A DNA stretch of 38,213 bases from Loktanella atrilutea (GTDB lineage Bacteria > Pseudomonadota > Alphaproteobacteria > Rhodobacterales > Rhodobacteraceae), in the NCBI RefSeq assembly GCF_900128995.1, contig NZ_FQUE01000017.1:1-38213 (forward strand), read 5' to 3'. Position numbers and translations under genes: made by a program. This document shows, in pieces, positions 1 through 38,213 of this stretch (its first letter is position 1; each line of letters starts with the position of its first letter). Below the pieces are notes generated by a model that did not search any database, was not told the DNA's origin, and saw nothing but the letters and a program-made list of their open reading frames with translations.

Positions 1-263
1 CGGATGTCCACCGCCACATCGAAGATCTCACCCACCAGCACCCGCACAATCTTGGCCTGTGCATGGGGTGGCGCCTGGAAATGCAGGCCGCGCACCGTAC
101 CGGCCTCGCGGCTCCAGCTCTGGTTGTCCTGCACGAAGACCGTATCGATCCCAAGACCCGCCAACGTGTGACGGTTGTAGGTCTCCTGAAACGACCCGCG
201 ATTGTCGGAAAACCGGCGCGGAATCAGTGTCAAGACGCCCGCGATATCTGTCGTCTCAATCAT
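1..263 (-). CDS. rfbC: dTDP-4-dehydrorhamnose 3,5-epimerase, N-terminal part (cut by window edge)
   Basis: Reading the minus strand from the ATG at 263 gives an open frame to the window edge (about 87 residues) with no stop. It contains the hallmarks of the RmlC/RfbC cupin epimerase: an N-terminal 'PRRFSDNRGSF.E.YN' segment, 'VQDNQSWS' and 'GTVRGLHFQ.PP..QAK.VRV..G.I.DVAVDIR'. In the family, the GLHFQ histidine lies in the active site. RfbC epimerises C3 and C5 of dTDP-4-keto-6-deoxyglucose on the way to dTDP-L-rhamnose. It sits next to glycosyltransferases, consistent with a rhamnose-containing polymer. The C-terminal half and the other rml/rfb genes would lie left of the window. Start choice follows the family N-terminus. 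Confidence 0.93.
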   Translation of the reverse strand, partial: MIETTDIAGVLTLIPRRFSDNRGSFQETYNRHTLAGLGIDTVFVQDNQSWSREAGTVRGLHFQAPPHAQAKIVRVLVGEIFDVAVDI

Positions 264-397
264 CTTTACGCCATCCCTGTGTCGCCGGTCGTCTCAAGGA
301 ACCCGTCACGCCAACTCTATACTCTTTTGCTGGTAAACCGTCATCCATCCCGCGCGCCTTTGGGTACACGCCTGCGCCTCGAATTGCGACCCCCATG

Positions 398-1315
398 TCA
401 GCTGTTCAGGGGCCTCTCTCCCAGCAGCGCCTGTCGCAGCATCCAATAAGCCCGCAACACCCGCAATTTCAGCAGAACGATCACGCAGCTTATCCGTTCG
501 CCCTTTGCAAGCGCCGGATGTCGCAGGACGCGCGGCACATGCACGGGGGCCGAGGCCAGCACCGCTAGCGCCCGGAACCCCCAGCGGACCCGCGCCGCCG
601 CACCTGTGCCGCCAGCGAAATAATTTTCCGCCGTGGTGCGCCGCCATTTGCGCCGCAGCGCCGCCCAGTCGTTGCGGGTGGGATGGGCGACGGCCAGTTC
701 GGGGTGATAAGCAATCGGCCAGCCGCGGGCGACAGCACGCTGACACCAGTCGGAATCCTCGACCATCGTGCCATCGAAAGGCCCGGTATCATCAAATACG
801 ACCCGGGTGGTCAGCAGATTGGCGGTGACCGAGAAATTCTTGCGCGTGATGTACGTCTTTTGTGGAAAAGCGAACACTGTCTCAAAGGCTTCGGCACCTG
901 ATCGCGGCGGCGGCGTTTCATCGAACAGATCGACGCGGCCGCCGATGATGCCATCGGACCCACACAGGGCTAGCGCCGTCCGCAGCCAGTCCGGCCCAGG
1001 CACACAATCCGCATCGATGAAAAACAGGTTGGGTGCCGTGGTGGCACCTACCCCGGTATTGCGGGCTGCGGCAGCGCCTCTGCGCGGCTCCGTCAGAAAG
1101 CGAACGTCCGGGCGGACGTCGCGGGCGGGATCAAGCCGTTCGCGGGAGCCGTTGTCGACCACCACCACTTCCACCACACCGCCAGCCGGAAGCTGTGGCG
1201 CCAGGGCAGCCAGACATTTCGTCAGGCGGGTGACATCGTTGAAGTGCGGTATGATGATCGCCGCCCGGGGCGCCCGCGCACCTGTGCCGGGCGGAGTGTC
1301 ATGCGGGTCGGGCAT
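398..1315 (-). CDS. family 2 glycosyltransferase
   Basis: This 305-residue protein has a GT-A fold: the nucleotide-binding opening 'AAIIIPHFND' near residue 18, 'VVVDNGS' near 51, 'RGAAAARNTG' near 79 and the metal-binding DAD at 101-103. A 'VEDSDWCQRA' acceptor-side acidic motif follows near residue 185, as in GT2 sugar transferases. There is no membrane anchor apart from a mildly hydrophobic tail, so it probably works at the inner face of the membrane on a lipid-linked glycan. It lies between rfbC and a decoration gene on the same strand, 134 bp from rfbC. Donor and acceptor cannot be deduced. The ATG at 1315 is used because the fold begins a few residues after it. Confidence 0.9.
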   Translation of the reverse strand: MPDPHDTPPGTGARAPRAAIIIPHFNDVTRLTKCLAALAPQLPAGGVVEVVVVDNGSRERLDPARDVRPDVRFLTEPRRGAAAARNTGVGATTAPNLFFIDADCVPGPDWLRTALALCGSDGIIGGRVDLFDETPPPRSGAEAFETVFAFPQKTYITRKNFSVTANLLTTRVVFDDTGPFDGTMVEDSDWCQRAVARGWPIAYHPELAVAHPTRNDWAALRRKWRRTTAENYFAGGTGAAARVRWGFRALAVLASAPVHVPRVLRHPALAKGERISCVIVLLKLRVLRAYWMLRQALLGERPLNS

Positions 1316-1698
1316 CGTGAAGCATCTCTTCTTGGCATGTCAGGACCGGGTGTCGAATATCTATGATAGGAGTTCACGTCGAAGGTCCAGTGACATGGCC
1401 TTTGCGGGGCTCGGTTTGTTGATATGCTTCTGGTCCGCGCATCGCCATACCGGCCGGCGGTCATATCAGCGCCGCACAAAGAGGCTTGATACATGGCCGC
1501 ACCTGATCACACGCTCGCGCCGTTCAAAAATCACTTGCACCAACAGGGGCATCAATAGATGAGATAGAGTCGCTCTGGGGTGATTCGTGCATTAGTGCAA
1601 TTTGCCCGTTTCGAGATCATGGAGCCCACCATCCAGAGCGAATTGATTCCGGCTGACTCGGACGGGCGTGCACAGCCACAGCCAATATTAAGCGCAAG
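1316..1698. other. intergenic stretch without recognisable gene
   Basis: About 380 bases between the GT2 gene and the acetyltransferase-sulfotransferase gene, both on the minus strand. Short open frames on both strands show no family-like sequence. The lower GC around 1540-1700 would suit a promoter for the GT2 gene, but no convincing -35/-10 pair was found. Confidence 0.4.
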
Positions 1699-3096
1699 TT
1701 ACCAGTGAGCCTCGGGATAGAGCTCGGCCATCAATGGGCCGCAACGGCGGGAAAAGATGGCGCGTTCCTGCTCCGTCCAATGCGCGACGTGATGTTTGGC
1801 ATGAAGGGCGGTATTGCTCTCCTTCGATTTGAGCGCGCTGTGTCCGGTGCCAAGAAAGGTCTGAAGGTCGCTCAGCCGGTCCGACATGTCCTCAAGGCGC
1901 ATGAACATCTTGCGGGTCTTGGGCAGATCCGCGAGATCTGCCCTGATCCTGCGGTTGACGAAATCCCAGTACCAGCAATTGCGTTCGAACGGACCCGCCG
2001 CTTGCCATTCCTCGGGTGACATCGCACCGGCAAGGTCGCCACGCGGCCTGTAGGTATGAAAGTACCAGTGCACCACATCCCAGTTCTTGTGGGAGGGGTC
2101 TGCAAACCAGCTTCGCCCCATGCCCGACGCCACGACATCGATACCCGACCGGACCAGCCAGATGAATTTCGCCTCGGGCAGAATCCGGCACAGGGGGCCG
2201 ATCAGATTGAAATATTTCTGGTCCGATTCAAGGTATGTCTTGCACGCGTCGAAATGCGACCGGTCAAGGATCATCTCTCCCAGCCGTTCTGTAATCTCTG
2301 ACTCGGAGATCTCACCATGCAGATAGTCCGTGGACAATTTCACAAGCTGCAACCGGGGTTCATGCCGGGCAACGATGGTCGCGTCGGCGCTCAGGACATC
2401 GGATATCGTCGTGCTCCCCGATCTGCCTGTGCTCGCCACGAAACAGATGTCGGGGGGGGCGGACCGCCCCGAGGGCCGATAGCCTGAAACGGTCGATAGC
2501 GGCAGCAGCCTGCCATCCTGACCTCCAAAATGGCGTTCCGCCTGGATCTCGCGATAGTGCTCCGAGTCCCGCTCGCCCAGCATGCGGAACGGCTGCGGGC
2601 CGACGATCGCAAAGGGTGGCACATCCTTGGCGATGACCGATCCCATGGCGATGATCGCGCCCTCGCCGATGGTGACCCCGGGCAGGATGCAGACATTAAT
2701 GCCGATCCAGACATTCGCGTGGATGGCGACCGGCTTCCATGCCCGGCTATTGTCATAGGGCAGAGCCTCTGCATCCCGGAACCGGTGGTCTGAGCTGTAA
2801 ATCGTGACATTTCTGGAAATATGGGTGTTCTCGCCGATCCACAGACCACCATCGGCCCGCAGATGGCAATCGCGCCCGATATGGACGTTATTGGCAATAC
2901 TCAGCCCTTTCGGGCCTTCGATGCGCACGGTGGGATCGATCCGGACAAAAGTCCCAATACTTTGAAACCGAGTCTTCAGATACGCCATCCGATGCGTGGT
3001 GGCTGTCTTTTCGACCCCCTCGAACAACCCGTAGAGAAAGACGCTGACTTTCTGCTTCAGGCGGTTTCGGGCCGTTTGCGTGTCTCGGATCTTCAT
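1699..3096 (-). CDS. fused hexapeptide acetyltransferase-sulfotransferase
   Basis: One 465-residue frame joins two enzymes. Residues about 55-175 form a left-handed beta-helix of hexapeptide repeats (IGRDCHLRADGGLWIGENTH-type turns, 'VWIGINVCILPGVTIGEGAIIAMGSV'), as in the NodL/LacA/WbbJ O-acetyltransferases. Residues about 215-465 resemble a PAPS-dependent sulfotransferase. The 5'-phosphosulfate loop 'TGRSGST' is at 223-229 and a 3'-phosphate-binding strand-helix, 'WLVRSGIDVVASG', begins at 313. The open frame extends upstream to 4149 but antisense to the next gene, so I start at the ATG at 3096, which has GGAG about ten bases upstream. Probable role: adding O-acetyl and sulfate groups to the surface polysaccharide in the cytoplasm. 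It is divergent from the GT2 gene at 3286, with 189 bp for promoters. The fusion, not the individual domains, is the unusual part. Confidence 0.88.
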   Translation of the reverse strand: MKIRDTQTARNRLKQKVSVFLYGLFEGVEKTATTHRMAYLKTRFQSIGTFVRIDPTVRIEGPKGLSIANNVHIGRDCHLRADGGLWIGENTHISRNVTIYSSDHRFRDAEALPYDNSRAWKPVAIHANVWIGINVCILPGVTIGEGAIIAMGSVIAKDVPPFAIVGPQPFRMLGERDSEHYREIQAERHFGGQDGRLLPLSTVSGYRPSGRSAPPDICFVASTGRSGSTTISDVLSADATIVARHEPRLQLVKLSTDYLHGEISESEITERLGEMILDRSHFDACKTYLESDQKYFNLIGPLCRILPEAKFIWLVRSGIDVVASGMGRSWFADPSHKNWDVVHWYFHTYRPRGDLAGAMSPEEWQAAGPFERNCWYWDFVNRRIRADLADLPKTRKMFMRLEDMSDRLSDLQTFLGTGHSALKSKESNTALHAKHHVAHWTEQERAIFSRRCGPLMAELYPEAHW

Positions 3097-3285
3097 GGTT
3101 CTGGAGCTCCAATCTGCCGGGGCCGTGATACAGGATGATGCTGCAGTTGCACATGTCGATCTCGGTCCGGTCGTCATCTCTCTTGCCGTGTTCCGGTCCG
3201 GGCGGCCCGGGCTTGCTTGCCAATTGTCGTCAGATGGCGAAAAAGGGTCTTGTCCGCGCCGATCTGAATCGAAAGAAACAAGAGC

Positions 3286-4206
3286 ATGTCTTCCCGTCTG
3301 GCCGTCGTCATCCCCTGCTTCAACGCCGCCCCTTGGATTGCTAGGACGATCGATTCGGTCCTTGATCAGGACCATCCGGGCACGCAGGTCATCGTTGTCG
3401 ACGACGGCTCCACCGATGGCTCTGTCGCTGCGGTGCGGGCCTTCGGTGACCGCGTGACCCTGCTGACCGGCCCCAACCGCGGCGCCTGCCACGCCCGCAA
3501 CGCCGGCCACGCCATCGCGGTCGAACGGGGTGCGGATTACGTGGTGTTTCTGGACGCCGACGATTATTTCGAAGGCGGGATACTGGCCGCCGCCGCCGGA
3601 CTGGCACAGGCTAAGGGCGCGGACATGGTGCTGTCGGACATGCATCTGGAATACGACGACGGCCACCGTAACCTGCGCCACCGCTACACTGGTCTCATCG
3701 CGCCAGAGACCTTCTTTATCGGCTGGATGAGCGGTGATTACGTCAACCCGCCGGGCATCTTGTGGCGCACAAGTTTCGTGACCGAGGTGGGCGGCTGGGA
3801 CGAAAGCCTTGCGCGGGCGCAGGATCTCGAATTCACCTTGCGCGCCCTGCTGTCCCGACCCCTGATCTGGAAGAATGATACCGGGGCCGCGATCCACGCC
3901 CGAATTAACCCCAACTCGATCACAAGCAACCAGTCGCTGCGCGCGCTCGACAGCCGGTTCCGCGCCAATGCAGGGCTGGTGGATAAGGTGCGTGGCACCT
4001 CCTTCGCCCCGGCGATCCCGCTGATCTGCCAAGAAATTTACTTCGTCGCCCGCGCCGCCTTCAAGGCTGGCGAGACGGAACTGGGCCGCCGCGCCTTGGC
4101 CTTTGCCCGGGCGCAAGGCTACCGCGACCATCCCGGCACCCGGTCGCACCGGCTGATCGCGGAGATTCTGGGGCTCGAAACCAAGGTCAGGCTCTGGAAG
4201 CGCTGA
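3286..4206 (+). CDS. family 2 glycosyltransferase
   Basis: This 306-residue protein starts with the classical GT2 segment 'LAVVIPCFNAAPWIARTIDSVL', followed by 'VIVVDDGSTDGS' near residue 35, 'RGACHARNAG' near 65 and the metal-binding DADD at 90-93. A 'GGWDESLARAQDLEFTLR' stretch near residue 170 matches the catalytic-base region of EpsO/WcaA-like transferases. No transmembrane segment is obvious. It is the only plus-strand gene in the left block and diverges from the acetyltransferase-sulfotransferase gene, so it likely has its own promoter in 3097-3285. Substrate unknown; assignment to the polysaccharide pathway is from context. Confidence 0.9.
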   Translation: MSSRLAVVIPCFNAAPWIARTIDSVLDQDHPGTQVIVVDDGSTDGSVAAVRAFGDRVTLLTGPNRGACHARNAGHAIAVERGADYVVFLDADDYFEGGILAAAAGLAQAKGADMVLSDMHLEYDDGHRNLRHRYTGLIAPETFFIGWMSGDYVNPPGILWRTSFVTEVGGWDESLARAQDLEFTLRALLSRPLIWKNDTGAAIHARINPNSITSNQSLRALDSRFRANAGLVDKVRGTSFAPAIPLICQEIYFVARAAFKAGETELGRRALAFARAQGYRDHPGTRSHRLIAEILGLETKVRLWKR

Positions 4207-4263
4207 CGGTGCAGACCCCGCGCTGACGGTCAGGCCGCACGGGGCCGCACGGCGCGAAATCTA

Positions 4264-4665
4264 TCAACCGAACTGCAACGCGCCGGCCAGTGCTCCTCCG
4301 CCTGCGGCAAGAGCGTGCCCTTTCAGATCGACCGGCCAAAGGGTTAGCCCCGCCGGGATAACTGCCAGATCCGTCGTGCCCACAGGTTGTAATCGCCGCT
4401 GCCGGTCCCGGCACCTGCGGACCGGTCATTTACGGAACTGACCACCAGCGGCGTGTCACCCGTACCGGCCGTCAATCCGGTAGGCAGGATGTCCCCGAGT
4501 CACCACATCGGATAGGCCGCCACGTCTGCATTGCTCCGGCTCTCGTCCTGCAGGGTCGTGTTCCCCAGCGCACTGACGCCATCGCGCACGGACCAGTTGC
4601 CAGCCCGCGCCGGGTTCGTCGTCTCGCCGTCATAGGCAAAGAAATCACCCACCTTGTTGTCTAAT
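4264..4665 (-). pseudogene. C-terminal relic of a right-handed beta-helix protein
   Basis: The minus strand carries protein-like sequence broken over three frames. One segment contains 'VGDFFAYDGETTNPARAGNW' and 'ALGNTTLQ'. After an in-frame stop at 4500-4502 it resumes with 'LGDILPTGLTAGTGDTPLVV'. It resumes again in another frame with 'IPAGLTLWPVDLKGHAL' and ends 'AGALQFG' before a stop at 4264-4266. The ending (D-x-x-G, then A-G-A-L-Q-F) resembles the closing motif of secreted beta-helix proteins, such as 'MTGRP...LGAFE' in the intact gene at 10167-11480. This points to a dead polysaccharide lyase- or epimerase-like gene whose 5' part was lost to the adjoining mobile DNA. Both family and extent are inferred by eye. 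Confidence 0.45.
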
Positions 4666-4743
4666 CGTTCAAGGCAATTTTCGGGTCTTCTATCGTATCT
4701 GTCCGCTGTGGCTGCTCTGACGGGCGGAAACCGAGGCTGATAG

Positions 4744-4812
4744 TGTCCACCACGGATAGTGGACATTTTGAGGCACTCCATGGCGGGTAAGAAGGGTAAG
4801 AAGAAGCGGTTC
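4744..4812 (+). mobile_element. end of an insertion sequence with a truncated OrfA start
   Basis: A perfect 7-base inverted repeat, TGTCCAC at 4744-4750 and GTGGACA at 4759-4765 around an 8-base spacer, precedes a tiny frame starting at 4781. That frame encodes a very basic N-terminus (MAGKKGKKKRF) and then stops. A lysine-rich start like this occurs in the small OrfA/TnpA proteins of IS66-type elements. The frame breaks off exactly where the repeated segment (copy A) begins, so it is probably the stump of an element that was overwritten. Family assignment is weak. Confidence 0.35.
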
Positions 4813-5127
4813 TGACGCTGCATGCGATGTGGCGCACGAATACGCCTTTCAGGGAGGCAAAGATGGCGTAACGCAGCCAAAGATACGAATACGTCGCTGA
4901 TCTTCAGCACGACGGAGTGCGTCCTTCCGGGACGCACAGCGAGGGTAAGATCGCTCCCGGGCGTGCGGCAACAGACCGCGCACACCACTTCGATCCACCC
5001 GACCCTAAACGCAAACATGCGGCGTCCTCAGCGACGACCGCGGAGAGAACCCAAGAGCCCGGCACGTATGATGAACCGCAAAAAGGTCAGCACTTGACGA
5101 GGGCGATTAGAGAACGCCCCGGGACAC
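4813..5127 (+). repeat. long direct repeat, copy A
   Basis: This ~315-base segment recurs at 22964-23278 in the same orientation with roughly nine of ten bases identical by eye. Conserved blocks include 'CACGAATACGCCTTTCAGGG', 'GGACGC.CAGCGAGGGT' and a long perfect stretch around 5003-5110. Both copies lie directly upstream of an IS66-type transposase tail. No family-like protein is evident in any frame. The copies bracket about 18 kb of polysaccharide genes. It could be part of a degenerate IS66-like element or an unrelated repeat that travelled with it. Confidence 0.8.
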
Positions 5128-5135
5128 TATCCAGC

Positions 5136-5376
5136 ATGCCCGCTAACAACATCTGCGAGCGGTCAATCAGGCCCCTGACTCTCGGACGGAAAAACTACCT
5201 CTTCATGGGCTCGGAAGGTGGCGGCAAGGCCGCGGCTGTCGCTTACAAGCTCGTTGAGACCCCGCATGAACAACGTCAATCCCGAAGCCTGGCTCACTTG
5301 GGTTCTCGAACGGATCGCCGATCACAAGATCAACCTTATCGGTGAACTCGCACCTTGGAACTGGATGCCGAAATAG
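5136..5376 (+). pseudogene. IS66-family transposase C-terminal relic
   Basis: The frame encodes '[20 protein letters not shown]' and '[17 protein letters not shown]', the signature of the C-terminal end of IS66 TnpC transposases. After a frameshift near 5268 it continues with '[20 protein letters not shown]' and an 'LAPWNW' ending before TAG at 5374-5376. Everything upstream (the DDE catalytic core and the TnpA/TnpB partners) is missing, so it is inactive. A degenerate right end resembling an IS66 terminus (ACCGGACGG) follows near 5393. A second such tail lies at 23366-23572. Confidence 0.82.
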
Positions 5377-5599
5377 GCGGCAACCGCTGCAAGACCGGAC
5401 GGATACCTTCTATCTCATGGTGTTCCCATTGCGTGTCTTCGAGGTCAGATATTCAGATCTGCCTCACAATGGCGCCATGCTTGAAAGTCTCTCCATGTGA
5501 TTCACGCTGTCATCGCCAATCTCGCGGCATGCAGCAAAGCGCGTCTCGAGATGACTTTGGCCAGACCCGGAACGTGTTTGACGTTCGGTTGTCTCAAAA

Positions 5600-6632
5600 T
5601 TATGTGGCGAAGCTCCTGTTCTCGAACATCGTGTTGGTTTTCCACATGGTCAGAAGCGTGATGGCCAGCTTGCGCGCCATGGCGACGCGGGCCTTCCACT
5701 TCCCTGATCGCGCACTCAGTCTCAAACCCCACTGCTTCAACGCAATGGATGGTGACGCGCGATACAGGATCACTGTGGCCGCCGCGAACAGAATCTTGCG
5801 GGTCAAGCGATCTCCTGTCTTTGAGATCCGCCCGCCAATGTCGACTGCGCCCGACTGATAGCGCTTGGGCGTCAGCCCAAGATAGGCACCGACGTCGCAG
5901 GCTGACCGGAACCGAGTTGGGTCGTCCACTGCCGTCACTAAGGCGATCGCCATAAGACTGCCGACACCTGGGCACTTGAGACGATCCGGCAGGCCGCGTC
6001 TTATCGTGCGAAGCGTGCAAGTTGCCAATCAAATGCCGGCGCTGGCCCTTGAGCCCGGACAGCACCGACAGAGGGCCTTCGAACTGATTGCGCAAAACGG
6101 CATCGTCCGGCAATGCGCGATGCACTGACTGCTCGAAGACCTCCCCTTTGCTCGCCGATAGCTGTAACCCGAAAGTCTTGGCCAAGCCTCTGATCTGGTT
6201 GATCATCATCGTGCACATTCGAACGATGCGCTCCCGCTCCGTCAGAACGCCACGCATGCGGCAACGGTCAAAGGACTTGATCGCCACTGGTTCATACCAC
6301 CCACTGTGCACCAGTCGGGCGAGCCCGAAGGCATCGTTGCGATCCTTTTTGTTGGCTTGCAACTTCAAGGCAGCGGCACGCCGGGCGTGAATGCAGTCGG
6401 CCGCGATCCCTCTGTCGCGCAAGGCATGCCAAAGCCAGACAGCTTGAGGCCCAGTCTCTATACCGGCGCTAATGAGATCAGATGCCTTCTCAAGAATGAT
6501 CGCTGCAATGGCATCGGCCGAACTGGGCACGCTGCCTTCCCAAACACGTTGCCCGGCATCGTCCATAATGCAGATGGCCGTTTCCTTTATAGACACATCG
6601 AGTCCCACAAAATGCTTCACCTTCTCCTCCAT
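5600..6632 (-). pseudogene. IS110-family transposase, frameshifted
   Basis: From the ATG at 6632 the protein begins 'MEEKVKHFVGLDVSIKETAICIMDD', the N-terminal DEDD nuclease-like domain of IS110 transposases. It continues through 'AGIETGPQAVWLWHALRDRG', 'KKDRNDAFGLARLVHSGWY' and 'LTERERIVRMCTMMINQIRG'. Near 6010-6030 the frame shifts, and the C-terminal transposase_20 domain continues in another frame ('CPGVGSLMAIALVTAVDDP', 'FRSACDVGAYLGLTPKRYQS', 'SKTGDRLTRKILFAAA'), ending at 5600. Combined length is about 340 residues, normal for the family. A single indel therefore inactivates an otherwise complete gene. IS110 elements lack obvious terminal inverted repeats, so exact ends are not called. 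Confidence 0.88.
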
Positions 6633-6649
6633 GCTGATGAAAGCGGTAC

Positions 6650-7005
6650 CCACACTGCCGTCAATTCGCCTGCACGGTGCAGTTTCGCCAGCATCATCGC
6701 ATCGCGGCCGTCCGTCTTCACCCGGTCGCCCGCCTTTACGGGAATGAGTGAGGGGGCGACCACGATGCAGTCATGCCTCAACTCGACAAGCTGGCGATGC
6801 AGGCCATAGCCGCATGGCCCAGCCTCATAGCAGAAATGCAGACGACGTCCGCCAGCGCTGAACTTCTCCACCAGCTTTCGGATGTGATCGGCTGGTGCGG
6901 AACCGTCCGCCAGTGGCGGACCTCACCACCACGCCCATCTTGTGCGACTGCGACCGAGATTGTCGCCTTGTGGACATCCAGCCCAATAAACGTACTATCA
7001 TGCAT
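6650..7005 (-). pseudogene. second IS110-family transposase, N-terminal fragment
   Basis: From the ATG at 7005 the product begins 'MHDSTFIGLDVHKATISVAV', a different IS110 subgroup from its neighbour. It runs to 'HWRTVPHQP' near 6890, where a frameshift occurs. It then continues as 'HFCYEAGPCGYGLHRQLVEL', 'VVAPSLIPVKAGDRVKTDGR' and 'LAKLHRAGELTAVWVP', stopping being recognisable at about 6650, next to the other IS110 gene. Only the DEDD N-terminal domain remains. The geometry suggests the 5600-6632 element inserted into or replaced the 3' part of this one. Confidence 0.82.
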
Positions 7006-7296
7006 CTGGTCTCTCGCCCATTCTTGAGGCTCGGCACCAGCCAATCCTGTGCAACCCTCAAACGGAGAATGCCGCGGGAGCGGCTACCGGCCTAGTCAGT
7101 TCACACCGCGATCATGGGGTCTAAAGCCCCGGCGGCTCCGTCGGGGTCTGGCGCTGCCCCTGACGGACAACGGCAGGCGGGGTCCAAGGGCGTCACTGCA
7201 GACAGGCCCGACGATATGAAAAGGGTCTGAACAAGCGCTGACGGCACCGCGCGGTGTCTGCGTCCGCCGCTGCGACGGACGACGCGGGCGGCAGGA

Positions 7297-8808
7297 TCAG
7301 CGGCGGAGGATTTGCAGCACCTTTGCCACATCGTCTCGCAGCCCCGCGTCGCTCATCAGCCGCAGGGCATAAAGCAGGGCCAGAACCGCCACGACCACAA
7401 GCGCCTCCTGCAGTGCATAATCCAGCGTTAGCATCCGGCGCACGGCCATCAGCAGCGCTAGCGATAAGGTCGCGAACAGCGCCTCGCCCAGTAGCGCACT
7501 ACGCAGTGAGGCCAGTGTCAGTGGTGTGCAGCGCAACACCAGCGCCGCTAGGATCGGTCCCTGCACGAAGGCCAGCGTCACTACATAGGCCGCGACCAAA
7601 CCGACCACCCCCAGTCGGCTACCGATGAACAGCGCCAGGATCAACAGCGAGGTGCCGAAGATTCGGAACTTGAACAGGGCCTTGCTTTGCCCGCAAGCGA
7701 CCATGACCCAGCTGAAGCTGCTCAGCGTCAGGGCGGTCAGCGGCAGCAGGCCAAGCCAGGCCAGGATCGGCGCCGCCGCGGTCCAGTCCGATCCCAGCAT
7801 GACGCGTACCAGCACATCCGCACAGGAACAGAAGATCAGGCCGATCGGCACCATAATCAGGTTCGCCCGGCTGATCTGCCGCACGTACATCGCCCGAAAG
7901 GCCGCCGGATCGCCCTGCAACCGGCTCAGCGCGGGGATAAAGGCCCCGGACAAGGGCGATGCGATCCGCCGCAGCGGCATCTGCGCGATGGTCTGCGAGC
8001 GGAAGAACAGCGCCGCGTCGATCTGGGTAAACATCCGCCCGATAACGATGACCTGCATGTTACGGGCGAATTCCCCCAGCAGCCGCTCTCCGGCCAGGAA
8101 TCCGCCGAAGTTCAGCGCCGCCCGCGCCTCGCCAAAGCGGCAGCTTAGCGGGCTCGACGGCAGCCAGCGCGACACTACCAACAGGTAGATCAGGTTCAGG
8201 AACTCGGCCAGCACCAGCTGGATCGCCAGCGCCCAGTACCCGGCCCCCGCCATCGCCGCCAGAATGGCGATCCCCGAGGCCGCGAAGGTTGCGCCAAGAC
8301 TGCCGACCTCGATCTGGCGAATCCGCATCTGACGCCGTAGGACAGCCACATATTGCGCCGTCAGCACCGAAAAGAAAATGTAAGGCGACATGCCGATGAA
8401 TACAGCCGTCGTCTCCGGGGTGTCATAGAACCGGGCGGCGGGCACGCCTAGCAGGGCCACGATGATGGCAAGGCTCAGCCCCAGCGCCACGTTGGTCCAC
8501 AGCAGGGTCGAGGCCAGACGGTGGGTCACATGGGGACGCTGCACCACGGCCTGTGCCAGGCCGAATTCGGACAGGCCCGATGCGATCAGCACCGCCGGCA
8601 TGGCCATGGCGACGATCCCCTGCTGGGCCGGCGGCACCAGACGCGCCAGCATGGCGGTCGATCCCAGCGCCACGGCAATCTTGGCCACGGCGAACAGCAT
8701 GACCGTGACTGCCGACCGCCCGGTCTGCCCTTCTAGCCCCCGGCCCAGGGCACTGACGTCAAAGAACCGGTCGCGGGGATCGGCCTGATCTGGGTCAACG
8801 GGGATCAT
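7297..8808 (-). CDS. Wzx-type polysaccharide flippase (MOP superfamily)
   Basis: A protein of about 503 residues with a dozen or more hydrophobic helices. It resembles the Polysacc_synt/WzxC branch of MOP exporters: 'LFAVAKIAVALGSTAMLARL', 'GIVAMAMPAVLIASGLSEFG', 'QAVVQRP', and 'RIASPLSGAFIPALSRLQGD' in the middle. Such proteins move undecaprenyl-linked repeat units across the inner membrane. The open frame begins at a TTG at 8832; I prefer the ATG at 8808, which has AGGA eight bases upstream (an ATG at 8817 is also possible). It lies downstream of the SGNH hydrolase gene on the same strand. The 290 bp after its stop are GC-rich with hairpins but no clear terminator. Confidence 0.9.
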   Translation of the reverse strand: MIPVDPDQADPRDRFFDVSALGRGLEGQTGRSAVTVMLFAVAKIAVALGSTAMLARLVPPAQQGIVAMAMPAVLIASGLSEFGLAQAVVQRPHVTHRLASTLLWTNVALGLSLAIIVALLGVPAARFYDTPETTAVFIGMSPYIFFSVLTAQYVAVLRRQMRIRQIEVGSLGATFAASGIAILAAMAGAGYWALAIQLVLAEFLNLIYLLVVSRWLPSSPLSCRFGEARAALNFGGFLAGERLLGEFARNMQVIVIGRMFTQIDAALFFRSQTIAQMPLRRIASPLSGAFIPALSRLQGDPAAFRAMYVRQISRANLIMVPIGLIFCSCADVLVRVMLGSDWTAAAPILAWLGLLPLTALTLSSFSWVMVACGQSKALFKFRIFGTSLLILALFIGSRLGVVGLVAAYVVTLAFVQGPILAALVLRCTPLTLASLRSALLGEALFATLSLALLMAVRRMLTLDYALQEALVVVAVLALLYALRLMSDAGLRDDVAKVLQILRR

Positions 8809-8896
8809 GTCGGTCATCCTGAAACGCGTCAATCCCGCCGGATTGCACTGTTGGGCGAGAGCTGTAAACGCCTAAAGCGCGCCGCACAGCCCCCGG

Positions 8897-9613
8897 TCAC
8901 GCAGGGCACGGGCGATCCCAAAGCGCGGCCAAGGTCCGGGCTAAGGGTGGCACCATTACCTGCCGGGCGGCCTTCGCAACAGGGTGCACGCCGTCCGCCA
9001 TGACCGCAGAGCGATCCTGCGTCTGCATCATGTCCCGCCACTGCGGGGCCAGATCGACAAATCCCACGCGCGGGTCCGACCGGGCCAGCGTGGCATAATT
9101 CTCCAGATAGGCCCCCATGCGCCACCGCAGCAGACCGCGCAGGCCAAAGGTGGGATTGGTACCGATCAGCAGGATGCGGGTCTGCGGCAAGTCCGCGTGA
9201 AGAGCCGCGACGATGGCGATGTGGCGGCTGCGGCTGTCGCGCGGCGACAGACCGCGGCGCAGGTCCGCATCGTTGACGGTGAATTCGATCAGCACGACGT
9301 CCGGGCGCTGTGCAATCACCCGCTGGACCTGATCCAGCCCCCAGTCCGAGGCCTGCCCCGGCCCGGCCACGACGTCCAGCGCTGTCGGCGCGTCCAAGCA
9401 GGCCGACAGCGCTTCACCCAAGGCCACAGGCCAGTCGTAGTTCGCCGTCAGGCTGGTGCCCAGGGCCACGATCCGGGGCGACCGGGGCGGATCCGCAAAA
9501 GGGTCGGCAGTCACTATGGCAGGATGATCCGAAGACGATCCGGACCACAGCAGGATGCCGCCGGCCAACGCCGCGATCAGCGAGAGAGTGATCGCCAGCC
9601 TTAAAGGGGTCAT
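8897..9613 (-). CDS. membrane-anchored or secreted SGNH/GDSL hydrolase
   Basis: This 238-residue protein starts with a hydrophobic segment (residues 5-24) that is a signal peptide or anchor. It then carries the SGNH blocks in order: block I 'ALGTSLTANY' with Ser54, block II 'VVAGPGQAS' with Gly near 86, block III 'FTVNDAD' with Asn114, and block V 'DGVHP' with Asp207 and His210. This family removes acyl groups from sugars or lipids. In a polysaccharide operon the best guess is a periplasmic O-acetyl esterase (or, less often, transferase). Its ATG overlaps the stop of the acetyltransferase gene (ATGA at 9610-9613), so the two are translated together, which fits an add/remove acetyl pair. Confidence 0.88.
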   Translation of the reverse strand: MTPLRLAITLSLIAALAGGILLWSGSSSDHPAIVTADPFADPPRSPRIVALGTSLTANYDWPVALGEALSACLDAPTALDVVAGPGQASDWGLDQVQRVIAQRPDVVLIEFTVNDADLRRGLSPRDSRSRHIAIVAALHADLPQTRILLIGTNPTFGLRGLLRWRMGAYLENYATLARSDPRVGFVDLAPQWRDMMQTQDRSAVMADGVHPVAKAARQVMVPPLARTLAALWDRPCPA

Positions 9614-10119
9614 TCGGCTTCGGTCTTCTCACCGTCGGTCCCGGCGGCGGCCTCTGCCATCGCCGCCTCAGCGGCGCGCGCCCGGCTCCAGGCCGGATCG
9701 ATCCGGCCATAGCTCAGGACTGCGACATCTCGGTGCAGGATAACAGCAGGGTTTCCCGCGACGATGCAGTTGTCCGGCATCGATTTGGTCACCACTGACC
9801 CGGCCCCCACAACGCAGCCGTTGCCGATCTTCACCCCAGGCAGAATCAGGGACTGCCCGCCGATAAAGCAGTTCTCACCGACATAGGTGTCGCGGCGGAT
9901 GTTGCGGGTCATGTCATGGGTCAGAATGCGAGCGTTAAAGGCGATATAGGAATAGGCCCCGATATGGATGCCGCGCGGATTGGTCAGATCGAACTTGGCC
10001 GACAGGGACATGTCTGCCGTCGGATGGATGTCGATGTTCCAGACCCGACGCAGATAGCCGCGCCGGGCCCCAACCAGAATGCGCCGCAGCCAGCGCAGCT
10101 TGTTCAGGCTCTTGATCAT
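9610..10119 (-). CDS. hexapeptide-repeat O-acetyltransferase
   Basis: This 169-residue protein of the WbbJ/colanic acid acetyltransferase type has left-handed beta-helix turns: 'NPRGIHIGAYSYIAFNARIL', 'THDMTRNIRRDTYVGENCFI', and 'GVKIGNGCVVGAGSVVTKSM' followed by 'VAGNPAVI'. The His in 'LTHD' is the usual catalytic base region. A charged Ala/Glu tail follows. AGAGGA four bases before the ATG at 10119 supports the start. It probably acetylates a sugar nucleotide or lipid-linked sugar in the cytoplasm. It sits 47 bp downstream of the beta-helix gene and is coupled to the SGNH hydrolase gene. Confidence 0.9.
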   Translation of the reverse strand: MIKSLNKLRWLRRILVGARRGYLRRVWNIDIHPTADMSLSAKFDLTNPRGIHIGAYSYIAFNARILTHDMTRNIRRDTYVGENCFIGGQSLILPGVKIGNGCVVGAGSVVTKSMPDNCIVAGNPAVILHRDVAVLSYGRIDPAWSRARAAEAAMAEAAAGTDGEKTEAE

Positions 10120-10166
10120 GCAATCCTCTTGTCATGCGTTGCAGGGCCGCATCGGTCATCCCGCCG

Positions 10167-11480
10167 TCATTCCATCTCGAAGGCACCCAGATCGGGCCGT
10201 CCATTGCGGGGCCGGCCGGTCATGTCGGTCGTGGGGGCACCCTCCGCGCGGCCTGAATCAATAAGCGGACCGCCGGCTTTTGGCCTAAAATCCAGCCGCG
10301 CCGCATCCCTGAAATACTGTGCGGGAAACTGCGCCACCGCATTGCGCTGCAGCGGGTTAGCAATAGACTTGTAGGACATGGCGACATTGTTAAAAACCTG
10401 CGTTTCCCCTGCCTCCCAGCCGTTGCGGTTGTCGCGCAGCAGGATCCAGGGATAATCCGCCGACCCGCCGCTGACATTGACCACCGTGTTGTTGGCGATC
10501 ACGCTGTCCGCCCCGGCATAAAGCGCTATGCCGTGGTAGGCGTTGATGATGATCAGATTGTTGCGGATCGTGAAGTTCCGGTAGATTCCGTCGAACAGCC
10601 CGATCCCCTGCAGCTTGCCGTGCAGCGGATGATTGGCTGAGCCGGTCCACTCGATGATCGTGTTGTTCTCGATCACCATATCGCGGACCGTCTTGCGCCC
10701 GTCACCATCCGGTTTCGTGGCCCAAGACTGGAATCCGTCGTCGTGGTTGTCATCTACCTTGAAGCTGTTCTCGACCCGGTTGCCAGTAAAGACCGATCCG
10801 TCGCCCAGACCGCGCATGCCGTCGCCGCTGAACCCCTCGATCCGGTTGCCCGTCACCCGTGCGCGGTCCCCGGTCGTGGTAATGCCGAAGGCCACCCCGG
10901 TGACGCGGCTATTGTTGATCGTATTGTCCGGCCCGTCCAGACGCACGCCGTTGGCGCGCCAGTCGGTCATCCATTCGTCAAGGCTCCAGCTCATGTAGCG
11001 GTCCGGCGCATCCGGAGCGCCCCGGATGTCCATGGCGTCAAAGCCCACGTCGGCCGCGGTCTTGTCAGTGCTGACGATATTGCGGGGCCGGGTGTTTGGC
11101 ACCTGCGGCCAGACCGACAGCCCGCTGAAGCGCAGTCCGTGCCCGCCCTGCACGATGATCCCGTCGGCATGGGCCTTGCCCGGTGTCTCGGCGATGATCT
11201 GCACCGGCGGGTCGAAGGCGGCGTTGACGATCTTGATCGTGCCATGTGTGCCGTCACGCAGGATGACCCGGTCGCCCCCCGACACGAGCCCGCTGCGTAT
11301 CGCCTTCCAGACAGTCGGAAACGGGCTGTCCGGTGCGCCGGTCGCGGTGTCAGCGTTGCCCTGATCCTCAGGGACGACATAGAAATCCCGCGCCGACGCG
11401 GCGGTGGCCATCAGCCAGAGCGCAAGTCCAAGGGCCAGTCCGGCCGGTATTCTATGCAACATGGTCCTGAATACTTTCAT
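10167..11480 (-). CDS. secreted right-handed beta-helix protein (polysaccharide lyase/epimerase-like)
   Basis: The frame is open far upstream, but the true start is the ATG at 11480, which overlaps the stop of the preceding GT2 gene by ATGA. The 437-residue product has a clear signal peptide (hydrophobic residues about 10-28, cleavage after 'TAASA'). It then has repeated beta-helix rungs with N-N/I-x-N patterns such as 'ANGVRLDGPDNTINNSRVTG', 'MVIENNTIIEW' and 'FTIRNNLIIINAYHGIALYA', and closes with 'TGRPRNGRPDLGAFE'. This fold is shared by pectate, alginate and chondroitin lyases and C5 epimerases. In an EPS operon a periplasmic enzyme that trims or epimerises the polymer is likely. The catalytic residues cannot be fixed by eye. 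Confidence 0.85.
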   Translation of the reverse strand: MKVFRTMLHRIPAGLALGLALWLMATAASARDFYVVPEDQGNADTATGAPDSPFPTVWKAIRSGLVSGGDRVILRDGTHGTIKIVNAAFDPPVQIIAETPGKAHADGIIVQGGHGLRFSGLSVWPQVPNTRPRNIVSTDKTAADVGFDAMDIRGAPDAPDRYMSWSLDEWMTDWRANGVRLDGPDNTINNSRVTGVAFGITTTGDRARVTGNRIEGFSGDGMRGLGDGSVFTGNRVENSFKVDDNHDDGFQSWATKPDGDGRKTVRDMVIENNTIIEWTGSANHPLHGKLQGIGLFDGIYRNFTIRNNLIIINAYHGIALYAGADSVIANNTVVNVSGGSADYPWILLRDNRNGWEAGETQVFNNVAMSYKSIANPLQRNAVAQFPAQYFRDAARLDFRPKAGGPLIDSGRAEGAPTTDMTGRPRNGRPDLGAFEME

Positions 11481-12361
11481 GAGAATAGCGCCCGGCCGCG
11501 CAAATAAGCGGCATAGGCAAGATAACGCGGATTGCCGGGCGTGGCGCGCAGGGCCAGTGCGGCGTGTCGCGCGGCCGCAGGCCAGTCCCTGAACATGCGA
11601 TAGCCGCCGGCCAGCCGGTGATGGTGCCGCGCCAAGGCCACCGGATAGCGCGCCAGAAGTGTGGCATGTTTCGCCAGCACGTATTCCTGCGCCGCCAGCC
11701 GCTTGCGGCTGGACCGGGTGATCGAATTGTCCGACATCCGCTGCACCACCAGATCCGCATCGACAAAGGCGACCGGCCCCTGCTGGGCCACCCGCAGCAT
11801 CAGATCCCAGTCCACAAGGGCGGTCAGGTCCGCGTCGAACCCGCCTACCGTCGCGAACACATCGCGCCGCACGACCAGCATCTGGGTCGAGATATAGCTG
11901 CCTTTGGTCAGGCTGGGCAGGATATCGCCCTCCAGCGGGTGGATGTCCGGACCCGGAAACCGGGCCTGCATCTGGGTGTCTGGGCGGGCATCCGCCTTGA
12001 CCAGCATGCCGCAATAGGCAGCCACGAAATCGCTGCCCTCCAGCCGCGCCATCTGGCGGCGCAGCTTGTCCGGCATCCAGATATCATCGCTGTCCTGAAA
12101 CGCGATCCAGGGCGCCTGCGTCAGGGCCACACCGTGGTTGCGCGCCGCCGAGGGCCCGCGCGGGCCAGGATTGATGCCGATGCTCAGGCGCGGATCAGCG
12201 ATGCCGCGCAGCACCTCCAGCGTGCGGTCGTCCGAGGCATCATCGACCGCCACCAGCTCGAAGTCAGTGAAATCCTGATCCAGCACGCTCTGCACCGCCT
12301 CGGCGACCGTGTCCTCGCGGTTGTGGCAGGGGATCACGACGCTGACCTTGGGGATGTTCAT
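11477..12361 (-). CDS. family 2 glycosyltransferase
   Basis: This 294-residue GT2 enzyme has 'KVSVVIPCHNREDTVAEAVQ' at the N-terminus, 'LVAVDDASDDRT' near residue 36, 'GPSAARNHG' near 69 and the metal-binding DSDD at 90-93. A 'VDWDLMLRVAQQG' motif in the second half corresponds to the acceptor-side ED/WD region. The C-terminal third is rich in Ala, Arg and His and resembles a short helical repeat. Both ends overlap neighbours by ATGA (12358-12361 with the polymerase gene, 11477-11480 with the beta-helix gene), so the three are one translationally coupled unit. Confidence 0.92.
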   Translation of the reverse strand: MNIPKVSVVIPCHNREDTVAEAVQSVLDQDFTDFELVAVDDASDDRTLEVLRGIADPRLSIGINPGPRGPSAARNHGVALTQAPWIAFQDSDDIWMPDKLRRQMARLEGSDFVAAYCGMLVKADARPDTQMQARFPGPDIHPLEGDILPSLTKGSYISTQMLVVRRDVFATVGGFDADLTALVDWDLMLRVAQQGPVAFVDADLVVQRMSDNSITRSSRKRLAAQEYVLAKHATLLARYPVALARHHHRLAGGYRMFRDWPAAARHAALALRATPGNPRYLAYAAYLRGRALFS

Positions 12362-13761
12362 ACGCGGCCCTGCTCGGTTGTTTCGCCCTGTCGCCGAGAC
12401 AGGGTCTGGGATCTCTGTGTGGAACCGGCGCGCGCCGGGCGCGGCGCAAAGCGCGAATAGAGTGGCCCGGAGGCGGCCACTTCAGTCTGTGCGGTGATGT
12501 CGTCATGTCCGTCCTGCGGCGCATAGGCATACATCCATGCCCCGGCACCGATGTAGAACATCACGAAGACCGACATCGTGCCCCAGACGTGGACTGTCAC
12601 CATGGTAAAGCTGATGCCGGCCAAGGCGATGGCATGGCCGATGCGGATCGCCAGCGCCTGGGGATCGGTGATCCGGGCCCGCGCCATCAGCACGAAATGC
12701 GACAGCAGCGCCAGTACCAGAAAGCTTACACCGACGAACCCGTAACGCATGGCCGTCAGCAGCCAGAAATTATCCACCGAGGCGGTCACCCAGAACGGCC
12801 GTGGCCAGTCGTTGAAGCCGATCCCGAAGAACGGACTTCCCTTCACCGCCGCCCATCCCGCGTCGAAGATGGCGATCCGAGTGTATCCGGTCCCGGGGTT
12901 GAAGGTCAGCGTGTCGATCAGGATCGTCACCGGGGTGCGGTTGGACAGCAGGTCGATCACCACATAGCCGACCACCGTCAGGATCAGCAGCAGCTTCCAG
13001 CGTCCCCTCATGATCCAGCCCCAGGCCAGCATGCTCAGCTGCAGCCCGCAGGCCATCAGCGGTGCCGAGGACAGCGACAGCATCGTGGTGAAGATCGACA
13101 GGGACGCGCCAAAGCCGATCTTCAGCAGGTTGCCACGCGCCATCTTGATGAAATTGGCCAGCGTCAGCGAACAGAACAGTCCCCAGAGGATCGGATGGTC
13201 GAAGACCACATAGACCCGCTCCAGCCCCATCCGCCCATAGGCGCTGTCGCCCCGGAAGGGCGTCTGGAACACCGGCCGCAACAGGTCGGGAATGATCAGC
13301 TTGCCGGTGACGGCCTCGACAAGCGCAAAGGGCAGCAGGACGATGAGCGCGATCATCATGATCCGGAACAATAGCCGGTATCCGGTAATATCCCGGATCA
13401 GGACCCGCCCCACGAAGTAGCCGCCGATCAGCTCGACCGCGGTGATCGCCGCAAAGGGAATGCGGTTGGTGCCATGCACGGCGATCAGGGCTATGAAGAT
13501 CCAGACCCCGTGCAGCACAAACAGCAGATCGACCGCCGTAAAGCGCCCAATCTGGCCCGAGATGATGCGGGCCGCATAGGGAAAGATGACGATCAGCAGG
13601 AAGATCCGGTTCGGCGACAACCGCACCCCTGCGATCTCGAAAGCGATGGGGGTCAGCAGCGTGATCATGAAGAGGATCAGCAAGGGAGCTGACAGCTGGG
13701 TCCCGGCCCCCTGCATCCCCTGACGCAAAGCGCCTGAAGAAGGCGGAACCAGAACTGTCAC
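12358..13761 (-). CDS. Wzy/WaaL-type O-antigen polymerase or ligase family membrane protein
   Basis: This 467-residue protein has about ten to twelve hydrophobic helices. The first is 'LLILFMITLLTPIAFEIAGV', and a large periplasmic loop in the second half contains 'NPGTGYTRIAIFDAGWAAVK' and 'FFGIGFNDW'. The latter matches the G-x-G signature loop of the Wzy_C/O-antigen ligase fold. The C-terminus is a soluble Arg/Gln-rich tail. The start is a GTG at 13761 with GAGG eight bases upstream. As first gene of the coupled minus-strand operon beside a Wzx flippase, it is the likely polymerase of the exopolysaccharide repeat unit. Sequence divergence in this family prevents naming the linkage. Confidence 0.88.
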   Translation of the reverse strand: MTVLVPPSSGALRQGMQGAGTQLSAPLLILFMITLLTPIAFEIAGVRLSPNRIFLLIVIFPYAARIISGQIGRFTAVDLLFVLHGVWIFIALIAVHGTNRIPFAAITAVELIGGYFVGRVLIRDITGYRLLFRIMMIALIVLLPFALVEAVTGKLIIPDLLRPVFQTPFRGDSAYGRMGLERVYVVFDHPILWGLFCSLTLANFIKMARGNLLKIGFGASLSIFTTMLSLSSAPLMACGLQLSMLAWGWIMRGRWKLLLILTVVGYVVIDLLSNRTPVTILIDTLTFNPGTGYTRIAIFDAGWAAVKGSPFFGIGFNDWPRPFWVTASVDNFWLLTAMRYGFVGVSFLVLALLSHFVLMARARITDPQALAIRIGHAIALAGISFTMVTVHVWGTMSVFVMFYIGAGAWMYAYAPQDGHDDITAQTEVAASGPLYSRFAPRPARAGSTQRSQTLSRRQGETTEQGRV

Positions 13762-14381
13762 GGATAATCCTCAATACATACCGAAGCGGCGCGATTAGTC
13801 TTCTGAAATGGCCGTAACCGCCCCTTGTCCCGGGGCTTTTATTCTGCGCCTACTTAGCAAAAACGCGCTCTGGCGACAAGGCACTTCGCGGCGGTGCGCC
13901 GCGCGGGAAAGACCACCGGCCCGAAAGCCGCCCTCCTTGCCTCGTGCAGCAGCAAAACGCCTGAACATGGTGCAGGTTCTGCGCCCGGACGTGGGCTGCG
14001 AACGACCGGACCGCACCCTAAGCAACGCTGCGACAGCCGGGTCAAAATAAACGATTGGGAAAAGCCCCGTATTACCTACCCCACAAATCGCAAAAAATGC
14101 AAAAGTGCGAAACTTAGCCCATCAGCGCCGGACAATACAGTTGCTAGTTTTCGTTTTATCCCACAGACCAGACCTCCGGGCAGACCGCGATGCCTGTCCG
14201 GCTCACTCAGACTGGCCCGCCCGATCCGGACCCGCTATGACGCAGGTGCGCGCCCGTGCAGACACGCGGCTGACCGATCTGCGGAGTGTATTCAGGACAT
14301 GGCAACGCAAGGGCATAACGGCGTTCTTCTGGACATCCCGGTCGGGGTCAAGACCCTCTCGCCAAAGGGCGCACCCGGCGC
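13762..14381. promoter_or_regulatory. divergent intergenic region (putative promoters)
   Basis: A 620-base gap lies between the minus-strand polymerase operon and the plus-strand EEP gene. The middle part (about 14040-14165) is distinctly AT-richer than the surroundings, as expected for promoters facing both ways. A hairpin GCCCC-TTGTCCC-GGGGC followed by TTTT lies at about 13822-13843. On the minus transcript it would fall in the polymerase leader, but the U-run is on the plus side. A 28-codon frame at 14299-14385 overlaps the EEP start by ATGA, but its sequence is not recognisable. No operator could be named. Confidence 0.4.
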
Positions 14382-15431
14382 ATGACACCGGCTTCCACAG
14401 CACCGCACCGCAGGCTTGATCCGCGCCGGGCCGCGCTTGCGGGGATGCTGGGCCTGATCGCCGTCCTCTGCCTGCTGACCGGCGCCACGGCGTCCTACTG
14501 GCCCGACAGCGGCTTCCTCGGCACTTTCGGGCGGATGTGCGACAGCCTCGCGCCGCAGCTTCTGGGGGGCGGCCTCTTGCTGGCACTGGGGCTGGCCCTG
14601 CTGGGGGTGTGGCAGCTGGCGATGGTGCTGGCTGTGCTGGCGCTCGCTGCGGGCGGCACGCTGGCCCGGGACTACGTCAGCCTCTCGGCCCCTGCCGGTG
14701 ATACCGCCGCCGAAGGTCTGACCGTGATCTGGTTCAACCTCTTTGCTGAAAACACGACCCCCGCCGCGCAGATTGCCGATGCGATCCTGTCCAGCGGGGC
14801 CGATTTAGTGGTGCTGGCCGAGGCCGCGCCGTTCCTGCCCGCTTTGCCGCGCCTTGCAGACCGCTATCCCTACCGGCTGGGATGCACGGACAAGGTCTGC
14901 AGCACGCTGGTCCTGTCGCGCCTGCCCTTCGGCCCTGACTCTGCCGGCATGATCGCGGCCACGCGGCCCGGACGGATCGCCGCCTTTCAGCTGGCCCCGG
15001 ACGGGCGTGCGCCGCTGACCGTAGTCGCCGCCCATCTGACGAAGCCGTGGTACTATGGCTTCTACGACGTCGACCTGTGGCACCTGATGGATCAAAGCCG
15101 CAAGGCGGCCGGCCCGCTGCTGGTGATGGGCGATTTCAATACCGCCCCCTGGAGCCACCCGATGCAGCGCATCATCGCGGCGACCGGCCTACGCCTGCCG
15201 CACCGCCCGGTCGCCACCTGGCCCGCCGCCGCCGGCCCGCTGGGCGTCCCGCTGGATCACATGCTGGTGGGGGGCGGTGCGGCGCTGACAGGTCTGGCCC
15301 CTTGGGGGGGCGATCTGGGGTCGAACCACCGGGGACTGACGACCCGGGTGGTCTGGCCCACAAACCCTGAGACGGGGTCTTTTCTCAAGGATGGACCCGT
15401 CTTGCACTCCGCCGCCCTCCCGCCGACATGA
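14382..15431 (+). CDS. membrane-anchored endonuclease/exonuclease/phosphatase (EEP) family protein
   Basis: This 349-residue protein has three hydrophobic segments (about 17-37, 59-79 and 78-98) followed by a periplasmic EEP (DNase I/phosphatase-like) domain. Catalytic positions are present: Asn119 in 'IWFNLF', Glu147 in 'VVLAEAAP', His218 in 'VAAHLTKP', Asp251 and Asn253 in 'VMGDFNTAPW', Asp292-His293 in 'PLDHM' and His316 in 'GSNHRGL'. Similar tri-helical EEP proteins are common in bacteria, but their substrates (phosphodiesters in the envelope, possibly lipid-linked) are poorly defined. It is the only plus-strand gene in the core locus and has its own terminator, so it may be regulated separately. 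Confidence 0.87.
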   Translation: MTPASTAPHRRLDPRRAALAGMLGLIAVLCLLTGATASYWPDSGFLGTFGRMCDSLAPQLLGGGLLLALGLALLGVWQLAMVLAVLALAAGGTLARDYVSLSAPAGDTAAEGLTVIWFNLFAENTTPAAQIADAILSSGADLVVLAEAAPFLPALPRLADRYPYRLGCTDKVCSTLVLSRLPFGPDSAGMIAATRPGRIAAFQLAPDGRAPLTVVAAHLTKPWYYGFYDVDLWHLMDQSRKAAGPLLVMGDFNTAPWSHPMQRIIAATGLRLPHRPVATWPAAAGPLGVPLDHMLVGGGAALTGLAPWGGDLGSNHRGLTTRVVWPTNPETGSFLKDGPVLHSAALPPT

Positions 15432-15454
15432 GTCATACGGTTTATGACTCTTTT
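15430..15454 (+). terminator. Rho-independent terminator
   Basis: A perfect 8-base stem (GAGTCATA at 15430-15437, TATGACTC at 15443-15450) with a 5-base loop is followed by TTTT. The stem begins within the stop codon of the EEP gene. It ends that plus-strand transcript before the convergent minus-strand genes. Confidence 0.8.
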
Positions 15455-15475
15455 CCATACGCCCCGTGCGGCGCT

Positions 15476-16060
15476 TTACAGAGTGCCGATCTGCCGTTGC
15501 GAGACCACGCGCGCCGGGCTGCCGACGGCAATCGCCATCGCCGGGATCTCTCCGCGCACCACCGCATGGGCCCCGATGATAGCCCCGTCCCCGATCCGCG
15601 CGCCGGGCAACAGCACCGCCCGCGTGCCGATCCAGACGTCGTTGCCGATCACGATATCCGCCTCATCCATGGCCTGATTGGTTACCGGGTGTCCATCGTT
15701 ATAGCGATAGCTCGACGCGGTCAGCATCACCTCGGGGCCGAACATCACGTCGTCCCCGATCACGATCCGCCCCGTCCCCGGCCCGGCCCAGAGCACGCAG
15801 CGCACTCCCAGCCGGACCCGCGCGCCGATGGTGATCCGCTCGGGGTTGGCGAAGGCGACGTTGGGGCTGATGTTGGCCCCAGGTCCCAGGGTGATCGCCC
15901 GCAGAGGCTGCACATGAGAATAGTTGTAGTAGTTGACGATCTTCACCACATGCGCCCAGGCCCGCGGGTCCAGCACCGATCCCAGCAGGCGCAGCAGTTT
16001 CTGGCCCTTGCTCAGGCGGGCCTTGTGGCTCGCCCCCCTTGCCCCGGTGCGCTGCGTCAT
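15476..16060 (-). CDS. hexapeptide-repeat acetyltransferase
   Basis: The ATG at 16060 overlaps the stop of the upstream glycosyltransferase by ATGA, which fixes the start although the frame is open to 16609. The 194-residue product has typical turns: 'ISPNVAFANPERITIGARVR', 'GRIVIGDDVMFGPEVMLTAS', and 'ADIVIGNDVWIGTRAVLLPG' followed by 'VVRGEIPAMAIAVGSPARVV'. 'YNDGHPV' occupies the position of the catalytic His loop of WcaF/NodL-like enzymes. It likely O-acetylates the sugar added by its coupled transferase. A terminator for the convergent gene lies 22 bp beyond its stop. Confidence 0.9.
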   Translation of the reverse strand: MTQRTGARGASHKARLSKGQKLLRLLGSVLDPRAWAHVVKIVNYYNYSHVQPLRAITLGPGANISPNVAFANPERITIGARVRLGVRCVLWAGPGTGRIVIGDDVMFGPEVMLTASSYRYNDGHPVTNQAMDEADIVIGNDVWIGTRAVLLPGARIGDGAIIGAHAVVRGEIPAMAIAVGSPARVVSQRQIGTL

Positions 16061-17028
16061 GTCCCATATCCCTTCAGCCAGTCGCCGCGCCGCGCCCAGA
16101 TGCCGCGCCATTTCGTGGCTGTCTCGCGATGCCGCGCCCGCCCGCTCAGCGCAAGGGCGCGCGCCGCGGCTACCCGCAGCGCCCCCCACAGCCACATCAT
16201 CGCCAGCCCCAGCGGCACCAGCACCTGCGGCCAGTGATCGCGGATCAGCGTGACGCGCGATCGGGCCACCATCACTACCTTGTCGGCCACCCGGCCCGAG
16301 GACGCGCCGACCAGATGCATGATCTGCGCGTCCGGCGTGATCATCGGCTGATAGCCACGGGCCTTGGCCCGCAGGCACAGGTCCGCCTCCTCCCCATACA
16401 TGAAATACTTCAGATCGAACCCCCCAAGCTCCTGCCAGAGCGCGCGGGGGGCCATGAGGAAACAGCCCACGACGATATCGACCTCGCGCACGCTGTCGCG
16501 CTGCCAGCTGCCCATGGCCTCTGGGTTGAACAGGGCCGATTTGCGGAACGCCGCCGTCAGCCCGACCGCCATGCAGAAGGCCGACCAAGGCGTGATCTGT
16601 TTCCAGCACGACGCGATGTTCAGCGATCCGTCCGGGAACACCGTTCGCCCGCCGGTGATCCCCGCACCTGGATGCGCCTTGGAGAACGCCAGCAGATTAT
16701 CGACCGCTCCGGCGTGCACTTCGGTGTCGGGGTTCAGCAGCAGCAGCCAGTCGGTGGTGACCTGCGCCGCCACTACGTTGTTGGCTCTTGCAAAGCCCAG
16801 ATTGTCCGGGGATGCAATTACCTGAACTTGGGGAAAGCGGGCCGCTACTGCTTCGGGGGACCCATCGCTGGAAGCGTTGTCCCAGACCACGGTACGAAAC
16901 CGCGTATGCGCCGTATTGGCATAGAGTGTCTCGAGACAGGTGAGGGTCAGCGCGCGGGTGTTGTAACTGACTACGATGACCGTCAGATCAGCCTCCGCGC
17001 CGCGTGCCGTATCGCTGATTAATGTCAC
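16057..17028 (-). CDS. rhamnosyltransferase-like family 2 glycosyltransferase (WbbL-type)
   Basis: This 323-residue protein has 'LTVIVVSYNTRALTLTCLET' at 15-34, 'VVWDNASSDGS' near 47, 'ASPDNLGFARANN' near 72, the metal-binding 'NPDTEV' at 99-104 and 'MYGEEADLCLRAKARG' in the second half. These are the features of the WbbL/RfbF rhamnosyltransferase branch of GT2. A hydrophobic pair of helices near 265-290 suggests membrane association. The start is GTG at 17028 preceded by AGGAAG. Partnering with rfbC at the window's left end makes L-rhamnose a plausible donor, but that is inference. It is coupled by ATGA to the acetyltransferase gene. Confidence 0.9.
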   Translation of the reverse strand: MTLISDTARGAEADLTVIVVSYNTRALTLTCLETLYANTAHTRFRTVVWDNASSDGSPEAVAARFPQVQVIASPDNLGFARANNVVAAQVTTDWLLLLNPDTEVHAGAVDNLLAFSKAHPGAGITGGRTVFPDGSLNIASCWKQITPWSAFCMAVGLTAAFRKSALFNPEAMGSWQRDSVREVDIVVGCFLMAPRALWQELGGFDLKYFMYGEEADLCLRAKARGYQPMITPDAQIMHLVGASSGRVADKVVMVARSRVTLIRDHWPQVLVPLGLAMMWLWGALRVAAARALALSGRARHRETATKWRGIWARRGDWLKGYGT

Positions 17029-17119
17029 TACGTCTTCCTGTCTGGCGGGGCCGGTCTGACCGGATCCTTTGATGACGAATCCGGGCTCGACCCGGTGGAT
17101 CGCCTACCGGAGGCCTGTT

Positions 17120-18070
17120 TCAAAGTCCAATGGCGTTGCACAGCGCTATGGCCGCCGGATCGGGCGGGGAGTTGGCAAAGGCCAGATTGCGCAGCAGGCT
17201 CCGCTCTGAGGCCATTGAGGCCAGCACCACGCCAGCCGGATTGCAGGCCAGTGCGCGGGCCATCAGCAAGGCGGCCGCCGCTTCTTCGGGGGTGCCCCCA
17301 TATCCGGCATCGACCAATCGCGCTTGCAGCGCATCATTCGCTTTCAGCCGCGCCGTCAGCCTAGCAAGCTGCCCGGCCACACCGAAGACCGTATGCGTCA
17401 CGCAACCGACCCCTGCCGCCCGAACGACGGCGGCCAGATCATCAGCTCCCTGCGGCTGGGCAAACTGCACGAGGCCGAATGGCGTGCCGCAGGCCAGCGC
17501 CGCCCGTGCCGCCGCCGCATCCGCCGCGACACCCACAGTCCGGACCTTGCCGCTGGCCAGCAGATCCTCAAACGTGCGCAGGATATCGTCACGCTTCAGA
17601 TCATCCGGGTCCGCGTTGTGCAGCGCATACACATCGACGTAGTCGGTGCGCAGCCTGTTGAGGCTGCGGTCAAGTGAGTTGCGCAGCAGATCCGGCGTCA
17701 GCGGCACCCGGAGGTTCGCGGTGGTGCCCGACCAACGGATCGCGGCGCGCAGCGGTCGGGCCAGCGCCACAGCCGGACGCAGCAGCGATCGTACCAGATG
17801 CACCGGCGCGCTTTGCGCCGGAGGCAGCAGACCAACCTTGGTACAGATCTGCACATCGGCGCGCCGCCCCTGTAGGAAGGCACCCAGAATGGGCTCTGCG
17901 GCACCGGCGCCATAGGCGGGGGCCACGTCGAACCAGCGCACGCCATGGGCGTGGGCACGTGCCAGCGCCCGGACCGATAGGGCCTCCGACACGCGCGAGC
18001 CGAGCGAGGCGCAGCCGAATCCCAGACAGCTGGTGGTCGCGCCCAGTCCGGCCAGCGTCACCTCACGCAT
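17120..18070 (-). CDS. aldo/keto reductase
   Basis: This 316-residue AKR-family barrel has the catalytic tetrad: Asp48 and Tyr53 in 'WFDVAPAYG', Lys78 in 'CTKVG' and His151 in 'YALHNAD'. The family reduces aldehydes or ketones of small molecules or sugars with NADPH. Its ATG overlaps the end of the GMC oxidoreductase gene by 8 bp, so the two redox enzymes are produced together. A pair that oxidises and re-reduces a sugar carbon (a keto-sugar intermediate) would fit the EPS context, but the substrate is unknown. The C-terminal 40 residues, rich in Ala, depart from standard AKRs. Confidence 0.88.
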   Translation of the reverse strand: MREVTLAGLGATTSCLGFGCASLGSRVSEALSVRALARAHAHGVRWFDVAPAYGAGAAEPILGAFLQGRRADVQICTKVGLLPPAQSAPVHLVRSLLRPAVALARPLRAAIRWSGTTANLRVPLTPDLLRNSLDRSLNRLRTDYVDVYALHNADPDDLKRDDILRTFEDLLASGKVRTVGVAADAAAARAALACGTPFGLVQFAQPQGADDLAAVVRAAGVGCVTHTVFGVAGQLARLTARLKANDALQARLVDAGYGGTPEEAAAALLMARALACNPAGVVLASMASERSLLRNLAFANSPPDPAAIALCNAIGL

Positions 18071-19736
18071 CGGCGGCCTCCCGGTGTGCGACAGATACGC
18101 TGTTCTGCACCAGCCGGTCGGCCAGTCGTAGACCCAGTTGCAGCGCGGTCAGTGTGGGGTTCGCTTGAGACGAGGTCGGCAAGATCGCCGTCGACACCAC
18201 ATGCAGGTTGGTCAGGTCGAAACAGGTGCCCCAGCCATCCACAACACCCTCTTGCGGGGTATGGGCCATGCGGACCGTGCCTTCCTGATGATTGCCATGG
18301 CGCGCCTCGAACAGCACGCCGGCGGCCCGGTCGGCGGGGGCAAAGCGGTATTCCAGCCGGGCCAGACCCGTCTCCTCCAGCCAGCGCTCAAGGGCGATGT
18401 GGGCTTTCAGAACGCTTTCCACGTCGCGGGTCGCAAAGCGGAAGTCGATACGCAGGCGGCGCAGCCCGGTGTGATCGCGGGCCTTTGACAGGGTCATGCG
18501 GCTGTCGGGCGAGGGCAGATGCTCAGAATGGAACTCTAGTCCGTAGCGGCGGCCGGGATTTTTCAGAAAGAACCCAGGAATCCGGTGCCTCGCATAGCGG
18601 CGGTGCCACAGGAACCAGGGCACGAAGGTAGCCGTTTTGATAGGATCGCGCATTAGGTTACGCAGATGCGGCCCACGCCGCCAAGGTTTCGGCCCCATAT
18701 GCTTGAGCCGGATCGGGGCCGCGATCAGGCGGGATCCGAGGCCGGGCAGACCTAGGCCCAGAAACACCGAGGACAGCGGCCCGGACCGGTGTGCGGCCTG
18801 CGCAATTTCAGGCACCACCGGCCAGAACGCAACATTGGCCAGCCTGTGGGCCTTTTGCGTCGCATCCGTCGGTGTGATACGGCGACGCACGTAGGAGCCA
18901 TGCCCGTCGACATAGAAATCCAGCGCGTCGTGCAGGGCCTCGTCAGTCATGATGATATCGGCGATCTGCCCGTTCACATGCCCCATGTAATATCGTCCCA
19001 GCGGCCCGTCCGGCCCACCGAACAGTGCCGGGGTCTCGGCCTGCACGTTCAGCAGCAGCCGTGTCGAAGCATTGCCCCCCGCCGCCAGCACCACCTGCCG
19101 CACAGGCACATGACCCGTGGCCTTGTTCATCCAAACGCGCAGCGCCGTGACCTTGCCCGCCGCATTGTGATCCATCCCTGTCACGCTGACTCCCGTCGCG
19201 ATCATGACGCGGGGATCGGTTTCCAGCCGGTCGCGGTGCAGGACCTGGGCGCGGGGCGTATCGCTCCAGCGTTCCAGCCGGTCGGTGTCGAATGCATCGT
19301 CGCAAAGTGTCAGACTGGGCACAGGATCGGAAAACACCGGCTCTCCGGCCCCCAGCGCGGCACAGGCCGGACCCAGATAGGGGTCCAGATCTGCCTTGGT
19401 CACCGGCCAAGCCGGCAGATCCAGCCAGGGTCGCGCCTGAAAATCGATCGGATCGCAAGGCACGCAGCGCCCGCCCCACAGATTGGACGCGCCCCCCAGA
19501 CGGCGCGTCACGGTGATTTCGGGTGCATAATGCGTGTCGGGCGTCAGCAACTCATCGGCGGACAGATCGCGATTCTCAGCCGTCTCGGCCATATCGCCAC
19601 TTTCCAGAACCAGGACCCGCAGATTTCGGTCCGCCAGAGCAAACGCCATATTCAGCCCCAACGGACCTCCTCCGATAATCGTGACATCACAGGCGGTGGC
19701 GGTCAGAGAGTCGAGACATGAAATCCTGAGAAGCAT
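18063..19736 (-). CDS. GMC-family FAD-dependent oxidoreductase
   Basis: This 557-residue protein has the FAD dinucleotide-binding motif 'VTIIGGGPLGLNMAFALADR' near residue 18 and 'RRLGGASNLWGGRCVP' near 79. Its C-terminal GMC end has 'HGNHQEGTVRMA' (active-site His) and 'NLHVVSTAILPTSSQANPT', where the terminal Asn is the second catalytic position. GMC enzymes oxidise alcohols of sugars, sterols or choline. AAAGG/GGTGG about ten bases before the ATG at 19736 supports the start. No Tat or Sec signal is evident, so it is probably cytoplasmic. It is first in a minus-strand run with the aldo/keto reductase, rhamnosyltransferase-like GT2 and acetyltransferase genes. Confidence 0.9.
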   Translation of the reverse strand: MLLRISCLDSLTATACDVTIIGGGPLGLNMAFALADRNLRVLVLESGDMAETAENRDLSADELLTPDTHYAPEITVTRRLGGASNLWGGRCVPCDPIDFQARPWLDLPAWPVTKADLDPYLGPACAALGAGEPVFSDPVPSLTLCDDAFDTDRLERWSDTPRAQVLHRDRLETDPRVMIATGVSVTGMDHNAAGKVTALRVWMNKATGHVPVRQVVLAAGGNASTRLLLNVQAETPALFGGPDGPLGRYYMGHVNGQIADIIMTDEALHDALDFYVDGHGSYVRRRITPTDATQKAHRLANVAFWPVVPEIAQAAHRSGPLSSVFLGLGLPGLGSRLIAAPIRLKHMGPKPWRRGPHLRNLMRDPIKTATFVPWFLWHRRYARHRIPGFFLKNPGRRYGLEFHSEHLPSPDSRMTLSKARDHTGLRRLRIDFRFATRDVESVLKAHIALERWLEETGLARLEYRFAPADRAAGVLFEARHGNHQEGTVRMAHTPQEGVVDGWGTCFDLTNLHVVSTAILPTSSQANPTLTALQLGLRLADRLVQNSVSVAHREAADA

Positions 19737-19823
19737 AACGCCGCCACCTTTGAGCCAATTGGTTACAACTGCTCTAAGACATGGTCATTGCTCTGCACAA
19801 CATGCCTTGCCACCCCCGGCGCT

Positions 19824-22751
19824 TCAGAAGTCGAAAATCATGTCATTCGGCAACGTCATCGACAACAATGCGGTGTTACCAAACTGCGTCATGCTCGTGA
19901 AATGTGGTTCGCCCAGATCCACATCCGAATTTCCGTCTGATGCCAGACAAAGCTGCAGGTTCTGTGCAAGCGGCTGGTTTGCGTCGTCGCCCCCGGTGAA
20001 AAGGGGCACCCCTGCCTTCTCGCCTGTAAACAATGCGGCCATCATTTTCATGTAGTCATGAGAGATGTCATTGGCATCAAAGGTTTTGCTGTCGACGACA
20101 ATATCGTCGACCTTGCCTTCGAGGCTGTCGACCCAGGTATTGCCAACCACCAGATGATAGGTGCCTGTCGACGCCATTTTTCCGTGGGCATTGGCGTGGC
20201 CCGCGAGTTGGCCGTCCAGATAAACCTGTAGGCCCTCACCACCCGTACTGCCGTCATAGACCACGGCAATCCGGTGCCAGTCGCTGTCAGAGACCAGCCC
20301 GGGTGCGCTGACCGCCACGAATGAACCGTCGACAGTTTTCATGTTGACCTTCAGTGCACCGGTATCGGTGATACTGACATTGAGCGCCTTGTGAATGTGC
20401 AAGAATGTACCCTCGTCGCCTCCCTCGGTGCGGGCAAGGGAAAGCCCGACGGTAAAACTGTCGAGCTTCAACAGCTGGTCATTCCCACGATCTACGTAGA
20501 CCTTGCTCTGCCCGTCCAGAACGAACGCCTGACCCGTGACGCCGGTGATATCGGCACCCCCAGCGCTTTCGATGACGCGAAGTTTTGATTGCCAGTCGCT
20601 GCTGTCGATGATGCCACCATCAAAGTCGATCTTCAAAAGCGGGTGCGTGTCCTCCAGCACATAATCGAAAGCAGTTGGCTGGGCTGGACCGATACTCGTG
20701 GTATGCTGCGACGGTGCACTTTCTTCATCTGCCAAGTCGGCATCCGTTTGAATAGACCGGTTCAGAGCGAAGTTGTCGATCGTACCTTGCAGGCTGGCAC
20801 CCCAGGAATTGCCTATGACAAGGTCGTAAGTCACGGCAGACGGCGTTACGATCCCTGTGGCTGAGGTTTCTGCGGCCAGTATGTCATCGACATATATCCG
20901 TAACCCACCCCTGCTCTCGCCAAATGTGAAGGAGAGATCGTGCCAGTTGTCATCGCTCATCAGTCCTGATGCGGTTTTGGCGGTAAATGTCCCATCCGTG
21001 GTGGTCAGGGTGAAGTGCACCGCACCATCGTCGGCAATTTCGGCCCGCAATGTCTTGTGCATATGCAAAAAGGTCCCTCCATCGCCGCCGGTATCACGCT
21101 TTAGGGACATATTCACCGTGAAGCTGGACATGTTCTGAATCTGTGCATTTTCACGATCGATTTGCAGTTTATTTGACCCATTCAGGTACAATCCCTCACC
21201 GCTGACTCCCGCAATGTGTTGATGGATGCCAACCTCGGTCAGAGTCGACGCATAACTGCTAGAGTCACTGACGTTCCCATCGAAATCAATGGCGACAAGC
21301 AAGTCTGCCGCGATCTGGGTAGTGCGGGTCACGCTGTCCTCCCCGAGATAAGTGGCAATGGTCAGCGTTACGCTTTGTGTCCCAACATCCCGAAAGTTGT
21401 GAGTGACCTTCATGCCATGCAGCACCGTTCCATCGGAAAATGCCCATGAATATTCAGTCGCCGCATCCGATAACACACCATCTGGGCCAAGGGATTGCGA
21501 TGCGTCGTAGGAGACGCGTCCAGCCGTTCCACTTTCGTGTTGTTGCCAGATCACCGCTGTGATCTCGCCGGAAACATGCGCCGACTGCGTATCCGAAGAT
21601 CCGAACTGACCATTCCAAGGGCTGTCGATCAGCAATCGCATGTCACGTATATCAATGGTGCCGGAATTTATGGCATTTACGAAGTTATTTCCAACATAAT
21701 TATCTGCGGCCGCGTTATAAAATTCCAATATGGCATTATCCGAAATGATATTTCCTGGAGCATAGATACGGCCTACGATGTTGCCAGTGATTGTTCCACC
21801 TTCCACTTCATACAGTTGGATTGCTGGTGCGGATGTGACAGGGGCACTCGTCGGGGTCGATTGCATCGTGGCATCTGGGTTCCACAGCATGGTATTGTTG
21901 GCGACAACAACACCAACGGCATCATAAATTGCAACGCCATGGATATGGCCGTTATAAATTGTGTTATTTTCAACTGTGATATTTTCATATTTTGCGCCAG
22001 TTTCAGTATATGTTTCATTTTTTATGAAAATTGTCTGTGTGGCTACACCATCAGAACTGTTAAAAAAGTTTCCCCTAATTGTTAGATTCTCGGTATTCAT
22101 CTTATTGTATGGTGCTGACCAAACCTGAATCATATCGGAATGATTAATGTCTTGGGTCGAGCCATTGAAATCAGTGAAAATGTTGCCTTCAATCAGTGTA
22201 TCTTGGATTCCTGACAGGCGGAGGCCGTCCCCAGTCATCTGCGAGAACCTGTTATCAGCTATGACTGATCCGATGCTGTCAATAATAGCAAGGCCTTGAT
22301 AATATTTTGAAACGTTGTTTTCTGAGAAAACAATGCCCATGCTGTCCCGCACAAGGCCAAGTGATCCTCCCAATTCCGTATTGTCATCCTCACCTGTGTA
22401 AAAGCCATGGGATGAATTAACGAAAGTGTTATTTTCGAACTTGATGTCATTGCATTGCAGGATTTGAAGGTCCTTCCCCACCAAAGTGGAGTCCACACTA
22501 TTGAAATTCATTCCTGAAAAGACAATATTTTTCGCCTGAACAAGCTTTACCTGTGAGAAGATAGGTGGATCTTCGGGATCTGCAGCAACGATCGAGATTT
22601 GTCCGATGTCTGTTCCAGCACGATATTTTGAAAGTGAATATACTTCGCCAGCGTTCACGACTTGAATCGTGCCACCTTCTCTGCTAGAAAGCGTGTTGAT
22701 TGCAGCGGACAATTCATGAGAGTTGTGAACGACGATCTTCGCGTTAGACAT
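19824..22751 (-). CDS. large beta-helix / PKD / two-LamG secreted protein
   Basis: This 975-residue modular protein opens with a right-handed beta-helix (about 10-390) with rungs such as 'DIKFENNTFVNSSHG', 'VIADNRFSQMTGDGLRLSG' and 'ITVENNTIYNGHIHGVAIYD'. A PKD-like domain follows (about 395-480, 'YSWAFSDGTVLHG...THNF'). Then come two concanavalin/LamG domains (about 485-665 and 705-890), each with 'GTFLH.HK' and 'W.SLEG.VDD'-type segments. There is no N-terminal signal peptide. The C-terminus ends with acidic and hydrophobic residues (PNDMIFDF), as in type I secretion substrates. GGAG eight bases before the ATG at 22751 supports the start. It is probably an extracellular polysaccharide-binding or -cleaving enzyme. 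The beta-helix-coding half is much AT-richer than flanking genes, a sign of transfer or domain shuffling. Confidence 0.85.
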   Translation of the reverse strand: MSNAKIVVHNSHELSAAINTLSSREGGTIQVVNAGEVYSLSKYRAGTDIGQISIVAADPEDPPIFSQVKLVQAKNIVFSGMNFNSVDSTLVGKDLQILQCNDIKFENNTFVNSSHGFYTGEDDNTELGGSLGLVRDSMGIVFSENNVSKYYQGLAIIDSIGSVIADNRFSQMTGDGLRLSGIQDTLIEGNIFTDFNGSTQDINHSDMIQVWSAPYNKMNTENLTIRGNFFNSSDGVATQTIFIKNETYTETGAKYENITVENNTIYNGHIHGVAIYDAVGVVVANNTMLWNPDATMQSTPTSAPVTSAPAIQLYEVEGGTITGNIVGRIYAPGNIISDNAILEFYNAAADNYVGNNFVNAINSGTIDIRDMRLLIDSPWNGQFGSSDTQSAHVSGEITAVIWQQHESGTAGRVSYDASQSLGPDGVLSDAATEYSWAFSDGTVLHGMKVTHNFRDVGTQSVTLTIATYLGEDSVTRTTQIAADLLVAIDFDGNVSDSSSYASTLTEVGIHQHIAGVSGEGLYLNGSNKLQIDRENAQIQNMSSFTVNMSLKRDTGGDGGTFLHMHKTLRAEIADDGAVHFTLTTTDGTFTAKTASGLMSDDNWHDLSFTFGESRGGLRIYVDDILAAETSATGIVTPSAVTYDLVIGNSWGASLQGTIDNFALNRSIQTDADLADEESAPSQHTTSIGPAQPTAFDYVLEDTHPLLKIDFDGGIIDSSDWQSKLRVIESAGGADITGVTGQAFVLDGQSKVYVDRGNDQLLKLDSFTVGLSLARTEGGDEGTFLHIHKALNVSITDTGALKVNMKTVDGSFVAVSAPGLVSDSDWHRIAVVYDGSTGGEGLQVYLDGQLAGHANAHGKMASTGTYHLVVGNTWVDSLEGKVDDIVVDSKTFDANDISHDYMKMMAALFTGEKAGVPLFTGGDDANQPLAQNLQLCLASDGNSDVDLGEPHFTSMTQFGNTALLSMTLPNDMIFDF

Positions 22752-22963
22752 AATTCAGCTCCATTTTGTATCTTGGTTATGAAAATGTCTTCAGGAGGCG
22801 TAGTCAGCACTCCATGACACCACTCCCTGGGTGGTTTGGAGGTGGATTTGATCACTTCGATGTCCAAAAAACGACCAAACGAAGGAGAGTGGAGCTACCT
22901 TTGCGCCAACTTCATACTTTGCACCAAGGAAAGCAAAGGTCGCATTGGCGCGGAAACTCGCAG

Positions 22964-23278
22964 TGACGCCGGATGCGATGAGGCGCACGAATACGCCTTT
23001 CAGGGAGGCAGCGATGGCGTAACGCAGCCAACGATAAGAATATGTCGCTGATCTTCAGCATGACGGAATGCGTCCCGCCGGGACGCGCAGCGAGGGTGAG
23101 ATCGCTCCAGGGCATGCGGCACACGGACCGCGCACACCACTTCGATTCATCCGAACCTGAACGCAAACATGCGGCGTCCTCAGCGACGACCGCGGAGAGA
23201 ACCCAAGAGCCCGGCACGCATGATGAACCGCAAAAAGGTCAGCACTTGACGAGGGCGATTAGAGAACCCCGGGGCACA
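22964..23278 (+). repeat. long direct repeat, copy B
   Basis: Second copy of the ~315-base segment at 4813-5127, same orientation. Differences are scattered substitutions and a few single-base indels (for example GAACGCCCCGGGAC in A against GAACCCCGGGGC in B). It begins about 210 bp upstream of the beta-helix gene start and is followed by an IS66 transposase tail, as in copy A. The 22752-22963 stretch before it shows no gene and presumably holds the promoter of the beta-helix gene. Confidence 0.8.
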
Positions 23279-23365
23279 GGGGAATCACGTTTGGAACTGA
23301 AGGCGTGAACGGTGGCTCTTGCCTGTAAGGGCGAGATGGATTCTGAATTGGAGATTGCGTTCACG

Positions 23366-23594
23366 GAGTCCTCATCGATCGGGCGGAAGAACTATCTGTT
23401 CGTGGGCTCTCAAGCTGGAGGCCGTGCCGCCGCCATCGCCTATACCCTGATCGAGACCGCAAAGCTGAATGACGTCGATCCGCAAGCCTGGCTCGCCGAT
23501 ACGCTTGCCCGCATTCCAGACTACAAGATTACCCGCGTCGATGACCTCTTGCCGTGGAAAACCCGCCGGTAACGCAGTCAGACCGGACGCTTAC
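23366..23594 (+). mobile_element. IS66-family relic: transposase tail plus right end
   Basis: The frame from about 23366 to the TAA at 23570-23572 encodes 'SSIGRKNYLFVGSQAGGRAA', 'AIAYTLIETAKLNDVDPQAW', 'LADTLARIPDYKITRVDDLL' and 'PWK', the last ~65 residues of an IS66 TnpC. The sequence GACCGGACGCTTAC at 23581-23594 matches the typical IS66 right terminal repeat (GTAAGCG read inwards). Catalytic parts and the left end are absent, so it is immobile. It is more intact than the tail at 5136-5376, and the two need not derive from the same event. Confidence 0.85.
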
Positions 23595-23837
23595 ATTGCA
23601 AACGATCACAACGTTGATACATGAGAGCCTAGGGCAAGAACGGGTCGCGGCGGGTCTCGAGCCTGCGGTGTTGATGGATGCCCTGCTTTGGAGTCATGAA
23701 CCTTACCATCGGTTCGTACGTGGCTGCCCTGTCATCTTGCGGCAAGTGGGCGATTTTGCGAATTTGTCTTGCTTGATCGTTATGCCACGGTCAGGACATA
23801 CCACGGTCAGGAAGGCTGCGGTAAGAAAGGGTGCGGG

Positions 23838-24953
23838 ATGATATATCTGGGAATGCGCGCCAAAGGGCGGGACAACAATCTGAACTTGATCCGCATGCTG
23901 GCCGCCACGGCAGTTTTGGTATCACATGCGGTGCCTCTTACTGCGGGTCCGGATGCAATCGAACCACTGACGGCCGCAACCGATTATTCGCTTGGATCGC
24001 TGTCGGTCATGTTGTTTTTCGTGATTTCCGGATTCCTCATCACCGCAAGTTTTGAACGCAGCTCTTCACGCATGAGCTTCGTTCTGGCACGGGGGTTGCG
24101 CCTGTTTCCGGGGCTCGTGGTCAATCTGCTTCTGGTGGCGTTTTTGTTGGGACCTGTAGTAACCAGCCTGCCGGTCGGTGACTACCTTGCTCAATCCGCC
24201 CCTTATGCCTTCGTCATTCGGGATGTTCTTCTGTTCCCTCTGGTTTACGTCCTGCCGGGTGTCTTTGTCGATCAGCCCTTTCCCTCTGTCGTCGGGTCGA
24301 TCTGGACTCTTCGCCATGAGGTGATGTGTTACGCTGCGGTATTTTTAGCCGGGGTGCTGGGGCTCTGGCAGACTCGGCAGAAGGCTGCGCTGACATTAGG
24401 CTTCTATGTGCTGGTGTGGGGATGGGTAGCGCTTGCTGCACCCACACTGCACCCCTTGGTCAGGGGTCTTCTGGGGCTGTCGATGCCATTCGCGATAGGA
24501 GTCGCCTTCTACATCTGGCGCGACAGGCTGCCTTTGTCGCCGGTCGGTGTGGCGCTCACAATCGGTCTGGCTTGGCTGTTGCAGGACAGTGTTGCCTATC
24601 CGGCCGCCGTCGCCTTAGCGATCGGCTATTCTACGTTCTGGGTAGCATATGTTCCGGGCGGGGCGATACGCGCCTATAACCGGTTGGGCGACTATTCCTA
24701 CGGGATATACATCTACGCCTTTCCCTTGCAGGGGGCTGCAGTATGGGCTTTCGGTCCGCAGAGCGCGTTCGAGAACGTCATGTATTCGCTGCCGCCGACC
24801 CTGCTACTGTCCATGCTTTCCTGGCACCTGATCGAATCTCCGGCCATGCATGCCAAAGCGGCCATTCTGACCCGGTTAAGATCTCGCTCTCGCGTGACCG
24901 CCACGCCGGTCGCGGGGGATAGCCGCCTCTTCAAGACGTCTCGTAAGGGTTGA
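23838..24953 (+). CDS. acyltransferase-3 (OafA/ExoZ-type) membrane O-acyltransferase
   Basis: About 371 residues from the ATG at 23838; the frame is open to 23769, but family homology begins at 'NNLNLIRMLAATAVLVSHAV'. The conserved N-terminal Arg and His (LIRM...VSHA) and the 'VMLFFVISGFLI' helix are typical of Acyl_transf_3. About ten membrane helices follow, with 'SIWTLRHEVMCY' (conserved W-x-L-x-x-E) and 'RLGDYSYGIYIYAFPLQ' near the end. These proteins transfer acetyl or other acyl groups to polysaccharides at the membrane. It is isolated between mobile-element relics, transcribed opposite to the core operon, and probably arrived with them. Start uncertain by about six codons. Confidence 0.88.
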   Translation: MIYLGMRAKGRDNNLNLIRMLAATAVLVSHAVPLTAGPDAIEPLTAATDYSLGSLSVMLFFVISGFLITASFERSSSRMSFVLARGLRLFPGLVVNLLLVAFLLGPVVTSLPVGDYLAQSAPYAFVIRDVLLFPLVYVLPGVFVDQPFPSVVGSIWTLRHEVMCYAAVFLAGVLGLWQTRQKAALTLGFYVLVWGWVALAAPTLHPLVRGLLGLSMPFAIGVAFYIWRDRLPLSPVGVALTIGLAWLLQDSVAYPAAVALAIGYSTFWVAYVPGGAIRAYNRLGDYSYGIYIYAFPLQGAAVWAFGPQSAFENVMYSLPPTLLLSMLSWHLIESPAMHAKAAILTRLRSRSRVTATPVAGDSRLFKTSRKG

Positions 24954-25097
24954 ACCCCTTACTGCGACCTGTCGACAGTAAGGCAATCACATTCGAGCCG
25001 ACACACAAATGCTATTAGGCAGCACACCCATAAAATACTTATCAAACACATGATCTTGTGATTTATTTCCTGAAAGCCACCAGTTGGGAGCAGGGCA

Positions 25098-25866
25098 ATG
25101 GCGCGGTCGGATATGAGCGATTTGGAGTAGGAGTTTATTAAGGTCGTCCTGCCCGACAAAAATTCGCGGCAAAAAGCGCGTGGATGATCGGCGCGTTATC
25201 AACGGTATCTTTTACGTCCTGCGCACGGGCATTCCCTGGGCGGATTTGCCGAGCGAATACGGCCCGCCGACCACGGTCGACAACCGCTTCAACCGGTGGG
25301 GCTATGCTGGCCATTGGGACCGGATCATGGAGGCGATCGCCGAAGTTCACAACGTGGACACCGTCATGGTGGACGGCACATCGATCCGCGCGCACCACGC
25401 ATCAACCACGTTAAAAAAAGACCCTCGCCGCTGTTTAGGTCGCTCTCGGGGCGGATTAAGCACGAAGATTCATGCGGTTACAAACCAAAATGGGTTGCCG
25501 ATCCGGTACGAGTTAACGCTCGGGCAAGCCCATGACACCCCGCCCTGCAAGCAACTTTTGGACAACCTGCAGCCTGGCCAATATGTGCTCGCAGACAAAG
25601 CCTATGACGCCGACTGGATCAGAGACATGATCTGGGAACAAGGTGCCATCGCCGTGATCCCGCCCAAAGCCAATCGAAAAAGACCCGCCGAATTCGACCC
25701 CGTCCTCTACAAAGAACGCAACAAGATCGAGCGGTTCTTCGGCAGGCTCAAAGCCTCCTTCCGCCGCATCGCAACCCGATATGAGAAGACATCACGCAAC
25801 TTCTTGTCGATGATCAAACTCGCGTCCGTCAAGCTATGGATCGAGTTTTATGAGTTCGCTGCCTAG
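25098..25866 (+). pseudogene. IS5-family transposase (IS427-like), 5' part broken
   Basis: From the ATG at 25098 the frame reads 'MARSDMSDLE' and then meets TAG at 25128-25130 where the family has Trp. After 'EFIKVVLPDKNS' the frame shifts near 25175. The rest is intact from 'DDRRVINGIFYVLRTGIPWA' to 'LWIEFYEFAA', with DDE residues in 'MVDGTSIRAH', 'LADKAYD' and 'NKIERFFGRLK'. The 228-residue downstream frame (25180-25866) contains the whole catalytic domain but lacks the N-terminus. IS427-group elements can use frameshifting, but the nonsense codon argues for a dead gene. It lies 92 bp upstream of the exosortase gene and may have displaced its native promoter. Confidence 0.85.
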
Positions 25867-25958
25867 ATACTTGCCACCTATATTGCTAAAAGAAGCCGCA
25901 ATGTAGGTATACCAACCTCAGACGTGCATCCATTGCATCCAGGAGACTGTTCCACCCG

Positions 25959-27566
25959 ATGTCTGATACTGACAGTATGCGCCGGCTTGCCCTGACAAGG
26001 GCACAGTCTTTCAATCCGATCGGCCTGCTGCTGTTTGTCGCCCTTCTGGCTTTTGCACTACCTGTTTTCTGGCTCGGCTTCCAGTTGCTGGTGGCGGCCT
26101 GGATGACGCCGGAATACAGCCATGGTCCGCTGATTCCGCTGATCTCGCTTTATTTATTCCTGCGTGAATTGCGGCACGGCCCACAACAACCCGTTGCGGG
26201 TCCCGTCAACCGGATACCGGGCATCATAGTGATTGTACTGGGTCTTGTTTTGGGCATTTTCGGCAATCTGGTCCAGATCCCGGACATCGTGGCCTATGCC
26301 TTTATCGTCTGGGTCGGTGGGGTCGTGCTGACAGGCTTTGGCTGGGCGCGCGGGCGCACCCATCAACTCCCGGTGCTACATCTGGTCTTCATGCTGCCAC
26401 TGCCCCAGTTCATCTACTGGAAACTGACGATCTTCCTGCAGCTCGTCTCGTCGGAACTTGGCGTCTGGTTTATCCAGATGGCGGGCATCCCCGTCTTCCT
26501 CGAAGGCAATGTCATCGACCTCGGCATCTACAAGCTGCAGGTGGCCGAGGCCTGTTCGGGCCTGCGTTATCTGTTCCCGATCCTGTCGTTCAGCTATCTG
26601 TTTGCGATCCTGTATCGCGGGCCGTTCTGGCACAAGGTCGTTATGTTCCTGATGGCAGCGCCACTGACCATCTTCATGAACTCGTTCCGGATCGGCATGA
26701 TCGGCGTGCTGGTCAACAGCTACGGCATCGGCCAGGCTGAAGGCTTCCTACACTTCTTCGAAGGCTGGGTGATCTTCGGTGCCTGTATCGCGATTCTGTT
26801 CCTGACGGCCGTGCTGCTGCAACGCCTGACCCCCAGCCCACTGGGCCTGCGCGACACCATCGACATGGACTTCGACGGGTTGGGCGCACAAGCTGGGCGC
26901 ATCCTGTCCATGGCCCCGTCCCGCGGCGTGATCGCGGCGATCGTAATCACGCTCACGGTCTCGGCCCTGTTCATCTTGACGCCGCCGCCGGACCGGGTCA
27001 TGCCCGACCGCGACCGCTTTTCCATGTTCCCGCGCGAAGTTGCGGGCTGGAATTCCTACATCATCCCGCTGGAGCCCGACGTGGAACTGGTGCTGAAGGC
27101 GTCGGACTACATCAACGCGGTCTATACCAACCCGGCTGCACCAGATACCTACGTGAATTTCTTCTCGGCCTACTATGACAAGCAGACCGAAGGGGCCGGC
27201 ATCCATTCGCCAGAGGTCTGCCTCCCCGTCGGCGGGTGGGAGATCTTTTCGATCGACCAGTCGCCGGTGTCCTTCCCGGACACGGTCTACGGCACCTTTG
27301 AGGTGAACCGCGCCGTGATCGAAAAGGGCCTGACGCGGCAGCTGGTCTATTACTGGTTCGAACAGCGCGGCACGCGGATGACCAACGACTACATGGCCAA
27401 GATCGACGTGGTCTACGACAGCCTGACCAGAGGGCGCACGGACGGCGCGCTGGTTCGCTTTGTCACGCCGATCGCCGCAGGCGAAGACGAGGCGGCCGCC
27501 GATGCCCGTCTGCAAGGTTTCATGGCGGACCTGCTGCCCCGGCTGCCCCGGTTCATTCCCGAATAG
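25959..27566 (+). CDS. xrtD: exosortase fused to EpsI domain (XrtD-like)
   Basis: This 535-residue membrane protein carries the exosortase N-terminal motif 'YSHGPL' at 53-58 and the catalytic triad of the family: Cys199 in 'EACSGLRY', Arg244 in 'NSFRIG' and His265 in 'FLHFFEGW'. It has about eight membrane helices. After a linker and another helix (about 323-341) comes an EpsI domain with '[16 protein letters not shown]' at 415-430 and 'YYWFEQRG'. Exosortases cleave CTERM-tagged proteins in the inner membrane during EPS-linked export. The exosortase-EpsI fusion of this size in Rhodobacteraceae-type genomes fits the VPLPA-CTERM enzyme XrtD; that subtype is inferred. No CTERM substrate is encoded in this window. 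GGAG lies 13 bases upstream of the ATG. Confidence 0.88.
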
Positions 27567-27607
27567 CATCTTGTCACCGTGGCCTCGGTGGGGCCACAAC
27601 GGGTGCC

Positions 27608-28258
27608 ATGACGATACCCCCCTCCCCTGCCCCGGTGCGGGCCTTGACCGCACCGGTCTGGGTCCTGTTGACGCTCTGCATCCTGCCAGAGCTGGTCTTT
27701 CAGCTAAACGACCACGGTATGGTGGGGCCTGCGAGACTGCGCGAAATGGCGTTCAGCCTGGGATCGTTCCAGTCTGATCTGGTCAACAGCAGGCTAAGCC
27801 GCTTTCCGGGGCAGTCCTTTACGATGTTCATGACCTACATGTTTCTGCACACCGGCCTGTCGCATCTGGTGGTGAACATGATCGGGCTGCTCTGGCTCTG
27901 GCGTCTGGTAACGGGAACCCGGTCGGCCGGCGACGCCGCCTTGTTCTTCGTCATGGCGGGGGTCGGCGCGGCCATGATCTTCGACATTCTGGGGAGCCCG
28001 CATACGGCCATGGTCGGCGCATCGGGGGCGCTGTTCGGTCTGCTGGGAGTCTACGGCGTGGACAGTCGACTGTTCTGGTCGGACACGCGCCACACACGTC
28101 TGGCCCAGCGTCTTTTGCGTCTGGTCGTGATCGCAGTAATCCTGATCGCGTCGGATCTCGTCAGTCGGGTTGCCACCGGCACCAGTGTCGCCTGGCAGGC
28201 CCACACGGGCGGTTTCCTGACCGGTGCCTTCGCAGCAATGATCTGGCCTTACAGATAG
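27608..28258 (+). CDS. rhomboid-family intramembrane serine protease
   Basis: This 216-residue polytopic protein has the rhomboid signatures: 'HTGLSHLVVNM' (His86, Asn90), 'VGASGALFGLLG' with catalytic Ser139, and 'WQAHTGGFLTG' with catalytic His199. Six hydrophobic segments are visible. Rhomboids cleave transmembrane helices inside the bilayer. It follows the exosortase gene by 41 bp on the same strand, so the two membrane proteases are probably cotranscribed. A rhombosortase role is conceivable, but those enzymes normally pair with GlyGly-CTERM proteins, none of which is seen here. The ribosome-binding site is weak. Confidence 0.9.
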   Translation: MTIPPSPAPVRALTAPVWVLLTLCILPELVFQLNDHGMVGPARLREMAFSLGSFQSDLVNSRLSRFPGQSFTMFMTYMFLHTGLSHLVVNMIGLLWLWRLVTGTRSAGDAALFFVMAGVGAAMIFDILGSPHTAMVGASGALFGLLGVYGVDSRLFWSDTRHTRLAQRLLRLVVIAVILIASDLVSRVATGTSVAWQAHTGGFLTGAFAAMIWPYR

Positions 28259-28371
28259 ATAAACTTTGCGGCAGTCTTCCCACAGCTCCCCCTGTCTCGG
28301 CTTATTTCAGCCGCACTTGCGTGGCCTTCTGATTCGACCGTTCCGCGCATCTAACATCGGAAGGAGTCGAT

Positions 28372-28461
28372 ATGATCATCGCAAGCATGTTGGGAGGTGT
28401 GACCGGAGTCGTCGCCTTCATTCTGATCGGCCTGTGGTGTGGCGTCAGCCTGCCGGTTTGA
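28372..28461 (+). CDS. 29-residue single-helix membrane peptide (putative)
   Basis: A short frame preceded by a strong GGAAGGAG six bases before the ATG. The peptide begins MIIASMLGG and is almost entirely hydrophobic (one helix, with Trp22 and Cys23). Its stop overlaps the start of the next small frame (TGATG). The good ribosome-binding site and the coupling support real translation. Family unknown; small toxins, regulators of membrane proteases, and chance frames are alternatives. Confidence 0.5.
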   Translation: MIIASMLGGVTGVVAFILIGLWCGVSLPV

Positions 28462-28562
28462 TGGCGCTCTATATCATCGGCAGAGCCGTCAGTTTCGTCA
28501 TCACCCTGCTGGTCGCGATGCGAACGCAGAGGATACTGACTGATCCGTTCCTTATCCCCTGA
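28461..28562 (+). CDS. 33-residue membrane peptide (putative), coupled to the preceding one
   Basis: Starts at the ATG that shares its A with the preceding TGA. The product has a helix of about 18 hydrophobic residues (ALYIIGRAVSFVITLLVA), then a basic and polar tail (MRTQRILTD). If the two frames were once one gene, a one-base change would join them into a two-helix hairpin of about 62 residues. No family recognised. Confidence 0.42.
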   Translation: MALYIIGRAVSFVITLLVAMRTQRILTDPFLIP

Positions 28563-28648
28563 CACAAGAACACAGTTCACCCGGACGGATTTCCGACCTT
28601 TAATACAGAAATTATGAACCACAGCTATCGGTTAACTACTAAATATCG

Positions 28649-28738
28649 GATAGCTGAAAGCTATTAGATAGCCGCAAGCTATTAGATAGCTGCAAGCTAT
28701 TAGATATCTACATAATATTGGATAGCTTACAGCTAAAT
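28649..28738 (+). repeat. five tandem 18-bp iterons, internally palindromic
   Basis: Consecutive units begin at 28649, 28667, 28685, 28703 and 28721. Units 1-3 are nearly identical to GATAGCTGCAAGCTATTA; units 4 and 5 are degenerate. Each good unit contains TAGCT-NNN-AGCTA, so a dimeric protein could bind every 18 bp. The array is AT-rich and is flanked on both sides by the sequence CTAAATATC. Lying 220 bp upstream of parA with no gene between, it is the best candidate for the partition centromere/operator of the ParA cassette. Origin iterons are the alternative, but no replication initiator gene is in the window. Confidence 0.8.
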
Positions 28739-28812
28739 ATCATATCTTGAGGATATCACTAAGCTAGCACAGAACATATGACACTGCTTTGCCCTATCTC
28801 GGTCGATCGCTC

Positions 28813-28850
28813 TCCGATAGAAATCCGGAAGCGTACAGCGATCTATCGGA
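28813..28850. promoter_or_regulatory. 9-bp inverted repeat upstream of parA
   Basis: TCCGATAGA at 28813-28821 and its exact reverse complement TCTATCGGA at 28842-28850, separated by 20 bases, lie between the iterons and the parA start. It could be an operator for the partition operon or part of the centromere. It shares the GATAG core with the iterons, so the same protein may bind both. Confidence 0.5.
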
Positions 28851-28957
28851 AAGCTATCTGGTCGCTACCAGTTTACACACACAGCACATCTTGTTAGCAA
28901 TATATGGTGGTCTGCCAGCCGCCATATGATCAATATGTGCCTCGGAAAGGATAGACT

Positions 28958-29644
28958 GTGCCCGTCATCACCTTCGCTAACCCCAAGGGCGGGGCCGGCA
29001 AAACGACCGCCGCATTGCTGCTGGCGTCCGAACTCGCGGCCCGCAAGGCCGACATCGTCATCATTGACGCAGACCCCGAACGCTGGATTTCTCAATGGGC
29101 GGCGCTGCCGGGCAAGCCCGACAACATTCGCATCATCACCGACGTGACCGAAGACGGCATCGTCGAGCAGATCGACACCGCCGCGGCGCGCACGCAATTT
29201 GTCATTATTGACCTAGAAGGCACCGCCAGCCTGATGGTTGCTAATGCTATTGGAATGTCAGACCTTGTCGTGATCCCGACCCAGGGCGGATCGATGGACG
29301 CCAAGGGTGCCGCCAAAACAATCCGCCTAATCCGCAACCAAGAACGCATGGCGCGCCGGCCCATTGCGCACGGTGTGCTGATGACTCGGACCAGCGCCGC
29401 CGTTGCGTCCCGATCCTACAAGAACGTGCGCCAGCAACTGGCCGAGGCTGGCATCCCCGTCTTCGCCACGCCTATCGTCGAACGTGCGGCTTACCGCGAT
29501 ATCTTCGACTATGGTGGGCTGCTACGTGATTTGCCCACGGCGCAGGTGTCCAATCTGGAAAACGCCCACAAGAATGCGCAGGCCTTTACTGCCGAGGTGC
29601 TAACGCAACTGAAGGCCAGTCTGCAACAGCGGGGGGCCGCGTGA
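28958..29644 (+). CDS. parA: ParA-family partition ATPase
   Basis: This 228-residue ATPase lacks an N-terminal DNA-binding domain, as in the ParF/VirC1 (type Ib) group. It has the deviant Walker A 'KGGAGKTT' at 10-17, the A' motif 'DADP' at 37-40 and Walker B 'FVIIDLEG' at 81-88. The start is GTG at 28958 with AAGGA seven bases upstream; the family N-terminus (MPVITFANPKGG) confirms it. It moves plasmid copies along the nucleoid with a small centromere-binding partner, which is encoded by the next gene (TGATG coupling). The GC-rich cassette sits between two EPS-export segments, marking the locus as plasmid- or chromid-borne. Confidence 0.9.
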   Translation: MPVITFANPKGGAGKTTAALLLASELAARKADIVIIDADPERWISQWAALPGKPDNIRIITDVTEDGIVEQIDTAAARTQFVIIDLEGTASLMVANAIGMSDLVVIPTQGGSMDAKGAAKTIRLIRNQERMARRPIAHGVLMTRTSAAVASRSYKNVRQQLAEAGIPVFATPIVERAAYRDIFDYGGLLRDLPTAQVSNLENAHKNAQAFTAEVLTQLKASLQQRGAA

Positions 29645-30012
29645 TGGAACGCAAGCGCGCCGCCCTGGGCTTTGTCAATGATTTGGACGATTTCAATCCG
29701 ACCGAATGGGCCGTGGGCGCACCGGCTCGGACCCCGCCCGAGGCGCAGGCCAGCCGCAAGGCGGCCGAGGACCTAGGGTTCCGCAGCCGCGAGGTCGCGT
29801 CATTACCCGCCGATACCGCCGGCGGGGCAGGGGGAGCGAAGCCGGTCCGCAGGCGCCGCACCGGGCGCAACGCTCAGTTCAACCTCAAGGCCCGGCCGGA
29901 CACGATCGAAGATTTCTGCGCCGTCGCCGATGCCAATGGCTGGGGTCTAGGCGAAACGCTGGAATACGCGGTCAGCCTGCTGCAGCGCGAATACGGTAAG
30001 TCGTCTGCCTAA
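29644..30012 (+). CDS. small ParB-like partition/stability protein
   Basis: This 122-residue protein has its ATG at 29644 overlapping the parA stop (TGATG). The N-terminal half is disordered and Ala/Pro/Arg-rich. The C-terminal 45 residues, 'RNAQFNLKARPDTIEDFCAV' then 'GWGLGETLEYAVSLLQREY', look like a beta-strand plus two helices: a ribbon-helix-helix fold, as in ParG-type centromere binders and the proteins called 'stability/partitioning determinant' in alphaproteobacterial plasmids. It probably binds the upstream 18-bp iterons, represses the operon and stimulates ParA. A short stem, CTGCC/GGCAG, spans its stop codon. Confidence 0.72.
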   Translation: MERKRAALGFVNDLDDFNPTEWAVGAPARTPPEAQASRKAAEDLGFRSREVASLPADTAGGAGGAKPVRRRRTGRNAQFNLKARPDTIEDFCAVADANGWGLGETLEYAVSLLQREYGKSSA

Positions 30013-30112
30013 AGGCAGGGCAGAGGAGGAAGTGCCTTACCTTCGTCGCAGTTTTGTCTTGTCATCCGGATAAGCATCGGATCAGAAGACCTTTTAGCTG
30101 TCCTGGATCTGC

Positions 30113-31324
30113 ATGACCGACCGTACCAAGCGCCACATTCTGATCGTCGTTGAAAACCTGCCCGTTCCGTTGGACCGTCGTGTCTGGCTGGAAGCCACCA
30201 CGCTGAAGCAGGCCGGCTACGACGTTTCCGTCATCTGCCCAATGGGGCGCGGCTGGACCGCGCGCCATGAGGTGATAGAAGGCGTGCACATCCACCGCCA
30301 CACCGAGCCGCCGGAGGCGCATTCCGGTGCAGTGGCCTATGCTCGAGAATATGGCCACGCAATTCGACACTGGTTCCGGCTGGCAGGTGTCGTGTGGAAA
30401 CGCCGCCCTTTCGACGTGATCCAGGGCTGCAACCCACCAGACCTGATCTTTCTACTAGCGTTATGGTATCGCCTGTGGGGCGTGCGCTACATGTTCGATC
30501 ATCACGATGTTTGCCCCGAGCTCTTCGAGGCAAAGTTCGGCAAAAAGGGCTTGCTGTATCGCGTCATGCTAATCTGGGAACGTCTGACCTTTGCCACCGC
30601 CAGCGTGTCGATGGCCACCAACGGCAGCTTCCGCGACATTGCAATCCGGCGCGGCCAGATGGACCCCGACGACGTCTTCGTCGTCCGATCCGCCCCCCGA
30701 ATTGAGAATTTTATTCCCGGTCCCGGCAATCCCGACATGCGCAAGGGGGCAGGGACCGTCATGGGATATGTCGGCGTGATCGGTCAACAGGAAGGCATGG
30801 ACCTGCTGGTCTTGGCCGCCGATCACCTGATCCGCAAACTGGGCCGGACGGATGTGCATTTCCTGATCGTGGGCTTCGGTCCGCATCTGGAAGAGGTACA
30901 GCGCGACGTGGCGGCCCACGCGCTCGAGGATCACTTCACCTTTACCGGCGCGCTTTATGGCGAAGATCTGCTGGCGGCACTGAACGTGATTGACATCGGT
31001 GTGTCGCCGGATCCTAAAAACGCGATGAACGACATCTCAACCATGAATAAGGTCATGGAATACATGACCCTAGAGAAGCCGGTGGTGCAGTTCGACCTTA
31101 CCGAAGGTCGCGTGTCCGCGGGCAATGCGGGGCTTTATGCCTGCGCCAACGATCCCATCGATTTCGCCAAAAAGATAGCGCAGCTGATGGACGATCCCAA
31201 CGGTCGGGCACGCATGGGAGCCATGGGGCGCAAGCGGGTGCTGAACGACCTGTCATGGACTCATACGGAACCGCAGCTGCTGGCCGCATACGACCGGATT
31301 TACGCCAAGATGGGGCGTCAGTAG
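30113..31324 (+). CDS. family 4 glycosyltransferase
   Basis: This 403-residue GT-B enzyme has the N-terminal domain 'ILIVVENLPVPLDRRVWLEA' and 'YMFDHHDVCPELFEAKFGKK' near 127. The C-terminal donor-binding domain begins 'VMGYVGVIGQQEGMD' near 216, with 'LIVGFGPHLEEV' near 251 and the donor-site region 'MNKVMEYMTLEKPVVQFD' near 311. It resembles EpsD/WbpH-like transferases of exopolysaccharide loci with exosortase systems. It lies just after the partition cassette on the same strand (100 bp gap) and converges on the beta-barrel gene with a 7-bp overlap of coding ends. Confidence 0.92.
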   Translation: MTDRTKRHILIVVENLPVPLDRRVWLEATTLKQAGYDVSVICPMGRGWTARHEVIEGVHIHRHTEPPEAHSGAVAYAREYGHAIRHWFRLAGVVWKRRPFDVIQGCNPPDLIFLLALWYRLWGVRYMFDHHDVCPELFEAKFGKKGLLYRVMLIWERLTFATASVSMATNGSFRDIAIRRGQMDPDDVFVVRSAPRIENFIPGPGNPDMRKGAGTVMGYVGVIGQQEGMDLLVLAADHLIRKLGRTDVHFLIVGFGPHLEEVQRDVAAHALEDHFTFTGALYGEDLLAALNVIDIGVSPDPKNAMNDISTMNKVMEYMTLEKPVVQFDLTEGRVSAGNAGLYACANDPIDFAKKIAQLMDDPNGRARMGAMGRKRVLNDLSWTHTEPQLLAAYDRIYAKMGRQ

Positions 31325-32577
31325 CGCGTCACAAAAGTCCGACGCAGTTCCACGAAGACTGTGTTGGACTGCGCAGTGTCGCCGGGCGTGTCGTCAACAC
31401 TGCGATAGCGATAGCCCGCCTGCGCGGCCCAGTCCTCGGTCAGTGCGCGGCTTACACTCGCCTGAAGGCCGGCGCTGAGCGATGTGGCATCGGACCCGAC
31501 ATCCTTGGCCTGCGCCAGATCGAAGCCGATCTGCAGCGAGGTCAGGGGCGTCAGCGCCCGATCGTAGCTGCCGGACACCTGCGTCGTCACCTGCGACGTA
31601 TCCTGTTCGTTCAGAGACGACACCTGTCGCGACAGATCGAAGCTCAGGCTGCCGTTTGGCAGCTCGCGACGGGCGCCGAGTTGGGCGGTCAGCAGGATCT
31701 GGTCGTCAAAGGTGCGGGTCACGCCGACATTTCCTGACACGGCCCCCGCAGGCAGAGCCAGGCTACGCCCGAAGGACAGGCTGTATTCCTGCCCCTCATT
31801 CAGATCGGTGATAGCGACGCCCGCCGTAAGTGGACCAAGGGGGCGGTCGATGCTGATCCCGGTGCTGAGGGTCAGGGTCTCGCTCCGGTCGGCGGCTTGG
31901 GGGGTTTCGAAGATGCTGTAGCGCAAGCTGGTCCGCAACTGCGCGGCCTTGGTTAGATCGAAGGACGCTGTGCCGTCCAACGTTAGCCGGCTATTATCCT
32001 CCAGCCCAGTGCCGTCCAGCCCCGTGGCGGTGCCGCCGGTATATATGTTGTCGACGTAGGTCGCCCCGATCCCGTAAGTCGCACGCGTGGTCTGACCCCA
32101 GGTCAGACTGCCTGATACGGTCGTGGCGCGCCGGGTCGCATCGCCGGTAATGAAACCGGTTAGGCCCGTGAAGGGATCGAAAACGGCTACATCCTGCTGC
32201 GACAAATCGTTGCTTTGGACGCTGGCCGACAGATTCAAGGTCGCATTTGCGCTGCTGCGGTCATAGCTAGTAGACAGACGCGGCGATGCGATGGTGACAT
32301 CGGTGCCCGCCGCGGCGCGCCGTACGTCGGCGGCAGCGTCGATCGCAAAGGATGATGCGGGCGTGGCCGTCAACAGACCGAAGGTCAGCCCCGCATAGGG
32401 CGTCACGCGCGCCTTCGGTCCGGTGTCCGTAAATTCGACGTTGTCCGTCGCCTCGACGCCCAAGGCTGCACCGAAGGTCAACTGGATGCCGCCCGTCTCA
32501 TAGGTTTGACCGGTCATCACCGTCGGGACGGCCGCGGCGCATATCGCCACAACACAGGCAGGGCGGAGAGATGTCAC
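31318..32577 (-). CDS. outer-membrane beta-barrel protein of the EPS/exosortase locus
   Basis: The start is a GTG at 32577, with AAGGA seven bases upstream and a signal peptide (about 20 residues, 'RPACVVAICAAAVPTVMTG'); the longer frame to 32688 lacks signal features. The ~419-residue mature product is a series of alternating amphipathic strands ('GIQLTFGAALGVEATDNVEF', 'NATLNLSASVQSNDLS', 'TVSGSLTWGQTTRATYGIGA') ending with an aromatic residue. This is typical of the OMP_b-brl/EpsL-like barrels found with PEP-CTERM type EPS clusters. A role as an export or assembly porin is likely. The stop overlaps the convergent GT4 gene by 7 bp. It probably shares a transcript with the Wza-type gene upstream. 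Confidence 0.82.
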   Translation of the reverse strand: MTSLRPACVVAICAAAVPTVMTGQTYETGGIQLTFGAALGVEATDNVEFTDTGPKARVTPYAGLTFGLLTATPASSFAIDAAADVRRAAAGTDVTIASPRLSTSYDRSSANATLNLSASVQSNDLSQQDVAVFDPFTGLTGFITGDATRRATTVSGSLTWGQTTRATYGIGATYVDNIYTGGTATGLDGTGLEDNSRLTLDGTASFDLTKAAQLRTSLRYSIFETPQAADRSETLTLSTGISIDRPLGPLTAGVAITDLNEGQEYSLSFGRSLALPAGAVSGNVGVTRTFDDQILLTAQLGARRELPNGSLSFDLSRQVSSLNEQDTSQVTTQVSGSYDRALTPLTSLQIGFDLAQAKDVGSDATSLSAGLQASVSRALTEDWAAQAGYRYRSVDDTPGDTAQSNTVFVELRRTFVTRY

Positions 32578-32650
32578 GCAATCATCCTTGTCTTCAACGT
32601 CGGACTGTCTAGGGGTACCTTGCCTCGCGACCCGGAAGCCCCGACAGGGT

Positions 32651-33328
32651 TCATTCGAACAGGTGGCGCTGCGGCACGACGATAACATCGCCGTCCGCCA
32701 GCGTGGACCGCCCGGCCGAGATCACGCCGGCCTCGATTGCCGGATAGTTCAGGGTATAGACCTGCTCGATGCCGCGGGCATCGGCGCGACGCAGTTGCAC
32801 GCGCTTGGTCGCCGCGAACTTGGTGAACCCGCCCATGATGGCGAACATCTGCAAAACGGTGGTGCCGGGGGCGACGTCGATCTTGCCCAGCTTGTTGGCT
32901 TCGCCCACTATATAGACGGAAATGACCGGGTCCTCGGCCGGGGGGGCCGGCGGAGCTTGCACAATGGGGCGCACCTCACGCTCGGCCAGCTTCTCGAGCG
33001 ACACGAACACCGTCGGAGGTGCGGCAAAGCTGGGTGCCAGCCGCCCGACCAGATCGCCCTGCACCGCATCAATTGTGCGGCCTGAGACGCTGAGGGTGCC
33101 GGCTTGGGGGAAGCTGATGCGCCCGTCGGGGGCGACCAGTACGTTGCGGTTCAGACTGGGGTCCTCCAGCACCTCGACCCGCAGCGTGTCCCCGGCGCGC
33201 AGACCATAGGTCTGCTGCGCGGCAAGGGGGCCTGCACCAAAGACCGTAACCAAGGTCAGGCACAGCCCGATCATCAAGGCCAGCAGGCAGCGCGGGTCGG
33301 TGTGGGACGGCTTTGTCATGTCGGTCAT
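32651..33328 (-). CDS. Wza-type polysaccharide export protein
   Basis: About 225 residues from the ATG at 33328, chosen over the frame start at 33367 because GGGAG lies eight bases upstream. An N-terminal signal segment (about 14-37) has no lipobox Cys. It is followed by the Poly_export domain ('YGLRAGDTLRVEVLEDPSLN', 'VAPDGRISFPQAGTLSVSGR', 'PPTVFVSLE') and an SLBB domain ('ISVYIVGEANKLGKIDVAPG', 'VLQMFAIMGGFTKFAA'). Wza-like proteins form the periplasmic and outer-membrane channel for the polymer. No Wzc co-polymerase/kinase partner is in the window. The beta-barrel gene starts 73 bp downstream on the same strand. Confidence 0.93.
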   Translation of the reverse strand: MTDMTKPSHTDPRCLLALMIGLCLTLVTVFGAGPLAAQQTYGLRAGDTLRVEVLEDPSLNRNVLVAPDGRISFPQAGTLSVSGRTIDAVQGDLVGRLAPSFAAPPTVFVSLEKLAEREVRPIVQAPPAPPAEDPVISVYIVGEANKLGKIDVAPGTTVLQMFAIMGGFTKFAATKRVQLRRADARGIEQVYTLNYPAIEAGVISAGRSTLADGDVIVVPQRHLFE

Positions 33329-33485
33329 CTCGATATCTCCCGGGATGGGCAGCTTATAAAGCTTCAAGTCTGTCTAAGCGCATGCCTTATGAGGACCAAC
33401 GGAAAAATGGTCTGGTCCGTTTATGCACGCGACGAGCCCAGCAGTAGTGCCAGACTTGCAACATTCTCAAGTGCTCGTGCCGCCG

Positions 33486-35981
33486 TCAGGGATTCTGCGG
33501 GGCAGCGTTGGCTAAGCCGGCAAGCGTATCCCTGGCCGTCTGGAACTGGGGCAGGGTGCGACCTGCCGACAGCTCGACGGCGCGGGTTAGCACAGTCCGG
33601 GCCTGTTTGGTCTGGCCCTTGGCGGCATAGGCCAAGCCCAGATGCACCTGCACCAGCGCATCGTCTGGCAGACCATTGGCTGCAAGTTCCAAATAGGGCA
33701 GGGCATCGTCGACGTTGCCGCGCTTGAAGGTGATCCAACCATAGGTATCCGCAAAGGCAGGCTCGGTCGTGTCCCGCAGGCGCCGGGAGATGGTGGCGGC
33801 CCGCGTCAGGCTCTCGTCGTCGTCGCGGTAGCTGGCGATCATGCTAGCTAGGTTGTTGGCGATGATGATGTTATCGCTGTTCCGGGCGTAAAGATCTTCG
33901 TAAACGGCGATGGCTTCGTCGATCCTGTCGGCCTTCTCCAGAATCCCCGCCTTGATCAGCAGCAGCGTGGACGGGTTGTCGACAACGGGCAGGGCCGCCT
34001 CGATGACCTGTGCCGCGTCTTCTATCTGGCCGTCAGCCATCATGAGCCCGACAAGGAACTGCGCCGGCAGCTCGCTTTGCGGGAAGCGGGCGACCAAGGC
34101 GCGATACTTCTTTTCGGCCGCAGCGATGTCGCCTTCGAGCGAAGACAGGCTGGCGTCGATCATGGCCAAATTGGCATCGTCGGGAGAGGCTGCCAACAGA
34201 CCGTCGAGGTAGTTGCGCGCCTCGGCGATCTTGCCGGCGCGAATCTGGGTCTGCAGGATTAGAACGACGGCGCGGACACTGGCTGAGTCGGATGAGACGG
34301 TGTCTGGAGTGACCTGCGTTTCGAGAATTGCAAGACTGTCGGCTGTGCGATTCTGCCCCTGCAAGATGGCCGCCTGCAGCAGTGGCGCCGCGGTCTGCGC
34401 AGCGGGACTGTCAATCTGGCGCAGATCGTCGATGGTGCGCTGTGCCAAGGCAAAATCACGGTTCTTTATGTAGAGATCGGCAAGGCTGGTCAGTACATCG
34501 ATGTTGTCGGGCGCCTGCCGCCGGGCGTCCTCGAGCACGCTGATCGCTGCCGTTACCTGATCGCGGCTGACCAGAAAGTCGGCGTAAAACAGAGATTCGG
34601 CCGGGGCCGCATTAGACACCTGTACCGCCGCTGCAAGACGTTCCCCCGCAAGGGCCATGTCACCGTCGCGCTGGTGGGCCTGCGCCATCAATGTCAGGGT
34701 CTGTGAGTCCTGTGGGTTCTGATCCAGCGCCCGACGCAGGGCGACGATAGCATCACCAGTCTTGTCGTCAGAAATCATCCAGCCCGCCTGCAGCTTCAGC
34801 GCCTCGACGTTGCTGGAATCCGCCGCTAGGATCGTGGTCACGAGGGTGTCCGCATCGTCACGGTTTCCGGTCTGGTCCAGCATTTTTGCCAGCTCGACCT
34901 GTAGCTGCCGCATCTTCTCGCTCTCCGGAGCACCATCCAGGGCTTCACGCATCTGCGCGATTCCAGACTCAGTCGCACCCGTCTTGAAGTCTAGCGCGGC
35001 TAGGGCTCCGGCATATAGACGACCGGCTTCCGTTCCCATATTCGCGTCGCGCAGGGCAGTCAGTTCCACGCGGGCCGCATCCGGACCTTGCGTGGCGCGC
35101 AGGAATTCCACGACTGTCAGATGGCCATCAGTTTCCCTGCTGTCTATAGGGCCTGCTAGATTGCGCAAATATGCGATAGCACCGTCATTATCGTTCTGGC
35201 TGACATACCAACGAACTAGATTCTGACGTACGTCTACATTGTCGGGAAACAGCGTTGACATCTGTTTCAGCTGCTCACCAACCGCGGCCATGTCGGTGCC
35301 TTGACTTAGCAACTGCAGCTTAATCATCTGCAGATTCAGGCTCAACGGGTCAGAGGCTAAGGCCGCGTTCACTGCGGCGATTGCCTCCTCGGTACGGTCG
35401 CCATTAATCAAGTTGTCCAAGTCGACCCGGATCAGGCTCGCGTTACCTTGAGTCACGCCAGCTGCCCGCTGGGTGGCCAGCAGTGTACGCGCATTCTCCG
35501 CAACCGCGTTGGCAGTAACCGCGTCGCCATCCACCATGGCCTTGCGATAGGCCAGCACGATAGCAATCGCTTGAGACCTGGGATCATCCGGGCCTAGGTC
35601 GATAGCTGCCTGCCCATGACGTTCCGCCTCAGCCCAGTCACCCCGATCAATCGCGATTTCTGCTAGTTGCTGACGTACCACCAGCGTGTCGGGATATTGC
35701 TCGATGAGGCGCAAGAATTGACTGTAAGCTTGCCGCACATCCCCTTGCTTGAGCAACAGATTTGCATAAGTCTGACGCGCCTCGAAATGAAAACCATCAA
35801 GATTGAAGACGTTGCGAAATTCAATCATGGCGCGTGACTCATCGCCAGCCGCCAGCAGTGCCAGACCGGACTTATAGTAGTCTTCCGCCCTTTCTTCGCT
35901 AGTTTTGCAGCCTGTCAGCATTAGCGTGGCAGACAGGATCATGACAGCCATGGCTGGTCGGGTCGAAAAGGTTATGGTCAA
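33486..35981 (-). CDS. prsT: TPR-repeat lipoprotein, PrsT-like (exosortase/EPS system)
   Basis: This 831-residue protein has a lipoprotein signal peptide: 'ILSATLMLTGC', with Cys25 as lipidation site. A continuous array of more than fifteen TPR-like helix pairs runs to the C-terminus (for example 'YYKSGLALLAAGDESRAMIE', 'AYSQFLRLIEQYPDTLVVRQ', 'EAIAVYEDLYARNSDNIIIA', 'GLPDDALVQVHLGLAYAAKG'). Length and architecture match PrsT, the TPR lipoprotein of PEP-CTERM/exosortase EPS loci, a likely scaffold between inner- and outer-membrane export parts. The start is TTG at 35981; an in-frame ATG ten codons later would leave a short signal peptide. The 3' half is more GC-rich than the 5' half. It lies 157 bp upstream of the Wza-type gene. 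Confidence 0.85.
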   Translation of the reverse strand: MTITFSTRPAMAVMILSATLMLTGCKTSEERAEDYYKSGLALLAAGDESRAMIEFRNVFNLDGFHFEARQTYANLLLKQGDVRQAYSQFLRLIEQYPDTLVVRQQLAEIAIDRGDWAEAERHGQAAIDLGPDDPRSQAIAIVLAYRKAMVDGDAVTANAVAENARTLLATQRAAGVTQGNASLIRVDLDNLINGDRTEEAIAAVNAALASDPLSLNLQMIKLQLLSQGTDMAAVGEQLKQMSTLFPDNVDVRQNLVRWYVSQNDNDGAIAYLRNLAGPIDSRETDGHLTVVEFLRATQGPDAARVELTALRDANMGTEAGRLYAGALAALDFKTGATESGIAQMREALDGAPESEKMRQLQVELAKMLDQTGNRDDADTLVTTILAADSSNVEALKLQAGWMISDDKTGDAIVALRRALDQNPQDSQTLTLMAQAHQRDGDMALAGERLAAAVQVSNAAPAESLFYADFLVSRDQVTAAISVLEDARRQAPDNIDVLTSLADLYIKNRDFALAQRTIDDLRQIDSPAAQTAAPLLQAAILQGQNRTADSLAILETQVTPDTVSSDSASVRAVVLILQTQIRAGKIAEARNYLDGLLAASPDDANLAMIDASLSSLEGDIAAAEKKYRALVARFPQSELPAQFLVGLMMADGQIEDAAQVIEAALPVVDNPSTLLLIKAGILEKADRIDEAIAVYEDLYARNSDNIIIANNLASMIASYRDDDESLTRAATISRRLRDTTEPAFADTYGWITFKRGNVDDALPYLELAANGLPDDALVQVHLGLAYAAKGQTKQARTVLTRAVELSAGRTLPQFQTARDTLAGLANAAPQNP

Positions 35982-36079
35982 TGCATTGCCTGATTTGAAA
36001 AGGATGCTGATTCAGCTTACGGCCATCTTACAACTCGAGGGCTGAAAATGCATTAAATATTCCGGTGAGTGGCGTGAAC

Positions 36080-36377
36080 TCAGTATCTCGTTCCACGAAA
36101 CATAATAATGAACGTGGCAATCAGGATGCGCAAGTCTGTCACGATGGACACGTTCCGAACCTAATCTGTGTCGAGAAACCACACTGGCCAAGAAGCTAGA
36201 GGCCCCTGCCACAAAATTAGTCTGGCTGAGCATCATCAAACGGGGGCCGATCGGACTCATGTCTCCCGGCAGCATGTTCTTCCACAACTGAAGTAGCTTA
36301 TTCAGCGACAGCCGCAGCAGAAAGCGAACGAAAGTCGTAATTCGCGGATTAGCTTTCAGCTTCTGTGTGGTGGTCCA
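36080..36377 (-). pseudogene. ExoY/WcaJ-type priming sugar-phosphate transferase, 3' relic
   Basis: From 36377 leftwards the minus strand reads 'WTTTQKLKANPRITTFVRFL', 'LRLSLNKLLQLWKNMLPGDM' and 'SPIGPRLMMLSQ'. This is the bacterial sugar transferase core (family: K-L-x-x-D-P-R-I-T-x-F-G-x-F-L-R, L-P-Q-L-W-N-V-L-x-G-D-M-S-x-V-G-P-R-P). Further down, in another frame, 'WPVWFLDTD' is followed by a stop and then 'VRNVSIVTDLRILIATFIIM' to 'FRGTRY' and TGA at 36080-36082, the family's C-terminal end. So the gene has at least one frameshift, one nonsense codon and several lost consensus residues, and its 5' half was removed at the IS3-type element boundary. Such enzymes load the first sugar phosphate onto undecaprenyl phosphate. 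Confidence 0.82.
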
Positions 36378-36706
36378 TGAATAGCCCCGTTTATCGTGGA
36401 CGCCTTCTTAGCTAAATCTTAAGCAAGGAGGCCATGATGAGCAGCAACACTTACAGTGACAAATTCAAGCGGGACGCGGTCGCGCAGATCATCGAACGGG
36501 GTTACCCGGTCAGGGAGGTTTCCGATCGCCTCGGCGTCAACGCGTATTCGCTCTACGTGTGGAAGAAGAAGTTCGCAAACGTCGTCTCGGGCGATGCATC
36601 GAGTGATGCAGAGATCCGGCGTCTGAAGCGGGAACTGGCACGGGTGACGGAGGAGCGCGACATCTTAAAAAACCGTCCTGGGTCGCAGCCCGCCTGTGCG
36701 GGGTAG
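36378..36706 (+). mobile_element. IS3-family element remnant: left end and truncated OrfA
   Basis: The sequence from TGAATAGCCCCG at 36378 resembles the terminal repeat of IS3-type elements. It is followed by AAGGAGGCC and an ATG at 36434. The 90-codon frame (36434-36706) encodes OrfA: a helix-turn-helix ('FKRDAVAQIIERGYPVREVS', 'LGVNAYSLYVWKKKF') and the leucine-zipper region ('EIRRLKRELARVTEERDILK'). Family homology stops at about 36672; the last ten residues are foreign. OrfB with the DDE domain is missing. This element cut the 5' half from the ExoY-type gene. Confidence 0.85.
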
Positions 36707-36890
36707 TAACAGCCTGTGCTATGCTGCGTCCGAATGGCAGTTGCCGATGGCTTATTGGAGGGTCAGACCCCGTTAAAAAACGTGGCACATGGACTGATGC
36801 GCACTTGAGAGTGGTGACACCGTATCGACGGCGATCCCAATTAGGATGATGACGGACTTGCACGACCCACGCCCCAACGGAGGATAGATC

Positions 36891-37372
36891 ATGGCAAAGG
36901 AGTCTACCGGTGGCCACCCGGACCTAAAGATGGTCAATCCCAGCGCGGCCGCGATCGATATCGGATCGAAGATGCACATGGCGGCGGTGAACCCTGACAG
37001 CACGGCTATGCCCGTGCGCGCGTTCGGCACCTTCACGCATGACCTGAACGATCTGGCCGTCTGGTTCCGATCCTGCGGCGTGACCAGCGTGGCGATGGCA
37101 TCCACCGGGGTCTACTGGATCCCGGCCTTCGAGATTCTCGAGCAGCACGGGTTCAACGTGATCCCGGTGAACGCGCGCTACGCCAAAAATGTGCCAGGCC
37201 GGAAGACCGACGTCAGCGACGCCGGATGGCTGCGACAGCTTCATTCCTATGGCCTATTGCGCGGCAGTTTCCGTCCCGAGGCCGAGATCGCCACCCTGCA
37301 GGCCTACATGCGGCAGCGCGAAAGACTGGTCGAATACGCCGCAGCCCATATTCAGCACATGCAGAAGGTCCT
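36891..37372 (+). pseudogene. IS110-family transposase, N-terminal fragment cut by IS21-type element
   Basis: From the ATG at 36891 the product contains 'AAAIDIGSKMHMAAVNP', 'VTSVAMASTGVYWIPAFEIL', 'VIPVNARYAKNVPGRKTDVS' and 'GLLRGSFRPEAEIATLQAYM', the DEDD domain of an IS110 transposase. It is a different lineage from the two at 5600-7005. In 'KTDVSDAGW' the last residue replaces the usual Q or R. Homology ends after 'AHIQHMQKVL' at about 37372, exactly where the IS21-type left end begins; the frame then runs into a stop at 37412. The 184 bp before it (36707-36890) hold no recognisable gene. Confidence 0.85.
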
Positions 37373-37432
37373 TGTTGATTTCCACCCAGAAGTGACCCGG
37401 GTAGCGGCGTAATTTCCATTGAGAATTGACCC
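37373..37432 (+). repeat. IS21-family left end with two subterminal repeats
   Basis: The element begins at TGTTGATTTCC. Two 21-base copies start at 37378 and 37412, both of the form ATTTCCA......GA.C-type ending TGACCC, with 17 of 21 bases identical. Multiple such transposase-binding repeats are characteristic of IS21 ends. The right end lies outside the window. Confidence 0.8.
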
Positions 37433-37485
37433 ATGTGACCCTTCCCCCAGCGGCATGCGTAGCGGGGGACATTGGAGTAATACAC

Positions 37486-38213
37486 ATGGGACTTTTGAAC
37501 ATCATCCGACGTATGGCTTTGCGCGAGAAGTTGCCCCTGCGCGAGATCGCGCGTCGCACGGGCATGTCGCGCAACACGATCAAGAAGTATCTGAACGCAG
37601 GCACGATCGAGCCGCAGTTCGCTACGCCGGAACGGCATAGCAAGCTCGATCCCTTCGCTGAGAAGTTGGCTGGCTGGCTGAAGACGGAGGCCGTCAAGTC
37701 GCGCAAACAGCGGCGGACGCTGAAGCAGATGCATGCGGATCTGGTGGTTCTCGGATTTGACGGGTCCTACAATCGCGTTGCGGCTTTTGCCCGTGACTGG
37801 CGGGTTGCGGCTTTTGCCCGTGACTGGCGGGCCGATCGGCAGCGGGATCAGCGAACGACAGGGCGCGGCACCTTCGTGCCCCTGTCGTTTCGTCCGGGCG
37901 AGGCATTCCAGTTCGACTGGAGCGAGGATTGCGGTCTTGGGTGGCGAGCGGACGAAGCTGCAAGTTGCCCACATCAAGCTGTCGCACAGCCGGGCCTTTC
38001 TGGTCAGGGCCTATCTGCTGCAAACGCACGAGATGCTGTTCGATGCCCACTGGCATGGGTTCCGGGTCTTGGGCGGCGTCCCGGAGCGTGGCATCTACGA
38101 TAACATGCGCACCGCGGTTGACCGCGTCGGCCGCGGGAAGGACCGGCAGGTCAACATGCGCTTCCTTGCGATGGCAAACCACTACGTGTTCGATCCGGCG
38201 TTCTGCAATCCTG
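37486..38213 (+). pseudogene. istA: IS21-family transposase IstA, frameshifted and cut by window edge
   Basis: From the ATG at 37486: an N-terminal helix-turn-helix, 'LLNIIRRMALREKLPLREIA' and 'RRTGMSRNTIKKYL', then the start of the DDE domain with the first catalytic Asp in 'AFQFDWSED'. About 37930-37935 a two-base deletion shifts the frame ('GATTGCGGTC' where the family frame needs 'GATTGGGCGGTC'). The rest continues in another frame ('VAHIKLSHSRAFLVRAYLLQ', 'DAHWHGFRVLGGVPERGIYD', 'FLAMANHYVFDPAFCNP') to the window end. A 27-bp tandem duplication adds nine residues upstream. IstB would follow beyond the edge. Confidence 0.85.
37777..37830 (+). repeat. perfect 27-bp tandem duplication inside istA
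   Basis: Positions 37777-37803 are repeated exactly at 37804-37830, duplicating the nine residues VAAFARDWR in frame. It looks like a recent slippage event in an already degenerate transposase gene. Confidence 0.9.

Follow-up and report, generated by a model that had tools for sequence, protein, structure and literature searches.

A decayed sugar-phosphate transferase gene in an XrtD-type exopolysaccharide locus of Loktanella atrilutea

Small PF02397 phosphoglycosyl transferases of ExoY/PglC-like size occur in XrtD/PrsT exopolysaccharide (EPS) clusters, and the closest known system to the locus described here is of this kind, with L. salsilacus KBK07_RS16290 (NZ_CP072992.1) as an example. PF02397 is also named among the families associated with PEP-CTERM/EpsH loci in the part of the source that deals with them (PMC1569441). 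The catalytic dyad of PglC is given as D93-E94, and the D-X12-P motif is termed strictly conserved, in the relevant passages of PMC12802240; an Asp-Glu pair is described as the catalytic dyad of the superfamily in the corresponding part of PMC10519829. The relic of such a gene in L. atrilutea resembles KBK07_RS16290 in its family, its strand, its place directly upstream of prsT and the divergent AAA-Wzz-CpsD block, and differs from it in having no recognisable N-terminus, in the loss of internal stretches and of the Asp-Glu pair, and in having no open frame.

The window, that is the whole stretch of DNA analysed (38,213 bases), is the entire contig C44 of the marine bacterium Loktanella atrilutea, whose genome of 4.2 Mb is in 46 contigs. 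The locus is probably plasmid-borne: L. salsilacus, Haematobacter massiliensis and Pseudorhodobacter turbinis all have the prsT-transferase-AAA block on a plasmid. Some other genomes carry XrtD on contigs longer than 1 Mb. Neither an Rfam scan of the window at gathering thresholds nor a search for tRNA genes gave a match. A direct repeat occurs at 4813-5127 and 22964-23277 (316 aligned bases, 91.8% identical).

The transferase relic and its insertion elements

Positions 36080-36377 are a decayed part of a short PF02397 sugar-phosphate transferase gene on the minus strand. The core (36219-36377), recognised from PF02397 and by BLAST against intact homologues, corresponds roughly to residues 116-168 in the L. 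salsilacus homologue; it matches positions 65-115 of the 179 in PF02397 (E 6.1e-9, 36.1 bits, cut-off 27) and, over 58-62 residues, shows 50-53% identity to the intact proteins of L. salsilacus, Haematobacter, Pseudorhodobacter and contig C18 of the same genome. The C-terminal tail (36080-36172, minus strand; match at 36083-36172) is in a different frame from the core, has one internal stop and ends with its own stop codon at 36080-36082. Scores of 67.8 bits for 36192-36385 and 31.2 bits for 36081-36192 were reached by none of 1000 dinucleotide-preserving shuffles each (best shuffles 22.3 and 19.6 bits), so these matches are not due to chance. Core and tail stand closer together than their counterparts in the homologue, and the reading frame changes between them; the coordinates thus point to a deletion as the cause of the frame shift. 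The only open fragment is the 91-codon ORF at 36012-36287. With a head piece on contig C5 included, the relic has three stops in 111 codons, and its pieces lie on two contigs and in different frames, so that there is no uninterrupted full-length PF02397 frame. A genome-wide search for a duplicate of the relic DNA (36012-36430) returned only the relic itself, and a promoter and terminator scan at the junction found one of each, against shuffle means of 0.7 and 0.8.

Residue losses were assessed against the 52 intact members of the clade of XrtD-locus initiators, a count that leaves aside one frameshifted copy in genome G289. Eight of the 23 core positions that are invariant among these members have been lost, including both residues of the Asp-Glu pair, which is kept in 52 of 52 members, the C18 protein among them. 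This pair would correspond to the PglC dyad, as judged from the motif that it shares with WbaP alignments. Residues 1-63, which include the re-entrant membrane helix with D-X12-P, have no significant match in the frames of the window or of C5. A simple pattern for D-X12-P fits 32 of the 52 intact members, another 10 have the proline at +9 instead and 10 fit neither; the Loktanella copies (C18 and those at 17233-17958 of L026 and 18410-19108 of L015 among them) have it at +9, not +13, after the conserved Asp of the helix. Codon-position ratios were tried as evidence of drift and rejected, because relic and functional pairs were not separated (relic core against the gene of the closest relative found, G005, 0.90; C18 against G005, 0.88; L. 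salsilacus against G005, 0.80).

The relic is abutted by a truncated IS3-type element with an orfA-like ORF (36378-36706, plus strand), in which ORF 36434-36706 matches PF01527; similarity to five other plasmids begins at 36375-36378, which sets the left border of the element at about 36378. It is followed by a truncated IS110-type transposase (36891-37372, plus strand; PF01548), cut off by one end of an element (37373-38213, plus strand) that we take to be IS21-type from its two-gene look, no search having named it; the contig stops within this element. The decayed head piece lies at C5:3829-3912, beyond the AAA gene and against an IS21-type end, and has 28 codons with two stops. Over 28 residues it is 64-68% identical to four Loktanella homologues and 35-40% identical to those of Haematobacter and Pseudorhodobacter. 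On C5, a contig of 4214 bases, the genes for AAA, Wzz and CpsD have open frames of approximately full length. Both C5 and the window align with contig C6 of G005, where they flank its intact transferase gene on either side, and the window locus very likely continues on C5. The last 95 bases of C44 (window 38119-38213) are identical to the end of C43, and the end of C5 is shared with C27 (97% over about 300 bases); two IS21-type copies thus appear to be collapsed in the assembly, with the ends of C44, C43, C5 and C27 meeting in one repeat. Two copies allow two pairings of the contigs, and the split gene favours, without proving, a C44-C5 join through one IS21-type copy. No target-site duplication was seen by eye at the outer IS21-type borders, and no split gene was recognised at the flanks of the second copy (C43, C27).

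The initial annotation, made from the letters of the window alone, had read a dead priming transferase here, with its core and C-terminal end on the minus strand, split by a frameshift and a nonsense codon and with just 91 codons open. Alignment of the minus frames to the PF02397 profile agrees with this reading and places it to the base, and the three stops, the loss of frame and the missing Asp-Glu pair fit a dead enzyme. The accompanying statement that an IS3-type element had beheaded the gene holds in part: an IS3-type fragment does abut the relic, but it is one of several nested fragments, of the IS3, IS110 and IS21 types, that split the gene, and the head partly survives on C5.

The surrounding locus and the place of the initiator in relatives

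Directly downstream of the relic lies a full-length PrsT-like TPR lipoprotein gene (33486-35981, minus strand; TIGR02917 E 2.7e-60, 204 bits, below the equivalog cut-off of 312), followed by genes for a Wza-type polysaccharide export protein (32651-33367, minus; TIGR03027 E 3.3e-24, 85.5 bits, below the equivalog cut-off of 180) and an outer-membrane beta-barrel-like protein (31318-32688, minus), which has weak sub-cut-off Pfam matches and a counterpart in the same place in L. salsilacus. The plus strand encodes a GT4-family glycosyltransferase (30113-31324; TIGR04063 E 3.7e-21, below cut-off; 87% to the L. salsilacus protein), a ParA-type partition ATPase for replicon maintenance within the cluster (28958-29644; NF041546 E 7.4e-36, below cut-off) and the VPLPA-CTERM-specific exosortase XrtD (25959-27566; TIGR04152 702 bits, above the cut-off of 400). 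Directly after XrtD, 27608-28258 is rhombosortase-like (TIGR03902 41.8 bits, below the cut-off of 84). Further away are a Wzy-type polymerase/ligase-like gene (12358-13761, minus; PF04932 E 5.4e-8, 33.2 bits, above the cut-off of 31.7) and a Wzx-type flippase gene (7297-8832, minus; PF13440 E 6.3e-56). The features by which an XrtD EPS cluster is recognised are all present, namely XrtD above its cut-off, genes for EPS assembly and, within the genome, VPLPA-CTERM matches.

Preservation was judged from the eight neighbours that were compared with G005 (XrtD, GT4, the outer-membrane protein, Wza, PrsT, AAA, Wzz and CpsD), and all eight have open frames near the protein length of their relatives. 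Together they comprise 3678 codons, stretches before the start codons included, in which the stop rate of the relic would give roughly 99 stops; the frames were taken from stop to stop and are stop-free by construction, so the argument for preservation rests on their near-full length. On this ground the locus has probably been kept under selection after the transferase gene died. In G005, prsT was found split into two overlapping open frames (C6:93687-96151; L014, L007).

The usual place of the initiator was determined from 69 loci. Sixty XrtD loci were picked in score order from matches above the cut-off, which occur in 92 of 394 genomes, passing over loci that were already in the set, so lower-scoring loci are unrepresented; the other nine came from PrsT and plasmid searches. 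Loci without PrsT or AAA in the fetched stretch (27) and one with another layout were set aside, leaving 41 informative loci, a count that includes both L. salsilacus strains and excludes the window and L024 (G001, with a distant PrsT and no AAA match). The conserved order is prsT, transferase, divergent AAA ATPase, wzz and cpsD. Thirty-six of the 41 loci have a transferase gene in the interval that separates prsT from the divergent AAA gene, on the same strand as prsT; 35 of these genes are open frames of at least 200 aa that reach the C-terminus and one is a frame of 191 aa. The relic fits this position if C44 and C5 are joined as proposed, its window part standing beside prsT and its head beside AAA on C5, both collinear with C6 of G005. 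A comparison of this junction with relatives, as the initial annotation had recommended, yields full-length open copies in 35 of the 41 informative loci; the copy in G005 is intact.

The remaining five loci (G371, G289, G326, G256 and G355) come from five genera, all other than Loktanella, and have a prsT-AAA interval of just 283-517 bases without a transferase; no transferase relic was detectable in these intervals at E 0.01. Each of the five genomes has a member of the initiator clade elsewhere: on the XrtD contig in G355, G256 and G326, on other contigs only in G371, and in G289 as a frameshifted copy on the XrtD contig plus an unbroken copy on another contig. The frameshifted PF02397 gene of G289 (C25:47040-47605; L171, L173) occupies two overlapping frames and is possibly a broken initiator or a sequencing error. 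G355 carries a pair of clade initiators on its XrtD contig that point in opposite directions and lie some 8 kb from each other (C2:20124-20690 and 28052-28618; L155, L149).

Candidate substitutes and competing explanations

Four PF02397 genes without stops occur in the L. atrilutea genome, on contigs C18, C21, C26 and C36. The C18 gene (C18:48573-49139) has a full PF02397 match. In a tree of 68 of 89 rows, taken because they score more than 120 bits against the L. salsilacus protein, it clusters at 100/96 with the genes that L. salsilacus and G005 have in place; rows shorter than 180 aa and one G005 gene fragment had been left out before the 89 were assembled, and the C36 gene was too divergent to be included. 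The C18 protein, itself one of the 52, keeps every clade-invariant position, those lost from the relic included. Its identity to the G005 gene (64%) is about that of the L. salsilacus gene (67%), whereas the AAA protein is 88% identical between this genome and G005. A recent copy of the lost gene is thus a less likely origin for the C18 gene than an older duplication or an acquisition, and at 64% identity its product may use another sugar. Its pieces give the relic no clear place among the Loktanella genes: its core ranks G005 2nd, C18 21st and L. salsilacus 27th of 68, its tail ranks them 4th, 28th and 44th of 58, and only its head ranks the Loktanella copies first to fourth, of 63. C18 may belong to the replicon of the cluster, a reading that draws on VPLPA-CTERM matches and a UDP-glucose-dehydrogenase-like gene. 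Four of the six VPLPA-CTERM candidate sites in the genome (three of the six above cut-off) are on C18, two above and two below cut-off; in G005, three of five VPLPA-CTERM matches are on the EPS contig, one of the three below cut-off. The UDP-glucose-dehydrogenase-like gene of C18 is 85% identical to one on that EPS contig. C18 also has a diguanylate cyclase gene.

We consider it likely that the initiator was inactivated by insertion elements and that its function has been taken over by a same-clade gene elsewhere, most likely that on C18. On this reading, a Loktanella-like bacterium had an XrtD/EPS cluster of plasmid type, and the relic would be what remains of the small phosphoglycosyl transferase that was its original initiator. 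Nested elements of the IS3, IS110 and IS21 types would have broken the gene with the loss of parts, and both halves would then have decayed, one on either side of the nest. The locus would still make polymer, with another initiator, most likely the C18 gene, performing the first step in trans. Intact-looking neighbours and a working-looking gene of the same kind elsewhere suggest that the pathway is probably still alive and has a different starter enzyme. The initial annotation had envisaged several outcomes for a locus whose EPS/exosortase genes are otherwise well preserved, a description that is borne out by XrtD and its neighbours. The genome search that it had also proposed, with four intact PF02397 genes and one of the same clade, favours the second initiator elsewhere; rewiring onto another first sugar may also have occurred; a locus that no longer makes polymer would fit eight neighbours open over about their full length less well.

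That last outcome, a locus dead or dying for polymer and retained either for the protein sorting linked to its exosortase or because a plasmid maintenance gene sits within it, would account for an intact XrtD, for the VPLPA-CTERM matches in the genome and for the ParA gene inside the cluster; we judge it quite improbable because Wza, GT4, PrsT, AAA, Wzz and CpsD are open too, for which a sorting-only role has no obvious need, and because a same-clade initiator survives. Somewhat less improbable, although still unlikely, is that a PF02397 gene on C21, C26 or C36, rather than that on C18, assumed initiation, possibly with another first sugar. These are three further open frames of 459-481 aa, and in the part of PMC11340318 concerned with Caulobacter HfsE, PssY and PssZ, initiators can be redundant and unlinked and genes of other alphaproteobacteria cross-complement. 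But C18 alone falls within the XrtD-locus initiator clade (C36 being outside the tree), and genes of the C21 type (G003, G004) and the C26 type (G008) are present in members of the genus that have no PrsT match at E 1e-30, which suggests that they have other jobs. An assembly or sequencing error that hides a gene intact in the living strain could be imagined, the window being a whole contig that ends in a repeat, but misassembly would not give stops in both halves, internal loss and changes at eight of 23 invariant positions, and this explanation is extremely improbable. A substituted initiator in trans, most likely C18, remains our preferred reading.

Significance and comparison with known systems

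The relic is ordinary gene decay with a likely substitute. It carries a mild general point, that the initiator is a part of XrtD clusters that is sometimes missing from its place, as it also is in the five loci of other genera. A pseudogene as in-place initiator is accordingly poor ground for calling an EPS locus dead, and the Loktanella case is a testable example of initiator replacement. A broader reading, which we hold tentatively and rather doubt, is that the XrtD-cluster initiator is a swappable part that has left its conserved place in several genera, its role then passing to a gene of the same clade at another site, in many cases within one contig; the first sugar, and hence the polymer, would possibly have changed while the other machinery was kept, and the relic in Loktanella would show such a change partway through. 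If initiators are often swapped, the starting sugar of a polymer can be read less reliably from its gene cluster than is assumed.

A literature search for exosortase together with VPLPA-CTERM returned no match, which we do not take as absence from print. Among the subset of window ORFs scanned, there was neither PrsK nor PrsR. The locus resembles PEP-CTERM/EpsH loci in bringing exosortase, PrsT and EPS genes together, as set out in the portion of PMC1569441 on these loci, and differs from them in being of the XrtD/VPLPA type with plasmid-type genes. It is like the Caulobacter HfsE/PssY/PssZ system, in the aspects covered by the cited part of PMC11340318, in that a genome can have more than one initiator and an initiator can serve a locus from outside. 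Unlike in Caulobacter, the in-locus copy in L. atrilutea is a pseudogene, and another initiator would have taken its place.
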